Part shown: in pieces, positions 1 to 64,000 of the stretch
Position numbering within the stretch: the first letter of the stretch is position 1
Layout: the number at the start of each line of letters is the position of its first letter
Assembly: GCA_019307945.1 (NCBI GenBank)
Contig: JAFDIS010000001.1
Span: forward strand, 124,001 to 188,000
Direction: 5' to 3'
DNA length: 64,000 bases
From: Deltaproteobacteria bacterium
Lineage (GTDB): Bacteria > Desulfobacterota > DSM-4660 > Desulfatiglandales > Desulfatiglandaceae
Notes under the pieces: generated by a model
The model's input: only the letters and a program-made list of their open reading frames with translations
The model's database searches: none
Told to the model about the DNA's origin: nothing
Translations under genes and position numbers: made by a program

Positions 1-492
1 AGCGGCCTCCGAGAGCAGGTCGGGGCTATAGCTGACTCCCCCGCCGCCCGTCCAGCGGTTGCGGTCGGCCCGCACCCCTACCAGGCCCGTCTCTTCCAGC
101 TCGGACTCCAGAGTTGTGTCTTTGATGTAAGATGCCCTGCCCGTAACGGTCCACCTCTCAGTGCACCGGTAGGTCCCGTCGAATTCATAGCGCTGATTTT
201 CGGTATCCAGTTGATCCTCCTCCGCATACCGCACCACGTCCACCAGCGCCCGGCCGTCCGCCTCCAGTCGTTGTGTACTGTAGTCGAACGTAATTCCAGG
301 GCTCACGGTGGCGATGTAGTCGTCCTGCTCATTCCTGCGCAGGAAGGACACATTGTCATTGTACTCCCCGCGCACATCGAGCGAGGGCACCAGGGTCATG
401 TCGGCGCCCCGCGCCGGGGTCGACCCCAAAAGGATCCCTGTGGCCACGAGAAAAAGGCCCACAGGGAATAAAAACAAGATAGTCCGTTTCAT
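1..492 (-). CDS. Outer-membrane beta-barrel protein, 3' end cut by window edge
   Basis: The first 164 residues are visible; the gene runs off the left edge. It opens with MKRT, a hydrophobic stretch to about residue 24 and an ARGA-D type signal peptidase I site near residue 27. The mature part alternates polar and hydrophobic residues in short strands (VRGEYNDNV, TFDYSTQRL, YEFDGTYR), as in barrels that accompany exopolysaccharide loci. It lies 65 bp downstream of a Wza-like gene on the same strand, so the two are probably one operon and this may be the outer-membrane partner of that export system. I infer the barrel from strand pattern, signal peptide and neighbour; no catalytic motif is seen. 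The exact family (for example the BBP2/TIGR03016-type proteins) cannot be fixed from a fragment. Confidence 0.6.
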   Translation of the reverse strand, partial: MKRTILFLFPVGLFLVATGILLGSTPARGADMTLVPSLDVRGEYNDNVSFLRRNEQDDYIATVSPGITFDYSTQRLEADGRALVDVVRYAEEDQLDTENQRYEFDGTYRCTERWTVTGRASYIKDTTLESELEETGLVGVRADRNRWTGGGGVSYSPDLLSEAA

Positions 493-557
493 TGCCCCCC
501 CGAATTCAAGCATTAACACATGTGAAGGCACCATGCTTCGGCCGGACAGGGCGCCCT

Positions 558-1115
558 TCAGGGGACCACCACCACGTCCCCGCGCTTGAGCACGATGTTC
601 TGATCCAGGGCCTTGCCTTTTTCCACGTCCTTGTAATTGAAGGGAATCTTGCGAGTATTGCCCCCTTCCTGCCGCAGGATCAGGATCTTGCCCGCCGATG
701 CATACGGATTGAGGCCGCCTGCCATGGCAAGAATCTGCATCACATTGGTTTCGAGGTCGATGGGAAACACGCCGGGCTTGTTCACCTTGCCGATCACGTA
801 GGCGGTCAAACTGTTGATCTTGAGCAGCATGACAGTCACCGTGGCGTCAGGGACATAGTCGGCCAGCTTTCGCTGCACCTCGGCCCGTAGCCCCGCTACC
901 GTGAGGTCCCTCACATCGATGTCACCTATCAGTGGGAAGGAAATCACCCCATCGGGCGGCACCAGCACCTCCCGGCTCAGGGATTCGTCTTTCCACACGG
1001 AGATCTCGAGGACATCTCCCGGTCCGATCCGATATTTCATCTCCGCCGCGCCCCCCGCACCTGCCAGGAACACGAAACACACGCATGCCACCCCAATGAA
1101 AACCCATTTCTTCAT
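558..1115 (-). CDS. Polysaccharide export protein, Wza/SLBB family
   Basis: A periplasmic or outer-membrane export protein of 185 residues. A signal peptide (about 1 to 24, ending GGAA) is followed by the polysaccharide-export domain (about 26 to 105, with the YRIGPGDVLEISVW opening and a VPPDGVISFPLIG stretch) and then one SLBB-type domain (about 108 to 185, with the AYVIGKVNKPGVF motif). There is no lipobox cysteine after the signal. It is shorter than E. coli Wza (about 380 residues) and has one SLBB repeat, as in exosortase- or Myxococcus-type export proteins. The ATG is preceded by AGAGGG at 8 nt. It leads a likely two-gene operon with the downstream barrel. Family assignment is firm; the polymer exported is unknown, since no synthesis genes lie inside the window. 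Confidence 0.88.
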   Translation of the reverse strand: MKKWVFIGVACVCFVFLAGAGGAAEMKYRIGPGDVLEISVWKDESLSREVLVPPDGVISFPLIGDIDVRDLTVAGLRAEVQRKLADYVPDATVTVMLLKINSLTAYVIGKVNKPGVFPIDLETNVMQILAMAGGLNPYASAGKILILRQEGGNTRKIPFNYKDVEKGKALDQNIVLKRGDVVVVP

Positions 1116-1201
1116 TTTCCATACCCTCTGCTACCGTCTCATGGTTGGCCCCGCACAGGGGATTCTCTCACATTCCTTTCCCGTCACATACTGAATTAAT
1201 C

Positions 1202-1232
1202 ATTTTTATCCTTGATTGGATCATTTTGTCAA
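1202..1232 (-). promoter_or_regulatory. Candidate sigma-70 promoter of the polysaccharide export operon
   Basis: On the minus strand TTGACA (1232 to 1227) is followed after 18 nt by TAAAAA/TAAAAAT (1208 to 1202). The expected start site lies about 80 nt upstream of the export-protein ATG. A 7-bp dyad overlaps the -35 box by two bases. The call rests on consensus match and position only. Confidence 0.45.
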
Positions 1233-1256
1233 TTCACATTTCATTTCCCGTGAATT
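1231..1256. repeat. Inverted repeat AATTCAC-N12-GTGAATT, possible operator
   Basis: Perfect 7-bp arms at 1231-1237 and 1250-1256, centres 19 bp apart (about two helical turns), lie just upstream of and touching the -35 box of the export operon. The spacing suits a dimeric DNA-binding protein. Its role is inference. Confidence 0.35.
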
Positions 1257-1292
1257 CGGCTCTCTCTGCCTTGAGGCGACCCCGACATTGGA

Positions 1293-1314
1293 GTCCCATG
1301 TGCACAAATGGGAC
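1293..1314. repeat. Inverted repeat GTCCCAT-N8-ATGGGAC
   Basis: Perfect 7-bp arms at 1293-1299 and 1308-1314 with an 8-nt spacer, in the gap between the divergent export and threonine synthase genes. No T-run follows, so it is not a standard terminator. It could be a regulator site or a short hairpin. Confidence 0.3.
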
Positions 1315-1582
1315 GATTTGAGCTCGATCGGATGCCGCAAGGCATGAAAATTCCGTGGATTCTCTGTCTTCATCGGTTGGAGGCGGGCATTGCTTAAGTA
1401 CCTTTTGGAATAACAAGTTACTTGAGTTTTCATGCAATATATATTAGTTTCCGTTACGGCCCGTGGTTCTGGTACGGGATGTCTTCACAGGAGTCAGGGC
1501 CCGGCCCCCGACCCGTGGCGTGACGGGTGTCTGGAGCTTTCGCGGGGGGGGGGCGAAGGCGGCGCGGAAGAGAGGAAAAGAC

Positions 1583-3088
1583 GTGAAGCTCCATCGATTT
1601 CCCAAGAAGATCCGTGAGCGTCTGGTGCCCGAACCTTTCGGAACCATGCGCTACCAGTGCCTCGGATGCGAAGAGTCATTCGGCATCGAACGCCTGCTTT
1701 ACACCTGCCCCGCCTGCGGCAGCGTCCTCATGCTCCGCCACGAAGATGAGGAATCCCTTGTTCGGGTGGGAGGTGAGGTGTGGCGGGACCTTTTCGATTA
1801 TCGCCGGATGCTGAATCACCCTCCCCTGAAAGGGATCTTTCGTTATTACGAGTTCATCGCCCCGGTCATCCCGCTGGAGGAGATCGTTTACCTCGGCGAA
1901 GGCCACACGCCGCTTGTGGAGGCCAACTCCACCTTGCAGGAATTGGCGGGTGCATCATTCTATTTCAAGAACGACGGCCTTAATCCGAGTGCCAGTTTCA
2001 AGGACCGGGGCATGGCCTGCGCCCTGAGCTATCTCGCTTACATAGCCGAAAAGGAACATCTGGAGAGCCCCCTGGCCATCTGCGCCTCCACCGGAGACAC
2101 CTCAGCGGCGGCAGCACTTTACGCCTCTTACCTGGGGCCGCTGCTCAAATCCGCCGTGCTGCTGCCCAAGGGCAAGGTTACGCCTCAACAGCTTTCCCAA
2201 CCCTTGGGGAGCGGGGCCAAAGTACTTGAAATTCAAGGTCTTTTCGACGATTGCATGAAGGTGGTGGAAGCCCTCGCCGATCAATACCATGTGGCTCTTC
2301 TCAATTCCAAGAACAGTTGGAGAATTCTCGGGCAGGAATCCTTCTCATTTGAAATCGCACAGGATTTTGACTATGAGGTGGGAGACAAGGCCGTGATCCT
2401 GCCCATTGGAAATGCCGGCAACATAACAGCGGTCATGAGTGGATTTCTAAAATTCCACCGTGCGGGAATCATCGAGAGACTCCCCCGGATCATCGGTGTG
2501 CAGTCTTCTCATGCGGATCCTGTCTACCGCTATTATCTGGAACCCGAGCCCCATCGGAGACGATTTCGTCCCGTCAGCGTCAAGCCCAGCGTGGCCCAAG
2601 CGGCCATGATCGGCAACCCGGTCTCCATGCCGCGCGTCATCCGCCTTGTCGAGGACTACAACGAAGCCGCAGGCGCCCAGCGCGTTTTCGTGGTGCAGGT
2701 CTCCGAACAGGAAGTAATGGACTCCATGATCCTGGCAAACCGTAACGGGCACGTGGTATGCACCCAGGGCGGCGAATCACTGGCGGGCCTCAAGGAGGCG
2801 GTCCGAAGGGGGATCCTTGCAAGAGGGGAGACGGCGGTGCTCGATTCCACAGCCCACATGCTCAAGTTCGCATCCTTCCAGGAGATGTATTTTGAAGACC
2901 GTTTTCCCCCGGAGTTCGAGGTCACCCCGGATCCCGGCCTCCGAAATGCCCCCCTGGAAGTGCGGCCGCCCGGGCTCCAGCGTTACCCGCAGCCAGGAAG
3001 CCCCCTGGAAGGCGAGGAACTGGCTGATTTCGTGGAAAAGATGGCCGAGGAAATCGCCCGGATCCTCGGGTTGAAACGCAAAGGGTAG
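1583..3088 (+). CDS. thrC: Threonine synthase (PLP-dependent)
   Basis: Converts O-phosphohomoserine to threonine in the cytoplasm. I choose the GTG at 1583 because AGAGAGG sits 7 nt before it; the frame is open back to 1463 without a good start. From there it is 501 residues. An N-terminal zinc ribbon (C26, C29, C42, C45) precedes the PLP fold. The GEGHTPL strand (about 106) and PSASFKDRGMA, where K140 should carry PLP, are typical of the bacterial and archaeal threonine synthase group close to cysteate synthase. A glycine-rich phosphate loop (IGNAGN) lies near residue 273. The length suits a long-form enzyme; the last 50 residues are an extension rich in Pro and Glu. rlmH follows after 9 bp and is probably co-transcribed. 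Cysteate synthase is the main alternative function. Confidence 0.88.
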   Translation: MKLHRFPKKIRERLVPEPFGTMRYQCLGCEESFGIERLLYTCPACGSVLMLRHEDEESLVRVGGEVWRDLFDYRRMLNHPPLKGIFRYYEFIAPVIPLEEIVYLGEGHTPLVEANSTLQELAGASFYFKNDGLNPSASFKDRGMACALSYLAYIAEKEHLESPLAICASTGDTSAAAALYASYLGPLLKSAVLLPKGKVTPQQLSQPLGSGAKVLEIQGLFDDCMKVVEALADQYHVALLNSKNSWRILGQESFSFEIAQDFDYEVGDKAVILPIGNAGNITAVMSGFLKFHRAGIIERLPRIIGVQSSHADPVYRYYLEPEPHRRRFRPVSVKPSVAQAAMIGNPVSMPRVIRLVEDYNEAAGAQRVFVVQVSEQEVMDSMILANRNGHVVCTQGGESLAGLKEAVRRGILARGETAVLDSTAHMLKFASFQEMYFEDRFPPEFEVTPDPGLRNAPLEVRPPGLQRYPQPGSPLEGEELADFVEKMAEEIARILGLKRKG

Positions 3089-3097
3089 AACCACTCC

Positions 3098-3568
3098 ATG
3101 CCCAAGGTCAGGATCCTCGTGGTGGACAAGACGCGTGCCGCCTTCTTGCGTGACGGCATTGACTTTTATTGCGAACGCATCTCCCGGTACCTTCCGCTGG
3201 AGTGGGTGGAAGTCAAGCCCGCGAGAATGGGCCCCTCCAGCTCCGTGTCCAAGGTGCTATCGCAGGAGGCCAAGGGAATCTCCGCCCGGCTTTCGGCGCA
3301 GGATGCCAACGTGGCCTTGGATCGCAAGGGCAAGGCCTTGGATTCGGTCTCTTTTGCGCGATGGTTCGAAGATCTCTTGGCCCAGGGCAGGCAGATTACC
3401 TTCGTCGTCGGCGGGGCTTACGGCCTGGCTCCGGAGATCCTGAGACAGACCGACGCGGTCCTGTCCTTGTCGCGGCTGACCATGACCCATGAAATGGTGA
3501 GGGTCGTGTTCCTGGAACAGCTCTACAGGGCGATGACCATCATCCGTGGGGAAAAATACCACCATTAG
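3098..3568 (+). CDS. rlmH: 23S rRNA pseudouridine-1915 N3-methyltransferase RlmH
   Basis: A small SPOUT-class methyltransferase of 156 residues (E. coli RlmH has 155), expected to methylate pseudouridine 1915 in helix 69 of 23S rRNA using S-adenosylmethionine. The sequence keeps the family marks: ALDRKGKALDS in the middle, FVVGGAYGL (about 108 to 116) forming part of the trefoil-knot cofactor site, LSLSRLTMTHEMVR, and the terminal EQLYRAMTIIRGEKYHH. It begins 9 bp after thrC and likely shares its transcript; rlmH next to a biosynthetic gene is not unusual. Nothing is missing or truncated. Confidence 0.96.
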   Translation: MPKVRILVVDKTRAAFLRDGIDFYCERISRYLPLEWVEVKPARMGPSSSVSKVLSQEAKGISARLSAQDANVALDRKGKALDSVSFARWFEDLLAQGRQITFVVGGAYGLAPEILRQTDAVLSLSRLTMTHEMVRVVFLEQLYRAMTIIRGEKYHH

Positions 3569-3777
3569 CGGAATGGAGAAAAAGATGGCCGGCGCAGGAG
3601 AAGCAAGGCAAATATGGAAGCGAAAAACCTGTATTCAGCGGTAGTAAATGAGGATTTTGAACGGAATTTGAACCTCGGCATCGGCAGGTGCACCATTTTT
3701 TCACCAGCCTGCAAGGAGAGGGGAAACTCGGAAAAGGGAGGCCGTAGGGGAGACGGACTCTAGGTGACCTTTTCGTC

Positions 3778-4143
3778 TCACTCGGTCTCTCCCGCCTCCA
3801 GGGCCATGGCGATTTTATTCTTGAGTTCGGAAAGGTCGAAGGACTTGATCACGTAGAAATCCGCCGCAATGGATTTCATGTCCTCTTTGAACGTGTCATA
3901 GGCGGTGCAGAGGACCACCGGGAGATTGTAAAAACGGTTTCGAATATCCTGGAGCAGATCCAGACCGTTGTAATCCACCATCTTGATGTCCAAGACCACC
4001 AGGTCCGGCTTTTCCTCTTCGATCCTTTCGAGCAGTTTGTAGCCGCTTTCAGCCGTGATCACTTCATATCCCGCCTCCGTGAGTTCCTCCGAGTAGAGGT
4101 ATCGGATGTGCTCCTCATCGTCCACAATCAATATTTTCGCCAT
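3778..4143 (-). CDS. Single-domain response regulator (CheY-like receiver)
   Basis: A 121-residue stand-alone receiver. The ATG at 4143 is chosen because GAGGAG lies 8 nt upstream; a start further up would lack one. The acidic pair D8/D9, the phospho-acceptor D52 (in VVLDIKM), T80 and the conserved lysine K100 are all present, so phosphorylation should be possible. There is no output domain, so it must act by binding a partner, as CheY, Spo0F or DivK do. No histidine kinase is adjacent; the kinases in this window lie over 40 kb away. The function is therefore open. It is a single transcription unit facing away from the next gene. Confidence 0.9.
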   Translation of the reverse strand: MAKILIVDDEEHIRYLYSEELTEAGYEVITAESGYKLLERIEEEKPDLVVLDIKMVDYNGLDLLQDIRNRFYNLPVVLCTAYDTFKEDMKSIAADFYVIKSFDLSELKNKIAMALEAGETE

Positions 4144-4359
4144 GGTTTCATCTCCTCGGAGCTGATCGGGAAGCACCCCGTTACCCTGCTTTGTCCTCTC
4201 GCGCGCTTCCCGGGGGGGGACAGCTTCATTGCGGAATTGTCAAGCATAAGGACTGAATGACCATCCAGCGGCCTCGGCCCATGCCCAAGGACCGATCTCG
4301 TTCCCCACCCCTCGGACTCTTCCCGTGGGGCGTGGGGGAGTTTGCGGCAAATTGTCACC

Positions 4360-4388
4360 AATGTACAATAAACCACCGGTCTTTGCAA
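4360..4388 (-). promoter_or_regulatory. Candidate promoter of the receiver gene
   Basis: On the minus strand TTGCAA (4388 to 4383), a 17-nt spacer and TACATT (4365 to 4360), each matching four of six consensus bases. It would give a leader of roughly 210 nt. This is the best-spaced pair in the gap but remains a weak call. Confidence 0.3.
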
Positions 4389-4593
4389 GCCATACCGCCA
4401 TCTGAAACAGGCTGCCCGACCCGAAACGCCCCTTCCCCATCGCCCCCACGAAGCACCTTTCTTCCCGCCCCGACACCGGCGATGCCGTAAGCGGGCCGTC
4501 CCCCGACTCTCCTCACACGCACGGTCAAATCCTTTTACCACACGGCGCACGGGCAGAACAACAACAAAACCAGGCGGACGACCACTCCCACCC

Positions 4594-4623
4594 TTTACAG
4601 GAGGCCTCCAGGGGGACTATAAA
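4594..4623 (+). promoter_or_regulatory. Candidate promoter of the NifU-N-like gene
   Basis: TTTACA (4594-4599), an 18-nt spacer and TATAAA (4618-4623), about 100 nt before the ATG at 4723. Both boxes match five of six consensus bases. Confidence 0.45.
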
Positions 4624-4722
4624 GTGGGTGTCCTTTGGCCTGCGGAAAACAACAGTAGCCCCCTCTCTGTACCCGCACCGACGGAAACGGTCTGAGGCTT
4701 CCAGAGGCAACCAGGCTGCGCC

Positions 4723-5058
4723 ATGGCTGAACACGAAGTGACCATCTACCGGCATCCCAACCCCGAAATCCGCTCATTTCTCACGCGTGAGCCCCTCTCC
4801 CCCCCCACCCTTTGGGTAGGCAGACGCCCTTTTAAGAGTGAAGACATTGCACGTCTCAAGCGCCTGGACCTTGTGGCGGCCCAGTTGATCAGAAATCTCG
4901 CGGACATCCCGGGGATCGAGGAGATCCGTCTCAAGCCCAAGGAAATCCGCGTGAAAAAAATACCCGACGCCTCATGGGAACAGATCGAGGCGCGGGCATT
5001 GCAGGATATCCGAGGGGCCCTGAGGCGGCGCAAACTGCACTTGGTTTCGCGTGGTTAA
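4723..5058 (+). CDS. NifU/Nfu N-terminal-domain-like protein
   Basis: A small soluble protein of 111 residues. The pattern TIYRHPNPE near the start, a PLA-like helix (about 46 to 60, LDLVAAQLIRNL), the I-PGIEEIRLKPKEIRVKK strands (about 62 to 80) and DASWEQIE (about 83) followed by a final helix match the layout of the Nfu_N / Scaffold_Nfu_N domain, which in full Nfu proteins precedes the Fe-S-binding CxxC domain. That cysteine domain is absent here; the protein has no cysteine at all, so it cannot bind an Fe-S cluster alone. Such single-domain forms exist in anaerobes. A partner or adaptor role in Fe-S assembly is inference. It is a single-gene unit with its own promoter candidate. Confidence 0.55.
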   Translation: MAEHEVTIYRHPNPEIRSFLTREPLSPPTLWVGRRPFKSEDIARLKRLDLVAAQLIRNLADIPGIEEIRLKPKEIRVKKIPDASWEQIEARALQDIRGALRRRKLHLVSRG

Positions 5059-5136
5059 CCTTCTCGATGAAGAATCAAAATCACTCTGTCGGATTTCGTG
5101 TGGGCAGGGCGATCGATCGGGGGAGGTTATCATGGT

Positions 5137-5463
5137 TCAAGGGCCCTTGCGCCCCCGCCTCACCACGGTGGCCTTGGCCAGGATTTCCCCTGCGCTCTGA
5201 TTTCCCATGAGCGTAGTGTGCAGGCCCACTGCCAGTGGGAACCCCTTTGCGTCCTCGCCAACCTAGGCTTGGCCAATGGCGAGGACCGTTGCGGTCACGT
5301 CAGCCAACCAAAGCATGGCGCCTGCCTGGACCGTCCCGTAAGTGTTGCGCACCCCGTTCGCGCCCGACATCCGGCTCAGGATCCGATCCTCGCTCCGCTT
5401 CTCATGGTTCCACTGGGCAGACCTCCTAAGTTTGACATACCACGTACCCTTCGCCACGAGCAC
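5137..5463 (-). pseudogene. Remnant of a hotdog-fold (PaaI-type) thioesterase gene
   Basis: On the minus strand the frame from 5463 reads into NTYGTVQAGAMLWLADVTA, the signature helix region of PaaI/4HBT thioesterases (the G-x-VQAGA-x-x-x-LAD pattern). A TAG codon at 5265-5263 interrupts it, and the same frame then continues with GFPLAVGL, HTTLMGNQSAGEILAKATVV and a TGA at 5139-5137. Both halves belong to the same fold, so this is one gene with an internal amber codon. The N-terminal 30 or so residues expected before the signature and the last strand are also missing, and no ribosome-binding site fits the start. The gene is therefore decayed. An intact thioesterase of the broad family lies at 51.6 kb. 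Confidence 0.65.
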
Positions 5464-5535
5464 AGGCGGTTGTCCCGGTCAACAAAACCGCCCAGGGCTG
5501 CTCTTTTCCCTGGATGATCCCCGCCGCGGGTCCCG

Positions 5536-5563
5536 TTGACACCGCGTGTTCCGTGATTATCGT
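5536..5563 (+). promoter_or_regulatory. Candidate promoter of hsp20
   Basis: TTGACA (5536-5541), a 16-nt spacer and TATCGT (5558-5563), 57 nt before the hsp20 ATG. I see no clear sigma-32 element (CTTGAA with CCCCAT) and no CIRCE palindrome here, so heat regulation is not evident from the DNA. Confidence 0.4.
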
Positions 5564-5619
5564 TTGGGCAAAGAACAGGACAACTCCCATGGGTAGTTGA
5601 AGGAGAGGAGGTGAGCATC

Positions 5620-6048
5620 ATGACGAGCCTGTTTGATTTGTTGCCTGCGGTACATATGGGTTATCACCCGTTGAACCTCTTGGATCGCTTTCTTGAAGAA
5701 TGGCCGTTAACCGGCAATGAGCACGGGGGCTGGACACCGCCTGCGGATATCGCCGAGACCGACAAGGACTATCTGTTGAGCGTTGAACTGCCCGGAGTCG
5801 ACCTGAAAGGTCTGGACATCACCTATTCCGAAGGCGTACTCACCATCAAGGGAGAGAAACGGAAAGAAGGACAAAACGGTCATACCTGTCACTTTTCGGA
5901 GAGATATGCCGGACCCTTCGAACGATCCTTCAGAATTCCTGAAAAGATAGATGTCGAGAAAATCGAGGCGTCTTATGCGGACGGCGTCCTGCGTGTGGTC
6001 ATTCCAAAGCCGGAAGAAAGCGTTCCCAAGAAAATCGAAGTCCACTGA
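5620..6048 (+). CDS. Small heat-shock protein, Hsp20/alpha-crystallin family
   Basis: An ATP-independent holding chaperone of 142 residues that keeps unfolding cytoplasmic proteins soluble as large oligomers. The ATG at 5620 is preferred over the in-frame GTG at 5611, because the strong AGGAGAGGAG sequence ends directly before the GTG and lies 9 nt before the ATG. After a 35-residue variable N-terminus the alpha-crystallin domain runs from about 37 to 140: PPADIAETDKDYLLSVELPGV, GVLTIKGEKR, the FERSFRIPEKID loop, and the hallmark ADGVLRVVIPK. A short C-terminal tail VPKKIEVH follows; the usual I-x-I/V anchoring motif may be the terminal I-E-V. A promoter lies upstream and a strong terminator downstream, so it is a single-gene unit. 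Confidence 0.95.
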   Translation: MTSLFDLLPAVHMGYHPLNLLDRFLEEWPLTGNEHGGWTPPADIAETDKDYLLSVELPGVDLKGLDITYSEGVLTIKGEKRKEGQNGHTCHFSERYAGPFERSFRIPEKIDVEKIEASYADGVLRVVIPKPEESVPKKIEVH

Positions 6049-6055
6049 AACATGC

Positions 6056-6095
6056 GTGCCGCACGGGGGAAGATTCCGCCGTGCGGCACCTTTTT
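6056..6095 (+). terminator. Rho-independent terminator of hsp20
   Basis: Perfect 11-bp stem GTGCCGCACGG (6056-6066) and CCGTGCGGCAC (6079-6089) with a 12-nt loop, followed by TTTTT at 6091-6095. It starts 8 nt after the hsp20 stop codon. Confidence 0.9.
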
Positions 6096-6345
6096 GGCCG
6101 CTCCTTCGTGGGACATTGCTCCTTCCGCCCGGCCCGTTCAGGTCTTGATTACGAAATCGTTATCGAATCCCCTTTCTGTCACCACATGGTCATCGGCAAG
6201 AAACCCGAACAAAAAGACACCTTCCCCCTTTAGCTATGACAACCAGTTGAATTCACACGTTTCTTTTATATTCAGCAGCACGGATGTTCACAGGCATCAA
6301 TTTTGCACTTAATGGCTGCTGAAAAAGATCATATGGAGGTGCGGC

Positions 6346-6699
6346 ATGATTTTCGGCGTGTCATCCACTCTGTCGGCGCTCGGGGCCCTCGACACCAAAA
6401 CAGCCGTCCGGGCACACAATGTAGCCAACACATCCTCGGATGGATTCAAAAAGAGTCGTCCCGTACTGGAGGAAGGACCAGGTGGAACCGTGCGCGCCCG
6501 CGTGAGCAAGGTGGAAACGCCGGGGCCGCTCCTGCCGGTCCAGGGCGAGGAGGGCATGGAAATCCGGGAAGGCTCCAATGTAGACCTCACCGAAGAGATT
6601 CCCGATCTTATGCTCACCCGCAGACATTTCGAGGCCAACCTCAAGATCATCCAGACTGACGACGAGATGCTGGGAAGTCTTCTGGACATTGTGGGCTGA
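6346..6699 (+). CDS. Orphan flagellar basal-body rod-like protein (FlgC-like)
   Basis: A 117-residue protein with both conserved ends of flagellar rod and hook proteins. The N-terminal helix (about 1 to 38) has the rod signature LSALGALDTKTAVRAHNVANTSSDGFKK in outline: A-x-x-NVANT-x-x-x-GFKK. The C-terminal helix has SNVDLTEEIPDLM and the FEANLKIIQTDDEML motif (about 78 to 111), which packs against the N-terminal helix in the rod coiled coil. GGAGGT lies before the ATG. It is shorter than FlgC (about 135 residues) or FlgG. No other flagellar gene is in the window, so it may be a dispersed rod gene or an adopted rod-like protein. Family membership is clear; the role is not. Confidence 0.8.
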   Translation: MIFGVSSTLSALGALDTKTAVRAHNVANTSSDGFKKSRPVLEEGPGGTVRARVSKVETPGPLLPVQGEEGMEIREGSNVDLTEEIPDLMLTRRHFEANLKIIQTDDEMLGSLLDIVG

Positions 6700-6826
6700 A
6701 CCTGACTCGGGTGCCGGCCGCCCCGGGTCGGTCCTCCCCGCAAAGGGCCTCCGACGAGGAACCCCGCCTGAAGCTGCCCTGCGCGAGGCTGAGGGGGCGG
6801 AATTCAGAGCCGCTCGACCAAAACAC

Positions 6827-6856
6827 TTGAGCGTTCGATCCCTTCCCTGTTAGGAT
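6827..6856 (+). promoter_or_regulatory. Weak candidate promoter of the secreted-protein gene at 6983
   Basis: TTGAGC (6827-6832), an 18-nt spacer and TAGGAT (6851-6856), about 125 nt before the ATG at 6983. Each box matches four of six bases. Confidence 0.25.
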
Positions 6857-6982
6857 GGAGACATGATGCTTGCCCTCGGCGGTCCGCCGCAAGACTCTCC
6901 GAGGTGTTTGGCGGCGTAGCAAGAACCCAGCGGGCGCGGCCGTCGCCGGTTCATACGTTTACAGACCAGTCAGGAGGAAGCC

Positions 6983-7399
6983 ATGAGAACCCTCATTGCC
7001 TTGTGCCGTGCGGCCTTATGTCTCTTTATCTTCACGGGGTTGGCGGGACCCCTCCATGCGGCTGAAAAGGCCCGCTCCGCCGAACCCACAGTGGTCCCCT
7101 TGCACGAATACATGAAGATCCTGCGGGAGTACTACGGCGGGCGTCACATCAAGCTTGAACCGGAGCGGAGAGTCAAGACCGCGCCTCACCAAACGCCGGA
7201 CCTTTCCGCATGGGAGAGGACCTTGAACGAGGCGGGACGTTTCCAAGCCGTTGACGTCTTCGGGGGAAAGGCCGTGCTTATCCTGGACACCAGGCTGGGG
7301 CACATTTGGATCTGGGCCCTTCCGAGCGTCATTTACGCGGGCAGGGTGTTCCCGGGCGAAAAACCTGGGCAGGAAATCCTCTCCATTCCAGCTCCCTGA
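6983..7399 (+). CDS. Secreted protein of unknown function
   Basis: A 138-residue protein with a clear Sec signal peptide (about 1 to 27, cleavage after LHAA). The mature part is small and mixed: an acidic-basic helix (HEYMKILREYYGG), a linker, then a strand-rich end with AVLILDTRLGHIWIWALPS and IYAGRVFPGEK. The D-T-R-x-G-x-x-W-x-W pattern resembles the 'DTRTGRVW' strand seen in many small secreted proteins that carry no known catalytic activity. No cysteines are in the mature part except none paired, so no disulphide is expected. AGGAGG lies 7 nt before the ATG. It converges on the M16 peptidase gene with only 16 bp between. I do not recognise a named family. Confidence 0.7.
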   Translation: MRTLIALCRAALCLFIFTGLAGPLHAAEKARSAEPTVVPLHEYMKILREYYGGRHIKLEPERRVKTAPHQTPDLSAWERTLNEAGRFQAVDVFGGKAVLILDTRLGHIWIWALPSVIYAGRVFPGEKPGQEILSIPAP

Positions 7400-7415
7400 T
7401 CGCCCGAGACCCCTG

Positions 7416-10400
7416 CTAACGCAATGCGATCTCCCGGAAGGGGAGACCGAGCCTTTGTGCCAGATCCTTGAGGGCGCTTTCGAGCGGTATTCTCCGGTTC
7501 TCCGGGTCTACGACCAACGTATTTTTGTCCGCCACCACAAATACCTGAAGCCTGCGGGGATCCAGGAAGCGCTCGGCGAGGCGGCGCAGATCTTCCGCCG
7601 AGGCCTCCATGTAGGCATCCTGGATCCTCTCCAGCGTATCCAACGGTTCCCCTCGAAGAAAATAACGCCCGTAGACATCCACGAGTTCCGATGGGGAGTC
7701 CACATTGAACACAAAACTGTTCAGGGCATCCAGCCGCTTCTGCTCCAAAAGGGTTCCAGGGACCGTGCGGCGGAGGGAGTCGAGGATCTGGGCGGTCTCA
7801 CGCAGAGCACGGGCAGTCTGATCGCCCTTGCATCCAAGGTATGCCAAGACCATCCCGGCCTTCCATTTGAAGGCCTGATACGCCCATCCAGCATAGATGA
7901 GGCCCAGGTCATCCCGAAGCCGCGTCACCATCAATGAACCGCTTCCACCCAGGATATCGCTGAGCAGGCTTATTTTCCAGTAATTGGGGTCGTGCCGGTC
8001 CACGCTTCGGAGACTCAAGACGACCTGAGACTGCACCTGCCCCGGCTTATGAATCAGCGCCAGGACCGGGGGAGTCTCCGGGGGCGCCTGCAGTTTCCTT
8101 TCGGGGACCGCCTCTTGAGGGAAAGAGGCCAGCATATGTTCGATTCCCGAGAAGGCCTCTTCCGGGCTCAAATCCCCCGCCACGGAGATCACCATGTTGG
8201 AAGGGCGGAAATAGCGGCTGATGAATTTCCGCAAATCTCCCTCGCGGATTCCGGGGATGGTCCTAAGACCCATGAGCGGATCCCTGCCGTAGGGATGGCC
8301 CTTGAAACGCCAGATTTTCGCCTCCCTTGCGGCCACGGCGCGGGCGTTTCCGCCTTGCCTGGTGAGCCCGGCCAGCGCACGTCTTTTCACGGCCTCAAAC
8401 ACCGACGGATCGAAACGGGGCCTCAGGAGGATCTCCTCCAGAAGACCCAAACCAAGTCCCCAGTCTTCCCGCAATACGGAGAGGTGAACTGCCGAGGATT
8501 CTTCGCCCGCCGACACGGAAATGCGCACCGCGTTTTCATCCAGGATGCGGGCGAGTTCCTCGGGCGGGTATTTCTCCGTGCCCCCACGAATCAGGGTACC
8601 GTTCAGGAGGCCCGTCAAACCCGTTTGCGCATCAGGAAGGTCCACTGATCCCGCCTTTACGCGGACGGTCATGTCCACGAGGGGGAGTTCATGATCCGGC
8701 AGGTAGAAGACCTGGGCGCCCCGGATCCTGCGGCTCACGGCGGCCGGATAGCGGATCTTCCGGGGCTTTCGCCTGAAAGACAGGGGATGCCTCCACCCTT
8801 TCGGCGTGGGGAAACGGGAACGATTAACCATGAGGGCGGGGCTCTCCGGCCTGTGAAGCGAAGCTCCTCCCGCGCTTCGGACCTCGGTGTAGGTCTCGGG
8901 TGGTCGCTCGGGCTTGCCGCCCGGGACCACATACACGGTGGTCCGGTTTTCTTCACGTAAATATCGCCGCGCCACCCGCTGAACATCTTGAGCCGTTACA
9001 CGCCTGATCTCAGCCAGGTAAGTGTTGATATACCGCCAGCCCACCTGGACCTCAAGGGTGGCCACTGTTCCGGCCAGATCCTCATTGCTCTTCATCTTGT
9101 CAAGGAAATCGCGCTGGGTGAGTTTGCGGACGCGTTCCAGTTCCCGTGAAGAGACAGGTTCCTTTTTGAGTTCTTCCACCTCCAGGAGCAGGCGTCTTTC
9201 CAGCTCCTCACATGCTCCAATATAGGCCTTTCTGCGATCACCTTCCCCGGATTTCGGCTCATTGGGAGATCCCCCTAAGACCACCATTCCACCATAGCGG
9301 TTGTCAGGGTTGTAGGCCCAGGCACTAACCGCCAGGCCCTTGTCCACCACGCGCCTGTCGAGCCTGGCGCTCCTGCCATGGCTCAGAATCATGGTAAGGA
9401 CATCCAGGGCATAGAAATCCCCGGTTCCCATCTTCGCACCGTGAAACGCGATGCGGATCATGGGCGTTCGCGCCCCCTTAAGAAAACGGATTCTCTTCCG
9501 GGGGCCGGACTGTGGGGGCTCTTCCGTCACCCTTTCAGGTGCCCGAAAACCGGCAGGATACCGCCCGAAATAGATCCGGGCGAGATCTCGGGCCCTTTCG
9601 GCGTTCACGTCGCCAACAAGGACACAGACGGCGTTGGACGGGTTGTAGAATCTTTCATGAAACGCCTGGGCGTCACGGGTGTTGAATAGGGCCATGTCCG
9701 ACTCCCACCCGATGGTGGGATTCCGATAGGGATGGGCGGTATAGGCGGTGGCATAAAGATCCAACCATGCGGCTCCTGCGGGATCGTTCACGTACCGAAA
9801 GGCCCATTCCCTCCTAACCACCTCTTTTTCCACATAGAACTCCCGCCACGAGGGCTCGAAGAGTTGCTCGCTGATCATGGAGAACCACAGTTCGAGCATG
9901 TCCGAGGGCACCGACGCCATGTACTGGGTCTGATCCTTTGTCGTATAGGCGTTTACCCCCACGGACCCGTTTCGCTCCAGTTGGGCGCTGAAGGAATGGG
10001 GCACGAAAATCTTCCGGACCTCGAGCCGGAGACGTTCCATCTCCTCCCGTTTCTCCCGTATCAAATCCTTGTCCGGGTTTCTCTTTCTCTCCTCGCCCAG
10101 AATCACCTGGTAGGCCGCTTCGATCCGCGATTGAAGAGCCTGGTCCCGTTCCGGGTCGAGGGTCCCGAAGTTCTTGGTCCCCTTGAACATCATATGTTCG
10201 AGAAGATGTGCTATGCCGGTCCTACCTGCATCCTCCAGCGCCGAGCCGGCCCGAATGGCGATCCTGCAGGCGACCTGCGGCACCGTGGGCCTTTCCACCA
10301 CCAGAAAAAGCATGCCGTTTTCCAACTGAAACGATTTCACATTCAGGTGCAGCGAGGGACTCGGCCCCGCCCAAGAGGCGGGAAGGCAGAGCATAATTGT

Positions 10401-10433
10401 CAGCAGGACAACGAAAAGACGGACGAACATCAT
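7416..10433 (-). CDS. Secreted zinc metallopeptidase, M16 (pitrilysin) family, two-lobe
   Basis: A periplasmic or outer-membrane-associated peptidase of 1005 residues. I choose the ATG at 10433, 8 nt after AAGGGG; a GTG at 10442 is too close to it. A signal peptide covers about 1 to 23 (PASWA). The first lobe holds the inverse zinc motif H76-L-L-E79-H80 and, after an insertion rich in Glu and Arg (about 90 to 150), the YVEKEVVRREW helix that supplies the third ligand (Glu 202 or 209). The second lobe (about 560 to 1005) repeats the fold without HxxEH, as in other clamshell M16 enzymes. The fused two-lobe form is close to the long bacterial M16 proteins rather than to the paired short ones. 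Substrates are unknown; it stands alone on this strand. Confidence 0.9.
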   Translation of the reverse strand: MMFVRLFVVLLTIMLCLPASWAGPSPSLHLNVKSFQLENGMLFLVVERPTVPQVACRIAIRAGSALEDAGRTGIAHLLEHMMFKGTKNFGTLDPERDQALQSRIEAAYQVILGEERKRNPDKDLIREKREEMERLRLEVRKIFVPHSFSAQLERNGSVGVNAYTTKDQTQYMASVPSDMLELWFSMISEQLFEPSWREFYVEKEVVRREWAFRYVNDPAGAAWLDLYATAYTAHPYRNPTIGWESDMALFNTRDAQAFHERFYNPSNAVCVLVGDVNAERARDLARIYFGRYPAGFRAPERVTEEPPQSGPRKRIRFLKGARTPMIRIAFHGAKMGTGDFYALDVLTMILSHGRSARLDRRVVDKGLAVSAWAYNPDNRYGGMVVLGGSPNEPKSGEGDRRKAYIGACEELERRLLLEVEELKKEPVSSRELERVRKLTQRDFLDKMKSNEDLAGTVATLEVQVGWRYINTYLAEIRRVTAQDVQRVARRYLREENRTTVYVVPGGKPERPPETYTEVRSAGGASLHRPESPALMVNRSRFPTPKGWRHPLSFRRKPRKIRYPAAVSRRIRGAQVFYLPDHELPLVDMTVRVKAGSVDLPDAQTGLTGLLNGTLIRGGTEKYPPEELARILDENAVRISVSAGEESSAVHLSVLREDWGLGLGLLEEILLRPRFDPSVFEAVKRRALAGLTRQGGNARAVAAREAKIWRFKGHPYGRDPLMGLRTIPGIREGDLRKFISRYFRPSNMVISVAGDLSPEEAFSGIEHMLASFPQEAVPERKLQAPPETPPVLALIHKPGQVQSQVVLSLRSVDRHDPNYWKISLLSDILGGSGSLMVTRLRDDLGLIYAGWAYQAFKWKAGMVLAYLGCKGDQTARALRETAQILDSLRRTVPGTLLEQKRLDALNSFVFNVDSPSELVDVYGRYFLRGEPLDTLERIQDAYMEASAEDLRRLAERFLDPRRLQVFVVADKNTLVVDPENRRIPLESALKDLAQRLGLPFREIALR

Positions 10434-10683
10434 CGGAACCACCCCTTCTTGGAAAAATCATTTGGACAGGGAACCTCATTGAACACCCTGGGCGCGCCCC
10501 GAAGCGGAGCCCCGCCCAGGAATCCTTCCCCGCGACGCAGACAAGGTAACGGTGCTCCTGCACATTTGCAAGCCGATTGTGGCTCCCCCGAATGGATTGA
10601 CACCCGCCACCCTTTCCATTAACCTTCCATGGATAATAAGGAACAAGCGGGGTTTCAAATTTTCAAAGAGAGGTCATCCTGCC

Positions 10684-11388
10684 ATGAAGAACGCGACGCT
10701 TTTCTTTTTTTGCCTGTTTTTAATCTTTCCAGCCTCACAAAACGCAGATGCCGACGAGGTGATCAAAGGGCATTATTGCTACACTTATGGAGACAGCGAA
10801 AGCCTGCGCGAGGCCAAGGCGTTGACGAGGACTCTGGCCGTACGGGACGCGATTGAATCTTACAAGGTGTTTGTCGAAACCGCCAGTACTGTGAACAATT
10901 TCGCACTGACCAATGATCTGGTTCAGATCATCAGCTCCGGTTATCTGAAAAACGTTAAGGTCCTGGAGCAGACCGTGAAGGGCAGGACCATCTGCATGAC
11001 GGTCCAGGCCGATGTAAATCCCGCCGAGATGGCGAAGGTGGTCAGAAAGGTGGCCAAGGAAAGGGCCGATCAGGTGGAGGCCCTCGGGGTGGATAACAAC
11101 GGATGCCTGAAGATCCTCAAGGTGAAAAAAAAGGACCAGGAGGTCAAGGTGGTGGTGAAGGTACTGAAGCGGACGGGCGCGCTGGACACCGCTTTCGAAC
11201 AAAACCAAAAACCTTGCTTCCGGGTGGGCATCGACTTCATGGATGAAGATGGAGACCCCATGAGCGGAGATTCGCAGTTCATTCATACCTCCAGGTCCGA
11301 AATGCTTCCCGGGGAGATCATCGCGGTCACATTTGAACTGCCGTGGGGGGCAAAAAGCTATAAGGCGTGGCTGCCCAAAGGTGAATGA
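10684..11388 (+). CDS. Secreted protein with LPP20/FlgT-N-like domain
   Basis: A 234-residue exported protein. The ATG at 10684 opens a signal peptide (about 1 to 22) and follows AGAGAGGT by 8 to 9 nt; the frame is open further upstream but without a start of comparable quality. The mature N-terminal half (about 24 to 130) has the pattern of LPP20 / FlgT N-terminal domains: an A-x-x-x-A-R-T-x-A-V-R-DAI helix, a turn with NNFALTNDLVQIISSGYLKNV, then V-x-x-x-x-T-x-x-V-x-A-DV. The C-terminal half is strand-rich with LPGEIIAVTFELPWG, like a small beta-sandwich. No lipobox cysteine is seen. It lies 340 bp before the Rnf operon, which has its own promoter, so a link is not implied. Function unknown. 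Confidence 0.65.
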   Translation: MKNATLFFFCLFLIFPASQNADADEVIKGHYCYTYGDSESLREAKALTRTLAVRDAIESYKVFVETASTVNNFALTNDLVQIISSGYLKNVKVLEQTVKGRTICMTVQADVNPAEMAKVVRKVAKERADQVEALGVDNNGCLKILKVKKKDQEVKVVVKVLKRTGALDTAFEQNQKPCFRVGIDFMDEDGDPMSGDSQFIHTSRSEMLPGEIIAVTFELPWGAKSYKAWLPKGE

Positions 11389-11727
11389 GACGGACCGTGG
11401 ACGTGCCGGCATGGGGGGAAGCGGGCAAGACTTGCGAGGATCCCCCGGTCTCTGAGGGTGTCTCGTTGCCGGCCGTCATTAATTGTCATCCCCCCTTCAG
11501 CGGCCATCGAATAATTGATGAACCAGCCCTGATCGGAGAGCAGCCGCCGACGTCCGGTCTCGCTCTGGATGCGGCCTTTAGAGGAAAACCCGCTTGACAA
11601 ATGCCCCCCCTTTCTATACAACGCCAACCATCCGAACAGGGCTCCAAACCACACCTCGGCACGATATTTTGAGGGGTGATTCAATGGAGTTTCGGGTTAT
11701 TTCACTATTTGAACAACAGGATACCGC
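11389..11727. other. Leader region of the rnf operon
   Basis: About 340 bp. It holds the rnf promoter near its right end and no open frame with a family signature. The AT content rises after 11590. Confidence 0.5.
11594..11622 (+). promoter_or_regulatory. Promoter of the rnfCDGEAB operon
   Basis: A perfect TTGACA (11594-11599), a 17-nt spacer and TACAAC (11617-11622); TATACA at 11615 is an alternative -10. It lies about 105 nt before the rnfC ATG and is the only good promoter before the operon. Confidence 0.6.
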
Positions 11728-13068
11728 ATGAAAACAATCAGAGGGCTTCGAGTGCCCGGCCTCCAGGATGATGTGTCGCCGGCGGGATTCAGGCATCTAC
11801 CGGTGCCGGAAAGGGTTGTGCTTCCTCTCGAATTTTCCCTCGGCAAGGTGAATCCGGTGGTTGAGCCGGGCCAGCAAATCCGCGCCGGGGAGTATGTGGG
11901 CAGGGACGAAAACCAAATGATCCCACCGGTGCGTGCCTCCGTCTCAGGTGTGGTGACCGAAATCACTCCCTGGCCTTCGGCCGACGGCCAAAAGCTCCTG
12001 TCCGTGGTGATCGAGGCAAACGGCGACGAGGAGGTGGTGCGGCTGCCCCTGAACGGTAACGGCGAATCAAAGCCGGAATCACTGCTCAGACGAATCGCTG
12101 AGGCCGGGATTCGTGAGGTGGATGCCTATGCCTGGCCCCTTGCCGTGAGGCTGGCGCAACCGTCCCTCACCCCGCCGATCCTGCTGCCCTTCGCCCCGGC
12201 CTTGAGGAAACCCGTCCGGTATTTGATCATCAACGGGATGGATCGACAACCCGGTGTGAGTGTGCGAAGGAACGCGATCCTGGCAGAGGAAAAGGAACTG
12301 CTGGAGTCCGTTCCTCTCCTGAAACAAATCACGGCAGCCGAGACCACCCTCATTACCATCTACAAGGATCAAAAACTTCCCGCGGATTTCGAGCGTAAAG
12401 TCTCATCCCTTGGTGCAGAACTGCTCAAATGCCCCCGGACATACCCGCTCGCCCTCAAGCAAGGGCTCATTCCTTATGTGACGGGAGAAAAACTGCCCGG
12501 GCCCAACGACGATGCCCGGAGCGTGGGGGCCGTCATGCTAGATGTGACCACCGCGCAAAGAATCGCAGCGGCCTGCAAGGAAGGCTACCCGGCGGTGGAG
12601 ACGTCGGTGGAGATCATCGAACCCGCTCGAGGGGCCACCACCCATGTCAAGGTACGGGAAGGAACGCTTTTGGAAGATCTGCTTGCTCAGCTCCCCGATC
12701 GGCCCCAGAACCCGGCGAAAACGATTATCGGGGGGCCCTTTCTGGGCTATGCCCAGTATCAGTTTCGTATACCTCTCACCCAGCAGACGGACTCGGTGGT
12801 TTTCCAGAGCAAGGATGAATTGACCCATTTCGTCAATGCGCCTTGTATGAATTGCGGATTCTGCGTGCGCCATTGCCCTATGGGGCTCATGCCGGGCGAT
12901 CTGAGCCGTCTGTGCGAATACGGCCATTTTGAAGCAGCGGAAAAGGCAGGCCTTTTCCATTGTATCGAATGCGGGATCTGCAGCTATGTATGCCCGGCCC
13001 AGCGGCCCATGGTGCAGTTGCTTCGTTTTGGTAAAAGCGAAATGCTTGCCGTTCAGGAAGCAAGTTAA
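11728..13068 (+). CDS. rnfC: Rnf complex subunit RnfC (NADH/ferredoxin-side Fe-S flavoprotein)
   Basis: Cytoplasmic-face subunit of the ion-pumping ferredoxin:NAD+ oxidoreductase; known RnfC proteins bind NAD(H) and FMN. This one has 446 residues. An N-terminal lipoyl-like barrel with PPVRASVSGVVTEI (about 66 to 80) is followed by the Rossmann-like central region and a SLBB-type segment. Two [4Fe-4S] ferredoxin motifs lie near the C-terminus: C373, C376, C379, C383 and C412, C415, C418, C422. There is no long C-terminal repeat tail of the E. coli RsxC kind. It is the first gene of the operon, with rnfD starting 12 bp later. The gene order C-D-G-E-A-B matches that of Acetobacterium and many anaerobes. 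Confidence 0.95.
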   Translation: MKTIRGLRVPGLQDDVSPAGFRHLPVPERVVLPLEFSLGKVNPVVEPGQQIRAGEYVGRDENQMIPPVRASVSGVVTEITPWPSADGQKLLSVVIEANGDEEVVRLPLNGNGESKPESLLRRIAEAGIREVDAYAWPLAVRLAQPSLTPPILLPFAPALRKPVRYLIINGMDRQPGVSVRRNAILAEEKELLESVPLLKQITAAETTLITIYKDQKLPADFERKVSSLGAELLKCPRTYPLALKQGLIPYVTGEKLPGPNDDARSVGAVMLDVTTAQRIAAACKEGYPAVETSVEIIEPARGATTHVKVREGTLLEDLLAQLPDRPQNPAKTIIGGPFLGYAQYQFRIPLTQQTDSVVFQSKDELTHFVNAPCMNCGFCVRHCPMGLMPGDLSRLCEYGHFEAAEKAGLFHCIECGICSYVCPAQRPMVQLLRFGKSEMLAVQEAS

Positions 13069-13080
13069 AGGGAAGCGACG

Positions 13081-14046
13081 ATGAAACATCCCGAACTGAC
13101 AGTCTCCGTATCACCCCATATCCATTCGGGATATACGGTAGCTAGAATGATGTACGAAAACGCGGGCGCCCTTATCCCCGTGGCCCTTGCAGGGTGGTTC
13201 TTTTTCGGCTGGCCCGCCTTGAAAATCCTGGCTCTTTCAGCAGGCACGGCCCTTTTGGTGGAATGGGGCTGGGAAAAGCTATTCGGTCCCCCAGCAAATA
13301 TCAGGGACGGAAGCGCCCTGCTCACGGGACTTTTACTGGGCTGTATCCTGACCACGGAAGTCCCCTGGTGGATTCCGATCCTGGGGTCGCTCGTGGCCAT
13401 TACTGTGGGGCGCCACGCCTTCGGAGGAATGGGCAATCACCCGTTCAGCTCCGTGCTTGTGGGATGGGCCTTTCTGGAAATCAGTTACAAGGAAATCCTG
13501 GAGACTTACCCACTGGCGGAACCTCGTTTCTTGCTGGAAGCCAGCGAATTTTTTTCGGACCCGCCACTCATCGCCATGAAGGATGACCTGGAGTCGATCC
13601 TGGAAGTTCCATGGTCCGAACTCTTCTTCGGAAACGTCCCGGGCACCCTGGGAACGGTGTGTGTACTGGCGATCCTGCTGGGAGGGGCCTACCTTCTATA
13701 CCGCCGGATCATCACCTGGCACATCCCCCTGTCGTTCATCTTTTCCGCCTGGCTCTTTGCCTTGATCATGTGGCAGGTGGACCCTGAGGTCTATGCACCT
13801 CCCACTTTCCACATCCTGTCCGGGTGGATGATGTTTGGCGCGTTTTTCCTGGCCACGGAAAAAGGAACCGCTCCCGTCACCCCTTTGGGGATGATCTTTT
13901 ACGGAATCGGTTGCGGTGTACTCACCATCATCATCAGGACCTGGGGAATATATACGGAGGGTGTTCCGTTCGCCATACTGCTTATGAACGGGGCGACCCC
14001 GCTGCTGGATCGTATCAAACCCGGGACTGCAGGGAGGTCGAGATAA
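13081..14046 (+). CDS. rnfD: Rnf complex membrane subunit RnfD, without the usual flavinylation motif
   Basis: Integral membrane subunit of 321 residues with about eight to ten hydrophobic segments, related to NqrB. It has the family marks SPHIHSGYT near the start, RDGSALLTGLLLG (about 79 to 91) and GGMGNHPFSSVLVGWAF (about 117 to 133). Characterised RnfD proteins carry a covalent FMN on the Thr of an S/D-GAT motif in the loop after the last of these. Here that loop (about 140 to 195) reads LLEASEFFSDPPLIAMKDD and similar, with no GAT. A lone NGATP occurs instead close to the C-terminus (about 304), where other members have a different sequence. Identity is secure from order and similarity; the cofactor content is uncertain. 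Confidence 0.93.
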   Translation: MKHPELTVSVSPHIHSGYTVARMMYENAGALIPVALAGWFFFGWPALKILALSAGTALLVEWGWEKLFGPPANIRDGSALLTGLLLGCILTTEVPWWIPILGSLVAITVGRHAFGGMGNHPFSSVLVGWAFLEISYKEILETYPLAEPRFLLEASEFFSDPPLIAMKDDLESILEVPWSELFFGNVPGTLGTVCVLAILLGGAYLLYRRIITWHIPLSFIFSAWLFALIMWQVDPEVYAPPTFHILSGWMMFGAFFLATEKGTAPVTPLGMIFYGIGCGVLTIIIRTWGIYTEGVPFAILLMNGATPLLDRIKPGTAGRSR

Positions 14047-14047
14047 A

Positions 14048-14632
14048 TTGCGTGATTTGATCAAAATGGTGGTCGTACTGACCGTCATCTGCGCGTGCTC
14101 CGCTCTGGTGCTCTCCTTTGCCAACCAGGCGACGCGCGAACAACGGGAATACCAGGTGCTCAAGTACGTCAAGGAGCCTTCCATCAAAGCGGTGTTGACC
14201 GGTTATGACAACGACCCCATCAAGGACCGCGTCACATTGAAGATGGGGACGGACAAGAAGGGCAAACCGATCCGGAAAAATATCTTCCCCGCCAAGAAAG
14301 GCGGGAAGGTGATCGCGCTCGCCTATGGGTCAGCCGCTACGGGTTATCACGGTCTGATCGAGGTCATGGTGGGAATAGACATCAACGGCAAGATCACCGG
14401 TGTCAGCATTATGACCCATACCGAGACCCCTGGGCTCGGAGCCCGGGTGGTGGAACCCGCCTTCACGGGACAATTCAAAGGGCTGGTATTATCCGACGCG
14501 CTGAAGGTCAAAAAGGACGGCGGAAAAATCGATTCCGTCAGCGGTGCGACCTTTTCCAGCCGGGGTGTTGTTACGGCGGTCCGACAGGCCCTTGAGTCCT
14601 TCTCCAAGATCAAGAAGGAGGTCATCTCATGA
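14048..14632 (+). CDS. rnfG: Rnf complex subunit RnfG (covalent-FMN subunit)
   Basis: Periplasm-facing subunit of 194 residues: one N-terminal membrane helix (about 5 to 25) and an FMN-binding domain. The flavinylation site DSVSGATFSSRGV is present, with T168 expected to carry FMN by a phosphoester bond added by ApbE; I see no apbE in the window. HTETPGLGARV (about 124 to 134) is the second family motif. The start is TTG at 14048, two bases after the rnfD stop codon and about 10 nt after GGGAGG; no ATG or GTG in frame lies nearby. The 3' end overlaps rnfE by four bases (ATGA), which suggests translational coupling. Confidence 0.95.
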   Translation: MRDLIKMVVVLTVICACSALVLSFANQATREQREYQVLKYVKEPSIKAVLTGYDNDPIKDRVTLKMGTDKKGKPIRKNIFPAKKGGKVIALAYGSAATGYHGLIEVMVGIDINGKITGVSIMTHTETPGLGARVVEPAFTGQFKGLVLSDALKVKKDGGKIDSVSGATFSSRGVVTAVRQALESFSKIKKEVIS

Positions 14633-15234
14633 GCGTCGCCAGGGAGTTCACCAAGGGTCTCTGGGATGAAATCCCCCCATTCCGGCTGGTCCTTGGCCTT
14701 TGCCCCACGCTGGCGGTCACAACGGCCGCACAAAACGGCATGGGAATGGGCCTTGCCACCACGTTTGTTCTTCTGGGTTCCAACGTCCTCATATCGTTGC
14801 TGAGAAATGTGATTCCCAAAAAGGTGCGCATCGCGGCCTACATCGTGGTGATCGCCAGCTTCGTGGTCATCGTGGAATTGTCCATGCAGGCCTATTTCTA
14901 TCCACTGTACAAGGTGCTGGGGATCTTTATCCCCCTGATCGTGGTAAATTGCATCATCCTGGGCAGGGCCGAGGCCTTTGCCTCCAAGAACAAACTGTTG
15001 CCCTCCATAGCCGACGGACTGGGAATCGGCCTTGGGTTCACATTGTCGCTCACCTTCCTGGGGGCGGTCAGGGAATTAATCGGCGCAGGGACCTTGTTCG
15101 GCCGGTACGTGATGTGGGAGTCCTTCCAACCGCTCTCCATCATGGTCAAGGCCCCCGGCGCATTCGTCTGCCTAGGGTTGATCCTCTGCCTCATGAACTG
15201 GATCGGGGCCATGCAAAAAAGAAGGCAGGGATAG
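14629..15234 (+). CDS. rnfE: Rnf complex membrane subunit RnfE
   Basis: Integral membrane protein of 201 residues and six predicted helices, paired in the membrane with RnfA (the two are homologous and inverted, as NqrD and NqrE are). The family opening FTKGLWDEIPPFRLVLGLCPTLAV and the middle segment FIPLIVVNCIILGRAEAFAS are present; the cysteine in GLCPTLAV (about 25) and the one in VVNCIILG (about 109) match those that bind the intramembrane [2Fe-2S] cluster in structures of Rnf and Nqr. The start overlaps the rnfG stop. A GC-rich hairpin at 15234-15254 follows the stop codon, without a T-run. Confidence 0.96.
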   Translation: MSVAREFTKGLWDEIPPFRLVLGLCPTLAVTTAAQNGMGMGLATTFVLLGSNVLISLLRNVIPKKVRIAAYIVVIASFVVIVELSMQAYFYPLYKVLGIFIPLIVVNCIILGRAEAFASKNKLLPSIADGLGIGLGFTLSLTFLGAVRELIGAGTLFGRYVMWESFQPLSIMVKAPGAFVCLGLILCLMNWIGAMQKRRQG

Positions 15235-15298
15235 GCCCGCCGATTGGCGGGGCCTTGCTCGACGGCGGCTCAAAGCGCGGTGAAAGGAAACATCGATC

Positions 15299-15877
15299 AT
15301 GTCCGAATACCTGTTGCTTCTGGTCAGCGCAGTATTTGTGAACAACATCATTTTGGCCCGATACTTGGGCAATTGTCCGTTCCTGGGCGTCTCGAACCGA
15401 CTCGACACGGCCGTCGGGATGAGCATGGCCGTGGTATTTGTCATCACCCTGGCCAGTGCGGCCACGTGGATCGTTCAGACCTATGTCCTGACGCCTTTTG
15501 ACCTGGAATATCTGCAAACCATAGCTTTCATCCTGATCATAGCGACCCTCGTACAACTGGTGGAGATGTTCCTGCAGAAATCCATACCAACACTCTACAG
15601 GGCGCTGGGCATATTTCTGCCGCTTATCACCACCAATTGCGCCGTGCTGGGCGTGGCCGTGCTGGCCATCCAGAATGAATATGGTTTCGTCAAGACCATA
15701 TTTTTCGCTTTTGTCTCCAGTGTGGGCTACGGACTGGCGCTCATATTGCTGACCGGAATTCGGGAGCGATTGAATGTGGCGCCCATCCCGGTCCACCTGA
15801 AGGGGACTTCCATCGGACTCATCACGGTAGGGCTCTTGGCCCTTGCGTTCCTGGGTTTCGCTGGGATGGTCCATTGA
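15299..15877 (+). CDS. rnfA: Rnf complex membrane subunit RnfA
   Basis: Integral membrane protein of 192 residues with six helices, partner of RnfE. It has VNNIILARYLGNCPFLGVS near the start (cysteine about 25) and FLPLITTNCAVLGVAVL in the middle (cysteine about 112), the two cysteines that share the membrane [2Fe-2S] cluster with those of RnfE in known structures. It starts 64 bp after rnfE, the largest gap in the operon, and is followed by rnfB after 31 bp. Nothing is unusual in length or sequence. Confidence 0.96.
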   Translation: MSEYLLLLVSAVFVNNIILARYLGNCPFLGVSNRLDTAVGMSMAVVFVITLASAATWIVQTYVLTPFDLEYLQTIAFILIIATLVQLVEMFLQKSIPTLYRALGIFLPLITTNCAVLGVAVLAIQNEYGFVKTIFFAFVSSVGYGLALILLTGIRERLNVAPIPVHLKGTSIGLITVGLLALAFLGFAGMVH

Positions 15878-15908
15878 CGGATGAAGAAATGAACATCGGA
15901 GAGATCAC

Positions 15909-17954
15909 ATGCTCACAGCCATACTAGCCATAGGAGGCATGGGCCTGGTGGCGGGCATCGGCCTCGCCCTCGCTTCCAAGATCTTTTACGTGTATGTGGA
16001 CCCGATCGTGGTGGCCGTGGAAGAGGCCCTTCCCGGTGCCAATTGCGGGGGATGCGGATTCCCAGGCTGCAGCGGTGCGGCCGCAGCCATCGCCAAGGGA
16101 GATGCGCCCCCCAATATCTGTGTGGCGGGAGGCCCCTCGACCCATGCGGCGGTGGGGGAAATCATGGGAGTGGCCGTCATGGAGACCGAACCCGAATTCG
16201 CCCTGCCCGGGTGCAGCTACGGCTTCCACAAGGCGGACCTGAAGTTCCTCTATGACGGCTTCAATGACTGCAGAGCGGCATTGCTCCTGGACGGCGGTTC
16301 CAAGGTCTGTCCCATCGGGTGTCTCGGTCTCGGGACCTGTGCGAGGGCCTGTCCTTTCGGCGCCATCACCATGGGTGAGGATAATCTACCCGTGGTGAAC
16401 AAGAACCTGTGCACGGGATGCGGCACCTGCGAGCGCGTCTGCCCCAAGCATATCATCACCCTTACCTCCAATTCCAGGCGTATCCAGCGGGAATATACCA
16501 CGGAGCAATGCACGGCGCCCTGTCAAAGGGCTTGCCCCGCCGGCATCGACATCCCCGCTTACATACACGAGATAGCACTCGGCAACTACGAAGACGCAAT
16601 TCGCATTATCAAAGAATCCAACCCGTTTCTTAACGTGTGCGGTCGGATCTGCGTGGAACCCTGCGAGTTGGAATGCCGTCGCAACCTGGTAGACGAGCCG
16701 GTGGCCATCAACAACCTCAAGCGCTTTGTGGCTGATTATGAACGCAATTCCAAAAAGCGCATTCAGATCCCCAGGGCCCCCGAATCAGGCAAACAGGTGG
16801 CGGTGATAGGAGGGGGCGCAGAGGGGTTGACCTCCGCCTATTTTCTCAACCGCCTGGGCCACGATGTAAGATTGTATGAGTCCACGGAGAGCTTGGGCGG
16901 CCTGCTGCGAGCGGGCCTGCCGGCATCACGTCTTCCAAGGGATGTATTGGAATGGGAGATCGAGGGCATTCTGGCCGTGGGAATCGAAACTCAGACCGGG
17001 AAGGCCCTGGGACGGGATCTCACCCTTTCCTCCCTGTTCAAAGAAGGCTTTTCCGCTGTACTTGTGGCGATCGGCGGATGGGATACGTTCCTTTCCCAAG
17101 GTCGGCCCCAAGAAGCCCCTCTTCCCGGGATCCATCTCCTGGTGGACTATCTCCTGCGACATGAAGCGGGGTCAGGAAAGGCTCCTGGAGAACATGTGGT
17201 CATCGTAGGAGGGGGCGCAACCGCCCTGACGGCCGCCCATGCGTGCCTTGCCGGAGGCGCGCGGTCCGCCGCGGTGGTCACCAGGACTTCTCCGACCGAT
17301 GCTCTTTTCTCGGAGCAAGAAATCAAGACAGCGCAAGAGGCGGGAATCACTTTTTATCATGAAACGGCTCTCACCCGGATGATGGGTGAGGGAGACGCCT
17401 TGAAGCAGGTGGAACTCACCTCCATGAAAGGTGAAGGGGGCCAGAGCACGATCATATCCGCCGATACTCTGCTCGTGGGGGCTGGAAGATTTCCTGAATT
17501 GATCTATGTACCGAGGGAAATGGACGAGGAACGGCAGGAAGACACCGGAATCGCCTGGGAGACGGTGCTGCCCTACGCCGGACCCTTTTCCACCACGGAC
17601 ATCGGCCTTTTCAGGCCCGGAGAGGCAATAGGAGACTACAAGGCGGTGGTGGAGGCCATAGGAGCCGGGAGACGGGCGGCCAATTCCGCACATCGTCATC
17701 TTACCGGTGCCCCGGTTTCCCCACCCGAGGGCCTGATCCGGAGGGGAACACAGGTACTCAGCCTGACGGCCGTAGAATCGGTGGCCAAGGTTCCCCGGGA
17801 GAAGATGCCGGAGGTCCCGGAAGAGACGCGGATTGCGGATCCGGACGCAGAGATCGCCCTGGGCTACTCGGAAGCACAGGCCACGAAGGAAGCTTCCCGA
17901 TGTCTTCAGTGCGGCCTCATCTGCTATCGTCGGGAGGAAGGGGGGCTTCACTAG
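15909..17954 (+). CDS. rnfB: RnfB fused to a GltD/NfnB-like FAD-NAD(P) oxidoreductase
   Basis: A 681-residue fusion; ordinary RnfB has 190 to 330. Residues 1 to 25 form a membrane anchor. C46, C49, C54 and C71 make the N-terminal Fe-S motif of RnfB. C134, C138, C144, C148 and C168, C171, C174, C178 make two ferredoxin-type clusters. From about 195 the protein turns into the beta subunit of glutamate synthase / NfnB type: cysteines at 201, 205, 209 and again at 244, 248, 252, 256, an FAD loop (VAVIGGGAEGL, about 297) with ESTESLGGLLRAGLP, a second nucleotide fold (VVIVGGGATAL, about 430), a GD-x-x-x-x-x-x-x-AIGAGRRAA flavin segment (about 575), and a last CLQCGLIC. It probably feeds electrons between NAD(P)H and the Rnf ferredoxin chain; that is inference. 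Confidence 0.93.
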   Translation: MLTAILAIGGMGLVAGIGLALASKIFYVYVDPIVVAVEEALPGANCGGCGFPGCSGAAAAIAKGDAPPNICVAGGPSTHAAVGEIMGVAVMETEPEFALPGCSYGFHKADLKFLYDGFNDCRAALLLDGGSKVCPIGCLGLGTCARACPFGAITMGEDNLPVVNKNLCTGCGTCERVCPKHIITLTSNSRRIQREYTTEQCTAPCQRACPAGIDIPAYIHEIALGNYEDAIRIIKESNPFLNVCGRICVEPCELECRRNLVDEPVAINNLKRFVADYERNSKKRIQIPRAPESGKQVAVIGGGAEGLTSAYFLNRLGHDVRLYESTESLGGLLRAGLPASRLPRDVLEWEIEGILAVGIETQTGKALGRDLTLSSLFKEGFSAVLVAIGGWDTFLSQGRPQEAPLPGIHLLVDYLLRHEAGSGKAPGEHVVIVGGGATALTAAHACLAGGARSAAVVTRTSPTDALFSEQEIKTAQEAGITFYHETALTRMMGEGDALKQVELTSMKGEGGQSTIISADTLLVGAGRFPELIYVPREMDEERQEDTGIAWETVLPYAGPFSTTDIGLFRPGEAIGDYKAVVEAIGAGRRAANSAHRHLTGAPVSPPEGLIRRGTQVLSLTAVESVAKVPREKMPEVPEETRIADPDAEIALGYSEAQATKEASRCLQCGLICYRREEGGLH

Positions 17955-18432
17955 ACAGGATCCGGGTCATCCTGGGCTGATAGGCGAGGCCCTTTCGGAC
18001 CCGACGATCCAGCCGCCGGAGAACCAGGTAGCTTCCCACCAGGGCCCCGGCACCACTGACTACCGGCACAAAGGGACGGTGGCTGAAAGCACTGCCTACA
18101 GCGGCTCCCAGGACCAGGGCCACCACGGGGACAAAATAAACGAGTGCAGAAAGCTTGAGCAAAGACCGCGTGGGCACGCTGATCTCCACCGTATCGCCCA
18201 CGCGTGCTGCTAGGTCGTTGCGGATCTCCACGAGCATATCTCTTCCGTCCAGAGACTCACAAGAGTGTCGAGAATCGCAGGACGCGCAACAGGCGCTTTT
18301 CCGGATGCGAACCAACGCCCGGTCCATGATCACCTTCTCGACCACCCCCGCTTCGGTGAGAACGGGGGGCTCATCGGGCTGAAACGCCCCCTCTCCCTTA
18401 GGTCCCGTGCCCTTGAGTTGTTCAGACGCCAT
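17917..18432 (-). CDS. rseC: RseC/SoxR-reducer family membrane protein
   Basis: A 171-residue membrane protein. The ATG at 18432 is chosen because AAAGGAG lies 6 nt upstream. A soluble N-terminal part carries the cysteine cluster C48, C49, C52, C58 (ACCASCDSRHSC), as in RseC; an OB-like segment VGDTVEISVPTR follows, then two membrane helices (about 92 to 112 and 120 to 138) and a basic tail. In E. coli RseC works with the Rsx (Rnf-like) complex to keep SoxR reduced. Here the gene is convergent with rnfB and the two coding ends overlap by 38 bp, so they are not co-transcribed, but the pairing with Rnf is still suggestive. No soxR is seen. Confidence 0.88.
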   Translation of the reverse strand: MASEQLKGTGPKGEGAFQPDEPPVLTEAGVVEKVIMDRALVRIRKSACCASCDSRHSCESLDGRDMLVEIRNDLAARVGDTVEISVPTRSLLKLSALVYFVPVVALVLGAAVGSAFSHRPFVPVVSGAGALVGSYLVLRRLDRRVRKGLAYQPRMTRILSSEAPLPPDDSR

Positions 18433-18600
18433 CGGACTCCTTTCCGGGGAATGCCCTTTATTCAATTAAGGGCTGAAGGGCGCACCGTCCTGGGAGCCTC
18501 GCCCCCGGTTCCACTCCCGCGCTTGGAACCATAGGTGTGAGGAGGGCGATACGCCGACTTATGACACTCCCGAAATCCCATTAGGAGAAAACGGAAAAGG

Positions 18601-19812
18601 ATGCAAGAAAAAAGCGATCAGGGGAAGTTCCATGTGCCGGCCGATGAGATCCACGCCAGGACGAAGCGCATACAAGCAGCGTTGCGCCGTCGCGACATCG
18701 AAGCGATGCTGGTGGTCCAGCGCATGGATCTCTTTTATTTTTCAGGAACCGCCCAGCGAGGCTGGCTCTTTATCCCTACCGATGGCGATCCTCTTCTGAT
18801 GATCAGGAAATACGCCCCCAGGGCCAGACGCGAGAGTGCACTGGAACCGGTTCCGGAAGTGACCTCCGCAAAGGAACTACCAGGGCTCATCCGCGACTTC
18901 CATGGCCGCATCCCGCGCACCCTGGGCCTGGAGTTCGACGTGATACCGGTCCGGGAATACATGTTTTACCAACGCCTCTTTCCCGGCACGGAGCTGGTGG
19001 ACGCCTCTCCCGCGATCCTCGAGATCCGTACCGTCAAATCGCCGTGGGAAATCGCCCGAATCGAGGAGACCGCCGGCCGTTCAGCCCTGCTCTTTGATTT
19101 CATGCGTGAAAGTCTCCGTCCCGGAATGTCTGAAATGGAATACTCAGGGGTTCTGGAGGCCCGCGCTCGGAAGCTGGGACATGCGTCGAGGATCAGGGTC
19201 CGCGATTATCAGACCGAGGGATATTCCTGGCATATCTTGAGCGGTGAGAGTGGAAGCCGCCTGGGACTTCTGGACTCTCCCGCCAGCGGGGAAGGGACCT
19301 CACCCGCCTTCCCTTGCGGCGCGGGGTATCGGCCCCTTCGTCCGCAAGAACCCATTATGATCGATTTCACGTTTGTGCTGAACGGCTATCACGTGGATGA
19401 AACGCGCATGTTCTCCGTCGGTCCCATGCCGGAAAAAGCCCGACGAGGTTGCGAGGCGGCCATCGAGATCCACAACGGTATCCTGGACGTAGCAGAACCC
19501 GGGATTCCGGCAGGACACATCTACGAAACCGCCAGGAGACTGGCGCAAAAACTCGGGGTTTCGGAGCAATTCCTCGGACCACGAGGATACAAGGTCGCCT
19601 TCGTAGGTCACGGAGTGGGATTGGAACTGGTCGAACCGCCGCTCCTGGCAAAAAATCGGAAAGATCATCTCAAGCCCGGCATGGTGTTTTCCCTGGAGCC
19701 CAAGCTGGTATTTGAGGGTGAATTCACCGTGGGAATTGAAAGCGTAATCCAGGTCACGGAGAGTGCCTGTCGTCTCCTGACCCGCATCCCTGTGCAAGTC
19801 TTCATTTGTTAG
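18601..19812 (+). CDS. M24 family metallopeptidase (Xaa-Pro aminopeptidase-like)
   Basis: A cytoplasmic 'pita-bread' enzyme of 403 residues. The N-terminal creatinase-type domain (about 15 to 150) is followed by the catalytic domain (about 160 to 403). The five dinuclear-metal ligands of the family can be found: Asp in MIDFTF (about 256), Asp in YHVDETR (about 267), His in VGHGVGLEL (about 338), Glu in FSLEPKLV (about 368) and Glu in GIESVIQV (about 381). Aminopeptidase P, prolidase and creatinase share these residues, so the substrate cannot be read from sequence, although a peptide with Pro at the second position is most likely. It stands alone between rseC (divergent) and the cytochrome genes (convergent, 22 bp away). 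Confidence 0.88.
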   Translation: MQEKSDQGKFHVPADEIHARTKRIQAALRRRDIEAMLVVQRMDLFYFSGTAQRGWLFIPTDGDPLLMIRKYAPRARRESALEPVPEVTSAKELPGLIRDFHGRIPRTLGLEFDVIPVREYMFYQRLFPGTELVDASPAILEIRTVKSPWEIARIEETAGRSALLFDFMRESLRPGMSEMEYSGVLEARARKLGHASRIRVRDYQTEGYSWHILSGESGSRLGLLDSPASGEGTSPAFPCGAGYRPLRPQEPIMIDFTFVLNGYHVDETRMFSVGPMPEKARRGCEAAIEIHNGILDVAEPGIPAGHIYETARRLAQKLGVSEQFLGPRGYKVAFVGHGVGLELVEPPLLAKNRKDHLKPGMVFSLEPKLVFEGEFTVGIESVIQVTESACRLLTRIPVQVFIC

Positions 19813-19834
19813 TGTCCGCACCGGATTCATCTGA

Positions 19835-21637
19835 TCACCCGGCATCTCCCATGGGAACGTCTCTTGTGTTTCGCAGGGCCCTGAATCTCAGTTTGCGCCA
19901 CCTCTTCGAGGGATTGAGCAGCCTTTGCCGTTCCCGCCCGCTCAAAAGGCGCATACCCGGGACCGCCGGGGGGGCGGGACGCGTCAAGTCCAGGTCGGGC
20001 GTTGTTCCATCCATCCATCCCAGACCCGCCGCAGAACGACTCAGATGGCAGCTCATGCAGGAACGCCCCGCCGGGGAGACGGTGTGGGGCACATAAGGAG
20101 AAAAGGCCCACCCCTTTGACGTGAAATCACCGCGTATGGGGATGATACCGTCCAGGGCCGCATAACCCGCCTCGTCCACGTAAGACACTATGAACTGGTA
20201 AAGCGGCCTGACTATGCTGAAACGACCCTCATGATCCACACCGAGGGGCATCAGCTCCCACCTGCGATACCGCCATCCCAGGGACCAGGCGCCCTTTTTC
20301 AAGGTCCATGAAACCCGGTCCCTGGTGGCCGGCTGGAGGGGCTGGCGCATTCTTGATACCTCCAGCAGGACCTTTTCCACCACGGGATCTCCCTGCGCCT
20401 CCAGACCAAGCCATTTCAATGGATCGAGCCGATCTTCGCGGATGACGCTCAAGCCGTAGTCCTGAAAAGACCACTGAGCGTGGCAGGCGCTGCATCGGAC
20501 CCGCTCATGCTCCATCACCCCGTGGGCCACCACGTCCGCGTCGAACAGGGGCAGCCTGTGCAGGCGCTTCGCGCCCCTGGTTCGAAATCGAAACTCCGAT
20601 CCCCCGGCCACGACGCCCGGGATGGAAGGGTCCGGGCGTGCCCCCCTGAAGCCTCCGTGGCATCCCGAACAGGAAGTCTTCGGTACGGCCATCTGGTATC
20701 CGTAAACCTTTCCGTCTCCCATGACATCCGCCTTGCGGTGGCAGTCCACGCACCACAGGCCCCTTTCAGCGTGAATGTCTACGGCAAGGTGGTGGTAATC
20801 CAGGCCGTAAATCCTCTTTGAGGTCCCAGAAGCCCCCACGGGAGAACGATATCGCTCACTGAAATCATGCTGAAACAGTCCCATGTAATCCGCACCAACA
20901 TGATTCTGATTGTGACAGCGGAGGCACTGATCGTTGGGTATGGGCGACCGGAACACATGGCGGGCGGGATAGCCTGCCTTTTCCCGGTCCACGGCCGTGT
21001 CACTTCCACGGTAGCGTCCGTCGTCCTCATAGGGGACATGGCAGGCGGCACAACCGGAAGCACGGTAAAGGCCATCTCCCGTTGATCCCTCCGTGTGGAT
21101 ATGGCACCTCAGACATCGCCGCCTCAGGAAATCGTCCACGAGCTGGGCCGGATTTTCAGGATAGGCCATCGGGTCCGGCTCAGGCAGGGGCGCCAGGGGA
21201 CCGCTCAGACCGTAACGGGGCGGAGAAGCCTTTTCCTGGGCCCCCCAGAGATAGCGCGTCTGATTGATGATGCCTGCCACGGTACCGTGGAGTCCCTTTT
21301 CCACGATTCCGATCTCCTGCTCGTGGCAGGGCATACAAAAAGTGCGGACCCACCTGGGATCGGAGGGGTTCCGGACCACCTTGCGGTGGCCGTCCAACCA
21401 GCTGAGTGATCGATGCGCAGGCTGCAGGTGGCAGACCCCGCACTCGAAGTCATGATCAGGACCCATGGATTCGATCCGCGCATGGCATGAAAGGCATCGC
21501 CGATCCATGCGCGCGTCACGCACCTCCCCCCCGGCCCCGGTCGCCATAAAGAAACACACTGCGAAAACCGCCCACAGGGCCCCAAGCCGGTTCTGGCGGG
21601 CGCAAGCCCTTTTCATCGTGGAGCCTATCGAAGGCAC
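19835..21637 (-). CDS. Multihaem c-type cytochrome, 10 haem sites
   Basis: An exported protein of 600 residues. The GTG at 21637 is used because GGGAGG lies 7 nt before it; this start overlaps the previous cytochrome by 13 bp. A signal peptide covers about 8 to 38. Ten CxxCH motifs are seen: CLSCH, CGVCH, CMPCH, CLRCH, CAACH, CLRCH, CVDCH, CSGCH, CSACH and CMSCH. Nine lie in the first two thirds; a 130-residue haem-free, strand-rich stretch precedes the last. The block VDIHAERGLWCVDCH...VMGDGKVYG matches ADVHSRKADLDCIDCH...VMGDGVRHD of the upstream neighbour, so the two arose by duplication. A role in periplasmic electron transfer is inferred; no quinol-oxidising membrane partner is adjacent. 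Confidence 0.92.
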   Translation of the reverse strand: MPSIGSTMKRACARQNRLGALWAVFAVCFFMATGAGGEVRDARMDRRCLSCHARIESMGPDHDFECGVCHLQPAHRSLSWLDGHRKVVRNPSDPRWVRTFCMPCHEQEIGIVEKGLHGTVAGIINQTRYLWGAQEKASPPRYGLSGPLAPLPEPDPMAYPENPAQLVDDFLRRRCLRCHIHTEGSTGDGLYRASGCAACHVPYEDDGRYRGSDTAVDREKAGYPARHVFRSPIPNDQCLRCHNQNHVGADYMGLFQHDFSERYRSPVGASGTSKRIYGLDYHHLAVDIHAERGLWCVDCHRKADVMGDGKVYGYQMAVPKTSCSGCHGGFRGARPDPSIPGVVAGGSEFRFRTRGAKRLHRLPLFDADVVAHGVMEHERVRCSACHAQWSFQDYGLSVIREDRLDPLKWLGLEAQGDPVVEKVLLEVSRMRQPLQPATRDRVSWTLKKGAWSLGWRYRRWELMPLGVDHEGRFSIVRPLYQFIVSYVDEAGYAALDGIIPIRGDFTSKGWAFSPYVPHTVSPAGRSCMSCHLSRSAAGLGWMDGTTPDLDLTRPAPPAVPGMRLLSGRERQRLLNPSKRWRKLRFRALRNTRDVPMGDAG

Positions 21638-23442
21638 GGCAAGTCCTCCCCTCCCGCAAAACGACTCTTGCTCCGGGGAAAATCCCGGTAGATCGGATCG
21701 TCATAGCGCCGGTGGCACCCGGCGCATGCTCCCGCATCCAGGATGCGGCGGATTTCGGCATCGTCGAAGGGCCTCGGGTCTCCCGCAGCGCTTGCCACGC
21801 GGTTGCCTCTGCCCATGGCCGTAAATCCGTCCAGGGGAACTGACAGATTCAGACCCGAGCCTTTCGACCCGTAGGTGGGACGAAGAGAGGGACGGTGGCC
21901 CTTTCGGTGGAGGATTCCGCTTCCGAGTCCCAGCACCTTAGGATCACCGTGGCATTCGAGGCAGTCGCGAGACTTTTTGGAAGTGGTGTGAGGATCAAAG
22001 GCACCCAGGCTCAAGACCTGAAACCTGCGATCCGGCCGGGGCGACCCTTGTTCGTCAAAGCAGGAAAAAAAGACCTGACATGGTGCCACGGGATAGATCC
22101 GTTCAGGGCTCCTCACACCAAGTGCCGGCTTGGAAAACCTCATGAAGGATCGGGTTTCCTTCCACCTTCCCCGTATCTGTCCGCCGGTCAGCCAGTCGCG
22201 CTGGAATTCGTCCAGTCGATAGGCCAGATGGCACCCGTAGCATTGCGGCATCCAGGCACTGTGACAGGCCTGGCAGGAGACTCTTTCATGCCCGGGCAAT
22301 CCATGGTGTGGGGCTTCCATCCGGGAGGGATCCATCTCGAAGGGCTTTCCGTCCCTTTTACGATATAGAATTAGTTTGCCCGCTTCCTGACGGAGGTTGT
22401 ATACGGGCGTGCCCTTCTTGGTCCATCCCACGGGGGAGCCGTGGTTTGGAGGAATTTTCCTGTTGAGGGCCGTGAGCCTCCGGGCCTGATCGGCCTGAGC
22501 CCCCGCCGTTTTCATTTCAGGCAGATGGCACGCCTCGCAGGTGATATCCACCTGGGACACCATCTTATCATGCCGAACACCGTCCCCCATGACCCCTGTG
22601 GCGGTGTGACAATCGATACAGTCGAGGTCTGCTTTGCGCGAATGAACATCTGCGGGCAGTTCCAGAAAAAACCGCCTCCCGCTGAGCCTTCTTCGGCTCA
22701 GTTCCCCTCCTTCATATGGGGTTCCGTAGCCGGCCGACTCGAATCGCCCGAAATAGGATAGGCCGATCCGAGCGGAACGATTGTGGCACTTCACGCAGTT
22801 TTCAGAAGGAATCCGCGTCGTGATGGAGGGATGGCGAAGGGTTACACCATGTTGAACGACTTGGGCGCCTGATCCTCGGAGTTCCGGGGCATCGGGCACA
22901 TGACAATCACTGCACCCCCCCCCCCGAAGGCCCACCTCGCCGGGGCGATCCCCGCGCGGTTTCCAGAGGTGGCAGCCCCCGCACATCTTACGAAAATAAT
23001 CTTCCCCGAGGCCGTGGGGCTCCCACCTTCCCAGCAGATCCGTGATCTCCTTGCCGGAAATGCCCGAAGCTCCCGGCCAGTGATTCCCCAGAGCCGCCAG
23101 GATCCCCCGGTTGGTGGCCATAACGCTGTTTTTCACACGGTCCGCAACGCCAGCGTGACACAGGGGCTTTCCGCAGGTTTGCCCCACCACCCTCAAGTCC
23201 CCGGGGTTCTTTACCAGGGCCACATGCGCCCGTTCCTTTTCATTGGAATATGCATTACCCAGGTGGCAGGTATGGCACCCGAAGGCCTCCACGGGATGTG
23301 AAGGATCGGGATCGGTGGTCTCCTCATGGCAAAAAATGCAACCTTCCCGGGGGGGGACCGCGGGGATCTTTCTGGAACGCTCCTTGGCGACCACAAGAAT
23401 AGCCAGGAGCACCAGGGAAAGCATGGCTAGAGTTTTTTTCAT
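21625..23442 (-). CDS. Multihaem c-type cytochrome, 11 CxxCH plus one CX4CH
   Basis: A 605-residue exported protein. The N-terminus is MKKTLAMLSLVLLAILVVAKERSR in outline: a basic start and a helix with no clear cleavage site, so it may stay membrane-anchored. Haem motifs in order: CIFCH, CHTCH, C-GKPL-CH (a four-residue spacer), CGGCH, CSDCH, CVKCH, CIDCH, CEACH, CQACH, CYGCH, CLECH and CAGCH. CX4CH sites are known in tetrahaem cytochrome c3 and in NrfH-related proteins and are matured by ordinary system I or II machinery. It begins 27 bp after merR on the same strand and overlaps the 10-haem gene, suggesting one transcript. I see no strong ribosome-binding site before its ATG. Confidence 0.92.
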   Translation of the reverse strand: MKKTLAMLSLVLLAILVVAKERSRKIPAVPPREGCIFCHEETTDPDPSHPVEAFGCHTCHLGNAYSNEKERAHVALVKNPGDLRVVGQTCGKPLCHAGVADRVKNSVMATNRGILAALGNHWPGASGISGKEITDLLGRWEPHGLGEDYFRKMCGGCHLWKPRGDRPGEVGLRGGGCSDCHVPDAPELRGSGAQVVQHGVTLRHPSITTRIPSENCVKCHNRSARIGLSYFGRFESAGYGTPYEGGELSRRRLSGRRFFLELPADVHSRKADLDCIDCHTATGVMGDGVRHDKMVSQVDITCEACHLPEMKTAGAQADQARRLTALNRKIPPNHGSPVGWTKKGTPVYNLRQEAGKLILYRKRDGKPFEMDPSRMEAPHHGLPGHERVSCQACHSAWMPQCYGCHLAYRLDEFQRDWLTGGQIRGRWKETRSFMRFSKPALGVRSPERIYPVAPCQVFFSCFDEQGSPRPDRRFQVLSLGAFDPHTTSKKSRDCLECHGDPKVLGLGSGILHRKGHRPSLRPTYGSKGSGLNLSVPLDGFTAMGRGNRVASAAGDPRPFDDAEIRRILDAGACAGCHRRYDDPIYRDFPRSKSRFAGGEDLPCLR

Positions 23443-23469
23443 GGATGGACCGGCGTAGGAGGCCGCCCC

Positions 23470-23796
23470 TTATGAGAGGATGCGGAGGATTTCCCGAAGT
23501 TCCTCCTTGATCTGCGCCAGTGAGGCACCCTTCTCTATTGTCCTTCGTCCTCCTTCCTTTCTGAGTCTTTGCCGCGCCCCTTCGATGGTCATCTTCTCCT
23601 CGTACAGCAGGCGCTTGATTTCGAGTATGACTTCAAGGTCCTTTTTCTGATAAGTGCGCTGGTTGGAATCGGCCCGTCTGGGCCGAATCTGTGGGAACTC
23701 GCTTTCCCAGTACCTGAGGACATATGGTTCCACCCCGATGATGCGACTCACTTCCCCTATACGAAAAAAGCGCTTGTCATCAGGAATCCGGACCAT
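23470..23796 (-). CDS. MerR-family DNA-binding protein
   Basis: A 108-residue protein with a MerR winged helix-turn-helix at residues 9 to 75: FFRIGEVSRIIGVEPYVLRYWE is the recognition part and NQRTYQKKDLEVI the wing. A short coiled coil (about 60 to 107) follows, with no effector or metal-binding cysteines. This is the short MlrA/HspR-like type that sits behind pheT in many Desulfobacterota, the place of ihfA in E. coli. It starts 4 bp after the pheT stop with GGGAGG 9 nt before the ATG, so it is translated from the pheT transcript. Its targets are unknown; the adjacent cytochrome genes and the operon itself are possible ones. Confidence 0.9.
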   Translation of the reverse strand: MVRIPDDKRFFRIGEVSRIIGVEPYVLRYWESEFPQIRPRRADSNQRTYQKKDLEVILEIKRLLYEEKMTIEGARQRLRKEGGRRTIEKGASLAQIKEELREILRILS

Positions 23797-23800
23797 ACTT

Positions 23801-26215
23801 TCAACCCTCCCTCAGTCGACCTCCGGTCTGTTCCCTGATCCGATCGATTACATGCTCGTGAAGCCGGTTCACCTCTACGCCGTCCAGTGTGTGGCTTTGA
23901 GATCGGTAACAGACCCGAAAACCCAAGGCCTTCTGGCCCGGTTCCATTCCCCGGCCGGAAAAGCTGTCGAAGAGTTCCACGGACTCCACCAGATCTCCGC
24001 CCGCCTCCCGGATCACCCGCCACACGGCTGCGCTTTCCACGCTGTCGGCCACTACGATGGATATGTCGCGGTACACGGCGGGATACTTGGCGACGGGCCG
24101 ATATACTTTGCCTGCAAGATCAAGCCCGAGGAGTGCTTCCACGTCCAGTTCGAACGCAAAAGCCGACTCCTTTTCGAGTTCATATGCTTCCATGACCCGA
24201 GGCGCCACCTGGCCCAGTAACCCGATCTGCGACTCGCCCACAACGATTTCCGCGGAGACTTCGGGTCGGTATCCTGGCGGGTCCTGCGCCTTACGAAACA
24301 CCGCTTCACCGACGCCGATTTCCTGAAGGATGGCCTCCGCCACACCTTTCATGTCATAGAAATCCACGGCCCGCAAGGTATTGTACCAGGCCTTCCTTTG
24401 AAAAACCCCCATCATCAAGACACCCAGGAAAGGCCTTTCCTCCGGCAAGGGGCCTTCGGCCGTCACCCGAAAGACCTTTCCCCACTCAAAGATCTTGATT
24501 TCCTTTTCCCCTCTGAGGGCGTTGTTTTTCATGGCGGCAAGGAGACCGGGGAGCAATGAGGTACGCATGACGGACTGCTCGGAGCTGAGGGGGTTGAGCA
24601 ATTTCACCGCCTCTGTCGATGGGTCTTGCCCCGGCCCGTGCAGGATATCCAGCGCTTCAGGCGACACGAAGCTGTAAGTGATGATCTCACTGAATCCAAA
24701 ACCCACCATGGCAGCTCGGACCCGGTCTCTCAGAACGAGATCACGACTCAGGGGCCCGGCGCCTCCCCGGAGTCGAGGAAAAGTCACCGGAATCTTCTGG
24801 TAGCCCTCCATCCGGGCCACTTCTTCGACCAGGTCCACCTCCCGTGTAATATCAACACGGAACGCCGGGGGCCTTACCTGCAGTTGCCCTCGGCCCCCTG
24901 ACTCGACATCCATTTCCAGGGCCTCGAGATACTTCCGTATTTTCTCCTCCCCAAGTTCCGTTCCCAGCAGTTGGTTGGCCCTTTCAACCCTCAGGACCAC
25001 CGTGGGCCGCGAAAAAGGCTCAGGATATTCATCGATGAGCCCCCTGGCAACCGCTCCGCCTGCAAGTGATGAGATCAGGTGCAGGGATCGCCGCAGGGCC
25101 CGGGTCACGCCCTCGATATCGACGCCTCGCTCGAAACGATAGGATGCCTCCGTGGACAGGCCCAGCCGCTTGGAGGCACGCCGGATGGTTACCGGATCGA
25201 AATAGGCGCTTTCCACCAGAACATTTTCCGACCCGGCAAAAATCTCGGAGTTGAGACCTCCCATGATGCCGGCCAGCGCAACCGGCCGCTCCGCGTCACA
25301 GATCATCAGGGTTTCGCCGTCCAGATCCCGCGTCCGGCCGTCCAGAGTGGTGAAACGGGACCCATCCTCGGCCCGTTGCACCACGATCCTGTTTCGGCGC
25401 AAGCGGTCATAGTCGAAGGCGTGAAGTGGCTGGCCCATCTCCAGTAGCACGTAATTGGTGACATCCACCACGTTGTTGATGCTTCGGACCCCTGATTGGT
25501 GGAGGCGATACCGCATCCAGAAGGGGGAAGGACTGAGACGCACCCCTTGCACCAGGCCTGCCGCGTACCTAGGACAACCCACGGGGTCACGGATCTCCAC
25601 GCCGGCCCTTCGGTGGATCTCGGGTCCTTGTTCTCGGTAGTCTATGGGCGGTTGTTTAAGCCTCCGCCCCGTGAGTGCGGCGATCTCCCGTGCGATGCCC
25701 AGTACGCAGGCGCAGTCCGGACGATTGGGCGTAAGCCCGATCTCCAGGGTCCAGTCCGGAAGCCCGAGCACCTCGGCCACCCCCAGGCCCGGAGTCGCTC
25801 CCTCGGGCAGTTCCAGGATCCCGGAATGGTCATCCGTAAGTCCCATTTCATCCTCGGCCAGAAGCATGCCCCAGGAGGCGACCCCCCTGATCTCCGTCTC
25901 CGAGACCGCACCCACGCCCGGAAGATCGGCGCCCGGGCAGGCCAGAGGAACCCGCATCCCCTCCCGAAGGTTGGGAGCGCCGCATACCACCGTGTGGGTC
26001 CCGGCACCCGTGTTTACGCGGCACAGGGCCAGCCGATCCGCATTGGGGTGCTTTTCCAGTGACTCGATACGGGCCGCCACCACGCGCTCCAGGCCCGACC
26101 CGACAGGTTCCAGTCCCTCCACTTCCAGGCCGACCATGGTCAGGGCTTCGGAAAGCGCTTCGGGGGACATATCGATATCCACGTATTCCTTTAACCAGGA
26201 CAGGCAGACTTTCAT
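23801..26215 (-). CDS. pheT: Phenylalanine--tRNA ligase beta subunit
   Basis: Large subunit of the alpha2-beta2 phenylalanyl-tRNA synthetase, 804 residues from the ATG at 26215 (E. coli 795). Domains in order: EMAP-II-like tRNA-binding domain (about 40 to 150, with HPNADRL), the B3/B4 editing domain (about 210 to 385, with NNVVDVTNYVLLEMGQPLHAFD), the B5 DNA-binding-like domain (about 400 to 475), a catalytic-like domain (about 490 to 690) and the C-terminal FDX-ACB anticodon-binding domain (about 712 to 804, with VAKYPAVYRDISIVV). All are complete. The TTG two codons earlier is the alternative start. It is separated from pheS by a 215-bp gap that contains a dispersed repeat. Confidence 0.97.
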   Translation of the reverse strand: MKVCLSWLKEYVDIDMSPEALSEALTMVGLEVEGLEPVGSGLERVVAARIESLEKHPNADRLALCRVNTGAGTHTVVCGAPNLREGMRVPLACPGADLPGVGAVSETEIRGVASWGMLLAEDEMGLTDDHSGILELPEGATPGLGVAEVLGLPDWTLEIGLTPNRPDCACVLGIAREIAALTGRRLKQPPIDYREQGPEIHRRAGVEIRDPVGCPRYAAGLVQGVRLSPSPFWMRYRLHQSGVRSINNVVDVTNYVLLEMGQPLHAFDYDRLRRNRIVVQRAEDGSRFTTLDGRTRDLDGETLMICDAERPVALAGIMGGLNSEIFAGSENVLVESAYFDPVTIRRASKRLGLSTEASYRFERGVDIEGVTRALRRSLHLISSLAGGAVARGLIDEYPEPFSRPTVVLRVERANQLLGTELGEEKIRKYLEALEMDVESGGRGQLQVRPPAFRVDITREVDLVEEVARMEGYQKIPVTFPRLRGGAGPLSRDLVLRDRVRAAMVGFGFSEIITYSFVSPEALDILHGPGQDPSTEAVKLLNPLSSEQSVMRTSLLPGLLAAMKNNALRGEKEIKIFEWGKVFRVTAEGPLPEERPFLGVLMMGVFQRKAWYNTLRAVDFYDMKGVAEAILQEIGVGEAVFRKAQDPPGYRPEVSAEIVVGESQIGLLGQVAPRVMEAYELEKESAFAFELDVEALLGLDLAGKVYRPVAKYPAVYRDISIVVADSVESAAVWRVIREAGGDLVESVELFDSFSGRGMEPGQKALGFRVCYRSQSHTLDGVEVNRLHEHVIDRIREQTGGRLREG

Positions 26216-26235
26216 TTCCAATACTCTTATTGAGC

Positions 26236-26375
26236 CCCACGGTCAGACCCGTGGCACCACTCTGGTTTCGCCGAACGGTCTCGCAACAGAGACGACCTGC
26301 GTACTGCCGCCTCCCGTCCGCAATCGCATTCATCCAGGGGTGATGCCCTGGGTCGTATGCGGGCGGTGCAAAAGA
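26236..26375 (+). repeat. Dispersed intergenic repeat, copy A
   Basis: Between pheS and pheT. It opens with a CCACGG / CCGTGG stem, continues through GGTTTCGCCGAACGGTCTC, then a block with CGCATTCATCCAGGG, and ends with a CCAGGG / CCCTGG stem and GCGGGCGG. It aligns over about 130 bp, with small gaps, to copy B (43033) and over about 110 bp to the reverse of copy C (46262). Inside an otherwise close operon this is an insertion. Confidence 0.75.
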
Positions 26376-26429
26376 ATCCCGATCGGCTCCTGATTATCCG
26401 TGCGTCGCGGGCGATACGCCCCCGGCCTC

Positions 26430-27461
26430 TCAAAATTGTCTGAGGAAACGGAGGTCGTTTCTGAAAAAGAGTTGGATGTCGTCGATCCCGTATTTCAGCA
26501 TGGCGATCCGTTCGATCCCCATGCCGAAGGCGAAGCCGGAATAGATCTCCGGATCGTAACCCACAAAACCGTAAACCGCCGGGTCCACCACACCCGATCC
26601 CAGGATTTCGAGCCACCCGGTCTGCCCGCATGTGCGGCACCCCGCGCCGCGGCAAATCACGCACTCAATATCCACTTCTGCACTGGGTTCAGTGAAGGGA
26701 AAAAAGCTGGGCCGAAACCTGAGTGCCGTGTCCGCGCCGAACATTTGGTGGACGAAATGGGTCAATGTCCCTTTCAGGTCCCCGAAGGTCACGCCGCGGT
26801 CCACAAGAAGCCCCTCCACCTGATGAAACATGGGCGTGTGGGAGACGTCCGAGTCGCGCCTGTACACCTTGCCGGGAGCGATGACACTGACAGGAGGGTC
26901 CTGGGATTCCATCACGCGGACCTGGATGGGAGAGGTATGGGTCCTGAGAACCACGTTTTCGGACACGTAAAACGTGTCTTGCATGTCCCTGGCCGGGTGA
27001 TCCCTGGGGATATTCAGCGCCTCGAAGTTGTAGTAATCCAGTTCGATGTTAGGGCCCTTGACGATGCTGAACCCCATTCTCGTGAATATCCCGCAGACCT
27101 CCTGCAGGGTCATGGTGATGGGATGGAGATGTCCCCTGGGCGGCCGACGTCCGGGCAGGGTGACATCCAACACCGCCTCCAGCCTTTCGCGGTGGGAGGC
27201 GACCCTTTGTTTCGCCTTTTCATACTCACTGGTAAGACGCGCCTTGACGACGTTCGCCGCCCGCCCCATCTCCGGTCGTTGATCAGGCGGTAGTTTCCCC
27301 AGTCGCCTCATGAAGGCCGTGAGCAGGCCCTTCTTTCCCAGGTAGACGATCCGAAACCGCTCCAGATCCTTTTCGTCCCGAACAGACTTCAGTTCACCGA
27401 TCGCTTCCTGTTCCAGTTTGCGCAGTTCTTCTTTCATACGGTCCAAAATTTTCAGATGCAC
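26430..27461 (-). CDS. pheS: Phenylalanine--tRNA ligase alpha subunit
   Basis: Catalytic subunit of phenylalanyl-tRNA synthetase, 343 residues (E. coli 327). An N-terminal coiled coil (about 1 to 90) that reaches the tRNA is followed by the class II core. Motif 2 is seen as VYRRDSDVSHTPMFHQVEGL (about 200 to 220) and motif 3 as GFAFGMGIERIAML (about 316 to 329); the Phe-pocket segment RPSFFPFTEPSAEVD (about 256) is intact. Four cysteines in C-x2-C-x4-C-x2-C order (VICRGAGCRTCGQTG) form a small insert seen in many anaerobes' enzymes. The start is the GTG at 27461; an ATG at 27437 is also possible. It follows rplT by 27 bp. Confidence 0.97.
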   Translation of the reverse strand: MHLKILDRMKEELRKLEQEAIGELKSVRDEKDLERFRIVYLGKKGLLTAFMRRLGKLPPDQRPEMGRAANVVKARLTSEYEKAKQRVASHRERLEAVLDVTLPGRRPPRGHLHPITMTLQEVCGIFTRMGFSIVKGPNIELDYYNFEALNIPRDHPARDMQDTFYVSENVVLRTHTSPIQVRVMESQDPPVSVIAPGKVYRRDSDVSHTPMFHQVEGLLVDRGVTFGDLKGTLTHFVHQMFGADTALRFRPSFFPFTEPSAEVDIECVICRGAGCRTCGQTGWLEILGSGVVDPAVYGFVGYDPEIYSGFAFGMGIERIAMLKYGIDDIQLFFRNDLRFLRQF

Positions 27462-27488
27462 ATGGGGAGCGGGAGGGCCCCGTACGCC

Positions 27489-27833
27489 CTATCGGACCAT
27501 TCCGGCAATCCGGGCGAAGGCGGCGGGATCGTTGACGGCCATGTCCGCCAGGATCTTCCTGTCCAGTTCGATTCCAGCTTTCTTGAGGCCGCTCATGAAC
27601 TTGCTGTACGAAAGACCGCATTCCCTGGCGGCGGCGTTGATGCGCTGAATCCAGAGACGCCTGAACTCGCGTTTTCTCGCTCGTCGATCGCGGTAGGCGT
27701 ACATTCCTGCCCGGCTCACGGATATGTGAGCCGTCCTGAAAACCTTGCTGTGGCCGCCGCGATATCCCTTGGCGGCCTTCAAGATCTTCTTTCTCCTTCT
27801 CCTGGCCTTGAAGCCTCTCTTGACTCTCGGCAT
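27489..27833 (-). CDS. rplT: 50S ribosomal protein L20
   Basis: A 114-residue ribosomal protein needed early in 50S assembly; in E. coli and Bacillus it also represses its own operon by binding the leader mRNA. The basic N-terminal helix [19 protein letters not shown] and the globular part with [20 protein letters not shown] and the terminal NDPAAFARI are all conserved, and the length is normal (118 in E. coli). GAGGG lies 8 nt before the ATG. It follows rpmI by 34 bp. Confidence 0.98.
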
Positions 27834-27867
27834 GTTCTAAACCCTCATCATAAAGTCCGGCCGATCC

Positions 27868-28065
27868 CTAGCGGTAAGGGATCAGTCTGGCGATCTGCTT
27901 GTGATTCGTCTCGTGAACCAGCCCCGACTTGCGGAGATTCCGCTTTCTCTTGGTACTCTTTTTCGTCAGGATATGGTTCCCGTAGGCCTTGCTCCTCGCG
28001 AATTTCCCGGACCCCGTGGTCTTGAAACGCTTTGCCGCGCCACGGTTTGTCTTCATTTTAGGCAT
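27868..28065 (-). CDS. rpmI: 50S ribosomal protein L35
   Basis: A 65-residue basic ribosomal protein. It has the family pattern [31 protein letters not shown] and a C-terminal basic stretch. GGGAGAAGG lies directly before the ATG. It sits in the conserved infC-rpmI-rplT order, but the 284 bp between infC and rpmI are longer than in most relatives and could hold a control site for the ribosomal-protein part. Confidence 0.97.
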
Positions 28066-28349
28066 TTCCTTCTCCCTTCACATCATCTTGGTCCACAGGT
28101 CGGCATGTCTCGGTCGAGGTGATACCACCGCGGGTTGTCCCGCACCCCGGGCGCCTTCATATCATGCGTCCCCTTCCGGCTCAGATTTAGGACGAAGCCG
28201 ACACCAAAGACACCCCCCGGACCCTGCATCCGCCCCCTGGCGAGTGCGTCCATGGTTCCCGGGTTGTCTTCCTTTCCCACCCCCGGTCCGATTTGACGAT
28301 GGGCTAACGAGGTAGGCCCGTCTTCCCGGCGTTCGCGCCCGGAGAAAAG
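28066..28349 (-). other. Gap between infC and rpmI, possible L20/L35 leader
   Basis: A 284-bp non-coding stretch inside the operon. On the minus strand it includes several GC-rich stems, among them CGGGACAACCCGC at about 28128 to 28140. In E. coli and Bacillus, translation of rpmI-rplT is controlled here by L20. No T-run terminator is visible. Control by L20 is inference from position. Confidence 0.35.
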
Positions 28350-28874
28350 TTACTTGGGAATCAATATCATGGTGACGCGGTTTCTGGCCTCCTGGGTGGG
28401 GCCGTGGTCCACATTCGCCAGATCCTCTACTTCTTCTGCTACTCGCTTGAGCAAAGCGACGCCCGGCTCGATGTAGGCCATCTCTCTTCCCCTGAAAAAC
28501 ACCGTCAACTTGACGCGATGCTTTTTTTCCAGGAACTTGCGCAGATTCTTGATCTTGTATCCCAAGTCGTGCTCGTCCGTGTGAGGCCTGAACTTGATTT
28601 CCTTGACCTGGACCCCCCGTGCCTTCTTCCTGGCCTCCTGTACCTTCTTGGCGGTTTCATACTTGAATTTGCCGTAATCCATGATGCGGCAAACAGGAGG
28701 ATTCGAATCCGGCGCCACTTCCACTAAGTCAAGGCCCTGTTCTTGGGCTACCCTGAGGGCCTCCCGGGATGATACGATTCCCAGTTGTTTGCCCTCCGCG
28801 GAGATCAAACGAACGGCGCTCGCGTTGACCCGTTCGTTCACTCTCACCTGATTCGTCTTTTTGCCTATGGCCAT
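28350..28874 (-). CDS. infC: Translation initiation factor IF-3
   Basis: Binds the 30S subunit and checks the start codon and initiator tRNA. It has 174 residues: an N-terminal domain (about 10 to 80, with RVNERVNASAVRLI and GLDLVEVAPDSNPPVCRIMDYGK), a lysine-rich linker, and a C-terminal domain (about 88 to 170, with KEIKFRPHTDEHDLGYKIKN). Unlike E. coli infC, which starts with AUU and is regulated through it, this gene has an ordinary ATG; IF-3 self-regulation by a rare start codon is therefore not expected. The ATG overlaps the thrS stop codon by one base (TAATG), and the AGGAGG sits inside the end of thrS. Confidence 0.98.
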   Translation of the reverse strand: MAIGKKTNQVRVNERVNASAVRLISAEGKQLGIVSSREALRVAQEQGLDLVEVAPDSNPPVCRIMDYGKFKYETAKKVQEARKKARGVQVKEIKFRPHTDEHDLGYKIKNLRKFLEKKHRVKLTVFFRGREMAYIEPGVALLKRVAEEVEDLANVDHGPTQEARNRVTMILIPK

Positions 28875-30793
28875 TACCTCCTCTGTTTCAGGTCCTCTTC
28901 TATCCGCTCCACAAACTCCTGAGGCGTCATGAAGGGGAGGTTCTCCCCGCTCCTGAGTCGTGGAGTCACACCACCCTTTTCACTCTCCCTGTCCCCCATT
29001 ATCAGCATATAGGGAATCTTTTGGAGTTGTGCTTCTCTGACCTTGAGCCCCAGTTTTTCGTTTCTAAAATCTCCTTCCACACGTACATCGGCCTCTCTGA
29101 GTATTTTCATCACCTCCGTGGCCCGGGGGATGCACCTATCCGTGACGGTGAGAATCATCGCCTGCACCGGCGCCAGCCACACGGGGAAGGCGCCGGCATA
29201 ATGCTCGATCAGGATGCCGACGAACCTTTCGATCGCCCCCAGGATCACCCTGTGGATCATCACGGGTCGGTGTTTCATTCCATCTCTGTCAATATAAACC
29301 AAGTCGAAGCGTTCAGGAAGGGTAAAATCGCACTGGATGGTGGCGCACTGCCAGCTCCTGCCCAACGCGTCCTTGAGCTTGACGTCAATCTTCGGCCCGT
29401 AAAAGGCCCCGTCCCCTTCATTAACGGTATACTGAAGACCGCTGTCCTGCATGGCATTCATGAGAGCGCTGGTGGCCAGTTCCCAGTCTTCGTCCGAACC
29501 GATGGACTTCTCGGGGCGGGTGCTGATCTCCAGTTCATAAGGAAAACCGAAAATGGACATCACATCTTCTACGAACTCCAGCACCCCCTTGATCTCTCCG
29601 TTCAACTGCTCCGGTGTACAGAGAATATGTGCGTCATCCTGTGTAAATTCCCGCACCCGCAGGAGCCCGTGCAGCACACCTGAGCGCTCATGCCTATGCA
29701 CCGTCCCCAATTCAAAATACCGCTTGGGCAGGTCCCTGTAACTGCGGATCTTGGAGCTGTAGATCAACATGTGCGAGAGGCAGTTCATGGGCTTTATGCC
29801 GTAGGACTGTTCGTCGATGGTGGTAAAATACATGTTCTCCCGGTAGTTGTCGAAATGACCCGACTTGATCCACAAGTCCGTCTTGAGAATCTCGGGCCCC
29901 CTCACCATCTCATAGCCTCTGCGCAGATGCTCTTTGATCTCGAATTGTTCTAGCTGGTATCGGAGCATCATCCCTTTCGGGTGCCACACCACCATCCCTG
30001 CGCCTATTTCATCGTGGGTGCTGAAAAGCCCCAATTGTGGGCCCAGTTTCGCGTGATTGCGTTTTCGGGCCTCCTCGAGCCTTTTCAGATGTGCTCTCAA
30101 ACTCTTCTTGTCTGCGAATGCCACCCCGTAGATCCGGCTCAACATAGGGCGCTTCTCGTCCCCTCGCCAGTACGCCCCCGCCACCTTGGTCAGACTGAAC
30201 GCGCGGATCATCCCCGTGCTGGGTATATGGGGCCCCCGACACAGATCCGTGAAACTCCCCTGGGTGTAAAGCGAGACCGTATCCGCCTCCGTGCTGATAT
30301 CCCGCAGCAGTTCCAGTTTGTATTCCTCTGACTCCTTCTCGAAAAACGCCACGGCATCTTTCACAGGAACCACTTTTCGTATAAACGGCAAGTCCTCCCG
30401 GATGATTTCCCACATCTTTTCCTCGATCCGGGGAAGGTCCTCCTCCCTGAATGGCCGTTCATAATCGAAGTCATAATAAAACCCGTCCTCGATCGCAGGT
30501 CCGATGGTCACTTTCACCCCGGGGAAGAGTTCTTTCACGGCCAATGCCATGACATGCGAGGTACTGTGCCTCAGGATCTGCAGGCCCTCCTCCGAGTCCA
30601 GATAGATGGGCTCTAGGCGGGCCTCCTTTTCCAGGAGCGTGGAAAGATCACGACTCTCCCCGTTGATACGGACCGCCACGATGCGATCCAGTGCCTTCAC
30701 ATTGAGCCTCTTGAGCGCATCCTGAGCCGTCAGCGCCTCCGACTCAATTGTTTCGGCCGGCAGATCATGGATGGCAACGGAATATCGATTCAT
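28874..30793 (-). CDS. thrS: Threonine--tRNA ligase
   Basis: Class II synthetase of 639 residues from the ATG at 30793, which has GGGAAGG upstream; a TTG 13 codons earlier is less likely. Domains in order: TGS (about 1 to 62), editing domain (about 63 to 225, with [18 protein letters not shown] and [11 protein letters not shown]), catalytic core (about 240 to 530) and anticodon-binding domain (about 535 to 639). The zinc ligands are Cys in [10 protein letters not shown], His in FTQDDAHIL and His in [14 protein letters not shown]. It is the first gene of the translation operon and has a long leader with two hairpins. Confidence 0.98.
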
Positions 30794-30820
30794 CGGTCTG
30801 GCGCCTTCCCACGAAATGAG

Positions 30821-30837
30821 CGGGTTTAACAAACCCG
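30821..30837 (-). promoter_or_regulatory. Hairpin next to the thrS ribosome-binding site
   Basis: CGGGTTT-GTT-AAACCCG, perfect 7-bp arms, ending 28 nt upstream of the thrS ATG. If only five pairs form, the loop is a 7-nt UUGUUAA that looks like an anticodon loop, though the triplet in register is GUU rather than a threonine anticodon. It may act as an operator, as the leader of E. coli thrS does. Confidence 0.4.
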
Positions 30838-30857
30838 TAGGGAGTCAAAGTAAATAA

Positions 30858-30893
30858 GGCATCCGAAGTGGGATTTCCACTTTCCGAGATGCC
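30858..30893 (-). promoter_or_regulatory. Two-tier hairpin in the thrS leader (possible attenuator)
   Basis: On the transcribed strand GGCATC pairs with GATGCC around an inner AAGTGG / CCACTT stem with a 5-nt loop. The sequence after it is TTATTTACTTT, T-rich but broken, so it might be a weak terminator or an operator. It lies 65 nt before the thrS ATG. Confidence 0.4.
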
Positions 30894-31071
30894 TCGCCGG
30901 TTCTTCCATCTAAGCTTCGCAAATCCGATGACAATAAGATCTCACGCTTCCCTCCCCACGGGGAGGCTTACCTCCTCATGACCTGTCGTATGTGGCCCGC
31001 CGATCCGCCCGGCTTCCACATCGCAGGCATTTTATGCCCCGGGGCGGTGAATCCCCGGGAAAATCAGAAGA

Positions 31072-31100
31072 CATATATACGATAAATTGAGTAAATGCAA
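31072..31100 (-). promoter_or_regulatory. Candidate promoter of the thrS-infC-rpmI-rplT-pheST operon
   Basis: On the minus strand TTGCAT (31100 to 31095), a 17-nt spacer and TATATG (31077 to 31072), inside an AT-rich tract that contrasts with the surroundings. It gives a leader of about 270 nt before thrS. Confidence 0.45.
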
Positions 31101-31174
31101 GTAAAAAATGGGGGTTATCGCATTGTTCGAGGAGAAAGTCCTCCCAGGTGGCCCACCGGATGCCTCCCCGTGCC

Positions 31175-32539
31175 CTATCCCTGAAGCAGGGCAAGTTTCT
31201 TCGTCACGTTGTCCCGGATCCAGTGTGGGTCCCACCATTCCACTGGATTGACGAACACCCCCCCCACCAAAACGGAGAAATGAAGGTGATCCCCCCCCGC
31301 CAGGCCCGTGGAGCCGGTGCGCCCCAGTTCCTGGCCCTTGGCCACCTCCTGGCCCGGACGGACACTGATACTGCTCAGGTGACCGTAAAGGCTTGCGAGC
31401 CCCTGCCCGTGATCCAGCACCACCACGAGGCCGTAGATACCCAACTCTCCTGCATAAAGGACCTTTCCCGAATTGGCCGCCTCCACTTTGCTCTGTGCCA
31501 GAGAGGCCAGGTCCACGCCCCTGTGCACCTGCTGGTCCACCCGCTTTCCGTTGTAATAATAGTCCCTGCGATCCGCAAATCGGGCCATGGTGGCCGCGTT
31601 CTTCATCCGCAGCCAGGTCCCGTCCCAGAGTTTCCTGGGACTGGTCTTCTTCATCAGGTCTTCCAGGAATCGGGCGTTTTCTTTGCGAAGCTCGCGATTG
31701 ATCTTGAGGAACCGTGAAATGAGATCTCGTCCCTGTTCCTGCGAGTTGGCCTCGAATTTCATCATGACCCGCTTAAGGAAGCGCTCGGTAAGATGGATCC
31801 GGTCCTTACGGAACCGTTTCCACCTTACCCTGTGATTGAAACTGGCGCGAGCGGTGTTTCCGGCGCGGTCCTTGGCCCAGAGGTGAATGGAAGGATAGCT
31901 CTCCAGGGAATCATCCACGGCGAAATAGCAGACATATCCCCTCGATTTTTCCCCGCCGTAAGGAAATCCCTTGAAAAATCTCCGGTTCACGAACACGCCG
32001 CTTTCCACGGTATCGGAACTGGCCCGGTAGACCACCAGGCCGGTCCCGCCCCGGTTGATGTAATGCATGCGGCTCAGGGGCATAACCGCGGGGGGCACGG
32101 TATCAACTATGAGACGCCTGCGAAACACGGAAAGATTCCCATCACCCCCCCGGCGCCGGGAGTAATCCAGAACGGTCACGGTAAGATCCACCTGTCCTTG
32201 AGCCAGATTCAACGCCCCGGGATCCACTTCGATCTCCTTCTGAAATCGACGGACGCCCTCTCGATTGAAAACCCCGCGGAAAGGAAACCGGGTCTCGAAC
32301 AGATTGACTTTTCTCCCTTCCTGTTCCAGGGAAACCTCCATACTCCGGAGGCCGCGCCTCGTGTCCTGCGCCCATACGACCACCTTCCGCGGGCCGGACA
32401 GATAATCGTCCTGAAGCTCGACCCGAATCCTCGGCTGTTCGCCTTCGAATAGGATCGTCAGCACCCAGCCCAGGAAGGCCAGGAGCACGACGAGGCCTGA
32501 GATCCCCAAGATGTATCCTGTCTTTTTCGTCTTGTTCAT
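31175..32539 (-). CDS. Membrane-anchored M23 peptidoglycan peptidase
   Basis: A 454-residue cell-wall enzyme or regulator from the ATG at 32539 (a TTG 7 codons earlier is possible). One membrane helix (about 8 to 29) holds a long periplasmic part: an Ig-like region (about 35 to 210), a basic coiled helix (about 215 to 300), and the M23/LytM domain (about 320 to 440). The LytM zinc site is complete: His and Asp in VHRGVDLAS, and HLHF in GDHLHFSVLVGG; the strand VVLDHGQGLASLYGHLSSISV is typical. With all ligands present it should be an active endopeptidase rather than an EnvC-type activator. The transcript may continue toward thrS, but that operon has its own promoter. Confidence 0.9.
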   Translation of the reverse strand: MNKTKKTGYILGISGLVVLLAFLGWVLTILFEGEQPRIRVELQDDYLSGPRKVVVWAQDTRRGLRSMEVSLEQEGRKVNLFETRFPFRGVFNREGVRRFQKEIEVDPGALNLAQGQVDLTVTVLDYSRRRGGDGNLSVFRRRLIVDTVPPAVMPLSRMHYINRGGTGLVVYRASSDTVESGVFVNRRFFKGFPYGGEKSRGYVCYFAVDDSLESYPSIHLWAKDRAGNTARASFNHRVRWKRFRKDRIHLTERFLKRVMMKFEANSQEQGRDLISRFLKINRELRKENARFLEDLMKKTSPRKLWDGTWLRMKNAATMARFADRRDYYYNGKRVDQQVHRGVDLASLAQSKVEAANSGKVLYAGELGIYGLVVVLDHGQGLASLYGHLSSISVRPGQEVAKGQELGRTGSTGLAGGDHLHFSVLVGGVFVNPVEWWDPHWIRDNVTKKLALLQG

Positions 32540-32680
32540 GGCTTTCACCACACCCTGCAAATACCGCCCTCGCCCCTCGTGACCTCATGGAAGCGGTGGT
32601 TCCTGCTTTTCGAAGAAGTCCATTCTCATAGCAAATCCACGGGGCATGTGGCAAACTCTTTATTTCAATCGCCTAGTGGA

Positions 32681-34063
32681 TCAGCAAGGGTTCCGAGACT
32701 TCCCGAGGGCGACTGTTTTCCCGATTCTGCGCACTTCAGCCAGAATCTCTTGAATCTCCAAGTCCTTGAAACAACGTTTCTCCATGAGGATTCTTCCGGC
32801 CACCACCACGTCCCTCACATCCCCCCCGCCTGCGGAATAGACCAGGGCCGAGCAAGCATCGTAGAGGGGTGTAAGGTGGGGAGCCTGCAGATCAATTGTG
32901 ATCAGATCTGCTTGCTTGCCGACCTCAATAGTGCCCACTTCATCTCCAAGACCCAAGGCCTCGGCGCCCCACAGGGTGGCCATCTTCAGGACCGTGGAGG
33001 CATCGAGGGCCTCGGGGTCCATCTGAGCGATCTTGCTCAACTTTGCCGCAGTGTCCATCTCCTCCAGGAGATCCAGGTTGTTGTTCGAGGCGCATCCGTC
33101 CGTTCCCAGGCCGACACGGACCCCACGCCGTATCATCTCCCTTACGGGAGCCAGCCCCGAAGATAATTTCATGTTGCCCTGGGGCACATGAACCACCTTC
33201 GCACCACGCTCCCCCAGCAGCGCGATCTCCTCCCGGTCCAGGTGTATCGCATGGGCCGCCACCGTCCTCTCATCCAGGACCCCCAGGGCGTCGAGATACT
33301 GTACGGGCCGCTTCCCGAAACGCTCCAGCACCTCAAGCGTTTCCTCCTGCGTCTCCGACAGATGCAACGGGAAGGGGATGCCGAACGCAGCGGACATTTC
33401 GTAAGCGCCGGTGATGGTTCGGGTCGAACACGTCACGGGGCTGTGGCAGAAAAGGCCCGGGGTGACGCGATCCGATACATCGTTCCACGCCTCGATGAAA
33501 CGCCTGGCGGTCTCCAGATTCCTTTTCGGGTCGGGCACGCCGGGGGCGGGGAAGTCTATGACACCCTGGCAGACCAAGGCCCGCATCCCCGAATCCGCTA
33601 CCGCACGCAGGGCCGCATCCTCGAAAAAATATCCGTCCAGGAAGCAGGTGGTCCCGGAAGCGATCATTTCAGCGCAACCCAGCAGCGTGCCCCAATAGAC
33701 CGTCTCCGGGGAGAGGTGTTCCGCCTCGGCCGGAAAAATCTTCTCGAAAAGCCATGTGTTCAAGGGAAGATCGTCCGCGTAACCCCGAAAGATGGTCATT
33801 GCCGCGTGCGTATGGGCATTGACGAGGCCCGGCAGCACCAGAGCGCCACTCGCATCCAGGATCCGCCCCTCCCGGCCCCGCCCTTTCAGTGGAGCCCCAT
33901 CGGTCAGGATTGCCGAAATTCTGCCGTCCTTCACACAGATCGTAGCATGCTGCGGGGGGGAGGACTCTTGGGCCAGGGTAAGAACGATCCCGCCCTGGAT
34001 GATCAGATCGGCCGCCTCGCAGGCTTGTGCGGGCGCGGCCGGGTGCCTTTCGTCATTTTCCAT
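32681..34063 (-). CDS. mtaD: Amidohydrolase, MtaD/TRZ-ATZ type deaminase
   Basis: Probably 5-methylthioadenosine/S-adenosylhomocysteine deaminase, 460 residues (family about 430), cytoplasmic and zinc-dependent. The N-terminal beta-sandwich is completed by residues at the end; between them lies the TIM barrel with the metal site: VNAHTHAAMTIFRGYADD (HxH, about 83 to 85), His in LHLSETQEE (about 230), His in VAAHAIHLDR (about 257), and Asp in LGTDGCASNNNLDLLEEM (about 312). The latter stretch is typical of MtaD and of chlorohydrolases of the AtzA/TrzN kind, which are the alternative. The first 18 residues are an extra, poorly conserved tail. It stands alone; there is no methionine-salvage neighbour. 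Confidence 0.82.
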   Translation of the reverse strand: MENDERHPAAPAQACEAADLIIQGGIVLTLAQESSPPQHATICVKDGRISAILTDGAPLKGRGREGRILDASGALVLPGLVNAHTHAAMTIFRGYADDLPLNTWLFEKIFPAEAEHLSPETVYWGTLLGCAEMIASGTTCFLDGYFFEDAALRAVADSGMRALVCQGVIDFPAPGVPDPKRNLETARRFIEAWNDVSDRVTPGLFCHSPVTCSTRTITGAYEMSAAFGIPFPLHLSETQEETLEVLERFGKRPVQYLDALGVLDERTVAAHAIHLDREEIALLGERGAKVVHVPQGNMKLSSGLAPVREMIRRGVRVGLGTDGCASNNNLDLLEEMDTAAKLSKIAQMDPEALDASTVLKMATLWGAEALGLGDEVGTIEVGKQADLITIDLQAPHLTPLYDACSALVYSAGGGDVRDVVVAGRILMEKRCFKDLEIQEILAEVRRIGKTVALGKSRNPC

Positions 34064-34244
34064 CGTCTTCCGGAGTCTCGCTGCGCCCGACCCGAGGAGT
34101 CAGGCGCCTTTTCTGTTCGGTCATGCTATGCTCTGGGGAGATTACCGACAGCCCGTCCCCCGCGTCAAGCACTTTGAATTCCCTTGACTTTGGGTTCCTC
34201 ATGAAGAAACTATCCCTAAAATTTCGGAACAGGGAGCCTTGCAT

Positions 34245-35600
34245 ATGGCCGTTGTAGCCCCTTTCATGGGCTTGACCTACGACTTTCAACGAATATCCGA
34301 TCTTTCCAAGTTGGTGGCACCCCCTTACGACGTCATCTCCAGGGAAGAGGCCGACGCCTTTTACGAGCAGGACCCTCACAACGTGGTGCGCCTGATCCTG
34401 GGGAAAAAGAAAAAGGGCGACAGCGACTGGGACAATACTTACACCCGCGCGGCAAGTTATTTTCATCGATGGCAGGATGAAGGGATCCTTGTACGAACCC
34501 CCGGACCCGCGCTCTATTTGACCACCATGACCTTTCGAACCGAGGAGGGCGGGCGGGAATTGACGCGCCTAGGCTTGATCGCCCTGGTACGAATCGAAGA
34601 GGAGAATTCGGGCGTGATTCTTCCGCATGAGCGCACCTTTTCCGCGCACAAGGAAGACCGCCTCCGCCTGATGAAAACGTGCAACGCCCAATTCAGCCAG
34701 ATCTTCGGCCTGTACGACGACCCGGACCATGCGGTGCTGGGGGCTTTTAAAAGAGTGCTCCGTAGCCCACCCCGGGCGGCGTTCCTGATGCCCGACGGGA
34801 CCTCCCACCGCCTGTGGGTCATCCGGGACGAGAGCCTAGCGCGACACGTTGCCAGGCAAATGTCCTCCAAGAGCATCCTGATCGCAGACGGACACCACCG
34901 GTACGAAACTGCACGCAATTATCGGAATATGATGCGGGCCCGCTACGGCCGGCGCCCCGGGGACCGCGCCTATGAATACGTCATGATGTACCTGAGCAAT
35001 ATGAATGACGAGGGCCTTATCATCCTGCCCACCCACCGGGTGATCCGATATGCCGCTGGTTTCCGTCTGGAAAAGTTCATGGGGATCATCACGGAATGGT
35101 TCCAGATACGGAAATCCGATTTTCCCAAGGAGCGGATTGCGGACCGAGCCGCATCCATAAAAAAGAGGCTTGCAGCTTCGGGGGCCCGGCGACCGGCCTT
35201 CTTTTTCTTCCCCGGTACGGGAGAGCACGCCTATGAACTAACGTTGAAGCCCGGGGCCTCGGATCACATGGGTGACGATCTTCACCCCGCCCTCCGAAAA
35301 CTGGATGTGCTGGTACTCTCCCGCTTCCTCCTCCAGCGGGGGCTGGGTTTCACCAAGGCCGACTTGGACAACGACGAACTGATCCATTACGAAAGCAGCA
35401 TGAAGCGTGCCCTTTCGCTCGTGGCTGAGGGATCGCACCAGATGGCATTCCTCATGAACCCCACGCGGATGGAACACGTGATCGAGATCGCGGGCAACGG
35501 ACTGGTCATGCCCCGTAAGTCCACGTTTTTCCATCCCAAGGTGATCACAGGGCTGGTCTTCAACAAAATCGACCCCCATGAACGAATACCGATCCCGTGA
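34245..35600 (+). CDS. DUF1015 family protein
   Basis: A conserved cytoplasmic protein of 451 residues with unknown biochemical activity. The ATG at 34245 is chosen because AGGGAG lies about 8 nt upstream; a TTG two codons earlier is less likely. The family signature is complete: PPYDVISREEADAFYEQDPHNVVRLIL (about 26 to 53) in segments, LGLIALVRIEE, LPHERTFSAHKEDRLRL (about 123 to 140), and IADGHHRYETARNYR (about 212 to 226). The His-x-His and acidic residues in the last segment are candidates for a metal or nucleotide site. The gene overlaps the following methyltransferase by 23 bp, a pairing that suggests co-translation. I know of no experimentally settled role for this family. Confidence 0.88.
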   Translation: MAVVAPFMGLTYDFQRISDLSKLVAPPYDVISREEADAFYEQDPHNVVRLILGKKKKGDSDWDNTYTRAASYFHRWQDEGILVRTPGPALYLTTMTFRTEEGGRELTRLGLIALVRIEEENSGVILPHERTFSAHKEDRLRLMKTCNAQFSQIFGLYDDPDHAVLGAFKRVLRSPPRAAFLMPDGTSHRLWVIRDESLARHVARQMSSKSILIADGHHRYETARNYRNMMRARYGRRPGDRAYEYVMMYLSNMNDEGLIILPTHRVIRYAAGFRLEKFMGIITEWFQIRKSDFPKERIADRAASIKKRLAASGARRPAFFFFPGTGEHAYELTLKPGASDHMGDDLHPALRKLDVLVLSRFLLQRGLGFTKADLDNDELIHYESSMKRALSLVAEGSHQMAFLMNPTRMEHVIEIAGNGLVMPRKSTFFHPKVITGLVFNKIDPHERIPIP

Positions 35601-36294
35601 AATTCCGGTTCATTCCCATGAATCGGTGGACGTTTTTCTGAATGGAAGGCTGAAACTGATCCAATCACGTGACGGATACCGATTCAGCGTCGACGCCTTC
35701 CTGCTTTCCTCGTTCGCAACCATCAAGAAAGGCGATACGGTGGTGGATCTGGGTACGGGATGCGGGATCATTCCGCTCCTTTTGCTGGCCTCCGCCCCCG
35801 TGAACCTGGCCGTGGGGCTCGAAATCCAGGAGGAACTGGCCGATCAGGCGGCCCGTAATGCCGCTCTCAACGGGTTTGCCCGGCGCATGAAGGTCATCAG
35901 GGGGGACCTTCGATTCCCGCCCCTTTCGTCCCAGTGCGCGGATGTGGTCCTCTGCAACCCTCCCTATCGCCGCGCCCGCAGCGGGCGTCTGAACCCGGAC
36001 CCCCGTAAGGCCATAGCCCGGCACGAGATCCTCGCGACCCCGAACCATATCCTGGCGGCGGGGGCGAGGCTCTTGAGGCCGAAGGGCCGGCTTGCCGTCA
36101 TTTACCCTTCCACCCGCCTGGTGGAGGTAACCGCGGGTATGAGGCGCTTCAATCTGGAGCCCAAGCGGATCCGGATGGTCCACCCCCACCAAGAAGCCCC
36201 CGCCAAGTTGGTCCTTTTAGAGGCGTGGCTGGGGGCAAGACCCGGGGTGGACATCCTCCCTCCGGTCTTCGGCCAGGGAGACCTTGCCGCCTGA
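35578..36294 (+). CDS. N6-adenine methyltransferase, TrmN6/YfiC-like
   Basis: A class I S-adenosylmethionine methyltransferase of 238 residues. The cofactor loop VVDLGTGCGIIPLLL (about 58 to 72), the acidic end of strand 2 (GLEIQEE), GDLRFPP for adenine binding, and the N-P-P-Y catalytic motif (LCNPPYRR, about 124 to 131) are intact. NPPY enzymes methylate exocyclic nitrogens; similarity of layout to E. coli TrmN6, which makes m6A37 in tRNA1(Val), is the best guess. FSVDAFLLSSFA (about 36 to 47) is a motif of that COG4123 group. It starts inside the end of the DUF1015 gene. Confidence 0.88.
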   Translation: MNEYRSREIPVHSHESVDVFLNGRLKLIQSRDGYRFSVDAFLLSSFATIKKGDTVVDLGTGCGIIPLLLLASAPVNLAVGLEIQEELADQAARNAALNGFARRMKVIRGDLRFPPLSSQCADVVLCNPPYRRARSGRLNPDPRKAIARHEILATPNHILAAGARLLRPKGRLAVIYPSTRLVEVTAGMRRFNLEPKRIRMVHPHQEAPAKLVLLEAWLGARPGVDILPPVFGQGDLAA

Positions 36295-36317
36295 TCGCAA
36301 GACCGGACAAGAGCCCA

Positions 36318-36650
36318 TCACCCCATCCGGAACTCGATCTTCTTTACCGCCTTTCTGCCCAGGTGGGCATTGATTCTCTCCACCATGTCCCGTTCCAGGT
36401 AGTTGAGTTCCTGGAGCCATACCGAATCCGATACAAGGACCCGCAAGCGTCCCGATTGAATCCAGCTCGGTCTCGCATGCGACGCAACGGGGTCTCCGAC
36501 GATTCTTTCCCAATCGGACCAGATCCTCGCGTCGTCGGGATGAAAGCCCAGGCCTTTGCTCTGAAATAATTCGGCCAGCACGTCTTTGATCTGCGTGAAA
36601 GACCGGTTTTTCCTTTCCATGGAGCTACTATAGGACCCGGTCCGGATCAT
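36318..36650 (-). CDS. DciA-like protein (DUF721)
   Basis: A small basic protein of about 110 residues with the DUF721 core: W-x-x-W-x-x-IVG-x-x-x-A-x-HA (SDWERIVGDPVASHARPSWI, about 44 to 63), LRVLVSDSVWLQEL, and KKIEFRMG at the end. DciA proteins load or help the replicative helicase DnaB in bacteria without DnaC, so a role at replication forks is likely. The ATG at 36650, 7 nt after GAGGA, is chosen; an ATG at 36620 (MERKNRSF) is also possible. It converges on the methyltransferase gene, with 23 bp between, and is divergent from hflK. Confidence 0.8.
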   Translation of the reverse strand: MIRTGSYSSSMERKNRSFTQIKDVLAELFQSKGLGFHPDDARIWSDWERIVGDPVASHARPSWIQSGRLRVLVSDSVWLQELNYLERDMVERINAHLGRKAVKKIEFRMG

Positions 36651-36681
36651 CGTCAAGTCCTCGCATGGGGAAGGTTACCCC

Positions 36682-36710
36682 TTGACGCCCCATCCATTTG
36701 CCGATATCCT
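36682..36710 (+). promoter_or_regulatory. Candidate promoter of hflKC
   Basis: TTGACG (36682-36687), a 17-nt spacer and TATCCT (36705-36710), about 120 nt before the hflK ATG. Confidence 0.5.
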
Positions 36711-36831
36711 TCCAGCAGTCAGTTCGTTTCGGAGAGCATGTCCCCACCCCTCCGTATCTGCAGGGGACGGGTCTTTCAGAGACCCTGTATCGTCCGAAAC
36801 CCACCCTTTCACACGATCTGAGGGAGTCTCC

Positions 36832-37875
36832 ATGGCCTGGGACTGGGATAAACTGCAGCAGCAGAGGAAGGGCGCACCGGGCACCGGCCCGCCCCAAATG
36901 GATGAAATCATTAGCAAACTGCGCACCGTTCGGGGCAAATTCCCGGGAGGCGCCTGGATCATCATTATCCTGGTAATTGTGGTGCTCCTGGGGTCCAGTT
37001 GCTTTTATACGGTGGCCGTGGATGAGGTGGGCGTTGTGCAGAGGTTCGGAAAATATGCGCGGACCACCCCGCCCGGTCTCAACTTCAAACTCCCCAGGGG
37101 GATCGAAAAGGTCACCAAGGTCAAGGTCCGTTTCGTATTCAAAGAGGAGTTCGGCCTCAGGACCCTGCAAGCGGGGATCAGGACCCGCTATGCATCGGGC
37201 GCCGCATACCTGAGCGAATCCCTGATGCTCACCGGTGACCTCAACGTGGCCGTAGTCCCCTGGATCGTGCAATTTCGGATCGTAGATCCCTACAAGTACC
37301 TTTTCAAGGTCCGAAACGTGCGGAGCACCCTTCGGGACCTGGCCGAGTCCAGCATGCGCCTCGTGGTGGGTGACCGCAGCATCAACGAAGTCATCAGCAA
37401 ACGACAGGAGATCGCCCACGCGGCCCAGGCCCTCCTCCAAAAGGAGCTGGATGAAGCGGAGACAGGGATCAAGATCGCAACCATCGAGATGAAAAAGACG
37501 AACGTCCCGCAACCTGTCCAGCCCTCGTTCAACCAGGTCAATCAGGCGATACAGGAAAAGGAGCGCATGATCTACAAGGCGAGAGAAGAATACAATCGGG
37601 TGATCCCTGCGGCCAAGGGCCAGGCGGAAAAAACCATCAGCGCGGCGGAAGGTTATGCACTGGATCGGGTCAATCGCGCCAAGGGCGACGCATCCCGGTT
37701 CCTGGCACTTTACGAGGAATACCGGAAGGCAAAGGACGTCACCCGAAGGCGTCTCTACCTGGAGGCGATACTCGACATCTTTCCTAAACTGGGCAACAAG
37801 TACATAATTGACGCGGACCAGAAAAACCTCCTCCCCTTCCTGAACATGGGATTGCCTAAAGGAGGCTCCAAATGA
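36832..37875 (+). CDS. hflK: SPFH/band-7 membrane protein HflK
   Basis: A 347-residue inner-membrane protein. The ATG at 36832 with GAGGGAG 6 nt upstream is the start; the frame is open earlier but not coding in character. A charged N-terminus of 30 residues leads to one membrane helix (about 42 to 62), then the SPFH domain (about 64 to 250, with YTVAVDEVGVVQRFGKY and GLNFKLPRGIEKV) and a long Ala/Glu/Arg coiled coil (about 205 to 300). In E. coli HflK and HflC form a large cage around FtsH that limits its proteolysis of membrane proteins. hflC overlaps it by four bases (ATGA). There is no hflX or hfq neighbour. Confidence 0.95.
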   Translation: MAWDWDKLQQQRKGAPGTGPPQMDEIISKLRTVRGKFPGGAWIIIILVIVVLLGSSCFYTVAVDEVGVVQRFGKYARTTPPGLNFKLPRGIEKVTKVKVRFVFKEEFGLRTLQAGIRTRYASGAAYLSESLMLTGDLNVAVVPWIVQFRIVDPYKYLFKVRNVRSTLRDLAESSMRLVVGDRSINEVISKRQEIAHAAQALLQKELDEAETGIKIATIEMKKTNVPQPVQPSFNQVNQAIQEKERMIYKAREEYNRVIPAAKGQAEKTISAAEGYALDRVNRAKGDASRFLALYEEYRKAKDVTRRRLYLEAILDIFPKLGNKYIIDADQKNLLPFLNMGLPKGGSK

Positions 37876-38816
37876 AAACCAAGATCCTCCTGGCCGTCGC
37901 AATCCTGATTTTGATAGCCCTTTACTCGGGTGCCTATGTGGTGGACGAAACCGAGCAGGTGGTGATCACCCAATTCGGCAAGTCCATCGGAGACCCAAAG
38001 ACTCAGCCGGGTCTCTACTTCAAGATCCCTTTGATTCAGCAGGCCAACTATTTTCCAAAAAACCTTCTGGATTGGGACGGAGACCCCGGCCAGATCCCCA
38101 CGCTGGACAAGACCTTTATCTGGGTGGACACCTTCGCCAGATGGAAGATAGTTGATCCCCTCCTGTTTTTCGAGACGGTCAACAACGTTCTTGCGGCCCA
38201 GGCCCGCCTGGACGACATCCTCGACGCAGCGGTGCGCAACTTCATCACCTCCTACCCTCTCATCGAGACCGTTCGGGCTTCCAACAGGAAATTGGACACC
38301 TTCGAGAGGGGTATCGGGCAGGGGACAGCGGGCAGATTTTTGGGAAAAATCACCGTGGGCCGGGCTGCCATCACGAAGAACATTCTCGAGCAGGCACAGC
38401 CAAAGTTGACGGGGTTCGGCATCGAACTGGTGGATGTCAAGATCAAACGTCTCAACTACGTGGAAGAGGTTCGAAAAAGTGTCTACGCCAGAATGATCGC
38501 CGAGCGGAAACAGATCGCGGAAAAATTCCGCTCCGAAGGCCAGGGGGAGGCTCGGAAAATCGAAGGAAAAAGAGAAAAAGAACTCAAACGCATCACGTCC
38601 GAAGCTTATCGCAAGGCCCAGGAGATCAAGGGAAAGGCGGATGCGGAGGCCACCCGAATTTATGCGGCCGCCTATAACAAGGACCCGGAGTTCTACTCTT
38701 TTATCAAGACCCTGGAAATCTACAAGCAAACACTGGACAAGGACAGCTCGCTCATACTGTCGACCAACACCGACTTTCTGAAATACTTCAAAGGGATCCA
38801 AGGAAAGATGGAGTAA
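37872..38816 (+). CDS. hflC: SPFH/band-7 membrane protein HflC
   Basis: Partner of HflK, 314 residues (E. coli 334). A membrane helix (about 5 to 22), the SPFH domain (about 22 to 190, with VVDETEQVVITQFGKSIG and PGLYFKIPLIQQANYF), and a C-terminal coiled coil (about 200 to 265) with RKIEGKREKELKRI. The segment KGKADAEATRIYAAAYNKDPEFYSF (about 256 to 280, in parts) is the HflC hallmark. It is translationally coupled to hflK through the ATGA overlap and is the last gene of the pair. Confidence 0.95.
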   Translation: MKTKILLAVAILILIALYSGAYVVDETEQVVITQFGKSIGDPKTQPGLYFKIPLIQQANYFPKNLLDWDGDPGQIPTLDKTFIWVDTFARWKIVDPLLFFETVNNVLAAQARLDDILDAAVRNFITSYPLIETVRASNRKLDTFERGIGQGTAGRFLGKITVGRAAITKNILEQAQPKLTGFGIELVDVKIKRLNYVEEVRKSVYARMIAERKQIAEKFRSEGQGEARKIEGKREKELKRITSEAYRKAQEIKGKADAEATRIYAAAYNKDPEFYSFIKTLEIYKQTLDKDSSLILSTNTDFLKYFKGIQGKME

Positions 38817-38894
38817 AGGGAAGGCGGCCCGAAAGAGAAATGGCCGCTCGTAAAGACAAGCCGGTAGCAAACCCGCAGAAAGAGGCATGAAGAC

Positions 38895-39380
38895 ATGGTC
38901 AGAACTGAGATCTCTCTTTTTCTCAGGAACGCCCCGGGTGAACTGGGTAAACTCGCCACCATGCTCGCCGAGGCCAAGATCAACATAGACGCCCTCACCA
39001 TTCAGGATGCATCGGAATATGTCCAGGGTCTTTTCCGCGCCCGGGGCAAGTCCCTCAAGCGCATCGCACCCGCGGCAAGTTACGGTTCCATGCAAAAGGA
39101 CTCGGCCAATTACGCGCTGATCCGACTCCTGGTGGACAACACGGACCGCGCCATCGACCTTCTCGGCAAGGCGGACTACGTCTTTGATATCATCCCGGTA
39201 ATCGCCCTGGAGATCGACAATCGGCCGGGGACCCTTGCCGGCATGGCGAAAAAGTTCGGGGAAGAGGGCATCAACATCAATTACGTATATGGTTCGGCCC
39301 TGCCACGAGGTAAAAAATCCCTATTCGTGTTCTGCCCCGAGGATATCGAACTGGCCGCGCGGATCTTCAAAGAAGATTAG
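38895..39380 (+). CDS. Tandem ACT-domain protein
   Basis: A 161-residue soluble protein made of two ACT domains. The first covers about 3 to 85 (ISLFLRNAPGELGKLATMLAEA, then INIDALTIQDASEYV) and the second about 92 to 160 (VIALEIDNRPGTLAGMAKKFGEEGININYVYGS in segments). The RxPGxL pattern in each, with Asp-Asn before it in the second, is that of amino-acid-binding ACT domains. Between the two the first domain contains an insert (about 45 to 62, SLKRIAPAASYGSM). There is no catalytic part, so it is a ligand-sensing adaptor of the kind often found near branched-chain or aromatic amino acid genes; none is nearby here. Its 3' end overlaps recJ on the other strand by 60 bp. Confidence 0.88.
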   Translation: MVRTEISLFLRNAPGELGKLATMLAEAKINIDALTIQDASEYVQGLFRARGKSLKRIAPAASYGSMQKDSANYALIRLLVDNTDRAIDLLGKADYVFDIIPVIALEIDNRPGTLAGMAKKFGEEGININYVYGSALPRGKKSLFVFCPEDIELAARIFKED

Positions 39381-41102
39381 TTCTTCACCGTCTCCGGCGG
39401 CCCGGATGTCGGCAATCCTCAGTTGCACACGCTCCCGCCCACCCCAGGAATTGATGTCGGGTGTGTAGACCAAGTCCACCAATTCACCCTCGAGCGGGTG
39501 CAGCGCTCCCATATGAAAACCGATCCCATCGAACAGACCCCCGGCCTGGAGAGAGATCTTAAGATGCCCCTCCCCCACCACCCGTGAAGCGACCACCCGC
39601 ACCTCACGGGAGCAGAAAAGCGGCTCGGGGTTTTTCTCCCCGAAAGGCGCCATGGACTGAAGATTCCGGACGCTCTCCAGCTCCCAGTGTCCCAGGGGAA
39701 TTGCCGCATCCACCACCAGGGGCGGAGAGGCCGGTTCCTCTCCCAGGCAATCCTCTGCCAATCGGGACAGGCTGTCCGAGAATTCCTGAACCCCGGCCGA
39801 GGCCAGGGTGAAGCCTGCCGCATGAGAATGACCCCCGAATTTTTCCAGAAGATGGGAGACCTTTCCAAGATTGCGGACCATGTGGAACCCGTCCACGCTG
39901 CGCCCCGATCCCACCGTGAGGCCGTCCGTCGTGCTCAAGACGAAGGCCGGGCGATGGTAACGTTCCACCAGGCGGGAGGCCACTATACCCAGCACGCCCC
40001 GATGCCAGCCGCGCCCCTCCACCACCAAGGCCCTTTGTTCACGCAGTGCCGCACTTCGATGGAGCAGGCTCTCGGCTTCCTCCAGGACCTGTCTTTCCAG
40101 GTCCTGGCGCCGTCGGTTCGCACGGTCCAGGTCCTTGGCCAGCCTAAAGGCGATTTCGGGGGAACGCGCCAGGAGGGCCCGGACCCCAGGCTCAGCCGAT
40201 CCCAACCTGCCCGCCGCATTGAGCCTGGGAGCCAATCGATATCCCACGTCCACGGCACTGGGTTCGGCCGTACTGACCCCTGCCACTTCCATGAGCGTCC
40301 TGAGACCCACCCAGCGGGTTTCGCCCATGGCCTCCAAGCCTCGTTTGACGAGAAGGCGATTCTGTCGATCAACAGGAGATCGGTCCGCGATGGTTCCAAC
40401 GGCCACCAGATCGAGATAGCGTCGGAGATCGGGCTCGGCAACACGGCCGAACCAGCCCTGATTCCTGAGTCGCGCTCTGAGGGCCACGGCAAGGCAAAAC
40501 GCCACCCCCACCCCTGAAAGCCCTCTCCACTCATCGTGTGAACGCGATCTATGTGGGTTGACCACCGGCCAGGGAAGAGAAATATCTTGTGCCGTTTGGT
40601 GGTGGTCGGTCACCACAAAGTCCAGGCCGAGCCTCAGGCCGAAACGAATGGCCTTCTCGTCCGAAGCACCGCAATCCACCGTGATAACCAGGGCAGGCCC
40701 CTGCTTTGCCAGCCGTTCCAGCGCGGCTGGATTCACCCCATACCCTTCGCGTAAACGATGAGGGATGTAATACGAGACGGGGTTGCCCAGGTCGGAAAAG
40801 AAATGCACCAGCAGGGCCACAGCCGTCATCCCGTCGGCATCGTAGTCGCCGTAAACCACGATCCGGCGCCTCGACCGCAGGGCCTCCAGAACCGCATCGC
40901 ATGCGGGCTTCATATCAGGCAGGAGCAAGGGATCGCAAAGATCGGTCAGGCGAGGCTCAAGGAAGGCTCTTGCTGCAGCCGCCGTTCGGATACCGCGATT
41001 GATGAGTACCTGGGCCAAGAGGGGAGACAGGCCCGTCTCGGCGGCCAGTGCGGCCGCCCGGAGAGATCGTTTCCGCACCCACCATGGCCTAGGCGCACTC
41101 AT
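39321..41102 (-). CDS. recJ: Single-stranded-DNA-specific exonuclease RecJ
   Basis: 5'-3' exonuclease for recombination and repair, 593 residues from the ATG at 41102 (E. coli 577). The DHH-family motifs are complete: VVYGDYDADGMTAVALL (about 82 to 98), VITVDCGASDEKAI (about 145 to 158), VTDHHQT (about 169 to 175), and the DHHA1 part with VEGRGWHRGVLGIVASRL and GGHSHAAGFTL (about 410 to 420). An OB-like domain closes the protein. The gene is in a run with kdsB and queD on the minus strand, 43 bp after kdsB. Its end overlaps the ACT gene. Confidence 0.95.
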   Translation of the reverse strand: MSAPRPWWVRKRSLRAAALAAETGLSPLLAQVLINRGIRTAAAARAFLEPRLTDLCDPLLLPDMKPACDAVLEALRSRRRIVVYGDYDADGMTAVALLVHFFSDLGNPVSYYIPHRLREGYGVNPAALERLAKQGPALVITVDCGASDEKAIRFGLRLGLDFVVTDHHQTAQDISLPWPVVNPHRSRSHDEWRGLSGVGVAFCLAVALRARLRNQGWFGRVAEPDLRRYLDLVAVGTIADRSPVDRQNRLLVKRGLEAMGETRWVGLRTLMEVAGVSTAEPSAVDVGYRLAPRLNAAGRLGSAEPGVRALLARSPEIAFRLAKDLDRANRRRQDLERQVLEEAESLLHRSAALREQRALVVEGRGWHRGVLGIVASRLVERYHRPAFVLSTTDGLTVGSGRSVDGFHMVRNLGKVSHLLEKFGGHSHAAGFTLASAGVQEFSDSLSRLAEDCLGEEPASPPLVVDAAIPLGHWELESVRNLQSMAPFGEKNPEPLFCSREVRVVASRVVGEGHLKISLQAGGLFDGIGFHMGALHPLEGELVDLVYTPDINSWGGRERVQLRIADIRAAGDGEELIFFEDPRGQFDILGAEHE

Positions 41103-41145
41103 GCGGCCCCCCAATCCATGTCCATGGACGAACACACAGGAGGGC

Positions 41146-41886
41146 CTAAAGGGTCCCCAGGGCCGCCTCCACGGCCCTTACATCGTCGGGAACATCCACT
41201 TCCAAGGAATTCATGTCTGTTTCGATCACGCGTATCCGATATCCGTTTTCCAGGGCCCGCAACTGCTCCAGTTTTTCCGCCTCCTCCAGCACACCGCGGG
41301 ACAGTCCGGTAAAGCGCACAAGGAAATCCATCCGGTAGGCATAAACGCCCAAATGTTTGAAGTGCCGGCCTCCCACCCCACCCGCTTCCCGCACAAAAGG
41401 AATAGGGCAGCGGGAAAAATAAAGCGCAAACCCCCGCTTGTCGGTCACCACCTTGACGTGATTGGGATTTTCCAGATCCCGAGCGTCTCGAATCGGGTGC
41501 ATGAGGGTGGTCATCAGGATCCCTTCCTCTTCCCGGAACGGGGCTGTGAGTATGCCGACTAGTTCCGGCCTAAAAAGCGGCTGATCGCCCTGGATGTTCA
41601 CCACCACGTCATCTCCCCCGAGGCCCAGTGATACGGCCGCCTCACAGATTCGATCCGTTCCGGATGAGTGATCGCTTCGGGTCATGAGCGCACGGCCCCC
41701 GAAATCCTTCACGCACCGGGCGATCCGCTCATCATCGGTGGCCACATAGACTCCGGCCAGACCCGGACACGCCGACGTCCTCTCGTAGACATGCTGGACC
41801 ATGGGCTTGCCCGCGATGGGGACGAGTGGTTTTCCAGGGAATCGCCTTGATCCATACCGTGCGGGAATGAAGGCATAGGTCTTCAT
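41146..41886 (-). CDS. kdsB: 3-deoxy-manno-octulosonate cytidylyltransferase
   Basis: Activates Kdo as CMP-Kdo for lipid A-core synthesis, which shows the organism makes a Gram-negative outer membrane. It has 246 residues (E. coli 248). The nucleotide-binding opening FIPARYGSRRFPGKPL (about 5 to 20), the SGTDRICEA segment (about 74 to 82), NIQGDQPLF (about 96 to 104) and HLGVYAYR are all present. It sits 56 bp after queD and 43 bp before recJ on the same strand. There is no other Kdo gene in the window. Confidence 0.96.
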   Translation of the reverse strand: MKTYAFIPARYGSRRFPGKPLVPIAGKPMVQHVYERTSACPGLAGVYVATDDERIARCVKDFGGRALMTRSDHSSGTDRICEAAVSLGLGGDDVVVNIQGDQPLFRPELVGILTAPFREEEGILMTTLMHPIRDARDLENPNHVKVVTDKRGFALYFSRCPIPFVREAGGVGGRHFKHLGVYAYRMDFLVRFTGLSRGVLEEAEKLEQLRALENGYRIRVIETDMNSLEVDVPDDVRAVEAALGTL

Positions 41887-41942
41887 TGGACCATCTCCAC
41901 AAGGATATGAGAGCCCCCTCGCTGGAGGACGTCCTGTCAGTG

Positions 41943-42314
41943 TCAGGGTTCCAGATAGCTTGCCGCGGCCGTGTCCGATTCCCAGGCGGTCACCTTGCTC
42001 ACCCGCACACCCGGGCGATTGATCCGCGCGGATAGGGTATCGAAGATAAGACGTGCAATGTTCTCCGAGGAAGGGTTCTTTTCCTGGAAGGCGGGCAGAT
42101 CGTTCAAGAACCGATGATCCATCTCCTCGAGGGTCTTTTTGGTGGCTTCCTTGATCTCCCTGAAATCCAGGACCAGGCCGTTGTCTCCCGTATCCTCACC
42201 TGTCACATGGACCTCAACCTTCCAATTGTGACCATGAAGCCTCTCACAGGAGCCGCTGAACTCCCGCAGTTGGTGGGCCGCGGCGAATTCTGAAAGGATT
42301 TTCAACTCATACAT
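41943..42314 (-). CDS. queD: 6-carboxy-5,6,7,8-tetrahydropterin synthase QueD
   Basis: Makes 6-carboxytetrahydropterin in the preQ0/queuosine pathway from 7,8-dihydroneopterin triphosphate. It has 123 residues. The zinc ligands are His in FAAAHQL (about 14) and the two in LHGHNWKV (about 27 and 29); the Cys before them (GSCERLHGHN, about 23) is the catalytic one. DHRFLNDLP (about 66 to 74) and the Glu in AWESDTAAASY (about 112) complete the site. A pyruvoyl-type pterin synthase is the alternative, but the Cys context fits QueD. A zinc-ribbon gene lies 21 bp upstream on the same strand. QueC, QueE and QueF are not in the window. Confidence 0.93.
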   Translation of the reverse strand: MYELKILSEFAAAHQLREFSGSCERLHGHNWKVEVHVTGEDTGDNGLVLDFREIKEATKKTLEEMDHRFLNDLPAFQEKNPSSENIARLIFDTLSARINRPGVRVSKVTAWESDTAAASYLEP

Positions 42315-42335
42315 CCTGTCACCGCCCCCTTTCCT

Positions 42336-42593
42336 TCACGCCTCGGCCGCCTCATCGGAAGAACCGGGTTCCTTTCCACATTCGGAACATCTCCCGTCCA
42401 CGATGATCCCGGTACATGTCCCGTCCGGGCAGAGCACCCTGTCATCGAAGTCGTCCGGGAACTCGACGTCCTTATCCGAATCCATGAGCAGGACACCGCA
42501 CTCCAGACAATAACGACCACCGGCGGGGACGATGGCGTTACATTGGGGGCATTCCACCCCGGGTATTTCCTCGTTACAATGCGGGCATCTCAT
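42336..42593 (-). CDS. Zinc-ribbon protein
   Basis: A small acidic protein of 85 residues with five CxxC or near-CxxC pairs: CPHC, CPQC, CLEC, C-PDGT-C and CSEC. The first two and the next form typical zinc-ribbon knuckles, so it probably holds two zinc atoms. The ATG at 42593 follows GGAGGGGG by about 12 nt. I find no further domain. It is in the same direction as queD, kdsB and recJ and likely in one transcript. Function unknown. Confidence 0.75.
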   Translation of the reverse strand: MRCPHCNEEIPGVECPQCNAIVPAGGRYCLECGVLLMDSDKDVEFPDDFDDRVLCPDGTCTGIIVDGRCSECGKEPGSSDEAAEA

Positions 42594-42784
42594 TGCAATA
42601 TTACCCCCTCCGGGTCCCCTGGGACCCATCCCCGCTGTCCCATGTTCCCAAGCAAGAAGAGTTGCGGCACACTTACCCCGCCTTGCGGCCCCTCCACGGG
42701 CCCTCCTCCGACATCCCTCTCCTTTGGTCGCAAAAGAGGTCCTGTAACGACCTTAATCGCCCGGGTGCCTTCTCGGCGGCGCCG

Positions 42785-42949
42785 TCAGCTCTTCTTGGAA
42801 GTCACGGCCTGAAAAGAGGAAATCTGCTGTTTCACTCGCGTGCTCTTGCACTTGGGGCAACGGATTCTCTTTGTTTCATACTCTCTGATGGTCATGGTGA
42901 GGTCGAATTTCTTTTTGCATTTTTCACACTTGTATTCGTAGGTTGGCAT
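42785..42949 (-). CDS. FmdB-family zinc-ribbon protein
   Basis: A 54-residue protein that begins MPTYEYKCEKCKKKFDL, the exact pattern of the FmdB / CxxC_CXXC_SSSS regulatory zinc ribbon, with a second knuckle CPKC and a Ser/Gln-rich tail. GGAGG lies 6 nt before the ATG at 42949. FmdB was described as a putative regulator of amidase/formamidase genes, but for most members no role is known. It may head the minus-strand run of zinc-ribbon protein, queD, kdsB and recJ; 190 bp separate it from the next gene. Confidence 0.88.
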   Translation of the reverse strand: MPTYEYKCEKCKKKFDLTMTIREYETKRIRCPKCKSTRVKQQISSFQAVTSKKS

Positions 42950-43392
42950 GATGAACCTCCATTCGCCCTCTTTGGGATTCCCAAGACAAAGGGGAGCCTT
43001 CCACTAAGCACACTCCCTCGAATCGGGTGGAGTTCCACGGGCAAGCCCGTGGTACCGCTCGGGTTCGCCGAATTGCTCCGCGATCGGCTGCACCTGAGTG
43101 GTACGAGATCCCGCCCTCAACCGCATTGACCCGCGGCTGACCCCCTGGGCTTTCTGCGGGCGGGCTGAAACGAAACACGCTTGGCCTTTTCATCGGCCGT
43201 CCCACGAACCAAGGCCGGAAACCCGGCCTCCGGACCCCAGATCGGAAAAGAAGATAACAATTTTTCGGGAGATGTTCCAGAAAATATTTGACGCGGCTCA
43301 ACGCATCGTTGTAAGCCGAGTAGGCGGCAAAACGCGCAATATGAAACGGTCGCCGGAAAACGCACTTAGTCCGGAAGAAAGGTCCCGGGGCC
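42950..43392. other. Intergenic region with a dispersed repeat
   Basis: Between divergent genes. It holds repeat copy B (43033-43165), an AGGCCGG-AAAC-CCGGCCT hairpin (43212-43229), and a weak TTGACG ... TGTAAG pair near 43290 that could serve the gene at 43393. No other open frame is convincing. Confidence 0.5.
43033..43165 (+). repeat. Dispersed intergenic repeat, copy B
   Basis: Same element and orientation as copy A: CCACGG / CCGTGG stem, then GGTTCGCCGAATTGCTCCG, a CGCATTGACCC block and the closing CCTGGG...GCGGGCGG. The two align over about 130 bp at an identity I estimate as near 65 per cent. Confidence 0.75.
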
Positions 43393-43590
43393 ATGGTTAG
43401 GGCCAAGGATTCAGATCCTCGAAAACCTGCTGCCTGCCGACTTTGCAAGCATTTCTACATCACCTATGATCCCCGCTTCCCTTATGGATGCAGGGCCATG
43501 GGGTTCAAATCTCTTCGTATGCCCGGCGTAACGGTACAGGAGGCCTCAGGAATGCAGTGCGAATCCTTCTCACCAAAGGAGAACCGCTAA
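43393..43590 (+). CDS. Small cysteine-containing conserved protein
   Basis: A 65-residue basic protein. CRLCKHFYITYDPRFPYGCR (about 15 to 34) and GMQCESF (about 53 to 59) give four cysteines (15, 18, 33, 56), enough for one zinc site. This sequence type is common in Geobacter-like and Desulfo- genomes, where it is often labelled uracil-DNA glycosylase; nothing here resembles that enzyme, so I treat the label as an error. AAAGG lies about 10 nt before the ATG. It converges on the transglycosylase gene. Confidence 0.75.
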   Translation: MVRAKDSDPRKPAACRLCKHFYITYDPRFPYGCRAMGFKSLRMPGVTVQEASGMQCESFSPKENR

Positions 43591-43637
43591 CCCGCCCGAG
43601 ACGTCAAGACCGTACGGTCCGGTCTCCTACGGGGGCC

Positions 43638-45125
43638 TCACCGACCTCCTTCACCCCCCATGATATTACGCTTGTCCCGCAGCCTGCCCCGGGCATGCTG
43701 ATGTTCCAGACGATACACGATGTAGTACTTGTTTATGTTGCTCACATAGCGTACCGTTTCCTGCCCCACGATGCGCAGCACCGCCATCTCAACGTTCCGG
43801 AACCACCGGTTGGGGTTCAGACCCATACGGGCCGCCAGCCGCCTCGCCCTTCTGATCTTGGCGGGCCCCGCGTTGTAAGCCGCCATGGCGAAGCGGGCCC
43901 GATCCCGCGGATTGATCTTCGGGTCGCTGTAATAAGTCCTGATCAAGAAATCAAGGTACTTGACCGCCGCGTGGATGTTGTTTTCCAGGGAATACACATC
44001 CGGAATCCCTATCTGTTTGTCTGCTGCCGTCTTCGGAAGGATCTGCATGATCCCCACGGCGCCCGAAGGATTCCTCTTGGTGTGGTCCAGTCCTGATTCC
44101 TGATAGGCCATGGCCATGATCAGCATCCAATCCAGCCCGTACATGGACGCGTATTTTCTAAAGTATCGCTCAAGACCTCTGGCCTTTTCCCGTTCTTGAC
44201 CGCTCAAAGGATTCTTGATCCACCGGGCTGTTTTATAATAGCGCCGGAAAAAAATATTGCCTAACAGGGTGCCCTTCCGGTGGGTTTCGAGAAAAGCGTT
44301 CAGACTAGACTTGAGCCGGGGGTTTTCTTTTCGTACCATCCATGCGATCTTCCCGCCCCGCCTGAGGGCCACACGGTCGTGGATCACGATCTTTTTCAGG
44401 ACCCGTGACCAGATGCCTGCGAGGTGACTATCCGCCACGGTGAGTGGAACGGCCCCGGCATTGACCAATTCCAGGATATCCTCCGTCTCCAGCGTCTCCG
44501 GTGCCGTCAGGATTCGTACGGGCCGTTTCCCCATTCCGACCAGTTCGCGATTGAGCTCCCGCAGGCTCTCGTAGTAGCTGCTGCTGGCCCTAACAAAAAC
44601 CGACAGGCCCGATAGATCTCCGGGTGACCGCAGTGCGGCCATGGGCCCATGGCTCACCACCACTTCCCGAACACCGGTGAGATACGGTCTCGTGAAATCG
44701 GCGATCTTGGCCCGTTCCCTGGTCACCGTAAGCCCTGCGGCCGCGATGTCTCCTCTCCCTTCCAGGAGCCGCGGTATGAGTTGATCGCGCCTGACCGGAA
44801 TGAACTCCATGACTACCTTCAGTTCGCCCCTGCCGCGCCCCTTGTTGAGATATTTCTCGTAGCCCTTCAGCAGGGCGTATTCGTAGCCTGCGGGACGGCC
44901 GTGGATAAGGAAAAAATTGGTCCTGTTGAAAGTTGTCAGCACGCGGAGATAACCGCGGCGCAATATGCCGCCCAGATCATCACAATAACGTTCCTTGAAA
45001 TGGGATGCCAGAGGTAGAGGCAGGGACTCCACCACCGAGTCCTCGTTCGCCCGGGAAACCGTGCTCCACAGGATGGTGATGAAAACAAGCGCTTTCAGGA
45101 AAAGGCATGCCCGACGCGATACCAT
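43638..45125 (-). CDS. mltF: MltF-like membrane-bound lytic transglycosylase
   Basis: A periplasmic peptidoglycan-cleaving enzyme of 495 residues from the ATG at 45125 (AGGGA 7 nt upstream). A TTG at 45155 overlapping the previous stop is the alternative. Signal sequence about 1 to 27; then a solute-binding-type domain (about 50 to 270, with GILRRGYLRVLTTFNRTNFF) that in MltF regulates the enzyme; then the SLT domain (about 300 to 440) with the catalytic Glu in MAMAYQESGLDHTKRN, GAVGIMQILPKTA, and MAAYNAGPAKI. It is the last gene of the long minus-strand run and directly follows the diguanylate cyclase. Confidence 0.9.
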   Translation of the reverse strand: MVSRRACLFLKALVFITILWSTVSRANEDSVVESLPLPLASHFKERYCDDLGGILRRGYLRVLTTFNRTNFFLIHGRPAGYEYALLKGYEKYLNKGRGRGELKVVMEFIPVRRDQLIPRLLEGRGDIAAAGLTVTRERAKIADFTRPYLTGVREVVVSHGPMAALRSPGDLSGLSVFVRASSSYYESLRELNRELVGMGKRPVRILTAPETLETEDILELVNAGAVPLTVADSHLAGIWSRVLKKIVIHDRVALRRGGKIAWMVRKENPRLKSSLNAFLETHRKGTLLGNIFFRRYYKTARWIKNPLSGQEREKARGLERYFRKYASMYGLDWMLIMAMAYQESGLDHTKRNPSGAVGIMQILPKTAADKQIGIPDVYSLENNIHAAVKYLDFLIRTYYSDPKINPRDRARFAMAAYNAGPAKIRRARRLAARMGLNPNRWFRNVEMAVLRIVGQETVRYVSNINKYYIVYRLEHQHARGRLRDKRNIMGGEGGR

Positions 45126-45151
45126 GATGGTCCCTGGACGAATGCGGCGTT

Positions 45152-46198
45152 TCAACGCTCCAGCCTTACGACCCGCCTCTGCCGGCGTTTTCGGCCCTTG
45201 GCCTCCATTAGACGCTCATCGGCCCTTCTCAGAAGGGAGGCGGGATCCGAGACACCGGCCTCGTCGATGGAGGCGATTCCGTAACTCGTGGAAACCCGAA
45301 CGGGTTCACCTCTCAGGCTCAAAGGATTTTTCTCCAAAAAGACACAGAGCCGATCCGCAAATTTTCCGGCCGCTGCCGCAGGCGTCGAAGGCAGCACGAT
45401 GACGAATTCATCCCCGGCATATCTGGCTACCACATCCATTGATCTGCTCATCCGACACAGGTTCTCGGCCAGGTGCTCCAAGAGATCGTCCCCCGCATCG
45501 TGCCCGTAGGTGTCATTGACCGATTTGAAGTCGTCCAGATCGAGAAAAATCACGGCCAGAGGGGTTTCATAACGAACGGCACGTTCGAATTCCCGCTTCA
45601 AGACCGATTCCATGGCCCTCCGGTTGAGCAATCCGGTCAGAGGATCCCTGGACGCTGCTATCTTGAGCCGCTCGTGGGCCATTACGTTGGACAGGCATAT
45701 GGAAACCTTGACGGCAAGCCGTTCGAGGAGAGAAGGATCCATGCCCGGTGCATACCGGTTCTCCGAAGGGTCTCCCAGATTCAGGGTGCCGATGATCCGG
45801 CCTTCCAGGGTCAGTGGGACGATGGCCATGGACCGAACGAGGTAGGATTCACGTCCCGGGAAAAGCCTGTAAAAAACCGTCAAATCTCGATTCACCAAGA
45901 GAGGCCTACCGTGATCTCCCATCAGGCCCAGGAGTGTATCGCGTTCGACTATCTTCATACGGTTGCTGAGGAGCTCGGAGGCACACAGCTCACCGGCCAT
46001 ATGCGCCGCCTCGTGCCCGTCCGCAAGGACGATCCACACATACGGGATCTTAAACTTATCACGGATTTCGGTAAGGAGTCGTTCGAAGAGATCCTTGAAA
46101 TTCAGAATGGAAAGGATGCTGACTTCGACTTCGAAAAACTTCCGAGAAATTTCCTCGTTCCGTTTCAATCGTTCGAAAAGCTGTTCCAGATCGTCCAT
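45152..46198 (-). CDS. Diguanylate cyclase with an N-terminal GAF/DUF484-like domain
   Basis: Makes cyclic di-GMP. It has 348 residues from the ATG at 46198. A short coiled coil (about 1 to 30) leads into a GAF-like sensor (about 35 to 180, close to the DUF484 type, with MAIVPLTLEGRIIGTLNLGD) and then the GGDEF domain (about 187 to 345). The active loop is RYAGDEFVIVL, a functional AGDEF variant, and RSMD five residues before it is the RxxD inhibitory site, so product feedback is likely. DLDDFKSVNDTYGHDAGD is the substrate-binding helix. It overlaps or abuts mltF and follows a GAF histidine kinase after a repeat-bearing gap. Confidence 0.92.
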   Translation of the reverse strand: MDDLEQLFERLKRNEEISRKFFEVEVSILSILNFKDLFERLLTEIRDKFKIPYVWIVLADGHEAAHMAGELCASELLSNRMKIVERDTLLGLMGDHGRPLLVNRDLTVFYRLFPGRESYLVRSMAIVPLTLEGRIIGTLNLGDPSENRYAPGMDPSLLERLAVKVSICLSNVMAHERLKIAASRDPLTGLLNRRAMESVLKREFERAVRYETPLAVIFLDLDDFKSVNDTYGHDAGDDLLEHLAENLCRMSRSMDVVARYAGDEFVIVLPSTPAAAAGKFADRLCVFLEKNPLSLRGEPVRVSTSYGIASIDEAGVSDPASLLRRADERLMEAKGRKRRQRRVVRLER

Positions 46199-46261
46199 TT
46201 CGAATTTCCGCCCTTCCCCCACGAATCCCCCTTTCCGGCCTCCCAAAAGCGCCCCTCAGCC

Positions 46262-46370
46262 TTAACCGTGGATGAATGCGATCAGGGGCGGGATGTCTCA
46301 CCACCGGGGTGCCGCCCAATTCCAAGACCATTCGACGAAACCCGGCTGGTGCCGCCCGCTTGTCCCGCCC
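46262..46370 (-). repeat. Dispersed intergenic repeat, copy C
   Basis: The element in reverse orientation between the kinase and cyclase genes. On the minus strand it reads GGCACCAGCCGGGTTTCGTC, AATGGTC, and CGCATTCATCCACGG, matching the core of copy A over about 110 bp. The terminal CCAGGG stem is lost. Confidence 0.65.
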
Positions 46371-46423
46371 CCCGGTCCCACTTGCACTTGCAAGGAGATA
46401 CGTTGCCGCGCCCGCTTAATCCA

Positions 46424-48247
46424 TCAAGCCGCTTCCCGGTGGAGAGGCAACCTGACCGCGAAGGTGGTTTCGGTCTTCCCGGTCTTCACCTCGATGTTCC
46501 CGTTGAGCAGGCGAATAATCCTGTAAGTGATATAGAGCCCCCGGCCCTGCCCCTCTCCACCCAGAAGCCGTTGACGGTCCTCGTCGGAGATCTTACCCGT
46601 GTTCGTAATCTCAGCGCAGGCCCACGCGCCGTCTTCATAGGTCCTTACCCACAGCTTCCCACCGCGCAACGGAATCGCCTTCGTGGCATTGTTGAGCAGA
46701 TTGTCGAACACCCGCTCGAGATGCATGGGATAGCACAGCACGGGCAAATGCACCGCAAAGGGCCCCGCCTCAAGGGTGACGTTCTGTTTGAGCTGCTCCT
46801 TTATGGCTTCACGGTTGATCTCGAATCGCCTCCGGAGCACCTCGCTCATGTCCACCACCTGTTTCTGTCCCACCTCGTAGAGGCTCAGGGCGAGTTCCTG
46901 AAGGCGACTGGTCTCGTCCATGAGGATGTCCACGTACTTTAGGATTTGGTCCCTTGAGCGGTCCCACTCTCCCTGATCCAACAGTTTCTTGAGCCGCCTG
47001 GCAAATCCAGCCGTTGCGATGGTGGGGTTCTTGAAATCGTGGAGGATGTCATCGAGGCGTTCCATCCTCTGGGCCTTCATCAGTTCACGCCCCAGGAAAA
47101 GCAAGATTTCGATCTCGTCTTCCCGGTACCTTTTTCGCTGATCCAGGGCGTCAAAAGTCATGAAATGTGTGATCTCTCCCTCCACGGACAGAGGGATGTA
47201 CAGAATGGAATTGATATTGTGCGTCTCTGAGAACCGTTTCATGTTTTCAGAGATCAGAGTGCTCCTCTTGGGGTCCACCACGAGGATATAGGAGGGATTC
47301 AGGATCTCGTACACGCCGTCCCCCCTGTATTCCCGGATCCCCAGCAGGACTTCAAAGGCCGGTTCGCTGCTCACATGAAACCGCTTTCCGATGCTGTGAT
47401 ATCCTTCATGTTCCGGGTACCCCGCCTCCAGGACCACGTGATTGTAGTCGCCGGCAACGGAGAAGAGCGCACAGCTCTGAAGATCCACCATATCGGCCAG
47501 TTCCGGGATAACCCGATCGAAGACCTCTTTCATCTTGATACCGCCCCGGGATCCCAGGCTGCGGAAGATGTGCCGCACGATGGTATCTTTCTTGGTGCTG
47601 ACCCTCTGCATGGAAAGGATCTTCTTTCGTGCTACCACGAAGCTCAGGCGTTTGGCCAGTAGTTCCGCAACGAGGATCTCCAGGGGACTGAAACTGCGGT
47701 CCTTCTCCGGGTAGTAAAACTGGATCACGCCCACCGTGTCCCTCTCGCTGGGATAAAAGCGGGGGATGTCCAGGGGGATGGCCATGAGCGAGTAAACTCC
47801 CCGCTTTTCCACCACCTCCTTGTTCCGATAGCGCTCTTCGGAAAGAATGTTGGGCACGAGGCACGGTTTACCGGTTGCCACCACTTCCCCCGCGATGCTG
47901 CCCTCCAGCGGGATATAAGTCTCACGGGTCTCCTCGTCGCTGGGATAAGAGCCGTAGGAGAGCATCTGAGCCGTGTGCGGATCATAAATCCTCACGGACG
48001 CCGAGCAGGCCCCCAAAAAATCCACCATTGTCTGGGTCGCGATCCCCAGGATCCGAGGCTCCGGCAGATCCGGATCAATATCGACAATTTCGTCAACTCT
48101 CAGCGTGATCTCTGAAAGAAAATCATGGAGTACATGCTGCTCGATCCACTCCATCAGGAAGGTCCAGAAATCCTTTTCAACACCCGCCGCCCGGGCCCAA
48201 GGCTCTTGCTGGATGGCATGCTTCAGTTTTGTAAGGGTGTTCAGCAT
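46424..48247 (-). CDS. Two-GAF cytoplasmic sensor histidine kinase
   Basis: A soluble 607-residue kinase with no membrane helix. Two GAF domains are seen (about 55 to 210 with PLEGSIAGEVVATGKP and YSLMAIPLDI, and about 235 to 395 with SILYIPLSVEGEITHFMTFDA). The phospho-accepting helix is LDDILHDFKNPTIATAGFARRL (about 405 to 426, in parts), an HDFKNP H-box, unlike the more common HELRNP. The HATPase domain (about 485 to 600) has the N-box DNLLNNATKAIP and the G2 loop GEGQGRGLYITYRII; the G1 box is degraded. No response regulator is adjacent; the nearest output is the diguanylate cyclase downstream. Confidence 0.9.
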   Translation of the reverse strand: MLNTLTKLKHAIQQEPWARAAGVEKDFWTFLMEWIEQHVLHDFLSEITLRVDEIVDIDPDLPEPRILGIATQTMVDFLGACSASVRIYDPHTAQMLSYGSYPSDEETRETYIPLEGSIAGEVVATGKPCLVPNILSEERYRNKEVVEKRGVYSLMAIPLDIPRFYPSERDTVGVIQFYYPEKDRSFSPLEILVAELLAKRLSFVVARKKILSMQRVSTKKDTIVRHIFRSLGSRGGIKMKEVFDRVIPELADMVDLQSCALFSVAGDYNHVVLEAGYPEHEGYHSIGKRFHVSSEPAFEVLLGIREYRGDGVYEILNPSYILVVDPKRSTLISENMKRFSETHNINSILYIPLSVEGEITHFMTFDALDQRKRYREDEIEILLFLGRELMKAQRMERLDDILHDFKNPTIATAGFARRLKKLLDQGEWDRSRDQILKYVDILMDETSRLQELALSLYEVGQKQVVDMSEVLRRRFEINREAIKEQLKQNVTLEAGPFAVHLPVLCYPMHLERVFDNLLNNATKAIPLRGGKLWVRTYEDGAWACAEITNTGKISDEDRQRLLGGEGQGRGLYITYRIIRLLNGNIEVKTGKTETTFAVRLPLHREAA

Positions 48248-48367
48248 AAGGCGCGGTCTCTTCGAAGAGGCGATTGAGGGGTGCCTCTTGCATAACAGAT
48301 GGGAGGTCCAAAGTCAAGGAAGCCCGATGCCCCGGCTCGGATCACTCCCCGGGCAAGGTGGCACATT

Positions 48368-49576
48368 TCAGGGGAGGTGGGCCCTGAAAAGTCTCACTTT
48401 TCCCCGGATCTCGTAGGATCGCACTGAGCCCGGGATAAGCAAGGAAACTCCGCGCCTGAGGCCCACTTCCTGACCCGTATCAGGATCCAGGGCCAGGCCC
48501 TCTCCCGACACGCAGAGGAGGATTTCCGGACCCTTGCCGGCTGCCCCCCCCCTTTGCCAGTGCGTGTGCGTGGAGATCACGGAGAGCTCGAACTCCTCGG
48601 CCGGCGTGTCGAAAACCGCCTCGGCCGGACCCACGCTACGGGGCGTGATCCATTGGGCTGGACTCGGTTCAAAACGCACGAGACGCAGCAGTTCGTCCGG
48701 ATCCACATGCTTGGCGGTGAGGCCGCCGCGAAGGACGTTGTCGGAGTTGGCCATGAGTTCTACGGCGATCCCGCGGAGATAGCTGTGGAGTTCGCCTGCG
48801 GGGAGGTAAAGCGCATGTCCCGGTTCCAGACGGATCAGGTTCAGGAACAGGGGGGCCAGGATTCCCCGATCCCCCGGGTAGTGGCGCTCCAGGACCGTAA
48901 CCCACTCGAAGGCGGGCTCTGTTCCGGCCAGGGCCCGTGCGGTCCGGAGGGCCTCGGCAAGCACCCCTTCCTTCTCCCGGCCATCCAGGCTGAGGATCCT
49001 CCGAAAAAGCTGCGACAACCCCTTCTCATGCATATGTGCTCTGAACCTGCGAAGATCTTCGGCCAGGGTGGCGGGGCAGGCCCGGCGGAGGAGCTCGTGA
49101 ATCTCCTCCAGCTTTCTGAAACCTTTCAAGGCCTCAAAGGGCCCCAGGGCACAGACGAGTTCAGGCTTGTGACCGGGGTCCTTGTAATTGCGCTGAGGAG
49201 CGTCGAGGGGGATGCCCTCGCGGTTTTCCCGTTCAAATCCTTTGCGCGCCAGATCCAAGTCTGGATGGACCTGGATGGAAAGGGGTTTTTCGGCGGCGAG
49301 CACCTTGAAAAGAAAAGGAAATTTTCCGGAAAAACGCTCTGCCGCCCGGGTCCCCAGGATTTCCTCCGGGGCCTGAGCCACAAGTTCATGGAGAGGCAGC
49401 CATCTGTCACCGAGCCCCACCCGCGACGGGGCCTTGGGATGGGCTCCCATCCATAGCTCAGCCACAGGCCTGTCACGAGGTCCCGTCTCGCCCAGCAGGT
49501 CGGGAATGGCGTTCTTGGAACCCCATGCATATTCCTGAACCGGGTTGTCCAACACGAAAATCCGGCGTATGCTCAC
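48368..49576 (-). CDS. manA: Mannose-6-phosphate isomerase, class I
   Basis: Interconverts fructose-6-phosphate and mannose-6-phosphate, the entry to GDP-mannose and exopolysaccharide sugars. It has 402 residues from the GTG at 49576, which overlaps the previous stop codon (GTGA) and has GAGGAG 7 nt upstream; an open frame further upstream lies inside the previous gene. The zinc ligands are Gln and His in LSIQVHPDLDLA, Glu in GHKPELVCALGPFEALKGF, and His in PAGELHSYL. LMANSDNVLRGGLTAKHVD is the family signature. The C-terminal cupin-like end is complete. Confidence 0.94.
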   Translation of the reverse strand: MSIRRIFVLDNPVQEYAWGSKNAIPDLLGETGPRDRPVAELWMGAHPKAPSRVGLGDRWLPLHELVAQAPEEILGTRAAERFSGKFPFLFKVLAAEKPLSIQVHPDLDLARKGFERENREGIPLDAPQRNYKDPGHKPELVCALGPFEALKGFRKLEEIHELLRRACPATLAEDLRRFRAHMHEKGLSQLFRRILSLDGREKEGVLAEALRTARALAGTEPAFEWVTVLERHYPGDRGILAPLFLNLIRLEPGHALYLPAGELHSYLRGIAVELMANSDNVLRGGLTAKHVDPDELLRLVRFEPSPAQWITPRSVGPAEAVFDTPAEEFELSVISTHTHWQRGGAAGKGPEILLCVSGEGLALDPDTGQEVGLRRGVSLLIPGSVRSYEIRGKVRLFRAHLP

Positions 49577-50211
49577 GAAGATTCTCCTCGCGCCCCGGCC
49601 TCTTGCTCCAGGAATCGTCCAATGGCGTCCCTCAGCCGGCCACCGGCACCCCAAAAAAAATGATCCGCACCCGGGATCACCTCCAGGCGGGCCTTGGGGT
49701 TCCACCGCACGGCCATCTTTTTCACGCTCCCCGGTGGTGCGATATCGTCCCCGGCCCCCGTCACCACCAGCCCTATCCTGGCATCAGGCCCGATCCGGGG
49801 GAACTCCATGAACGCCACGGGGGGCGAAATCATGATGATACGCGACGCGTCTGCGTACCGATCCAATCCGCCGGCGATCACCCATGCCCCGAAAGAATAT
49901 CCTGCCAGATGAATCTCCTCCGCACCCCCCTCTTTGAGGACCGCCATAGCGGCCAGAACATCTTCCGCCTCCCCCCGGCCCTCATCATAGGCGCCTTCAC
50001 TTGCTCCCACCCCCCGGAAATTGAAACGGAGGGTGGTAAATCCCTTTGCGGCGTAGGCCGCGTGCACGGCCTCCACCACATTGTTGTGCATGCTGCCGCC
50101 GTAAAGGGGGTGGGGATGGGTGATCACCACGCCCCCCGACCCGGATCCCCGAAAGAGCAAGCCTTCCAGGCCCAGGTCTCCGCTTTGAAACCGGATCGGT
50201 TCTTCACGCAT
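49573..50211 (-). CDS. Alpha/beta hydrolase
   Basis: A 212-residue cytoplasmic hydrolase. The oxyanion strand THPHPLYGGSMHN (about 31 to 43), the nucleophile elbow AGYSFGAWV (Ser about 106), Asp in TGAGDDIAPP (about 154) and His in PGADHFFWG (about 185) form a complete catalytic set. The compact form with HPHPLYGG and LRFNFRGVGASEG is the group annotated as COG2945 alpha/beta hydrolases, of unknown substrate. The gene overlaps manA by four bases and follows the DUF362 gene by 47 bp. Confidence 0.88.
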   Translation of the reverse strand: MREEPIRFQSGDLGLEGLLFRGSGSGGVVITHPHPLYGGSMHNNVVEAVHAAYAAKGFTTLRFNFRGVGASEGAYDEGRGEAEDVLAAMAVLKEGGAEEIHLAGYSFGAWVIAGGLDRYADASRIIMISPPVAFMEFPRIGPDARIGLVVTGAGDDIAPPGSVKKMAVRWNPKARLEVIPGADHFFWGAGGRLRDAIGRFLEQEAGARGESS

Positions 50212-50258
50212 CCCAAATATTTCCCTCCCTGCGTCCCTTCAGTGACCAACCTCGTGTA

Positions 50259-51590
50259 TCAGGACACCGTGAACAGGGACTCGTCAAATTCCGGATTCCC
50301 CTCGTACCGTTTCATAAACTGCCCGGGCCAGAGGTCCAGCCGGTCCAGTGAATCGGGGGCGATGGGAACCCCGGCTTCGTGAAAGGCCCGGACCACGTCC
50401 TTTGGTGCGGGGGGACACTTTTTCACCGCTATCATGCGCTGAATATCGGGATGATCCTTGTTGGCCTGATACATGCACTTCCCCAAGAGGATGGTAATCT
50501 TTTTCCCCGGGGTGGGCTTCATCATCTTGCCGTTGAGCACCTCCACCTCGTCCCACGGTTCCCCCTTCCAGGCACGGGCGATGGCCGTGAGAAGAGGTCC
50601 GGCAAGCAGGGAACAATATGTGCACATGCTGCTGTCGAATTTACGATAGGAAAACCCCTTGATCCCCAAGCGTTTCATGGGCAGAGGCAGACTCCCGTCC
50701 TCCGTGTAGGGAAAGGTATGACGGTGAAGAGAGGCCACATCTTTTATGGGCACGCCCCGTGCCTCCACGTCCGAAAGGTCTGCCGGCCGACCCTTTTCCC
50801 GAGCCAGGTGGGCCAAATAGGGGACGTCACCCGGGTCATGCCCCAGGATCTTCGCGCCCACCATGTCCGCTGAGAACATGTCGGCCGAGGCCACCAGGAG
50901 ATCCTTTCTCCAGACCTTCCCATCGAACCCGGGGCCCCGCTCGCAGGTATAAATCCCGTCCAGCAGTGCAAAAGATGGCGGAAGGGCCCGGGGCAGTCGA
51001 GACACCATGTAGTGAAGGTCTTTTTCCGGATCCGCGCTGTGGCAGTCGCGACGCGAATTCCGGTCCAAGACACCCTTGAGGTTCTTGATCGAAAGGCTGA
51101 CGACGGTCTGTGAGTGGGTCTTCATGACGGGAATATCCACCACGAAATCGCTGTCGAGGATATCCACGTTGAACTTGAGCTGAACCCCATCCCCCAGATC
51201 CACCTTCCGGAAAGGTCGCTCCCAGACATTCACACACCGGACTCCATAACGCTTCCCCAGTGTACTGTATCCGAGGCGTTCAAAGGCATCCGCCGGCGTC
51301 TCCCGATCCCTGGGATCGAAAAGGACCATTCCTTCCCCGATGGTTATCTTCCCGGCACCCTCCTCCTTGAGGATCACCACCATGTCCTCGATGACGCGAC
51401 TCGTGGTGATAACGCCCCATTTCGGGAAGGGAACGCTGCGGGTCCAGAACACGACGTTGGGCTTGATGAACACGTGAGCGCCGCCCTTAAGCCCTCGCAG
51501 GCCGCCACACAACTCTACCGCCCTCCGAACCGATTCGAGGGGCTTTTCGTACCTGACCACGGATACCACGGATTTTTCTTGCGCTTTCAT
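50259..51590 (-). CDS. DUF362 family protein
   Basis: A 443-residue cytoplasmic protein of the DUF362 family. HVFIKPNVVF (about 39 to 48), ITIGEGM, DFVVDIPVMKTHSQTVVSLSIKNLKG (about 148 to 173, in parts) and FALLDGIYTCERGPGF (about 205 to 220) are the family marks. Members are often linked to Fe-S proteins; here only scattered cysteines (for example MCTYC, about 322 to 326) are present and no ferredoxin motif. The last 90 residues are a C-terminal extension with GKKITILLGKCMYQANKDHP. Function unknown; the neighbours (thioesterase, hydrolase) give no pathway. Confidence 0.85.
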   Translation of the reverse strand: MKAQEKSVVSVVRYEKPLESVRRAVELCGGLRGLKGGAHVFIKPNVVFWTRSVPFPKWGVITTSRVIEDMVVILKEEGAGKITIGEGMVLFDPRDRETPADAFERLGYSTLGKRYGVRCVNVWERPFRKVDLGDGVQLKFNVDILDSDFVVDIPVMKTHSQTVVSLSIKNLKGVLDRNSRRDCHSADPEKDLHYMVSRLPRALPPSFALLDGIYTCERGPGFDGKVWRKDLLVASADMFSADMVGAKILGHDPGDVPYLAHLAREKGRPADLSDVEARGVPIKDVASLHRHTFPYTEDGSLPLPMKRLGIKGFSYRKFDSSMCTYCSLLAGPLLTAIARAWKGEPWDEVEVLNGKMMKPTPGKKITILLGKCMYQANKDHPDIQRMIAVKKCPPAPKDVVRAFHEAGVPIAPDSLDRLDLWPGQFMKRYEGNPEFDESLFTVS

Positions 51591-51621
51591 TCTCCCGACT
51601 CCTCGTCGCCTATAATGTCTC

Positions 51622-52164
51622 TCATACTGTCTTCACAGCGAATCCTTGGAGGGTAGTCCCGGCATCACAATCTTGTTCGAACCGTTCGAAAAGCTCCAGC
51701 ATCTGCCGCTGTTGCTGCTCCGGCATGATGTGGAGCTGATCTCGTTCCAAAAGTACGAACTCACCATGTGCCCTAACAAACAGTGCGCCCCGCCCGTCAC
51801 GGATTTCCGCACGCGCCCTCACTTTGGGGGGCTGGGAATCATCCAGGATGCGTCCGCACACGGTGAGCGGCACCTCGATGGGAACGTTGCGCACATATTT
51901 CACATCCATCTTGCGCGTCACGAAAAAGGCCTTTTTCCAGTACATCACGGTCCAGGACATCACCTCGTCCAGGAGCGTGAAAATAATGCCCCCGTGGGCC
52001 ACCTTCTCCCACCCCACGTGGTACCTGCCCAGGGCCACCTCGCTGCAGACATGTTCCCCATCCCGGTAAAAGGTCATATTGAGTCCGATGGGGTTGGCCG
52101 TGCCGCACGCAAAACAGAGGTGGCCTTCCGGCTTGGCCAAGGGTGCCTTTTCCGTGCCGTTCAT
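51622..52164 (-). CDS. PaaI/hotdog-fold thioesterase
   Basis: A 180-residue acyl-CoA thioesterase-like protein. The signature is VAHGGIIFTLLDEVMSWTVM (about 58 to 77, in parts): HGG followed by the LLDE helix that carries the catalytic acid in this fold. A later strand MDVKYVRNVPIEVPLTVCGRI (about 88 to 108, in parts) is typical. The N-terminus has a CFACGTANPIGLNM stretch that is common in the four-residue-Cys type of these proteins. It overlaps prmA by four bases and is translated from the same message. Confidence 0.88.
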   Translation of the reverse strand: MNGTEKAPLAKPEGHLCFACGTANPIGLNMTFYRDGEHVCSEVALGRYHVGWEKVAHGGIIFTLLDEVMSWTVMYWKKAFFVTRKMDVKYVRNVPIEVPLTVCGRILDDSQPPKVRARAEIRDGRGALFVRAHGEFVLLERDQLHIMPEQQQRQMLELFERFEQDCDAGTTLQGFAVKTV

Positions 52165-53063
52165 TGGATCTCCTGTCTTGGTCCCACTTGTCGTTTTTCC
52201 GCCAGCACCGTGTACCAGGTCATCTCATGGTCCCATTCTTCAAGGACCCTGAACCCCCCGCCCCGTAACCGCCCCTCGAGGTCGCGCACCTGGCTTCTCA
52301 TCTGTCCTGAAATCACGATTCTCTCCCCGGCCCGAAAGGACCGACCCTCCAGAAACCCCAAGGCCACCTCATGATGGATGTTGGCCAGAGTCAGATCGGA
52401 GACAAGGGAAAAGGCGTCCTCGGCCCTGCCCTCGGTTACACGGATTTTCTCCTCGAACCCGTTGAGTTGCACGTTCCTTCGCGCCGTTCTCACACAGAGT
52501 GGGTTGAGGTCCAGGGCATGGACGTTTTTCGCGCCCAGAGCCGCCGCCCCGAGTGCAAGAATCCCTGTTCCGGTTCCCAGATCCAGGACCCTGCCCAGGG
52601 GACTCTTTTCCCGTGCCCGCACCAGGGCCTCGAGGCAGTGACGAGTGGTGGGATGAAGACCGTTGCCGAACACCACGCCCGGATCCAGAAGAATACGGAT
52701 TTCTTCCGTTTTCTCCGTTTCCCGAACCCATGGCGGCACAATGAGAAAAGGCGGGATACGCAGAGGCCGTAGACCTCCCCCCTGCCATTGGGCGTAGGTG
52801 AAATGGAACTCGTCCGTCAGCCGGTGACCCATGACACGCCCCAGGAGGCTCGTCACCGAATCTGTCGAAGGCGCGGAGAAGAAGAGAAAAGAGGAGTCTC
52901 CCTCCACCCAGTTTCCAATGAAATCATCGCCCAGTCCTGACGCCTGTGTCTCATCCAACGCGCCTTCCACCATGTAGATGTAAAGATCCTGGTATGGTGC
53001 CCTTTCCCTCCCGCTCGAATCCCACGCTCCGGACGGTCCCACGGATTTGTTCCCCGGCTTCAT
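52161..53063 (-). CDS. prmA: Ribosomal protein L11 methyltransferase-like (PrmA)
   Basis: Class I methyltransferase expected to trimethylate L11. The catalytic domain is clear: ILLDPGVVFGNGLHPTTRHCLEAL in outline (substrate loop), RVLDLGTGTGILALGAAALGA (cofactor site), HALDLNPLCVRTARRN, and LANIHHEVALGF in place of the common N-I-L-A form. The N-terminal substrate-recognition part is short and divergent. I choose the ATG at 53063 (about 300 residues; E. coli PrmA 293), although no good ribosome-binding site is visible; a GTG at 53126 and the internal ATG at 52973 are alternatives. It heads the minus-strand run that ends at mltF. Confidence 0.82.
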   Translation of the reverse strand: MKPGNKSVGPSGAWDSSGRERAPYQDLYIYMVEGALDETQASGLGDDFIGNWVEGDSSFLFFSAPSTDSVTSLLGRVMGHRLTDEFHFTYAQWQGGGLRPLRIPPFLIVPPWVRETEKTEEIRILLDPGVVFGNGLHPTTRHCLEALVRAREKSPLGRVLDLGTGTGILALGAAALGAKNVHALDLNPLCVRTARRNVQLNGFEEKIRVTEGRAEDAFSLVSDLTLANIHHEVALGFLEGRSFRAGERIVISGQMRSQVRDLEGRLRGGGFRVLEEWDHEMTWYTVLAEKRQVGPRQEIQ

Positions 53064-53452
53064 AACGAAACAAACAATATCCCAGGGCCCTGACCGAGGC
53101 AACAAAAATTTGAACCGCAACTGCACGCTCCAGGGTGCCGCGGACCCTCACAGCGCCACAGTATAGGCGATATTTACCGGTCTTTGGTTTTGACAAGGAG
53201 ACCTTCTTGACCTGAAGTTTCACCGTTTTGAAAGTCTGTTCGATCCGGGCTGAGGATTTTGCTCTGATCCGAAACCGAAACCCCGTCCGGTCGGCCCGAA
53301 ATTTGAGTTGCGACTGTTTAATATCATCCGGAAACCAAGGCACTCAAAGCATGGATTGCCTGCCCCTTTGACATTGCATCTGATTTGCCTTATAGAGCAT
53401 GGTGTTGTGATCCTTCATTGAACCGCCCGCTGGCGGATACAGGAGGTCTGAG
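53064..53452. other. Divergent gap before the hybrid kinase
   Basis: It holds the kinase promoter. An open frame of 130 codons on the minus strand (from 53343) has a basic, strand-like composition (TVKLQVKKVSLSKPKTGKYR) and runs into prmA in another frame; I cannot assign it to a family and doubt it is a gene. Confidence 0.4.
53368..53396 (+). promoter_or_regulatory. Promoter of the hybrid histidine kinase gene
   Basis: TTGACA (53368-53373), a 17-nt spacer and TATAGA (53391-53396), 57 nt before the ATG. One of the best consensus matches in the window. Confidence 0.7.
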
Positions 53453-56167
53453 ATGGAAGATGAAGGAAAAAGTAAAGGAGGTGAGCTGGTCGAAAACAAG
53501 TGGACCGACGAATTTTCAAGGAAATTGATCGAGTCGGCTCCGATCGGAATTTATATCGTGCAGGACGGGGGTTTCAAGCTGGTCAGCCCGGAGTTTCAGA
53601 GGATTACGGGCTACTCCGAGCAGGAACTCCTGGGCGGAAACGCCATTGAACTGGTCGTCCATCCGGAGGACAGGGAGATGGTGCGGGAAGCGGCGATTGC
53701 CATGCTGAAGAAGAAGCGCTTCTTTCCTTATGAATTCAGGATCGTAACCAGGAACGGCAAAATCAAGTGGATTCTCGAAACAGTCACCTCCATCCAGTAC
53801 GAGGGCAGGCGGGCAACGCTGGGTAATTTTCTGGACATCACAGAGCGCAGGCAGGCAGAAACGCGGCTGCGGGAAAGCACGAATTTTCTCAACACGATAG
53901 TATCTTCGTCCCATGACGCGATTGTCACGATGGATAATGAGGGAAACATCTCTTTTTGGAACAAGGCCGCAGAGAGGATGTTCGGGTATGCAAAGGCGGA
54001 GGTTTCAGGGAAGGATCTTCACCGGCTTCTCGCTCCCCGGTGCTTTCATCAGGCTCACATGGAGAGCTTTCCTCTGTTTCAGGAGTCGGGCCGGGGGGCG
54101 GCCATTGGAAGGACGCTTGAACTGGTGGGTGTCAAGAAGGATGGTTCGGAATTCCCCATGGAGCTGTCTCTTTCTGCGATGAAACTGAAGGAACAATGGC
54201 ACGCCATCGGGATCATAAGAGACATCAGTGAACGGAAAAAGGCCGAAGAGGCCCTGCGTGAAAGTGAGGAAAAATTCCGGATCACCTTTGACAGCGCACC
54301 TGACTCGATTACCATATCAAGAATCGCGGATGGACGGTATCTTTCCGTAAACAATGGTTTTTCCAGCCTTACGGGATATTCAAAAGAAGAGGCCATCGGC
54401 AAAACTCCTTTTGATTTGGGCCTGTTTGTTGATCCGGCCGACCGGGAAAGGCTCATGGCCGGTCTTCAAGAGAAAGGCATGGTTGAAGGTTTCGAATTGC
54501 AATACCGGATGAAAGACGGACGTGTCCTCGATGGCCTGCTGTCGGGCAGAATTTTCAGGTACGGGAAGGAAGATTGCCTGGTTGCAATCGTGAAAGATAT
54601 TACTGAATTCAAAAGGACCCAGGGACAGCTTCGTGAGTCGGAAAAACGGTACAGGGATCTTTTTGATTCTGTTTCAGACTTTATCTACACGCAGGATCTT
54701 GAAGGCCGCTTTACCAAGGCAAACAGGGGCATGACCAGCATATTCGGGTATGAGCTTGAAGAGTTCATAGGGCGTAAGGCATCGGATTTCATGAAACCGG
54801 AATTCAGGGACCTCTTTAATACCGAGTACCTGGAAGGGATCAAGAAAAAAGGCCGCTATGAGGGCGTTTCGAGCTATTTCACAAAGGACGGACGCAAGAT
54901 TTATCTGGAGTATCGGAGCAAACTCATAAGACCTGAGGGAGGAGAACCCTTCATCAGCGGGATAGCCAGGGATGTGACCGAACGGATCCTGGCAGAAAGG
55001 GAAATCAAGAGACTCAACAAGCAGATGCTCCAGGCCCAGAAGATGGAGGCGGTCGGGACACTCGCGGGAGGTATTGCCCATGACTTCAATAACCTCCTCC
55101 AGGCAATTCTTGGATATACGCAGATTCTCATTATGCCGAAGGATGAAAACGATCCGGATATTGCGGCTCTGCGGCAGATAGAAAAGGCCGCCAAAAGGGC
55201 CGGTGAGCTCACTCAGCAGCTCCTTGGCTTCAGCCGCAAGGTGGAGAGCAAGCCGAGGCCCGTGAACCTCAACCAGGAGGTGCAACAGGTGGAGAAGCTC
55301 CTCAGGAGGACGATCCCCAAGATGATCGATATAGAACTCCACCTGGAAGAAGGCATTGAAACGATCAATGCCGATCCCGCCCAGTTGGAACAGGTGATGA
55401 TGAACCTGGGGGTGAATGCAAGGGACGCCATGGAGGAAGGCGGAAAACTCCTTATTGAAACGGAAAACGTGGTCCTGGACGAGGGCTATTGCAGGGACCA
55501 CCTGGGAGCAAGACCCGGGAAATACGTGCTCTTGAGTATCTCCGATACGGGCAAGGGGATGGATAAAAAAACCCTTGATCATATCTTCGATCCCTTCTTT
55601 ACGACCAAGGAGGTGGGAAAAGGAACCGGGCTTGGCCTTGCCATGGTCTATGGCATTGTCAAGAGTCACGAGGGTTATATCATGTGCTACAGCGAACCCG
55701 GACAGGGGACGACCTTCAAGATTTACCTGCCGGCCATAGAGGGAGAGGCCGAAGAGAGAAGAGTGGAGAAAAAGCAAAAAGCCATGCCGGAAGGAGGGGA
55801 TGAGACTATTTTGCTGGTGGATGACGAGGAGCTTTTGCGCGGCATTGGGAGGGATATACTTGAACAGTTCGGATACACGGTCATCCTGGCGAATGACGGC
55901 GAAAGCGCCCTTGAGGTGTATGAGAAGAGAGCAAAAGACATCTCCCTGGTCATCCTGGACTTAGTGATGCCGGGCATGGGTGGGAAGCGGTGCCTCGACG
56001 AGCTTCTGAAGATGAATCCTGATATAAAGATAGTGATCGCCAGCGGGTATTCCATAAACGGTCATGCAAGGGATGCCCTTGAGGCCGGAGCAAGGGCGTT
56101 TGTGAGCAAGCCCTTTGAGCTGAAGCAGATGCTTGGGGTGGTGAGGGAGGTTCTTGATCGGAGATAA
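53453..56167 (+). CDS. Four-PAS hybrid histidine kinase with receiver domain
   Basis: A soluble 904-residue sensor. Four PAS domains in tandem (about 19 to 130, 141 to 262, 275 to 388 and 398 to 515), each with its PAC part, precede the HisKA helix with GGIAHDFNNLLQAILGYTQI (His about 546). The HATPase domain (about 640 to 765) has N-box NLGVNARDAMEEGGKL, G1 ISDTGKGMD, and G2 GKGTGLGLAMVYGIV. The C-terminal receiver (about 785 to 904) has the acid pair VDDEE, phospho-acceptor in VILDLVMPGMGG, and Lys in FVSKPFELKQ. AGGAGGT lies 6 nt before the ATG. It is transcribed alone, so its partner and signal are unknown; the first PAS domain carries no cofactor residue that I recognise. Confidence 0.95.
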   Translation: MEDEGKSKGGELVENKWTDEFSRKLIESAPIGIYIVQDGGFKLVSPEFQRITGYSEQELLGGNAIELVVHPEDREMVREAAIAMLKKKRFFPYEFRIVTRNGKIKWILETVTSIQYEGRRATLGNFLDITERRQAETRLRESTNFLNTIVSSSHDAIVTMDNEGNISFWNKAAERMFGYAKAEVSGKDLHRLLAPRCFHQAHMESFPLFQESGRGAAIGRTLELVGVKKDGSEFPMELSLSAMKLKEQWHAIGIIRDISERKKAEEALRESEEKFRITFDSAPDSITISRIADGRYLSVNNGFSSLTGYSKEEAIGKTPFDLGLFVDPADRERLMAGLQEKGMVEGFELQYRMKDGRVLDGLLSGRIFRYGKEDCLVAIVKDITEFKRTQGQLRESEKRYRDLFDSVSDFIYTQDLEGRFTKANRGMTSIFGYELEEFIGRKASDFMKPEFRDLFNTEYLEGIKKKGRYEGVSSYFTKDGRKIYLEYRSKLIRPEGGEPFISGIARDVTERILAEREIKRLNKQMLQAQKMEAVGTLAGGIAHDFNNLLQAILGYTQILIMPKDENDPDIAALRQIEKAAKRAGELTQQLLGFSRKVESKPRPVNLNQEVQQVEKLLRRTIPKMIDIELHLEEGIETINADPAQLEQVMMNLGVNARDAMEEGGKLLIETENVVLDEGYCRDHLGARPGKYVLLSISDTGKGMDKKTLDHIFDPFFTTKEVGKGTGLGLAMVYGIVKSHEGYIMCYSEPGQGTTFKIYLPAIEGEAEERRVEKKQKAMPEGGDETILLVDDEELLRGIGRDILEQFGYTVILANDGESALEVYEKRAKDISLVILDLVMPGMGGKRCLDELLKMNPDIKIVIASGYSINGHARDALEAGARAFVSKPFELKQMLGVVREVLDRR

Positions 56168-56224
56168 GGACGTGAAGCGTCAAACGCGCAAGCTGTCGTG
56201 AGGACTCATACGACCGGGGTCAGT

Positions 56225-56489
56225 CTAGATTGCCATGATAGACTGGAAGATCACCCTTGGGATCCTGTCAATCATGACCGGGAACTCCTTATTGGCCAGG
56301 CCTGTTTGCTCTAATCCTTGCTCCAATTGCCCCGTATTCGGCCTGTCCAACCGGTGACCCGCGTTGAATCTCGACATGAAGGATTTTCGCGGCAATCACC
56401 TGGTCCCGGAGTAGTTCTTCGGCCACATCATCTAGTCGATAATCGTCGTCGCAAATCATCCTTATCACTTTCAGAGCGATCAGTGGCAC
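56225..56489 (-). pseudogene. Remnant of an HDOD-domain gene
   Basis: On the minus strand GTG-PLIALKVIRMICDDDYRLDD and then VAEELLRDQVIAAKILHV match the first two helices of the HDOD domain (pattern LP-x-x-ALKVI ... DLA-x-x-I-x-x-DQ-x-x-AAK-x-L). The frame then loses similarity; one base further on, another frame gives FNAGHRLDRPNTGQLEQGLE, which has the spacing of the NSA ... I-x-x-I-EQAI part, and stops at 56227-56225. No start site fits and the rest of the protein is absent. I read this as a frameshifted fragment. Confidence 0.4.
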
Positions 56490-56883
56490 GGGTTCTTAAT
56501 TGGAATGAAGCCCATGGAGTAGGCTATGTGATCAAAATGACGATGAGGGGTGATCTGTGGTCGGAGATCTTTTCTGTTCCCGAATGGATGTACCGCAAAG
56601 TGAAGTCTCAATCGCCTGAAGGCAAGGGTTTTCTCCCATTCCCCGAATGGGACAATAAATACCGAGGCCGGCAAGATAGAGGTTTTCATTTTTTTGTTTG
56701 AAAGGGTCGGAGTGAAGATTTGTAATTGCCGCGCATTATGAAATCGCCCATCCCGTTCATCCAAGTATTCGTTGGTTTGTGCCCATCCATAAAATAAATT
56801 CCGGCCACTCGCTACGATATACCCCTATCCTAAAACTTCTTCGGGCAACAGCCCGTCAAAATCTGCCCACCTTTTCTTTGGCT

Positions 56884-56912
56884 TTGACAACGGGGGGCCG
56901 CTCCTCTACACT
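56884..56912 (+). promoter_or_regulatory. Candidate promoter of the RlmL-like gene
   Basis: TTGACA (56884-56889), a 17-nt spacer and TACACT (56907-56912), 77 nt before the GTG at 56989. Confidence 0.55.
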
Positions 56913-56988
56913 CTCTTTAAGTTTCCGGGGCGCATGGAGTTTGGCCCCCCGAGAAAAGCCCCGACACTTTTTAGAAACCCCATGAAAT

Positions 56989-58161
56989 GTGCCCGTTCAG
57001 GCCCCGGTCCAAACGCACCCCGTGTTCCTTTATCAAAAAACAGGCCGATATTTTGCACAGGTGGCAGATGACATCAAAGACCTCGCCCGAGACGAACTAG
57101 TCCGTCTCGGGGCCAAGGAAACGAGGCCGGTCTACCGCGGGATCCATTTTTCGGCTACTCTCGAGGTCCTGTACCGGGTCAACTACCATGCGCGCCTCCT
57201 GCAACGAATCCTGGCTCCACTGGACGCCTTCCGGTGTCATTCGGATCGCTATCTTTACAAGCGGGCCGGCGAAATCCCGTGGGACCGGCTCCTGGAGCCG
57301 GAAGACACCTTCTCGGTCTTTGCCTCTGTCTCCAACAGCACCTTGAGGCATTCGAAGTTTGCGGCTCTTCGACTCAAGGACGCCGTGGTGGACCAGTTCC
57401 GTGCCCGAACCGGCAAGCGGCCTTCCGTAGACAAGGCGAATCCGGATCTATGGATCAACCTGCATGTGGAAAATGACCGCGCCACCATTTCGGTGGACAC
57501 CTCCGGCGGGCCCCTTCATCGGCGGGGGTACCGGAAACTGACGGTGGAGGCCCCCATGCAGGAAACACTGGCCGCGGCCCTCATAACGCACGCCCAATGG
57601 ACAGGACAAAAACCCTTATATGACCCCTTCTGCGGTTCCGGGACCATCCTGTGCGAGGCCTATCTTATGGCTTCCCGCACCCCTGCCGGGATCCTCAGGA
57701 AACGGTTCGGATTCCAGCGACTCCCGGACTTCGACCCCGTCGCCTGGGAACGGGTCGAAAAGCAGGCGTCGAAGGGCATCACGATCCCACCCAAGGGCCT
57801 TGTCAGCGGCAGTGACCATTCCGCTGCCGCGGTCAGGGCCAGTTCCCGAAACTGCGCAGCGATCGACCCCGCGGGGAGAATCTTGATCTCCCGGCGGGAC
57901 GTGTTCGACCTGAAAAGTCTGGAGGGCCGCGCCATCATTTGCAACCCGCCTTACGGAATCCGCTCGGAGAAGCACACCGACCTCTCCGAATTCTACGCAA
58001 GGTTCGGCGATTTCCTCAAAAGACGCTGCCAGGGGGCACAGGCCTTTATCTATTTCGGCGATCGACGATACATCAAGTGCATCGGTCTCAGACCTTCCTG
58101 GAAACGCCCCCTGTCAAACGGCGGATTGGACGGTCGTCTCGTAAAGATTGAGCTGTATTGA
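56989..58161 (+). CDS. THUMP-containing RNA guanine-N2 methyltransferase (RlmL-N/YcbY-like)
   Basis: A class I RNA methyltransferase of 390 residues. The THUMP and ferredoxin-like part (about 10 to 160, with ARDELVRLGAKETRPVYRGIHF and RHSKFAALRLKDAVVDQFR) precedes the Rossmann core. LYDPFCGSGTILCEAYL (about 205 to 221) binds the cofactor; ICNPPYGIR (about 321 to 329) is the NPPY catalytic motif for an exocyclic amine. It corresponds to the N-terminal half of E. coli RlmL, which makes m2G2445 in 23S rRNA; the C-terminal RlmK half is absent, as in many bacteria with separate genes. The start is a GTG without a strong ribosome-binding site. Confidence 0.88.
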   Translation: MPVQAPVQTHPVFLYQKTGRYFAQVADDIKDLARDELVRLGAKETRPVYRGIHFSATLEVLYRVNYHARLLQRILAPLDAFRCHSDRYLYKRAGEIPWDRLLEPEDTFSVFASVSNSTLRHSKFAALRLKDAVVDQFRARTGKRPSVDKANPDLWINLHVENDRATISVDTSGGPLHRRGYRKLTVEAPMQETLAAALITHAQWTGQKPLYDPFCGSGTILCEAYLMASRTPAGILRKRFGFQRLPDFDPVAWERVEKQASKGITIPPKGLVSGSDHSAAAVRASSRNCAAIDPAGRILISRRDVFDLKSLEGRAIICNPPYGIRSEKHTDLSEFYARFGDFLKRRCQGAQAFIYFGDRRYIKCIGLRPSWKRPLSNGGLDGRLVKIELY

Positions 58162-58416
58162 GAGGATGTGAAGGCCGGTATAAAATCGGAGAAACGCATG
58201 ATTCATGAAAAAAGCGTGTTCGACAAGACCTCATGAAGGCTGTCTGGAGCAACCGGCGGCGCTGCAACTGCCCCGGGAGATCATGAAAGGTTTTCTTGAA
58301 TCCGTGGGATCGCGCAAAGGTATCTATGGGCTCAGCCCTCCGTTGCGGGAATGGCTCGGAGATGGGCTGGGCGTTCGTTGAGACGGATGAACATCCAGGC
58401 ATCGCCTGGGAACGTC

Positions 58417-59565
58417 TCAGGTGCAGGAGCTGAGCACAGCGCAGATTTCGCGCCCAAAGGCCCGCCTCTGCCACGCCCTGAGGTCATCTACGCCGTCCAG
58501 TTCACGCGGTGTGGCGGGACATGCCCTCGCCAGGGAGAAGGCCAGGGTATTGGAACAAACGACGGCGGGATCAATCCCGAGGGTCGCGGCCTTCTCACTG
58601 CGCCAGGCCTTGAGAGCCTGGACCCTGGCTTTTTCCCTCCTCGTAAGCCGTTGGGATGATCGCCTGGGGTAGACGGGCAGGCCCCCTTCCTCCAGGGCCA
58701 TGGCCTTTCGGATTTCCCGAAGCAGAGCGTCCCCGAAGGCCCGGATGAGCTTGGGACTCAAACCCTCGATCCCCTTGAGGCCCTTCCGATCCATGGGCCT
58801 TTTTTCCGCCAGGGCCTTGATGGTCCCGCTTCCCAGCACCTTGAACGGGGGCCGGTCCAGCCGCTGGGCCTCCTTTACACGGAAGCGCAGGAGTGCCTCG
58901 AGCACCGCCAGCCCGCGCCGGTCCAGCTTCCCGGCCCCGCGAAACCGCAGGAACAGGGGACTGCCGTCCTCTTCGGGCGGGCGCACGCGGCTGAGGTGCT
59001 CGCACTCCTCCCGCACCCATTCCAGGCGTCCTAATCGGGACAGTTCCCGTTCCAGGCACCCTTTCAAAGCAATGAGATGGCAGGAGTCGTGAACGGCGTA
59101 GGCCAGCATTTCATCGGGCAGCGGCCTCTTGGACCAGTCCTTTTTCTGGTACTTCTTTTCCAGCACCACGCCCAATCGACTTTCCAGGATCCCCGCAAGC
59201 CCGGTGCGGGTTTCGCCCAGGAAACGGGCCGCCACTTCCGTGTCAAACAGGTTGTGGACCCCGAAGCCGTAGTCACGGTAAAGGCTGCGGATATCGTAAT
59301 CGGAGCCGTGGAAAACCTTCACCACGCCCGCATCTTCCAGCACGGCGCGCAGGGGCTCCATGTCCTCGATTTCGAGGGGGTCTACGAGGAAGTTTCGGTG
59401 GCGCGTGGAGATCTGAAGGAGGCAGATCTTTTCCTGGTAGTGGAACATGGAGTCCGCCTCCAAGTCCACGCCGATGACTTTCTCCCGCGCCAGGAGCCGG
59501 GCCGTCCGGCCGAGGCCGTCTTCGTCTCTCACCAGTTCGTATTGCGGAGTCGCCTGATCGTGCAT
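58417..59565 (-). CDS. rnd: Ribonuclease D
   Basis: A 3'-5' exoribonuclease of the DEDDy class that trims tRNA precursors; 382 residues (E. coli 375). Exo I has Asp and Glu in IGVDLEADSM (about 33 to 36), exo II Asp in FHGSDYDIRSLY (about 88), exo III Tyr and Asp in MLAYAVHDSCHLIAL (about 155 to 159). A HRDC domain follows (about 215 to 295, with LLRFRVKEAQRLDRPPFKVLG), and a second, weaker HRDC-like helical part closes the protein. The gene is transcribed with the GAF protein gene, which ends 18 bp upstream. The last 30 residues are divergent. Confidence 0.93.
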   Translation of the reverse strand: MHDQATPQYELVRDEDGLGRTARLLAREKVIGVDLEADSMFHYQEKICLLQISTRHRNFLVDPLEIEDMEPLRAVLEDAGVVKVFHGSDYDIRSLYRDYGFGVHNLFDTEVAARFLGETRTGLAGILESRLGVVLEKKYQKKDWSKRPLPDEMLAYAVHDSCHLIALKGCLERELSRLGRLEWVREECEHLSRVRPPEEDGSPLFLRFRGAGKLDRRGLAVLEALLRFRVKEAQRLDRPPFKVLGSGTIKALAEKRPMDRKGLKGIEGLSPKLIRAFGDALLREIRKAMALEEGGLPVYPRRSSQRLTRREKARVQALKAWRSEKAATLGIDPAVVCSNTLAFSLARACPATPRELDGVDDLRAWQRRAFGREICAVLSSCT

Positions 59566-59582
59566 GAAACAGATGTGTCCTT

Positions 59583-61940
59583 CTATGCTGATGCGGTCGC
59601 AGCCTCTGGAAACCGGGCGATTTGCCCCAGGGCACCGCTCTCCAGATCGATCCCCACCCGATAGGCCTTGAGCCCCTGCACACCGGGAAGTTCCTCCAGG
59701 TCCAGGGTCACCAGGTCCCTTTTCAGATATCCTTCTTCCTGGAAGAAGGCAAGGTGCCGCTGCATCTCCTCTCCCTCTTCCTGGCTGGAAAAGACCACTG
59801 CGAGGTGACCGGGCTGGGTGAGGCGCTCCCTTCCGCCCTTGATCACGGCCTTGTCAATGCGCGACTTGATGATTTCGTTTCGGATATCATAGGCGCCGTC
59901 CACGTCAAAGCGCTTTTCATCAAAACGAAACCCGATGGAAAGGGGCGCGTTCTGCACCAGGATGAGGTGGGTGGTGTCCAGCGGGACCTTGAGGGATGAT
60001 CTCAGCCGCTCCGTGTGCCACGCCATGCCGCAGGCCACCTTGATCTGCCAGAGCCTGAGGTTGTCCAGGTAGAGCCTTTCAAACTGTCCCGTTTCCAGGA
60101 GCGAAGACCCCACGTAGATCAGGTAGTCCACGCCGTCTGTCCTGTGCCGCTCGAAAAAGTGCGGGAAATGGGCCTGGGCCTGGGCCTCCTCGCGGTCCAG
60201 GTAGGAAGTCAGACGGCCGTTGAGGACCCCCACGCTCTCCTCGAAGGCCTTTCGGAGCCTGTACACCGTGCCCACGCTTGCGTCCACAGCATCTTCATAA
60301 CGATCCACGGCCCGGTTCACCTTGAGCCCCAGGGTGCGCAGGTGGGGGAAGAGAGGTTCGATTTCTTCCTTGACAAAACGCAGGATCACCGGCTCGTCTC
60401 CTGAGGCAAGGCCCGCCCGGATCCGGCTCACGTGGGTTTCCACCCGGGAGCGCAGTTCCTGGAACACCAGCAGCGGCTTGGCCTCGTAGGCCGCCTCCAC
60501 GATGCCGGCCACCAGTCCCAGGTGCTCGACGAGGTCTTCGCGGATGGCCCGGTTCCGCTCGTCCGCCGACCCCCGGATATCCGAGCTGGCGTAAAGGGGA
60601 TAGACGTCCTTGAACACGATGGGCTCCATCTCGGAACCCCTGCCCGCGTTCAGGGCCTCCATGTGCCGGAGCGCCGCCTTACGGAACCGCCATTCCACCG
60701 TGGGGTGGATGGCCGTGCACTTCTCCTTGATGATGCGCTGCACTTGGTTGTTCAGGTCGTCCAGTGCGCGCTGGATGGCCACGGAAAACATGGGGCGAAG
60801 CTGGTCCAGGACCAGGGCGTCCATGGGTCCCAGGTCTCCTGGCCGCGGTGAGCCCAAATCCAGCGTGCCGATGCACGCCCCCTTGTGGCAGAGGGGGGCC
60901 ACGAGCAGGCACCGCACCCCCATCTCGAGAATCTCCTCCTCCAACTTGCCGCACGTGTTCTTCTCGAGGATGTCCGGCACCCGCACCACCTCGTCCCCTT
61001 TGACCGCCTCCTCGTAGACAGTGCCCTCGAATTCCTTCTTGGACACATGCCTGGAGTCCGCAAAAATGCAGCTCCGGGTCATTTCGCAGCCCGAGTTGAG
61101 CAGGAGCACCTCGTCATTCCGAATGGCCGCAAGGCTGGCGGTAAGATCGGGGCGCCGGAACAGGGTCCGGAGCCTCTGCTGGACCTTCAGAAATCCTCCC
61201 TGGGACATGATGGATTCCTGGTCGATGAGGTCGCGCTCCAGGGCCGTGATCACCTCGCGCTCTGTCACGTCCACCGCCTGGACCGCGGTAAAACCCCGCA
61301 GTTCAAACTTCTCAGGCGGGAGGATCTCCCGCAACCGCTCCGGCCGGCCCAGGTTTTCCAGCACAAAGGCCCGGTCCTCGTCGCTCAGGGGGCGGGGCGG
61401 GACCAGGGGAAGGACCTCCACGAACCGGAAGTCCATGTGCATCTGGTAATGCCGGTCCAGGCCGGTTTCAGGGTCCGGCACAATGCGGACGACCGGGTAG
61501 TCGAATTTCTGGGTGATGCCGTAGACCTGCTCCAGGATGAAAAGGAAGGCCCGGATGGCGCGGCCCCGAGTGAAGTCGTCGTCCGCCAGGTTGGTTCGGC
61601 CCTTGAGGCCCCCGTCCCCGTCCAGGAACAGGGTTTTGAACGCGGGTGAAGTAAAGAAAGGCCTTGGGGAAAAGGGGACCACGGCGCCGAACGCCTCCGT
61701 ATCCCAGAAGGCCGGCGGAAAGGCAAAACTCATGAGGCGGTGGACCAGGTCTTCGTGGCGTTTCAACACCTCAGGTTCTTCAATGGGCTCCAGAAGTTCG
61801 GGAGCCCCGGAAAGCTCGGTTTCCAGGTCTTTGTAGAAACCCAGCCTTGCATCCTCCCTGCTGGCTCTGCGAAGGTAGTCCACCAGCGGCCTGAGACTCA
61901 GCACGGCCCGGAATGGGTAGGCCTTAAATGCATTTTCCAT
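59583..61940 (-). CDS. Large GAF-domain protein of unknown function
   Basis: A soluble protein of 785 residues without membrane helices or a known output domain. An N-terminal alpha-helical part (about 1 to 230) is followed by a GAF domain (about 240 to 400, with AIRNDEVLLLNSGCEM, VRVPDILEKN, VRCLLVAPLCHKGACIGTLDLGS). Then comes a conserved segment TAIHPTVEWRFRKAALR (about 418 to 434) and KDVYPLYASSDIRGSADERN (about 452 to 471), and a long helical C-terminal region (about 480 to 785). I know this arrangement from GAF proteins of Bacteroidetes and some Desulfobacterota, always annotated only by the GAF domain. It is in one transcript with rnd. A role as a ligand sensor is guesswork. Confidence 0.8.
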   Translation of the reverse strand: MENAFKAYPFRAVLSLRPLVDYLRRASREDARLGFYKDLETELSGAPELLEPIEEPEVLKRHEDLVHRLMSFAFPPAFWDTEAFGAVVPFSPRPFFTSPAFKTLFLDGDGGLKGRTNLADDDFTRGRAIRAFLFILEQVYGITQKFDYPVVRIVPDPETGLDRHYQMHMDFRFVEVLPLVPPRPLSDEDRAFVLENLGRPERLREILPPEKFELRGFTAVQAVDVTEREVITALERDLIDQESIMSQGGFLKVQQRLRTLFRRPDLTASLAAIRNDEVLLLNSGCEMTRSCIFADSRHVSKKEFEGTVYEEAVKGDEVVRVPDILEKNTCGKLEEEILEMGVRCLLVAPLCHKGACIGTLDLGSPRPGDLGPMDALVLDQLRPMFSVAIQRALDDLNNQVQRIIKEKCTAIHPTVEWRFRKAALRHMEALNAGRGSEMEPIVFKDVYPLYASSDIRGSADERNRAIREDLVEHLGLVAGIVEAAYEAKPLLVFQELRSRVETHVSRIRAGLASGDEPVILRFVKEEIEPLFPHLRTLGLKVNRAVDRYEDAVDASVGTVYRLRKAFEESVGVLNGRLTSYLDREEAQAQAHFPHFFERHRTDGVDYLIYVGSSLLETGQFERLYLDNLRLWQIKVACGMAWHTERLRSSLKVPLDTTHLILVQNAPLSIGFRFDEKRFDVDGAYDIRNEIIKSRIDKAVIKGGRERLTQPGHLAVVFSSQEEGEEMQRHLAFFQEEGYLKRDLVTLDLEELPGVQGLKAYRVGIDLESGALGQIARFPEAATASA

Positions 61941-62106
61941 ATCGGAGATCCTCTCTCCCGGCGGTCCAAACGAGCGTCATGGCGCAAGTTAGGCACGAAA
62001 TGGGGAAAAATCCACTGTTCCTTAGCAAATTTTCTCCACCTGAAGCGTGCCCGCCGGTTGCACCATCCCGGCACCTGTGCCTTTCGCACCAGCCGGTGGG
62101 GGCCCC

Positions 62107-62790
62107 TCAGGCACCCAACCGGAACAGGCGTTCGGCATTTCCGTGAAGGAAAAGGGCCTTGGTTTCCTCGTCCAGACCCAGTTTGTCCAGGTCCTCCAGG
62201 CACCGGGCCGGGGTGATCATGGGGTAGTTCGTCCCGAACATGACTTTCTTTCGGCCGTTCGTGCGCATGTAGTGAACCAATTCCTGGGGGTACCGTTTCG
62301 CCATGTAGGCCGAGGTGTCGATGTAGACGTTGGGGTGTTTCGTGGCCACGGCGATCATCTCCTGGGTCCACGGGTAGCCGATGTGGCCGCAGACCATCAC
62401 GAGTTCCGGAAAATCGATGGCCACCTGGTCGATGTATGGAATGGGCCTGCCGGTTTCCGAAGGCCGCAGGGGTCCGCTGTGCCCCACCTGGAGGCAGACG
62501 GGAATGCCCAGTTCCACGCACTCGGCAAAGACCGGGTAGTACCTCCGATCCGTTGTGGGCAATTCCCACAGCCACTGGACCTGCCGCACTCCCACGAAAC
62601 CGTGCTCCCGAACGTACCGCCGCAGTTCCCGCACCGCCTCCATGGGCCGGAAAAGATCCACGGAGGCAAGGCCCCTGAAACGGTCCGGGAACCTCCGGGT
62701 GGACTCAAGGACCTCCTCGTTCGAAATAAGCGGTCCGGAAGGGCCCCACCATGCGCTCAGAAGCCCCGTGCGCGCGTCCGCTTCGTCCAT
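62107..62790 (-). CDS. Amidohydrolase_2-type protein, 5'-truncated
   Basis: From the ATG at 62790 the frame gives 227 residues that match the central and C-terminal part of metal-dependent amidohydrolases: MDEADARTGLLSAWWGP, SNEEVLESTRRFPDRFRGLASVD, FVGVRQVQWLWELP, PVCLQVGHSGPLRPSETGRP (His about 125), VMVCGHIGYPW (His about 155) and the final FGTNYPMITP. Complete members start about 50 residues earlier with a D-x-H-x-H metal motif. No such motif exists upstream in this frame; the frame runs into the end of the glycosyltransferase gene. The protein should therefore lack one half of its metal site. It is best seen as a 5'-deleted gene, possibly a pseudogene. Confidence 0.75.
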   Translation of the reverse strand: MDEADARTGLLSAWWGPSGPLISNEEVLESTRRFPDRFRGLASVDLFRPMEAVRELRRYVREHGFVGVRQVQWLWELPTTDRRYYPVFAECVELGIPVCLQVGHSGPLRPSETGRPIPYIDQVAIDFPELVMVCGHIGYPWTQEMIAVATKHPNVYIDTSAYMAKRYPQELVHYMRTNGRKKVMFGTNYPMITPARCLEDLDKLGLDEETKALFLHGNAERLFRLGA

Positions 62791-64000
62791 GATCGCAGCC
62801 CCGACGGGCTCCCCGGGTCCCCGCGGCCCCACGCCCAGGCAACGAACTCCAGGTACAGGACCAGGGCGCCCCCACAGGCGAGAAAGGCGGCGGTCGTTGC
62901 CTGGGCGCCTCCCCACTGAAGCCTCAGGGGATAGAGGGCAAGCATGGCCCCTGCTCCCAGGCACAGGGCCGCCGCCCGAAACCATGAGCCCTCCCGTCTC
63001 GACACACCTCCTGAGACACGCTGGAGCAGGCCTGTGATCATCGGCAGGGCCAGGACGTAGTAGTGCACCCAGGCAAGGGGCGCGGTGAGCAGGTACAAGA
63101 CCAGCCCCGCCGCCACGGCGTGTGTTCCCCCCTCATCCCCTGCCCCTGTGCCTGAAATCGCCTTTCCAGCCGCTTCACGCCCCCACCGCCACAGAACCGC
63201 CGCCGTGACCGCACCCAAGGCCAGCGCGAAAGACCAGGCGACTCCCGCACCCAGACTTTTCTTCAAAAGCACAACAGCGGAAAAATTCCCCTGGGACACG
63301 GTGATGATCCGGTCCGGCATGCGGCCCAAAGCGTCCCACCACCAGGCCCAGGCCCTCGGGGTTCCAAAGCTCAGTGTCGAACAGAGGACGGCAAGCCCCG
63401 CACCCCCAAAGAGACCGGCTCCTGTTTTTTTCAGAGCGCTCCACCGCCTCCCAGCCGCCAGCCAGATCCCCAGGAGCGGCACGCAAAAGGCCGTGTTGGG
63501 CTTGAACAGGACCATGAGCCCCAGGAGGATTCCCCCCCAGAGGTGGCGGAGCCCCCCCCGCCGCCTCAACACCAAGAAGAGAACCGCTGCCTGGAGTAAC
63601 TGGAACTGGTTGACGTTGGCCACGCGTAGGTCTGACAGAGCAGGCTCAAACCCAAAGGCAAAGTAGAGCAAAAGGGCGGCGCCCAGCCAGGGGTTCAATC
63701 CGTAGGTCCTGACAAGCAGGAGGATGGAGCCGGGGCCGCACAGGGCGATGAAGAGGAGGTAGGCCTGGTAGGCGGTTTCGTACCGGGACGTATTGAACGG
63801 CACAAGGGCCGCGTAGAGAAAGGGGGTGGAATAGGTCTCGGGAATCTTTCTCGAGGGCATGGCCACGAGAAAGCGGTGCCGGGAATGGGCCGGGGTCTTT
63901 CGGGCCTCTTCGGCCATGAAGCGCCCGAGACGGAGCCTCCCCTCATCCGAGTAGACATTCCCTCCCCCTTCATGCAACAGGTATCTTCCCACGGCCCAGG
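62757..64000 (-). CDS. Membrane glycosyltransferase, GT87-like (DUF2029), 5' end beyond the window
   Basis: A polytopic membrane protein of which about 414 residues are seen; the frame is open to the right edge (WAVGRYLLHEGG at the border), so the start lies outside. At least eight hydrophobic segments are visible. The layout of polyprenol-phosphate-mannose dependent transferases of family GT87 is suggested by PSRKIPETYSTPFLYAALVPF, GILLGLMVLFKPNTAF, a Trp-rich loop (TPRAWAWWWDALGRMP) and APLAWVHYYVLALPM. The catalytic Asp expected in the first loop is not in view. The last 20 residues (after AWGRGDPG) lie in the amidohydrolase sequence read in another frame, so the natural C-terminus was probably lost in the same event. 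Confidence 0.7.
   Translation of the reverse strand, partial: WAVGRYLLHEGGGNVYSDEGRLRLGRFMAEEARKTPAHSRHRFLVAMPSRKIPETYSTPFLYAALVPFNTSRYETAYQAYLLFIALCGPGSILLLVRTYGLNPWLGAALLLYFAFGFEPALSDLRVANVNQFQLLQAAVLFLVLRRRGGLRHLWGGILLGLMVLFKPNTAFCVPLLGIWLAAGRRWSALKKTGAGLFGGAGLAVLCSTLSFGTPRAWAWWWDALGRMPDRIITVSQGNFSAVVLLKKSLGAGVAWSFALALGAVTAAVLWRWGREAAGKAISGTGAGDEGGTHAVAAGLVLYLLTAPLAWVHYYVLALPMITGLLQRVSGGVSRREGSWFRAAALCLGAGAMLALYPLRLQWGGAQATTAAFLACGGALVLYLEFVAWAWGRGDPGSPSGLRSWTKRTRARGF

What the first reader, a model, noticed from the sequence alone, without database searches (positions are those of the whole stretch)
13081..14046. RnfD without the S/D-GAT flavinylation motif; NGATP near the C-terminus instead
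The loop that bears the flavinylated Thr in NqrB and RnfD has no GAT here, whereas RnfG keeps SGAT (T168). A lone N-GAT-P lies about 17 residues from the C-terminus, in a position where I know no FMN. Either RnfD has lost its FMN, so the electron path differs, or the site has moved. The coincidence with the fused RnfB suggests a modified Rnf subtype.
Basis: partly seen in the sequence, partly recalled or inferred. Interest (0 to 1): 0.5.

Follow-up and report, generated by a model that had tools for sequence, protein, structure and literature searches.

The report
Rnf pump missing its return path
In this sulfite-reducing bacterium, and in a whole branch of its phylum, a sodium/proton-pumping electron carrier called Rnf has lost the two flavin sites that normally bring electrons back into the cell to NAD, so it probably hands them to something outside the membrane instead.

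Summary
RnfD (13081-14046) has Pro161 where the FMN-bearing Thr sits (A. woodii T156, C. tetanomorphum T153), and the rest of the FMN pocket is changed too. The C-terminal NGATP is chance: it replaces a conserved N-x-x-x-P-L motif, occurs in 1 of 67 variant and 0 of 109 canonical RnfDs, and lies on the cytoplasmic side.

The loss belongs to a larger change. In one clade (100/100 support) RnfC has also lost its FMN/NADH motif (GGAxFP in 0 of 66, against 98 of 102 canonical), while RnfG's flavinylation motif, the RnfA/E cysteines and both RnfC clusters remain. Many members carry RnfB fused to a GltD-like FAD domain. A class III multiheme cytochrome c gene lies directly upstream of rnfC in 39 of 61 testable variant loci and 0 of 93 canonical ones, though not in the window.

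The fused-RnfB/altered-RnfC type ('Rnf2', Tol2-type) was already reported. The RnfD loss, its cytochrome link, and inclusion of loci laid out like the Desulfovibrio operon appear new (10 searches, one open-access library).

Best reading: the outward leg (RnfB to RnfA/E to RnfG) works, the return to NAD is gone. No biochemistry was done.

The parts
11728..13068 (+). rnfC: two 4Fe-4S clusters kept (8 of 8 Cys); FMN/NADH motifs GxGGAxFP and NGAECEP replaced by REVDAYAWP and NGMDRQP
   Evidence: TIGR01945 232.9 bits, below its cut-off of 245.95; PF01512 40.6 bits, above its cut-off of 31.2
13081..14046 (+). rnfD without the FMN-bearing Thr
   Evidence: AF2 mean pLDDT 84, best PDB match 8ahx_D TMq 0.88
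13561..13563 (+). codon for Pro161, at the place of A. woodii T156 / C. tetanomorphum T153
13987..14001 (+). NGATP near the RnfD C-terminus: chance variant of the conserved N-x-x-x-P-L motif, not a flavin site
14048..14632 (+). rnfG: keeps SGAT; the only FMN_bind (PF04205) protein found in the genome
14629..15234 (+). rnfE, keeps its share of the cysteines of the RnfA/E iron-sulfur site
15299..15877 (+). rnfA, keeps its share of the cysteines of the RnfA/E iron-sulfur site
15909..17954 (+). rnfB fused to a GltD/NfnL-like module (Fer4_20 + FAD Rossmann + second Rossmann)

Best explanation
The operon encodes an Rnf2-type Rnf in which the return half of the canonical U-shaped electron path is broken at both flavins, the FMN of RnfD and the FMN/NAD site of RnfC. 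Shown from sequence: the RnfD FMN site and the RnfC FMN/NADH motif are gone; the RnfG flavin site, the RnfA/E cluster cysteines, the RnfB clusters and the RnfC clusters are kept. Inferred: electrons enter at RnfB (from ferredoxin, or from NAD(P)H through the fused FAD module where its nucleotide site is intact), cross through RnfA/E with ion pumping, and stop on the covalent FMN of RnfG at the periplasmic face. There they pass to a periplasmic acceptor: a class III cytochrome c encoded in the operon in most of the clade, an unidentified acceptor in the window's own subclade. On this reading it is not a ferredoxin:NAD+ oxidoreductase of the usual kind but an ion-pumping electron exporter, working like the cytochrome-linked Rnf proposed for Methanosarcina acetivorans.
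For: On 176 deduplicated RnfDs, with 'variant' defined by loss of Ct R130: T153 is T in 5 of 67 variant and 109 of 109 canonical; E185 is E in 3 of 67 and 108 of 109; G237 is G in 9 of 66 and 108 of 109, with W or Y in 33 of 66, so bulky side chains often replace the glycine that contacts the flavin. RnfC GGAxFP is in 0 of 66 variant and 98 of 102 canonical. RnfG keeps [ST]GA[ST] in 65 of 66. RnfA/E cluster cysteines were examined only in the first data set, 37 variant rows, and are kept in 37 of 37 at three columns and 36 of 37 at one. The variant is one clade inside canonical Rnf: UFBoot/SH-aLRT 100/100, 100% of 200 bootstrap trees, 60 rows; on 116 rows the R130 state changes once and Thr presence 3 times. 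A same-strand ORF with 3 or more CXXCH lies directly upstream of rnfC in 39 of 61 testable variant loci and 0 of 93 canonical ones; the five tested are class III cytochromes. Own genome: one PF03116 protein, one FMN_bind protein (this RnfG), one ApbE. Ion pumping at RnfA/E on the B-to-G leg is the model of PMC11889175 (passages). M. acetivorans Rnf does not reduce NAD(P) and is linked to a multiheme cytochrome c (PMC4023990, passages).
Against: RnfC keeps all 8 cluster Cys in 66 of 66 variants, and the riboflavin ligands of RnfD are mostly kept (N124 58 of 66; D248 D or E 66 of 66), which would be odd if the return leg were dead. The window and its nearest relatives have no cytochrome gene upstream of rnfC: 22 of 61 testable variants lack one. 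In the window the riboflavin ligands themselves are changed, to S and E. In D. [quoted passage not shown] PMC11887813 (passages) describes Rnf2 as sodium-pumping and linking the NADH pool with the ferredoxin and NADP pools. The variant clade is one evolutionary event, so the co-loss of the RnfC and RnfD sites is not statistically independent.
Confidence: 0.55

Rival explanations
1. The NAD(P) site has only moved: electrons still make the U-turn. The FMN of RnfG reaches riboflavin in RnfD directly, RnfC's clusters pass electrons to the FAD module fused to RnfB, and NAD(P)+ is reduced there.
For: RnfC cysteines kept in 66 of 66 variants and riboflavin ligands mostly kept; FAD motif intact in 41 of 41 fused RnfBs; a similar dipping of the extracytosolic flavin into a Thr-less RnfD-like subunit has been proposed (PMC11334425, passages).
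Against: Twelve variants have an unfused RnfB; 7 of 41 fused RnfBs have lost the glycine motif of the second Rossmann fold and only 10 of 41 carry an RR[ST]R motif of NADP-binding type (that reading of the motif is recalled); the vacated pocket tends to be filled by W/Y; the cytochrome genes are unexplained.
Confidence: 0.27
2. RnfD now reduces or oxidises menaquinone at the riboflavin, as NqrB does with ubiquinone, with RnfC acting as a structural or electron-relay subunit.
For: Riboflavin ligands partly kept; NqrA shows that an RnfC can lose its FMN/NAD site and stay in a quinone-reducing complex (PMC4014512, passages).
Against: No quinone-site residue was tested here; without FMN in RnfD there is no link from RnfG to riboflavin; NqrB keeps its FMN (PMC12174285, passages).
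Confidence: 0.08
3. RnfD still binds FMN, either non-covalently in the old pocket or covalently elsewhere.
For: Five of 67 variants still have Thr at the place, one in a near-canonical TEST context (L133).
Against: No [ST]xA[TS] motif anywhere in the window's RnfD and NGATP unique to it; the other named positions of the pocket changed together.
Confidence: 0.07
4. The changes are decay, misassembly or sequencing error.
For: The assembly is a draft in 185 contigs.
Against: All six genes are open, HMM scores are high, and the same changes recur in dozens of genomes with conserved operon order; Rnf2 proteins are made in D. multivorans (PMC5109826, passages).
Confidence: 0.01

Closest known systems
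Rnf2 / Desulfobacula toluolica Tol2-type Rnf of Desulfobacteraceae (PMC5109826, PMC11887813; passages read)
   Same: RnfB of about 700 aa with a nucleotide-binding module; RnfC altered at the NADH site; same six subunits; sulfate-reducing relatives in the same phylum.
   Different: The passages read do not mention RnfD, its FMN, or a cytochrome gene. The window's RnfC still matches PF01512 above cut-off. PMC11887813 places Desulfovibrionaceae with Rnf1, whereas loci here with the layout published for D. alaskensis (decaheme, CDGEAB, ApbE) fall in the variant clade.
Canonical Rnf (Rnf1), ferredoxin:NAD+ oxidoreductase (A. woodii 9eri, C. tetanomorphum 7zc6, A. vinelandii 8ahx)
   Same: All six subunits, RnfA/E cysteines, RnfG covalent-FMN motif, RnfC clusters, RnfD fold.
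   Different: No RnfD FMN threonine or pocket, no RnfC FMN/NADH motif, RnfB fused to a GltD-like module.
Methanosarcina acetivorans Rnf with multiheme cytochrome c (PMC4023990; passages read)
   Same: Proposed ending of the electron path at RnfG and cytochrome c, no NAD(P) use; cytochrome gene in the operon in much of the variant clade.
   Different: Archaeal; its RnfB, RnfC and RnfD sequences were not compared here; the window's operon has no cytochrome gene.
Two-subunit Nqr/Rnf-like systems (PMC8238504, PMC11334425; passages read)
   Same: RnfD/NqrB-like subunit without the flavinylated Thr; one-way path from NAD(P)H to an extracytosolic flavin proposed.
   Different: Two genes only, with a PF00175 domain on the RnfD-like subunit, and no RnfA/E/B/C.
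Na+-NQR, with NqrA as an RnfC that lost its cofactors (PMC4014512; passages read)
   Same: Loss of the FMN/NAD site in the RnfC homologue and recruitment of another NAD(P)H module.
   Different: NqrB keeps its FMN and NqrA lost the clusters too; here the reverse.

Membership tests
RnfD (PF03116 / TIGR01946) | Profile match over the curated cut-off | tested here: met
   311.7 vs 27.7 bits and 259.7 vs 207.05 bits
RnfD (PF03116 / TIGR01946) | Fold | tested here: met
   AF2 mean pLDDT 84.0; Foldseek 8ahx_D TMq 0.88
RnfD (PF03116 / TIGR01946) | Covalent-FMN threonine and its pocket | tested here: not met
   T to P, R to W, E to T, S to P, G to W
RnfD (PF03116 / TIGR01946) | Riboflavin ligands N124 and D248 (Ct numbering) | tested here: inconclusive
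   S and E in the window; N in 58 of 66 and D or E in 66 of 66 variants
Canonical Rnf (ferredoxin:NAD+ oxidoreductase) | Six rnf genes in one operon | tested here: met
   rnfCDGEAB at 11728-17954
Canonical Rnf (ferredoxin:NAD+ oxidoreductase) | RnfC FMN/NADH motif GGAxFP | tested here: not met
   DAYAWP in the window; 0 of 66 variants against 98 of 102 canonical
Canonical Rnf (ferredoxin:NAD+ oxidoreductase) | Ferredoxin:NAD+ activity coupled to ion transport | not testable with these tools
   needs biochemistry
Rnf2 / Tol2-type Rnf | RnfB of about 700 aa with nucleotide-binding domain | tested here: met
   681 aa, PF14691 and PF07992 over cut-off
[quoted passage not shown]
   motif lost and no SLBB match listed, but PF01512 still matches at 40.6 bits, above its cut-off of 31.2
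Rnf2 / Tol2-type Rnf | Same clade as the D. toluolica complex | not tested
   no named D. toluolica sequence was fetched
Cytochrome-linked Rnf (M. acetivorans type) | Multiheme cytochrome c gene in the operon | tested here: not met
   none upstream of rnfC in the window; 39 of 61 testable variants have one
Two-subunit Nqr/Rnf-like system | PF00175 domain on the RnfD-like subunit and no RnfA/E | tested here: not met

The most novel reading that the evidence does not exclude
A large, single-origin branch of Rnf, including complexes with the operon layout published for Desulfovibrio, is not a ferredoxin:NAD+ oxidoreductase at all but an ion-pumping exporter that delivers cytoplasmic electrons to periplasmic class III cytochromes; the return half of the Rnf circuit was dismantled at RnfC and RnfD.
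Probability: 0.4. Interest if true: 0.82.

Novelty: new variant of a known kind. Interest (0 to 1): 0.62.

Why it matters
Rnf genes in sulfate reducers are routinely read as ferredoxin:NAD+ pumps in energy budgets. It also gives natural RnfD proteins without the FMN threonine (most often Tyr, the same exchange as in the NqrB-T236Y mutant listed in the PDB, entry 9ud3, title seen) in which to ask whether pumping needs the RnfD leg at all.

Tried and rejected
Moved FMN site at NGATP: rejected. Fused RnfB as the cause or strict partner of the RnfD loss: rejected, since 12 variants are unfused and one unfused locus, L133, still has Thr. A simple picture in which NAD(P)H always enters at the fused module: weakened, because 7 of 41 fused RnfBs have lost the second Rossmann glycine motif. 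A dead RnfC: not supported, because all cluster Cys are kept. Exceptions kept in the counts: L220 and L224 (RnfC motif absent but RnfD FMN site intact); L120 and L238 have RnfC cut at contig ends. Rows dropped as duplicates before the count: L072, L207, L208, L223. L067 was placed among the variants by hand because its R130 position reads X, and its RnfB contains masked bases. A search for papers on NqrB T236Y found none, so nothing is claimed about that mutant's activity. The Tol2 genome paper that first described the type was not read. The first phylogeny (68 rows) was superseded.

Counts are of the loci looked at, not frequencies in nature. One reference (A. woodii) was used for RnfC numbering and two for RnfD.

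Literature: 10 searches of the open-access library and passages only of eleven papers; none of the passages read mentions loss of the RnfD threonine in Rnf2.

Full report
Observation. The window's RnfD is intact and over the curated cut-offs, models well (mean pLDDT 84.0) and matches solved RnfD structures (8ahx_D TMq 0.88). Where A. woodii has T156 and C. tetanomorphum T153, the residues that carry FMN (PMC11889175 and PMC9588780, passages), it has Pro161. The other FMN contacts named in PMC9588780 are changed as well. NGATP is chance: the position is a conserved N-x-x-x-P-L stretch, xGAT occurs there only in the window (1 of 67 variant, 0 of 109 canonical), and 17% of shuffles contain GAT.

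What goes with it. RnfC of the same operon lacks the FMN/NADH motif (GGATFP in A. woodii; DAYAWP here) and NGAECEP (NGMDRQP here), but keeps both 4Fe-4S motifs. That these two stretches bind FMN and NADH is recalled from the NuoF/RnfC family. RnfB is 681 aa: RnfB, then a Fer4_20 and FAD-Rossmann module like GltD/NfnL. RnfG keeps SGAT and is the only FMN_bind protein found in the genome, which has one ApbE, one PF03116 protein and DsrA.

Relatives. I looked at 40 stretches from 61 relatives, 80 named loci and 60 stretches from a draw of 395 genomes of the phylum, of which 152 matched the RnfG model. In the 61 relatives, 41 show a match covering RnfB and the fused module (my count of the printed rows, from query residue 10 or before to 654 or after). 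After removing four duplicates, 176 RnfDs split cleanly by the FMN contact R130: 67 variant, 109 canonical (one variant placed by hand). The FMN threonine is present in 5 of 67 against 109 of 109; RnfC GGAxFP in 0 of 66 against 98 of 102; of the four canonical exceptions two are cut by contig ends and two (L220, L224) are real. RnfC cluster cysteines are kept in 66 of 66 and 102 of 102. RnfG [ST]GA[ST] is kept in 65 of 66 variants.

History. On trees of RnfD+E+A with the loop and R130 columns removed, the variants form one clade nested in canonical Rnf (100/100, 100% of 200 bootstrap trees, 60 rows; 64 rows, SH-aLRT 100). The Thr state changes three times and RnfB fusion five, so these vary inside the clade: L133 has lost the RnfC motif but keeps Thr, its sister L092 has Pro, both with unfused RnfB. 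The place is now Y in 27, P in 19 and something else in the rest, as expected after release from constraint.

Cytochromes. A same-strand ORF with three or more CXXCH motifs lies directly upstream of rnfC in 39 of 61 testable variant loci (4, 5, 8 or 10 motifs; distances -193 to +381 bases to the stop-to-stop rnfC ORF) and in 0 of 93 canonical ones. Five tested examples are class III cytochromes c. By parsimony this trait changes three times. The window's subclade lacks it; two large multiheme cytochromes (10 and 11 CXXCH) lie downstream on the other strand at 19835-23442. L183-L185 have decaheme-rnfCDGEAB, and in L184 the next gene is an ApbE by Pfam (in L183 by eye only): the layout published for D. 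alaskensis, where dhcA is the first gene of rnfCDGEABF (PMC4215793, passages; that rnfF is an ApbE-type gene is recalled).

Mechanism. In the solved complexes electrons run ferredoxin, RnfB, RnfA/E, RnfG FMN, RnfD FMN, riboflavin, RnfC clusters, RnfC FMN, NAD (PMC9588780, PMC11889175, PMC12174285, passages). The variant keeps everything up to RnfG and loses the first and last flavins of the return leg. The simplest reading is a one-way conduit that ends at RnfG and, in most of the clade, at a cytochrome; pumping at RnfA/E would survive. Against it: the RnfC clusters and most riboflavin ligands are still under constraint, so part of the return leg may have a job, perhaps with the FAD module of RnfB. 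That module's FAD motif is intact in 41 of 41, but 7 of 41 have lost the second Rossmann glycine motif, so NAD(P)H cannot be assumed to be its partner everywhere. I put the one-way reading at 0.55 and the moved-NAD-site reading at 0.27.

What is known. The large RnfB and altered RnfC were reported for D. toluolica Tol2, and D. multivorans makes both kinds (PMC5109826, passages; the original paper was not read). 'Rnf2' is described as core to Desulfobacteraceae and constitutively made (PMC11887813, passages). I found no mention of the RnfD loss or of the cytochrome association of Rnf2 in ten searches and the passages read. Loss of the RnfD-type Thr is known in two-gene Nqr/Rnf-like systems (PMC11334425, passages). 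So the window is a member of a partly described Rnf type; the RnfD finding, its clade-wide extent and the cytochrome link are what is added.

Noticed in passing
window 19835-21637 (-) and 21625-23442 (-): Two neighbouring large multiheme c-type cytochromes (10 and 11 CXXCH), weakly like cytochrome c7/c3 and MtrC/MtrF domains; a similar pair lies downstream of the rnf operon in L033.
   Followed up: partly
window 17917-18465 (-): RseC/MucC family gene (PF04246), convergent with and overlapping the 3' end of rnfB; similar-looking genes follow rnfB or rnfA in L032, L034 and L054 (by eye).
   Followed up: no
L220 9728-11320 (+) and L224 2819-4213 (-): Another arrangement (rnfG-E-A-B-C-D) in which RnfC lacks GGAxFP while RnfD keeps the whole FMN site; a separate loss of the RnfC site.
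   Followed up: partly
fused RnfB rows (e.g. L042, L043, L045, L050, L060, L065, L069): Second Rossmann glycine motif destroyed in 7 of 41 with FAD motif intact; many others read GGGAEGL instead of GGGPAGL in the FAD motif.
   Followed up: partly
G032:C1:2190309-2192357, G015:C20:33225-35273, G049:C127:3504-5558 and others: Second RnfB-GltD copies at about 42% identity that are not next to the RnfD hits: possible orphan RnfB-GltD proteins.
   Followed up: no
RnfE alignment columns 305 and 311: Extra cysteines common in variant RnfE: 30 of 37 and 13 of 37, against 11 of 75 and 0 of 75 canonical.
   Followed up: no
window 10552-11388 (+): 278-aa ORF upstream of rnfC with no Pfam or NCBIfam match.
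   Followed up: no

What the first reader, a model, noticed from the sequence alone, without database searches (positions are those of the whole stretch)
15909..17954. RnfB fused to a complete GltD/NfnB-like flavin module
Characterised Rnf complexes have RnfB proteins of 190 to 330 residues that end after the ferredoxin clusters. Here the same chain goes on with two Fe-S cysteine groups, an FAD site, a second dinucleotide fold and a terminal CLQCG motif. The fusion could tie NADPH or a bifurcating reaction to the membrane pump, giving an Rnf that links ferredoxin, NAD+ and NADPH. With about seven possible cluster sites this would be an unusually long wire.
Basis: partly seen in the sequence, partly recalled or inferred. 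Interest (0 to 1): 0.6.

Follow-up and report, generated by a model that had tools for sequence, protein, structure and literature searches.

The report
RnfB with fused, altered GltD module
In this sulfate-reducing bacterium the electron-input protein of the Rnf ion pump really is fused to a flavin enzyme module, a type already on record as 'Rnf2'; but here the module lacks the usual NADPH-binding residues, and the rest of the pump has lost its NAD+-binding end, so it probably does not work as the textbook ferredoxin:NAD+ pump.

Summary
The fusion is real: one 681-aa frame, last gene of rnfCDGEAB, with RnfB residues 1-190 followed by a GltD/NfnB-type module. It is no assembly error: more than 60 full-length homologues occur in many Desulfobacterota families. 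It is not new: 'large RnfB' (Rnf2) was reported for Desulfobacula toluolica and is in the Desulfobacteraceae core genome.

Three points change the interpretation. (1) Fused RnfBs form two clades. Clade I keeps FAD and NADPH motifs (18/21); clade II, which holds the window protein, keeps the FAD loop but not the NADPH motifs (0/46). (2) RnfC has lost the FMN/NADH motifs in all 54 Rnf2-type operons and keeps them in all 37 canonical ones. RnfD's covalent-FMN motif is gone too (0/51 against 33/33); RnfG keeps its own. (3) A multiheme cytochrome gene lies directly upstream of rnfC in 35/52 Rnf2-type and 0/34 canonical operons, though not in the window.

Most likely Rnf2 is an NAD+-independent Rnf that exchanges electrons between cytoplasmic carriers at RnfB and periplasmic cytochromes at RnfG, as proposed for Methanosarcina acetivorans. 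That is inference. A ferredoxin/NAD/NADPH link through this protein is not supported, nor is an 'unusually long wire'.

The parts
15909..17954 (+). rnfB-gltD fusion, 681 aa, clade II of fused RnfBs
   Evidence: AlphaFold2 pLDDT 81.7, pTM 0.82; VIA-align Z 30-32 to NfnA/StnA chains, 12.9 to A. woodii RnfB
15909..15983 (+). N-terminal membrane helix of RnfB (residues 1-25)
   Evidence: helix 2-25 in the model; solved RnfB alignment starts at residue 2-5
16029..16460 (+). RnfB FeS domain and ferredoxin clusters (residues 41-184); Cys invariant in 67 proteins except C121 (66/67)
16506..16751 (+). Fer4_20 / DPD-domain-II type double cluster of the GltD module (residues 200-281)
16809..16826 (+). 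FAD loop GGGAEG (301-306); E305 in 44/46 of clade II, A/G/S in clade I
17208..17240 (+). second dinucleotide loop (434-444) GGGATALTAAH; N, T, D of GGGNTAxD not conserved
17283..17294 (+). place of the RR[ST]R NADPH motif (459-462), here RTSP
17622..17636 (+). E572...D576, clade II replacement of the C-terminal GD FAD motif
17901..17924 (+). C-terminal CLQCGLIC (665-672)
11728..13068 (+). rnfC; both [4Fe-4S] Cys sets kept, FMN/NADH site lost
12112..12138 (+). place of the RnfC FMN glycine loop (VGLGGAxFP in solved RnfC), here REVDAYAWP
12232..12255 (+). place of the RnfC NGAECEPY motif, here NGMDRQPG
13081..14046 (+). rnfD; covalent-FMN motif replaced
13549..13569 (+). place of the RnfD flavinylation motif [ST]xATPL, here FFSDPPL
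   Evidence: FMN is bound to Thr153 of C. tetanomorphum RnfD (PMC9588780)
14048..14632 (+). rnfG with intact SGAT flavinylation motif; scores above cut-off of RnfG_DVU2794 (NF045876)
14629..15234 (+). rnfE
15299..15877 (+). rnfA; both conserved Cys present in 51/51 aligned RnfAs
17917..18465 (-). RseC/MucC-family gene, convergent
19835..21637 (-). 10-haem c-type cytochrome, candidate partner by proximity only
21625..23442 (-). 11-haem c-type cytochrome, candidate partner by proximity only

Best explanation
The window encodes an Rnf2-type complex whose NAD+ end is gone. Shown from sequence: RnfB carries a GltD-type module that keeps the FAD loop and its clusters but has lost the NADPH signature; RnfC keeps two [4Fe-4S] clusters but has lost the FMN/NADH site; RnfD has lost the covalent-FMN motif; RnfG, RnfA and RnfE keep theirs. 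Inferred: electrons pass between a cytoplasmic carrier (ferredoxin, or a protein docking on the FAD module) and RnfB, cross by the RnfA/E cluster to the RnfG FMN at the periplasmic face, and are exchanged there with multiheme c-type cytochromes instead of returning through RnfD and RnfC to NAD+. The complex would be a ferredoxin:periplasmic cytochrome oxidoreductase that pumps, or is driven by, ions, working like the Methanosarcina acetivorans Rnf. The clade II module would be a flavin/FeS docking or storage site on the input side, whereas clade I modules in other genomes could add NADPH as a donor.
For: RnfC GxGGAxFP and ECEP: 37/37 canonical, 0/49 Rnf2-type RnfCs in the tree set plus 0/5 in two further families; the label needs one change on the tree, on a branch with 100/99 support. 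RnfD FMN motif at the aligned site: 33/33 canonical, 0/51 Rnf2-type plus 0/5. RnfG SGAT-type motif kept. NADPH motifs 18/21 clade I, 0/46 clade II. Multiheme cytochrome gene directly upstream of rnfC: 35/52 Rnf2-type, 0/34 canonical. Window RnfG is in the D. vulgaris DVU2794 family. Precedent: M. acetivorans Rnf does not use NAD(P), is cotranscribed with a multiheme cytochrome, and RnfG is its proposed terminus (PMC4023990). Fd:NAD+ vesicle assays failed for D. alaskensis (PMC4841214).
Against: The window and its near relatives have no cytochrome gene directly upstream of rnfC; the two large cytochromes nearby are on the other strand and not always conserved. In D. alaskensis the co-transcribed decaheme cytochrome is dispensable for Rnf-dependent growth (PMC4215793). 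RnfC keeps both [4Fe-4S] clusters, which would have little purpose if electrons never reached it. Loss of a covalent anchor does not prove loss of FMN. Related sequences are not independent. No biochemistry.
Confidence: 0.45

Rival explanations
1. NQR-like relocation: the NAD(P)H site has moved from RnfC to the RnfB flavin module. NAD(P)H reduces FAD on RnfB, electrons go through RnfB clusters, RnfA/E and RnfG to another acceptor, with ion export, as NqrF does in NQR.
For: Loss of the RnfC site is tied to the Rnf2 lineage, which mostly has the fused RnfB. Clade I modules keep FAD and NADPH motifs. NQR evolved from Rnf by putting an NADH-oxidising flavoprotein in place of RnfB while NqrA lost its cofactors (PMC12174285).
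Against: Clade II, including the window, has 0/46 NADPH motifs, and some members have even lost the glycine loop (VHNG, VHDR). The window genome has only a clade II protein. Two families with the same RnfC loss have a short RnfB.
Confidence: 0.25
2. Relocated output: the GltD module sits at the RnfB-RnfC interface and takes electrons from the RnfC clusters, reducing NAD(P)+ in place of the lost RnfC flavin, so the complex remains a ferredoxin:NAD(P)+ pump.
For: RnfC keeps both clusters; in C. tetanomorphum a segment of RnfB forms the RnfC interface and parts of RnfB line the NAD+ cleft (PMC9588780); Rnf is needed for energy conservation in D. alaskensis (PMC4215793).
Against: The route to RnfC runs through the RnfD FMN, whose anchor motif is gone; clade II lacks the NADPH motifs.
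Confidence: 0.15
3. The clade II module is a redox-inactive remnant or docking scaffold, for example a partner of a second, clade I RnfB in genomes that have both; in the window it only stabilises the complex.
For: Ten genomes (G015, G032, G051, G057, G075, G095, G227, G250, G325, G332) have one RnfD but two fused RnfBs, three of them single-contig genomes; where both sequences were read, one is clade I-like and one clade II. The dinucleotide site drifts within clade II.
Against: Nearly all cluster Cys, the FAD loop, E324 and the new residues E305 and D576 stay conserved, so cofactor function appears to be under selection.
Confidence: 0.15

Closest known systems
Rnf2 / large-RnfB Rnf of Desulfobacula toluolica Tol2, Desulfococcus multivorans and Desulfobacteraceae (PMC5109826, PMC11887813)
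   Same: About 700-aa RnfB with an added nucleotide-binding module, RnfC without the NADH-oxidoreductase domain, sulfate-reducing host, complete rnf set
   Different: The accounts read here mention NAD+-binding sites on RnfB. They do not mention two clades with different NADPH motifs, loss of the RnfD FMN motif, or the tie to upstream cytochromes. Their supplements were not readable here.
Canonical Rnf of C. tetanomorphum (7zc6), A. woodii (9eri), A. vinelandii (8ahx)
   Same: Six subunits, RnfB N-terminal 190 residues, RnfA/E Cys, RnfG flavinylation motif
   Different: No GltD module; RnfC holds FMN and the NAD+ site; RnfD holds covalent FMN
Methanosarcina acetivorans Rnf with multiheme cytochrome c (PMC4023990)
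   Same: NAD(P)-independent (by assay there, suggested by motif loss here); RnfC keeps clusters; multiheme cytochrome in most Rnf2-type operons; RnfG as likely terminus
   Different: No GltD module reported; extra membrane subunit MA0665; archaeal; no cytochrome gene in the window operon itself
NfnA/StnA of bifurcating NfnABC and StnABC (9bov, 9n5u, 8oh5), NfnL, GltD
   Same: Fer4_20 plus two Rossmann domains, Z 30-32 for NfnA/StnA
   Different: Window module lacks the NADPH motifs, and no NfnS/NfnB-type partner gene was seen in the operon
NQR (NqrF/NqrA)
   Same: Flavin module on the input subunit; RnfC/NqrA homologue without flavin
   Different: NqrF is an FNR-type protein unrelated to GltD; here RnfC keeps its clusters and the RnfD FMN motif is lost, whereas NqrB keeps its FMN

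Membership tests
Rnf complex (rnfABCDGE) | All six subunits in one gene set | tested here: met
   RnfD, RnfG, RnfE, RnfA above curated cut-offs, RnfB above the TIGR01944 cut-off, RnfC 232.9 against 245.95 (just below)
Ferredoxin:NAD+ Rnf (canonical) | FMN/NADH site on RnfC | tested here: not met
Ferredoxin:NAD+ Rnf (canonical) | Covalent-FMN motif on RnfD | tested here: not met
Rnf2 (large-RnfB type of Desulfobacteraceae) | About 700-aa RnfB with added nucleotide-binding module and RnfC without NADH domain | tested here: met
   description from PMC5109826
GltD/NfnL/StnA NADPH-dependent oxidoreductase module | Fer4_20 and FAD GxGxxG | tested here: met
GltD/NfnL/StnA NADPH-dependent oxidoreductase module | NADPH motifs GGGNTAxD and RR[ST] | tested here: not met
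   0/46 in its clade; the window keeps GGG and one Arg, so weak binding is not excluded
Electron-bifurcating Nfn/Stn | Partner subunit with second flavin and [2Fe-2S] | tested here: inconclusive
   no such gene within the operon; a partner elsewhere was not sought
Cytochrome-coupled NAD-independent Rnf (M. acetivorans type) | Multiheme cytochrome in the rnf operon | tested here: not met
   absent directly upstream in the window, present in 35/52 relatives; two 10- and 11-heme genes lie about 2 kb 3' on the other strand
Cytochrome-coupled NAD-independent Rnf (M. acetivorans type) | No reaction with NAD(P) | not testable with these tools
   needs an assay

The most novel reading that the evidence does not exclude
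The whole Rnf2-type lineage of Desulfobacterota, usually described as ferredoxin:NAD+ oxidoreductase, is a single-origin NAD+-independent Rnf: it lost the RnfC NADH/FMN site and the RnfD FMN, passes electrons between cytoplasmic carriers and periplasmic multiheme cytochromes through RnfG, and carries exchangeable RnfB input modules (NADPH-competent clade I, NADPH-incompetent clade II), often two for one membrane core.
Probability: 0.35. Interest if true: 0.75.

Novelty: new member of a known kind. Interest (0 to 1): 0.48.

Why it matters
Rnf2 is reported as core to Desulfobacteraceae, main sulfate reducers of marine sediments, and as constitutively made (PMC11887813). Its reaction has not, to the extent of the papers read here, been measured, and models assign it ferredoxin:NAD+ activity. 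If the NAD+ end is absent, energy budgets for these organisms, and perhaps for Desulfovibrio-type Rnf, need revision. The question can be settled by one purification and assay.

Tried and rejected
Assembly chimera: rejected. Unusually long wire: rejected by cluster count. Strict rule 'RnfC site lost if and only if RnfB is fused': rejected, since families f43 and f23 have the lost RnfC with a 275-284 aa RnfB, and G132 and G192 (f43) also encode a separate ~600-aa ferredoxin-GltD protein. A single-sequence scan of genome contigs found nothing; the alignment scan did. AlphaFold2 of clade I from seven rows was poor (pLDDT 56) and was not used. Whole-chain rmsd to PDB chains is 14-16 A, so inter-domain placement in the model is not trusted. 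The one [ST]xATP[LM] regex hit in an Rnf2-type RnfD (L110) lies outside the aligned site; L148 has an offset SATDPL, and L096, L110, L111, L136 keep a Thr but not the Ala before it. The Tol2 paper itself and the supplements of PMC11887813 could not be read.

Full report
Observation. The frame 15909-17954 (+) is open for 681 codons and is the last gene of rnfC-D-G-E-A-B. Residues 1-190 are RnfB: membrane helix, FeS domain 41-72, ferredoxin clusters 138-184; solved RnfBs align to residues 2-193. Residues 199-673 are a GltD-type module: Fer4_20 200-281 and two Rossmann domains, closest to NfnA, StnA and NfnL chains (VIA-align Z 30-32 for NfnA/StnA). The AlphaFold2 model has mean pLDDT 81.7, with low confidence at 108-118, 128-136 and after 669.

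Not an artefact. In the window genome it is the only fused RnfB, and there is one RnfC and one RnfD. Full-length homologues are found in most of 60 relatives. In a phylum sample, 38 of 297 genomes matched at E <= 1e-95; a few of those hits start near residue 95 and include the separate, unfused protein of family f43. Named or partly named hosts include Desulfosarcina alkanivorans, Desulfocarbo indianensis, Desulfopila aestuarii and Desulfobacula and Desulfotignum MAGs. The window genome has dsrA, so it is of sulfate-reducer type.

Prior knowledge. D. toluolica was reported to have an Rnf with a large (about 700 aa) RnfB carrying NAD+-binding sites and an RnfC without the NADH domain; D. multivorans has this as Rnf2, seen by proteomics (PMC5109826). 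Rnf2 is in the Desulfobacteraceae core genome and constitutive in six strains (PMC11887813). So the fusion is known; its reaction is not established in the papers read.

The module. In 67 fused proteins the FAD loop GGGxxG and nearly all cluster Cys are invariant. The tree splits them into two clades. Clade I (21 rows) has GGGNTAxD in 18, RR[ST] in 18 and GD...G in 18. Clade II (46 rows, with the window) has none of the three in any row; it has E305 (44/46) and D576 (46/46) instead. FAD binding is therefore likely to remain; the NADPH signature is gone. The window keeps GGG and one Arg (R459), so weak nucleotide binding cannot be excluded; a sister group has lost the glycines.

The rest of the complex. 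Window RnfC aligns over its whole length to solved RnfC, but VGLGGATFP reads REVDAYAWP and NGAECEPY reads NGMDRQPG, while both [4Fe-4S] Cys sets remain. Across operons both motifs are present in 37 of 37 canonical RnfCs and absent in 49 of 49 Rnf2-type ones, plus five more from two other families. On the RnfC tree the label changes once, on a branch with support 100/99, so this is one lineage and not many independent events. RnfD: FMN is attached to Thr153 in C. tetanomorphum, with Glu185 next to the ring (PMC9588780). At the aligned site the FMN motif is present in 33 of 33 canonical and 0 of 51 Rnf2-type RnfDs, with near-misses noted under Tried and rejected; the GE[TMV]S motif is in 9/9 against 0/36. 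RnfG keeps SGAT or a close form.

Context. A gene with three or more CxxCH lies directly upstream of rnfC in 35 of 52 Rnf2-type and 0 of 34 canonical operons. It is absent in the window's own sublineage. The window has two 10- and 11-heme cytochromes at 19835-23442 on the other strand, also seen near the operon in L201 and L202 but not in L200. RnfG of the window and relatives scores at or near the cut-off of the D. vulgaris DVU2794 model (185-242 bits), canonical RnfG at most 143; this suggests that Desulfovibrio Rnf belongs to the same lineage, which was not tested by name.

Two modules, one core. Ten genomes have one RnfD but two fused RnfBs. In G032, a single-contig genome, a clade II copy sits in the operon and a clade I copy outside it, near ATP sulfurylase; in G332, also single-contig, the operon copy has the clade I motifs and the clade II copy stands alone. 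Families f43 and f23 have the Rnf2-type RnfC with a short RnfB; two f43 genomes carry a separate ferredoxin-GltD protein. The fusion is thus an addition to an already altered core, or was split again.

Mechanism. Shown: motif losses and retentions, lineage, gene neighbours. Inferred: the NAD+ end is not functional, and electrons leave or enter at RnfG through cytochromes, as proposed for M. acetivorans Rnf, which does not react with NAD(P) and is co-transcribed with a multiheme cytochrome (PMC4023990). A periplasmic cytochrome link has been suggested before for Desulfovibrio Rnf (PMC4287179). Against it: the decaheme cytochrome is dispensable in D. alaskensis (PMC4215793), and RnfC keeps its clusters. 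An NQR-like relocation of NAD(P)H to RnfB stays possible for clade I.

Verdict.

Noticed in passing
window 19835-23442 (-): Two adjacent c-type cytochromes with 10 and 11 CxxCH motifs between an M24 peptidase gene and pheT; similar pairs near the rnf operon in L201 and L202.
   Followed up: partly
L202, L203, L204, L205, L213-L215, L217-L219: Tetra- to octaheme cytochrome gene directly upstream of rnfC in many Rnf2-type operons.
   Followed up: yes
L255, L256: Stand-alone ~600-aa ferredoxin-GltD protein without membrane helix, alignable to fused RnfB from about residue 95, in genomes whose rnf operon has a short RnfB.
   Followed up: partly
L038 8995-11061 (G032): Second, clade I RnfB-GltD gene outside any rnf operon, near CoA-ligase and ATP sulfurylase genes.
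   Followed up: partly
window 10660-11388 (+): Protein with a signal-like N-terminus and no Pfam match, upstream of rnfC.
   Followed up: no
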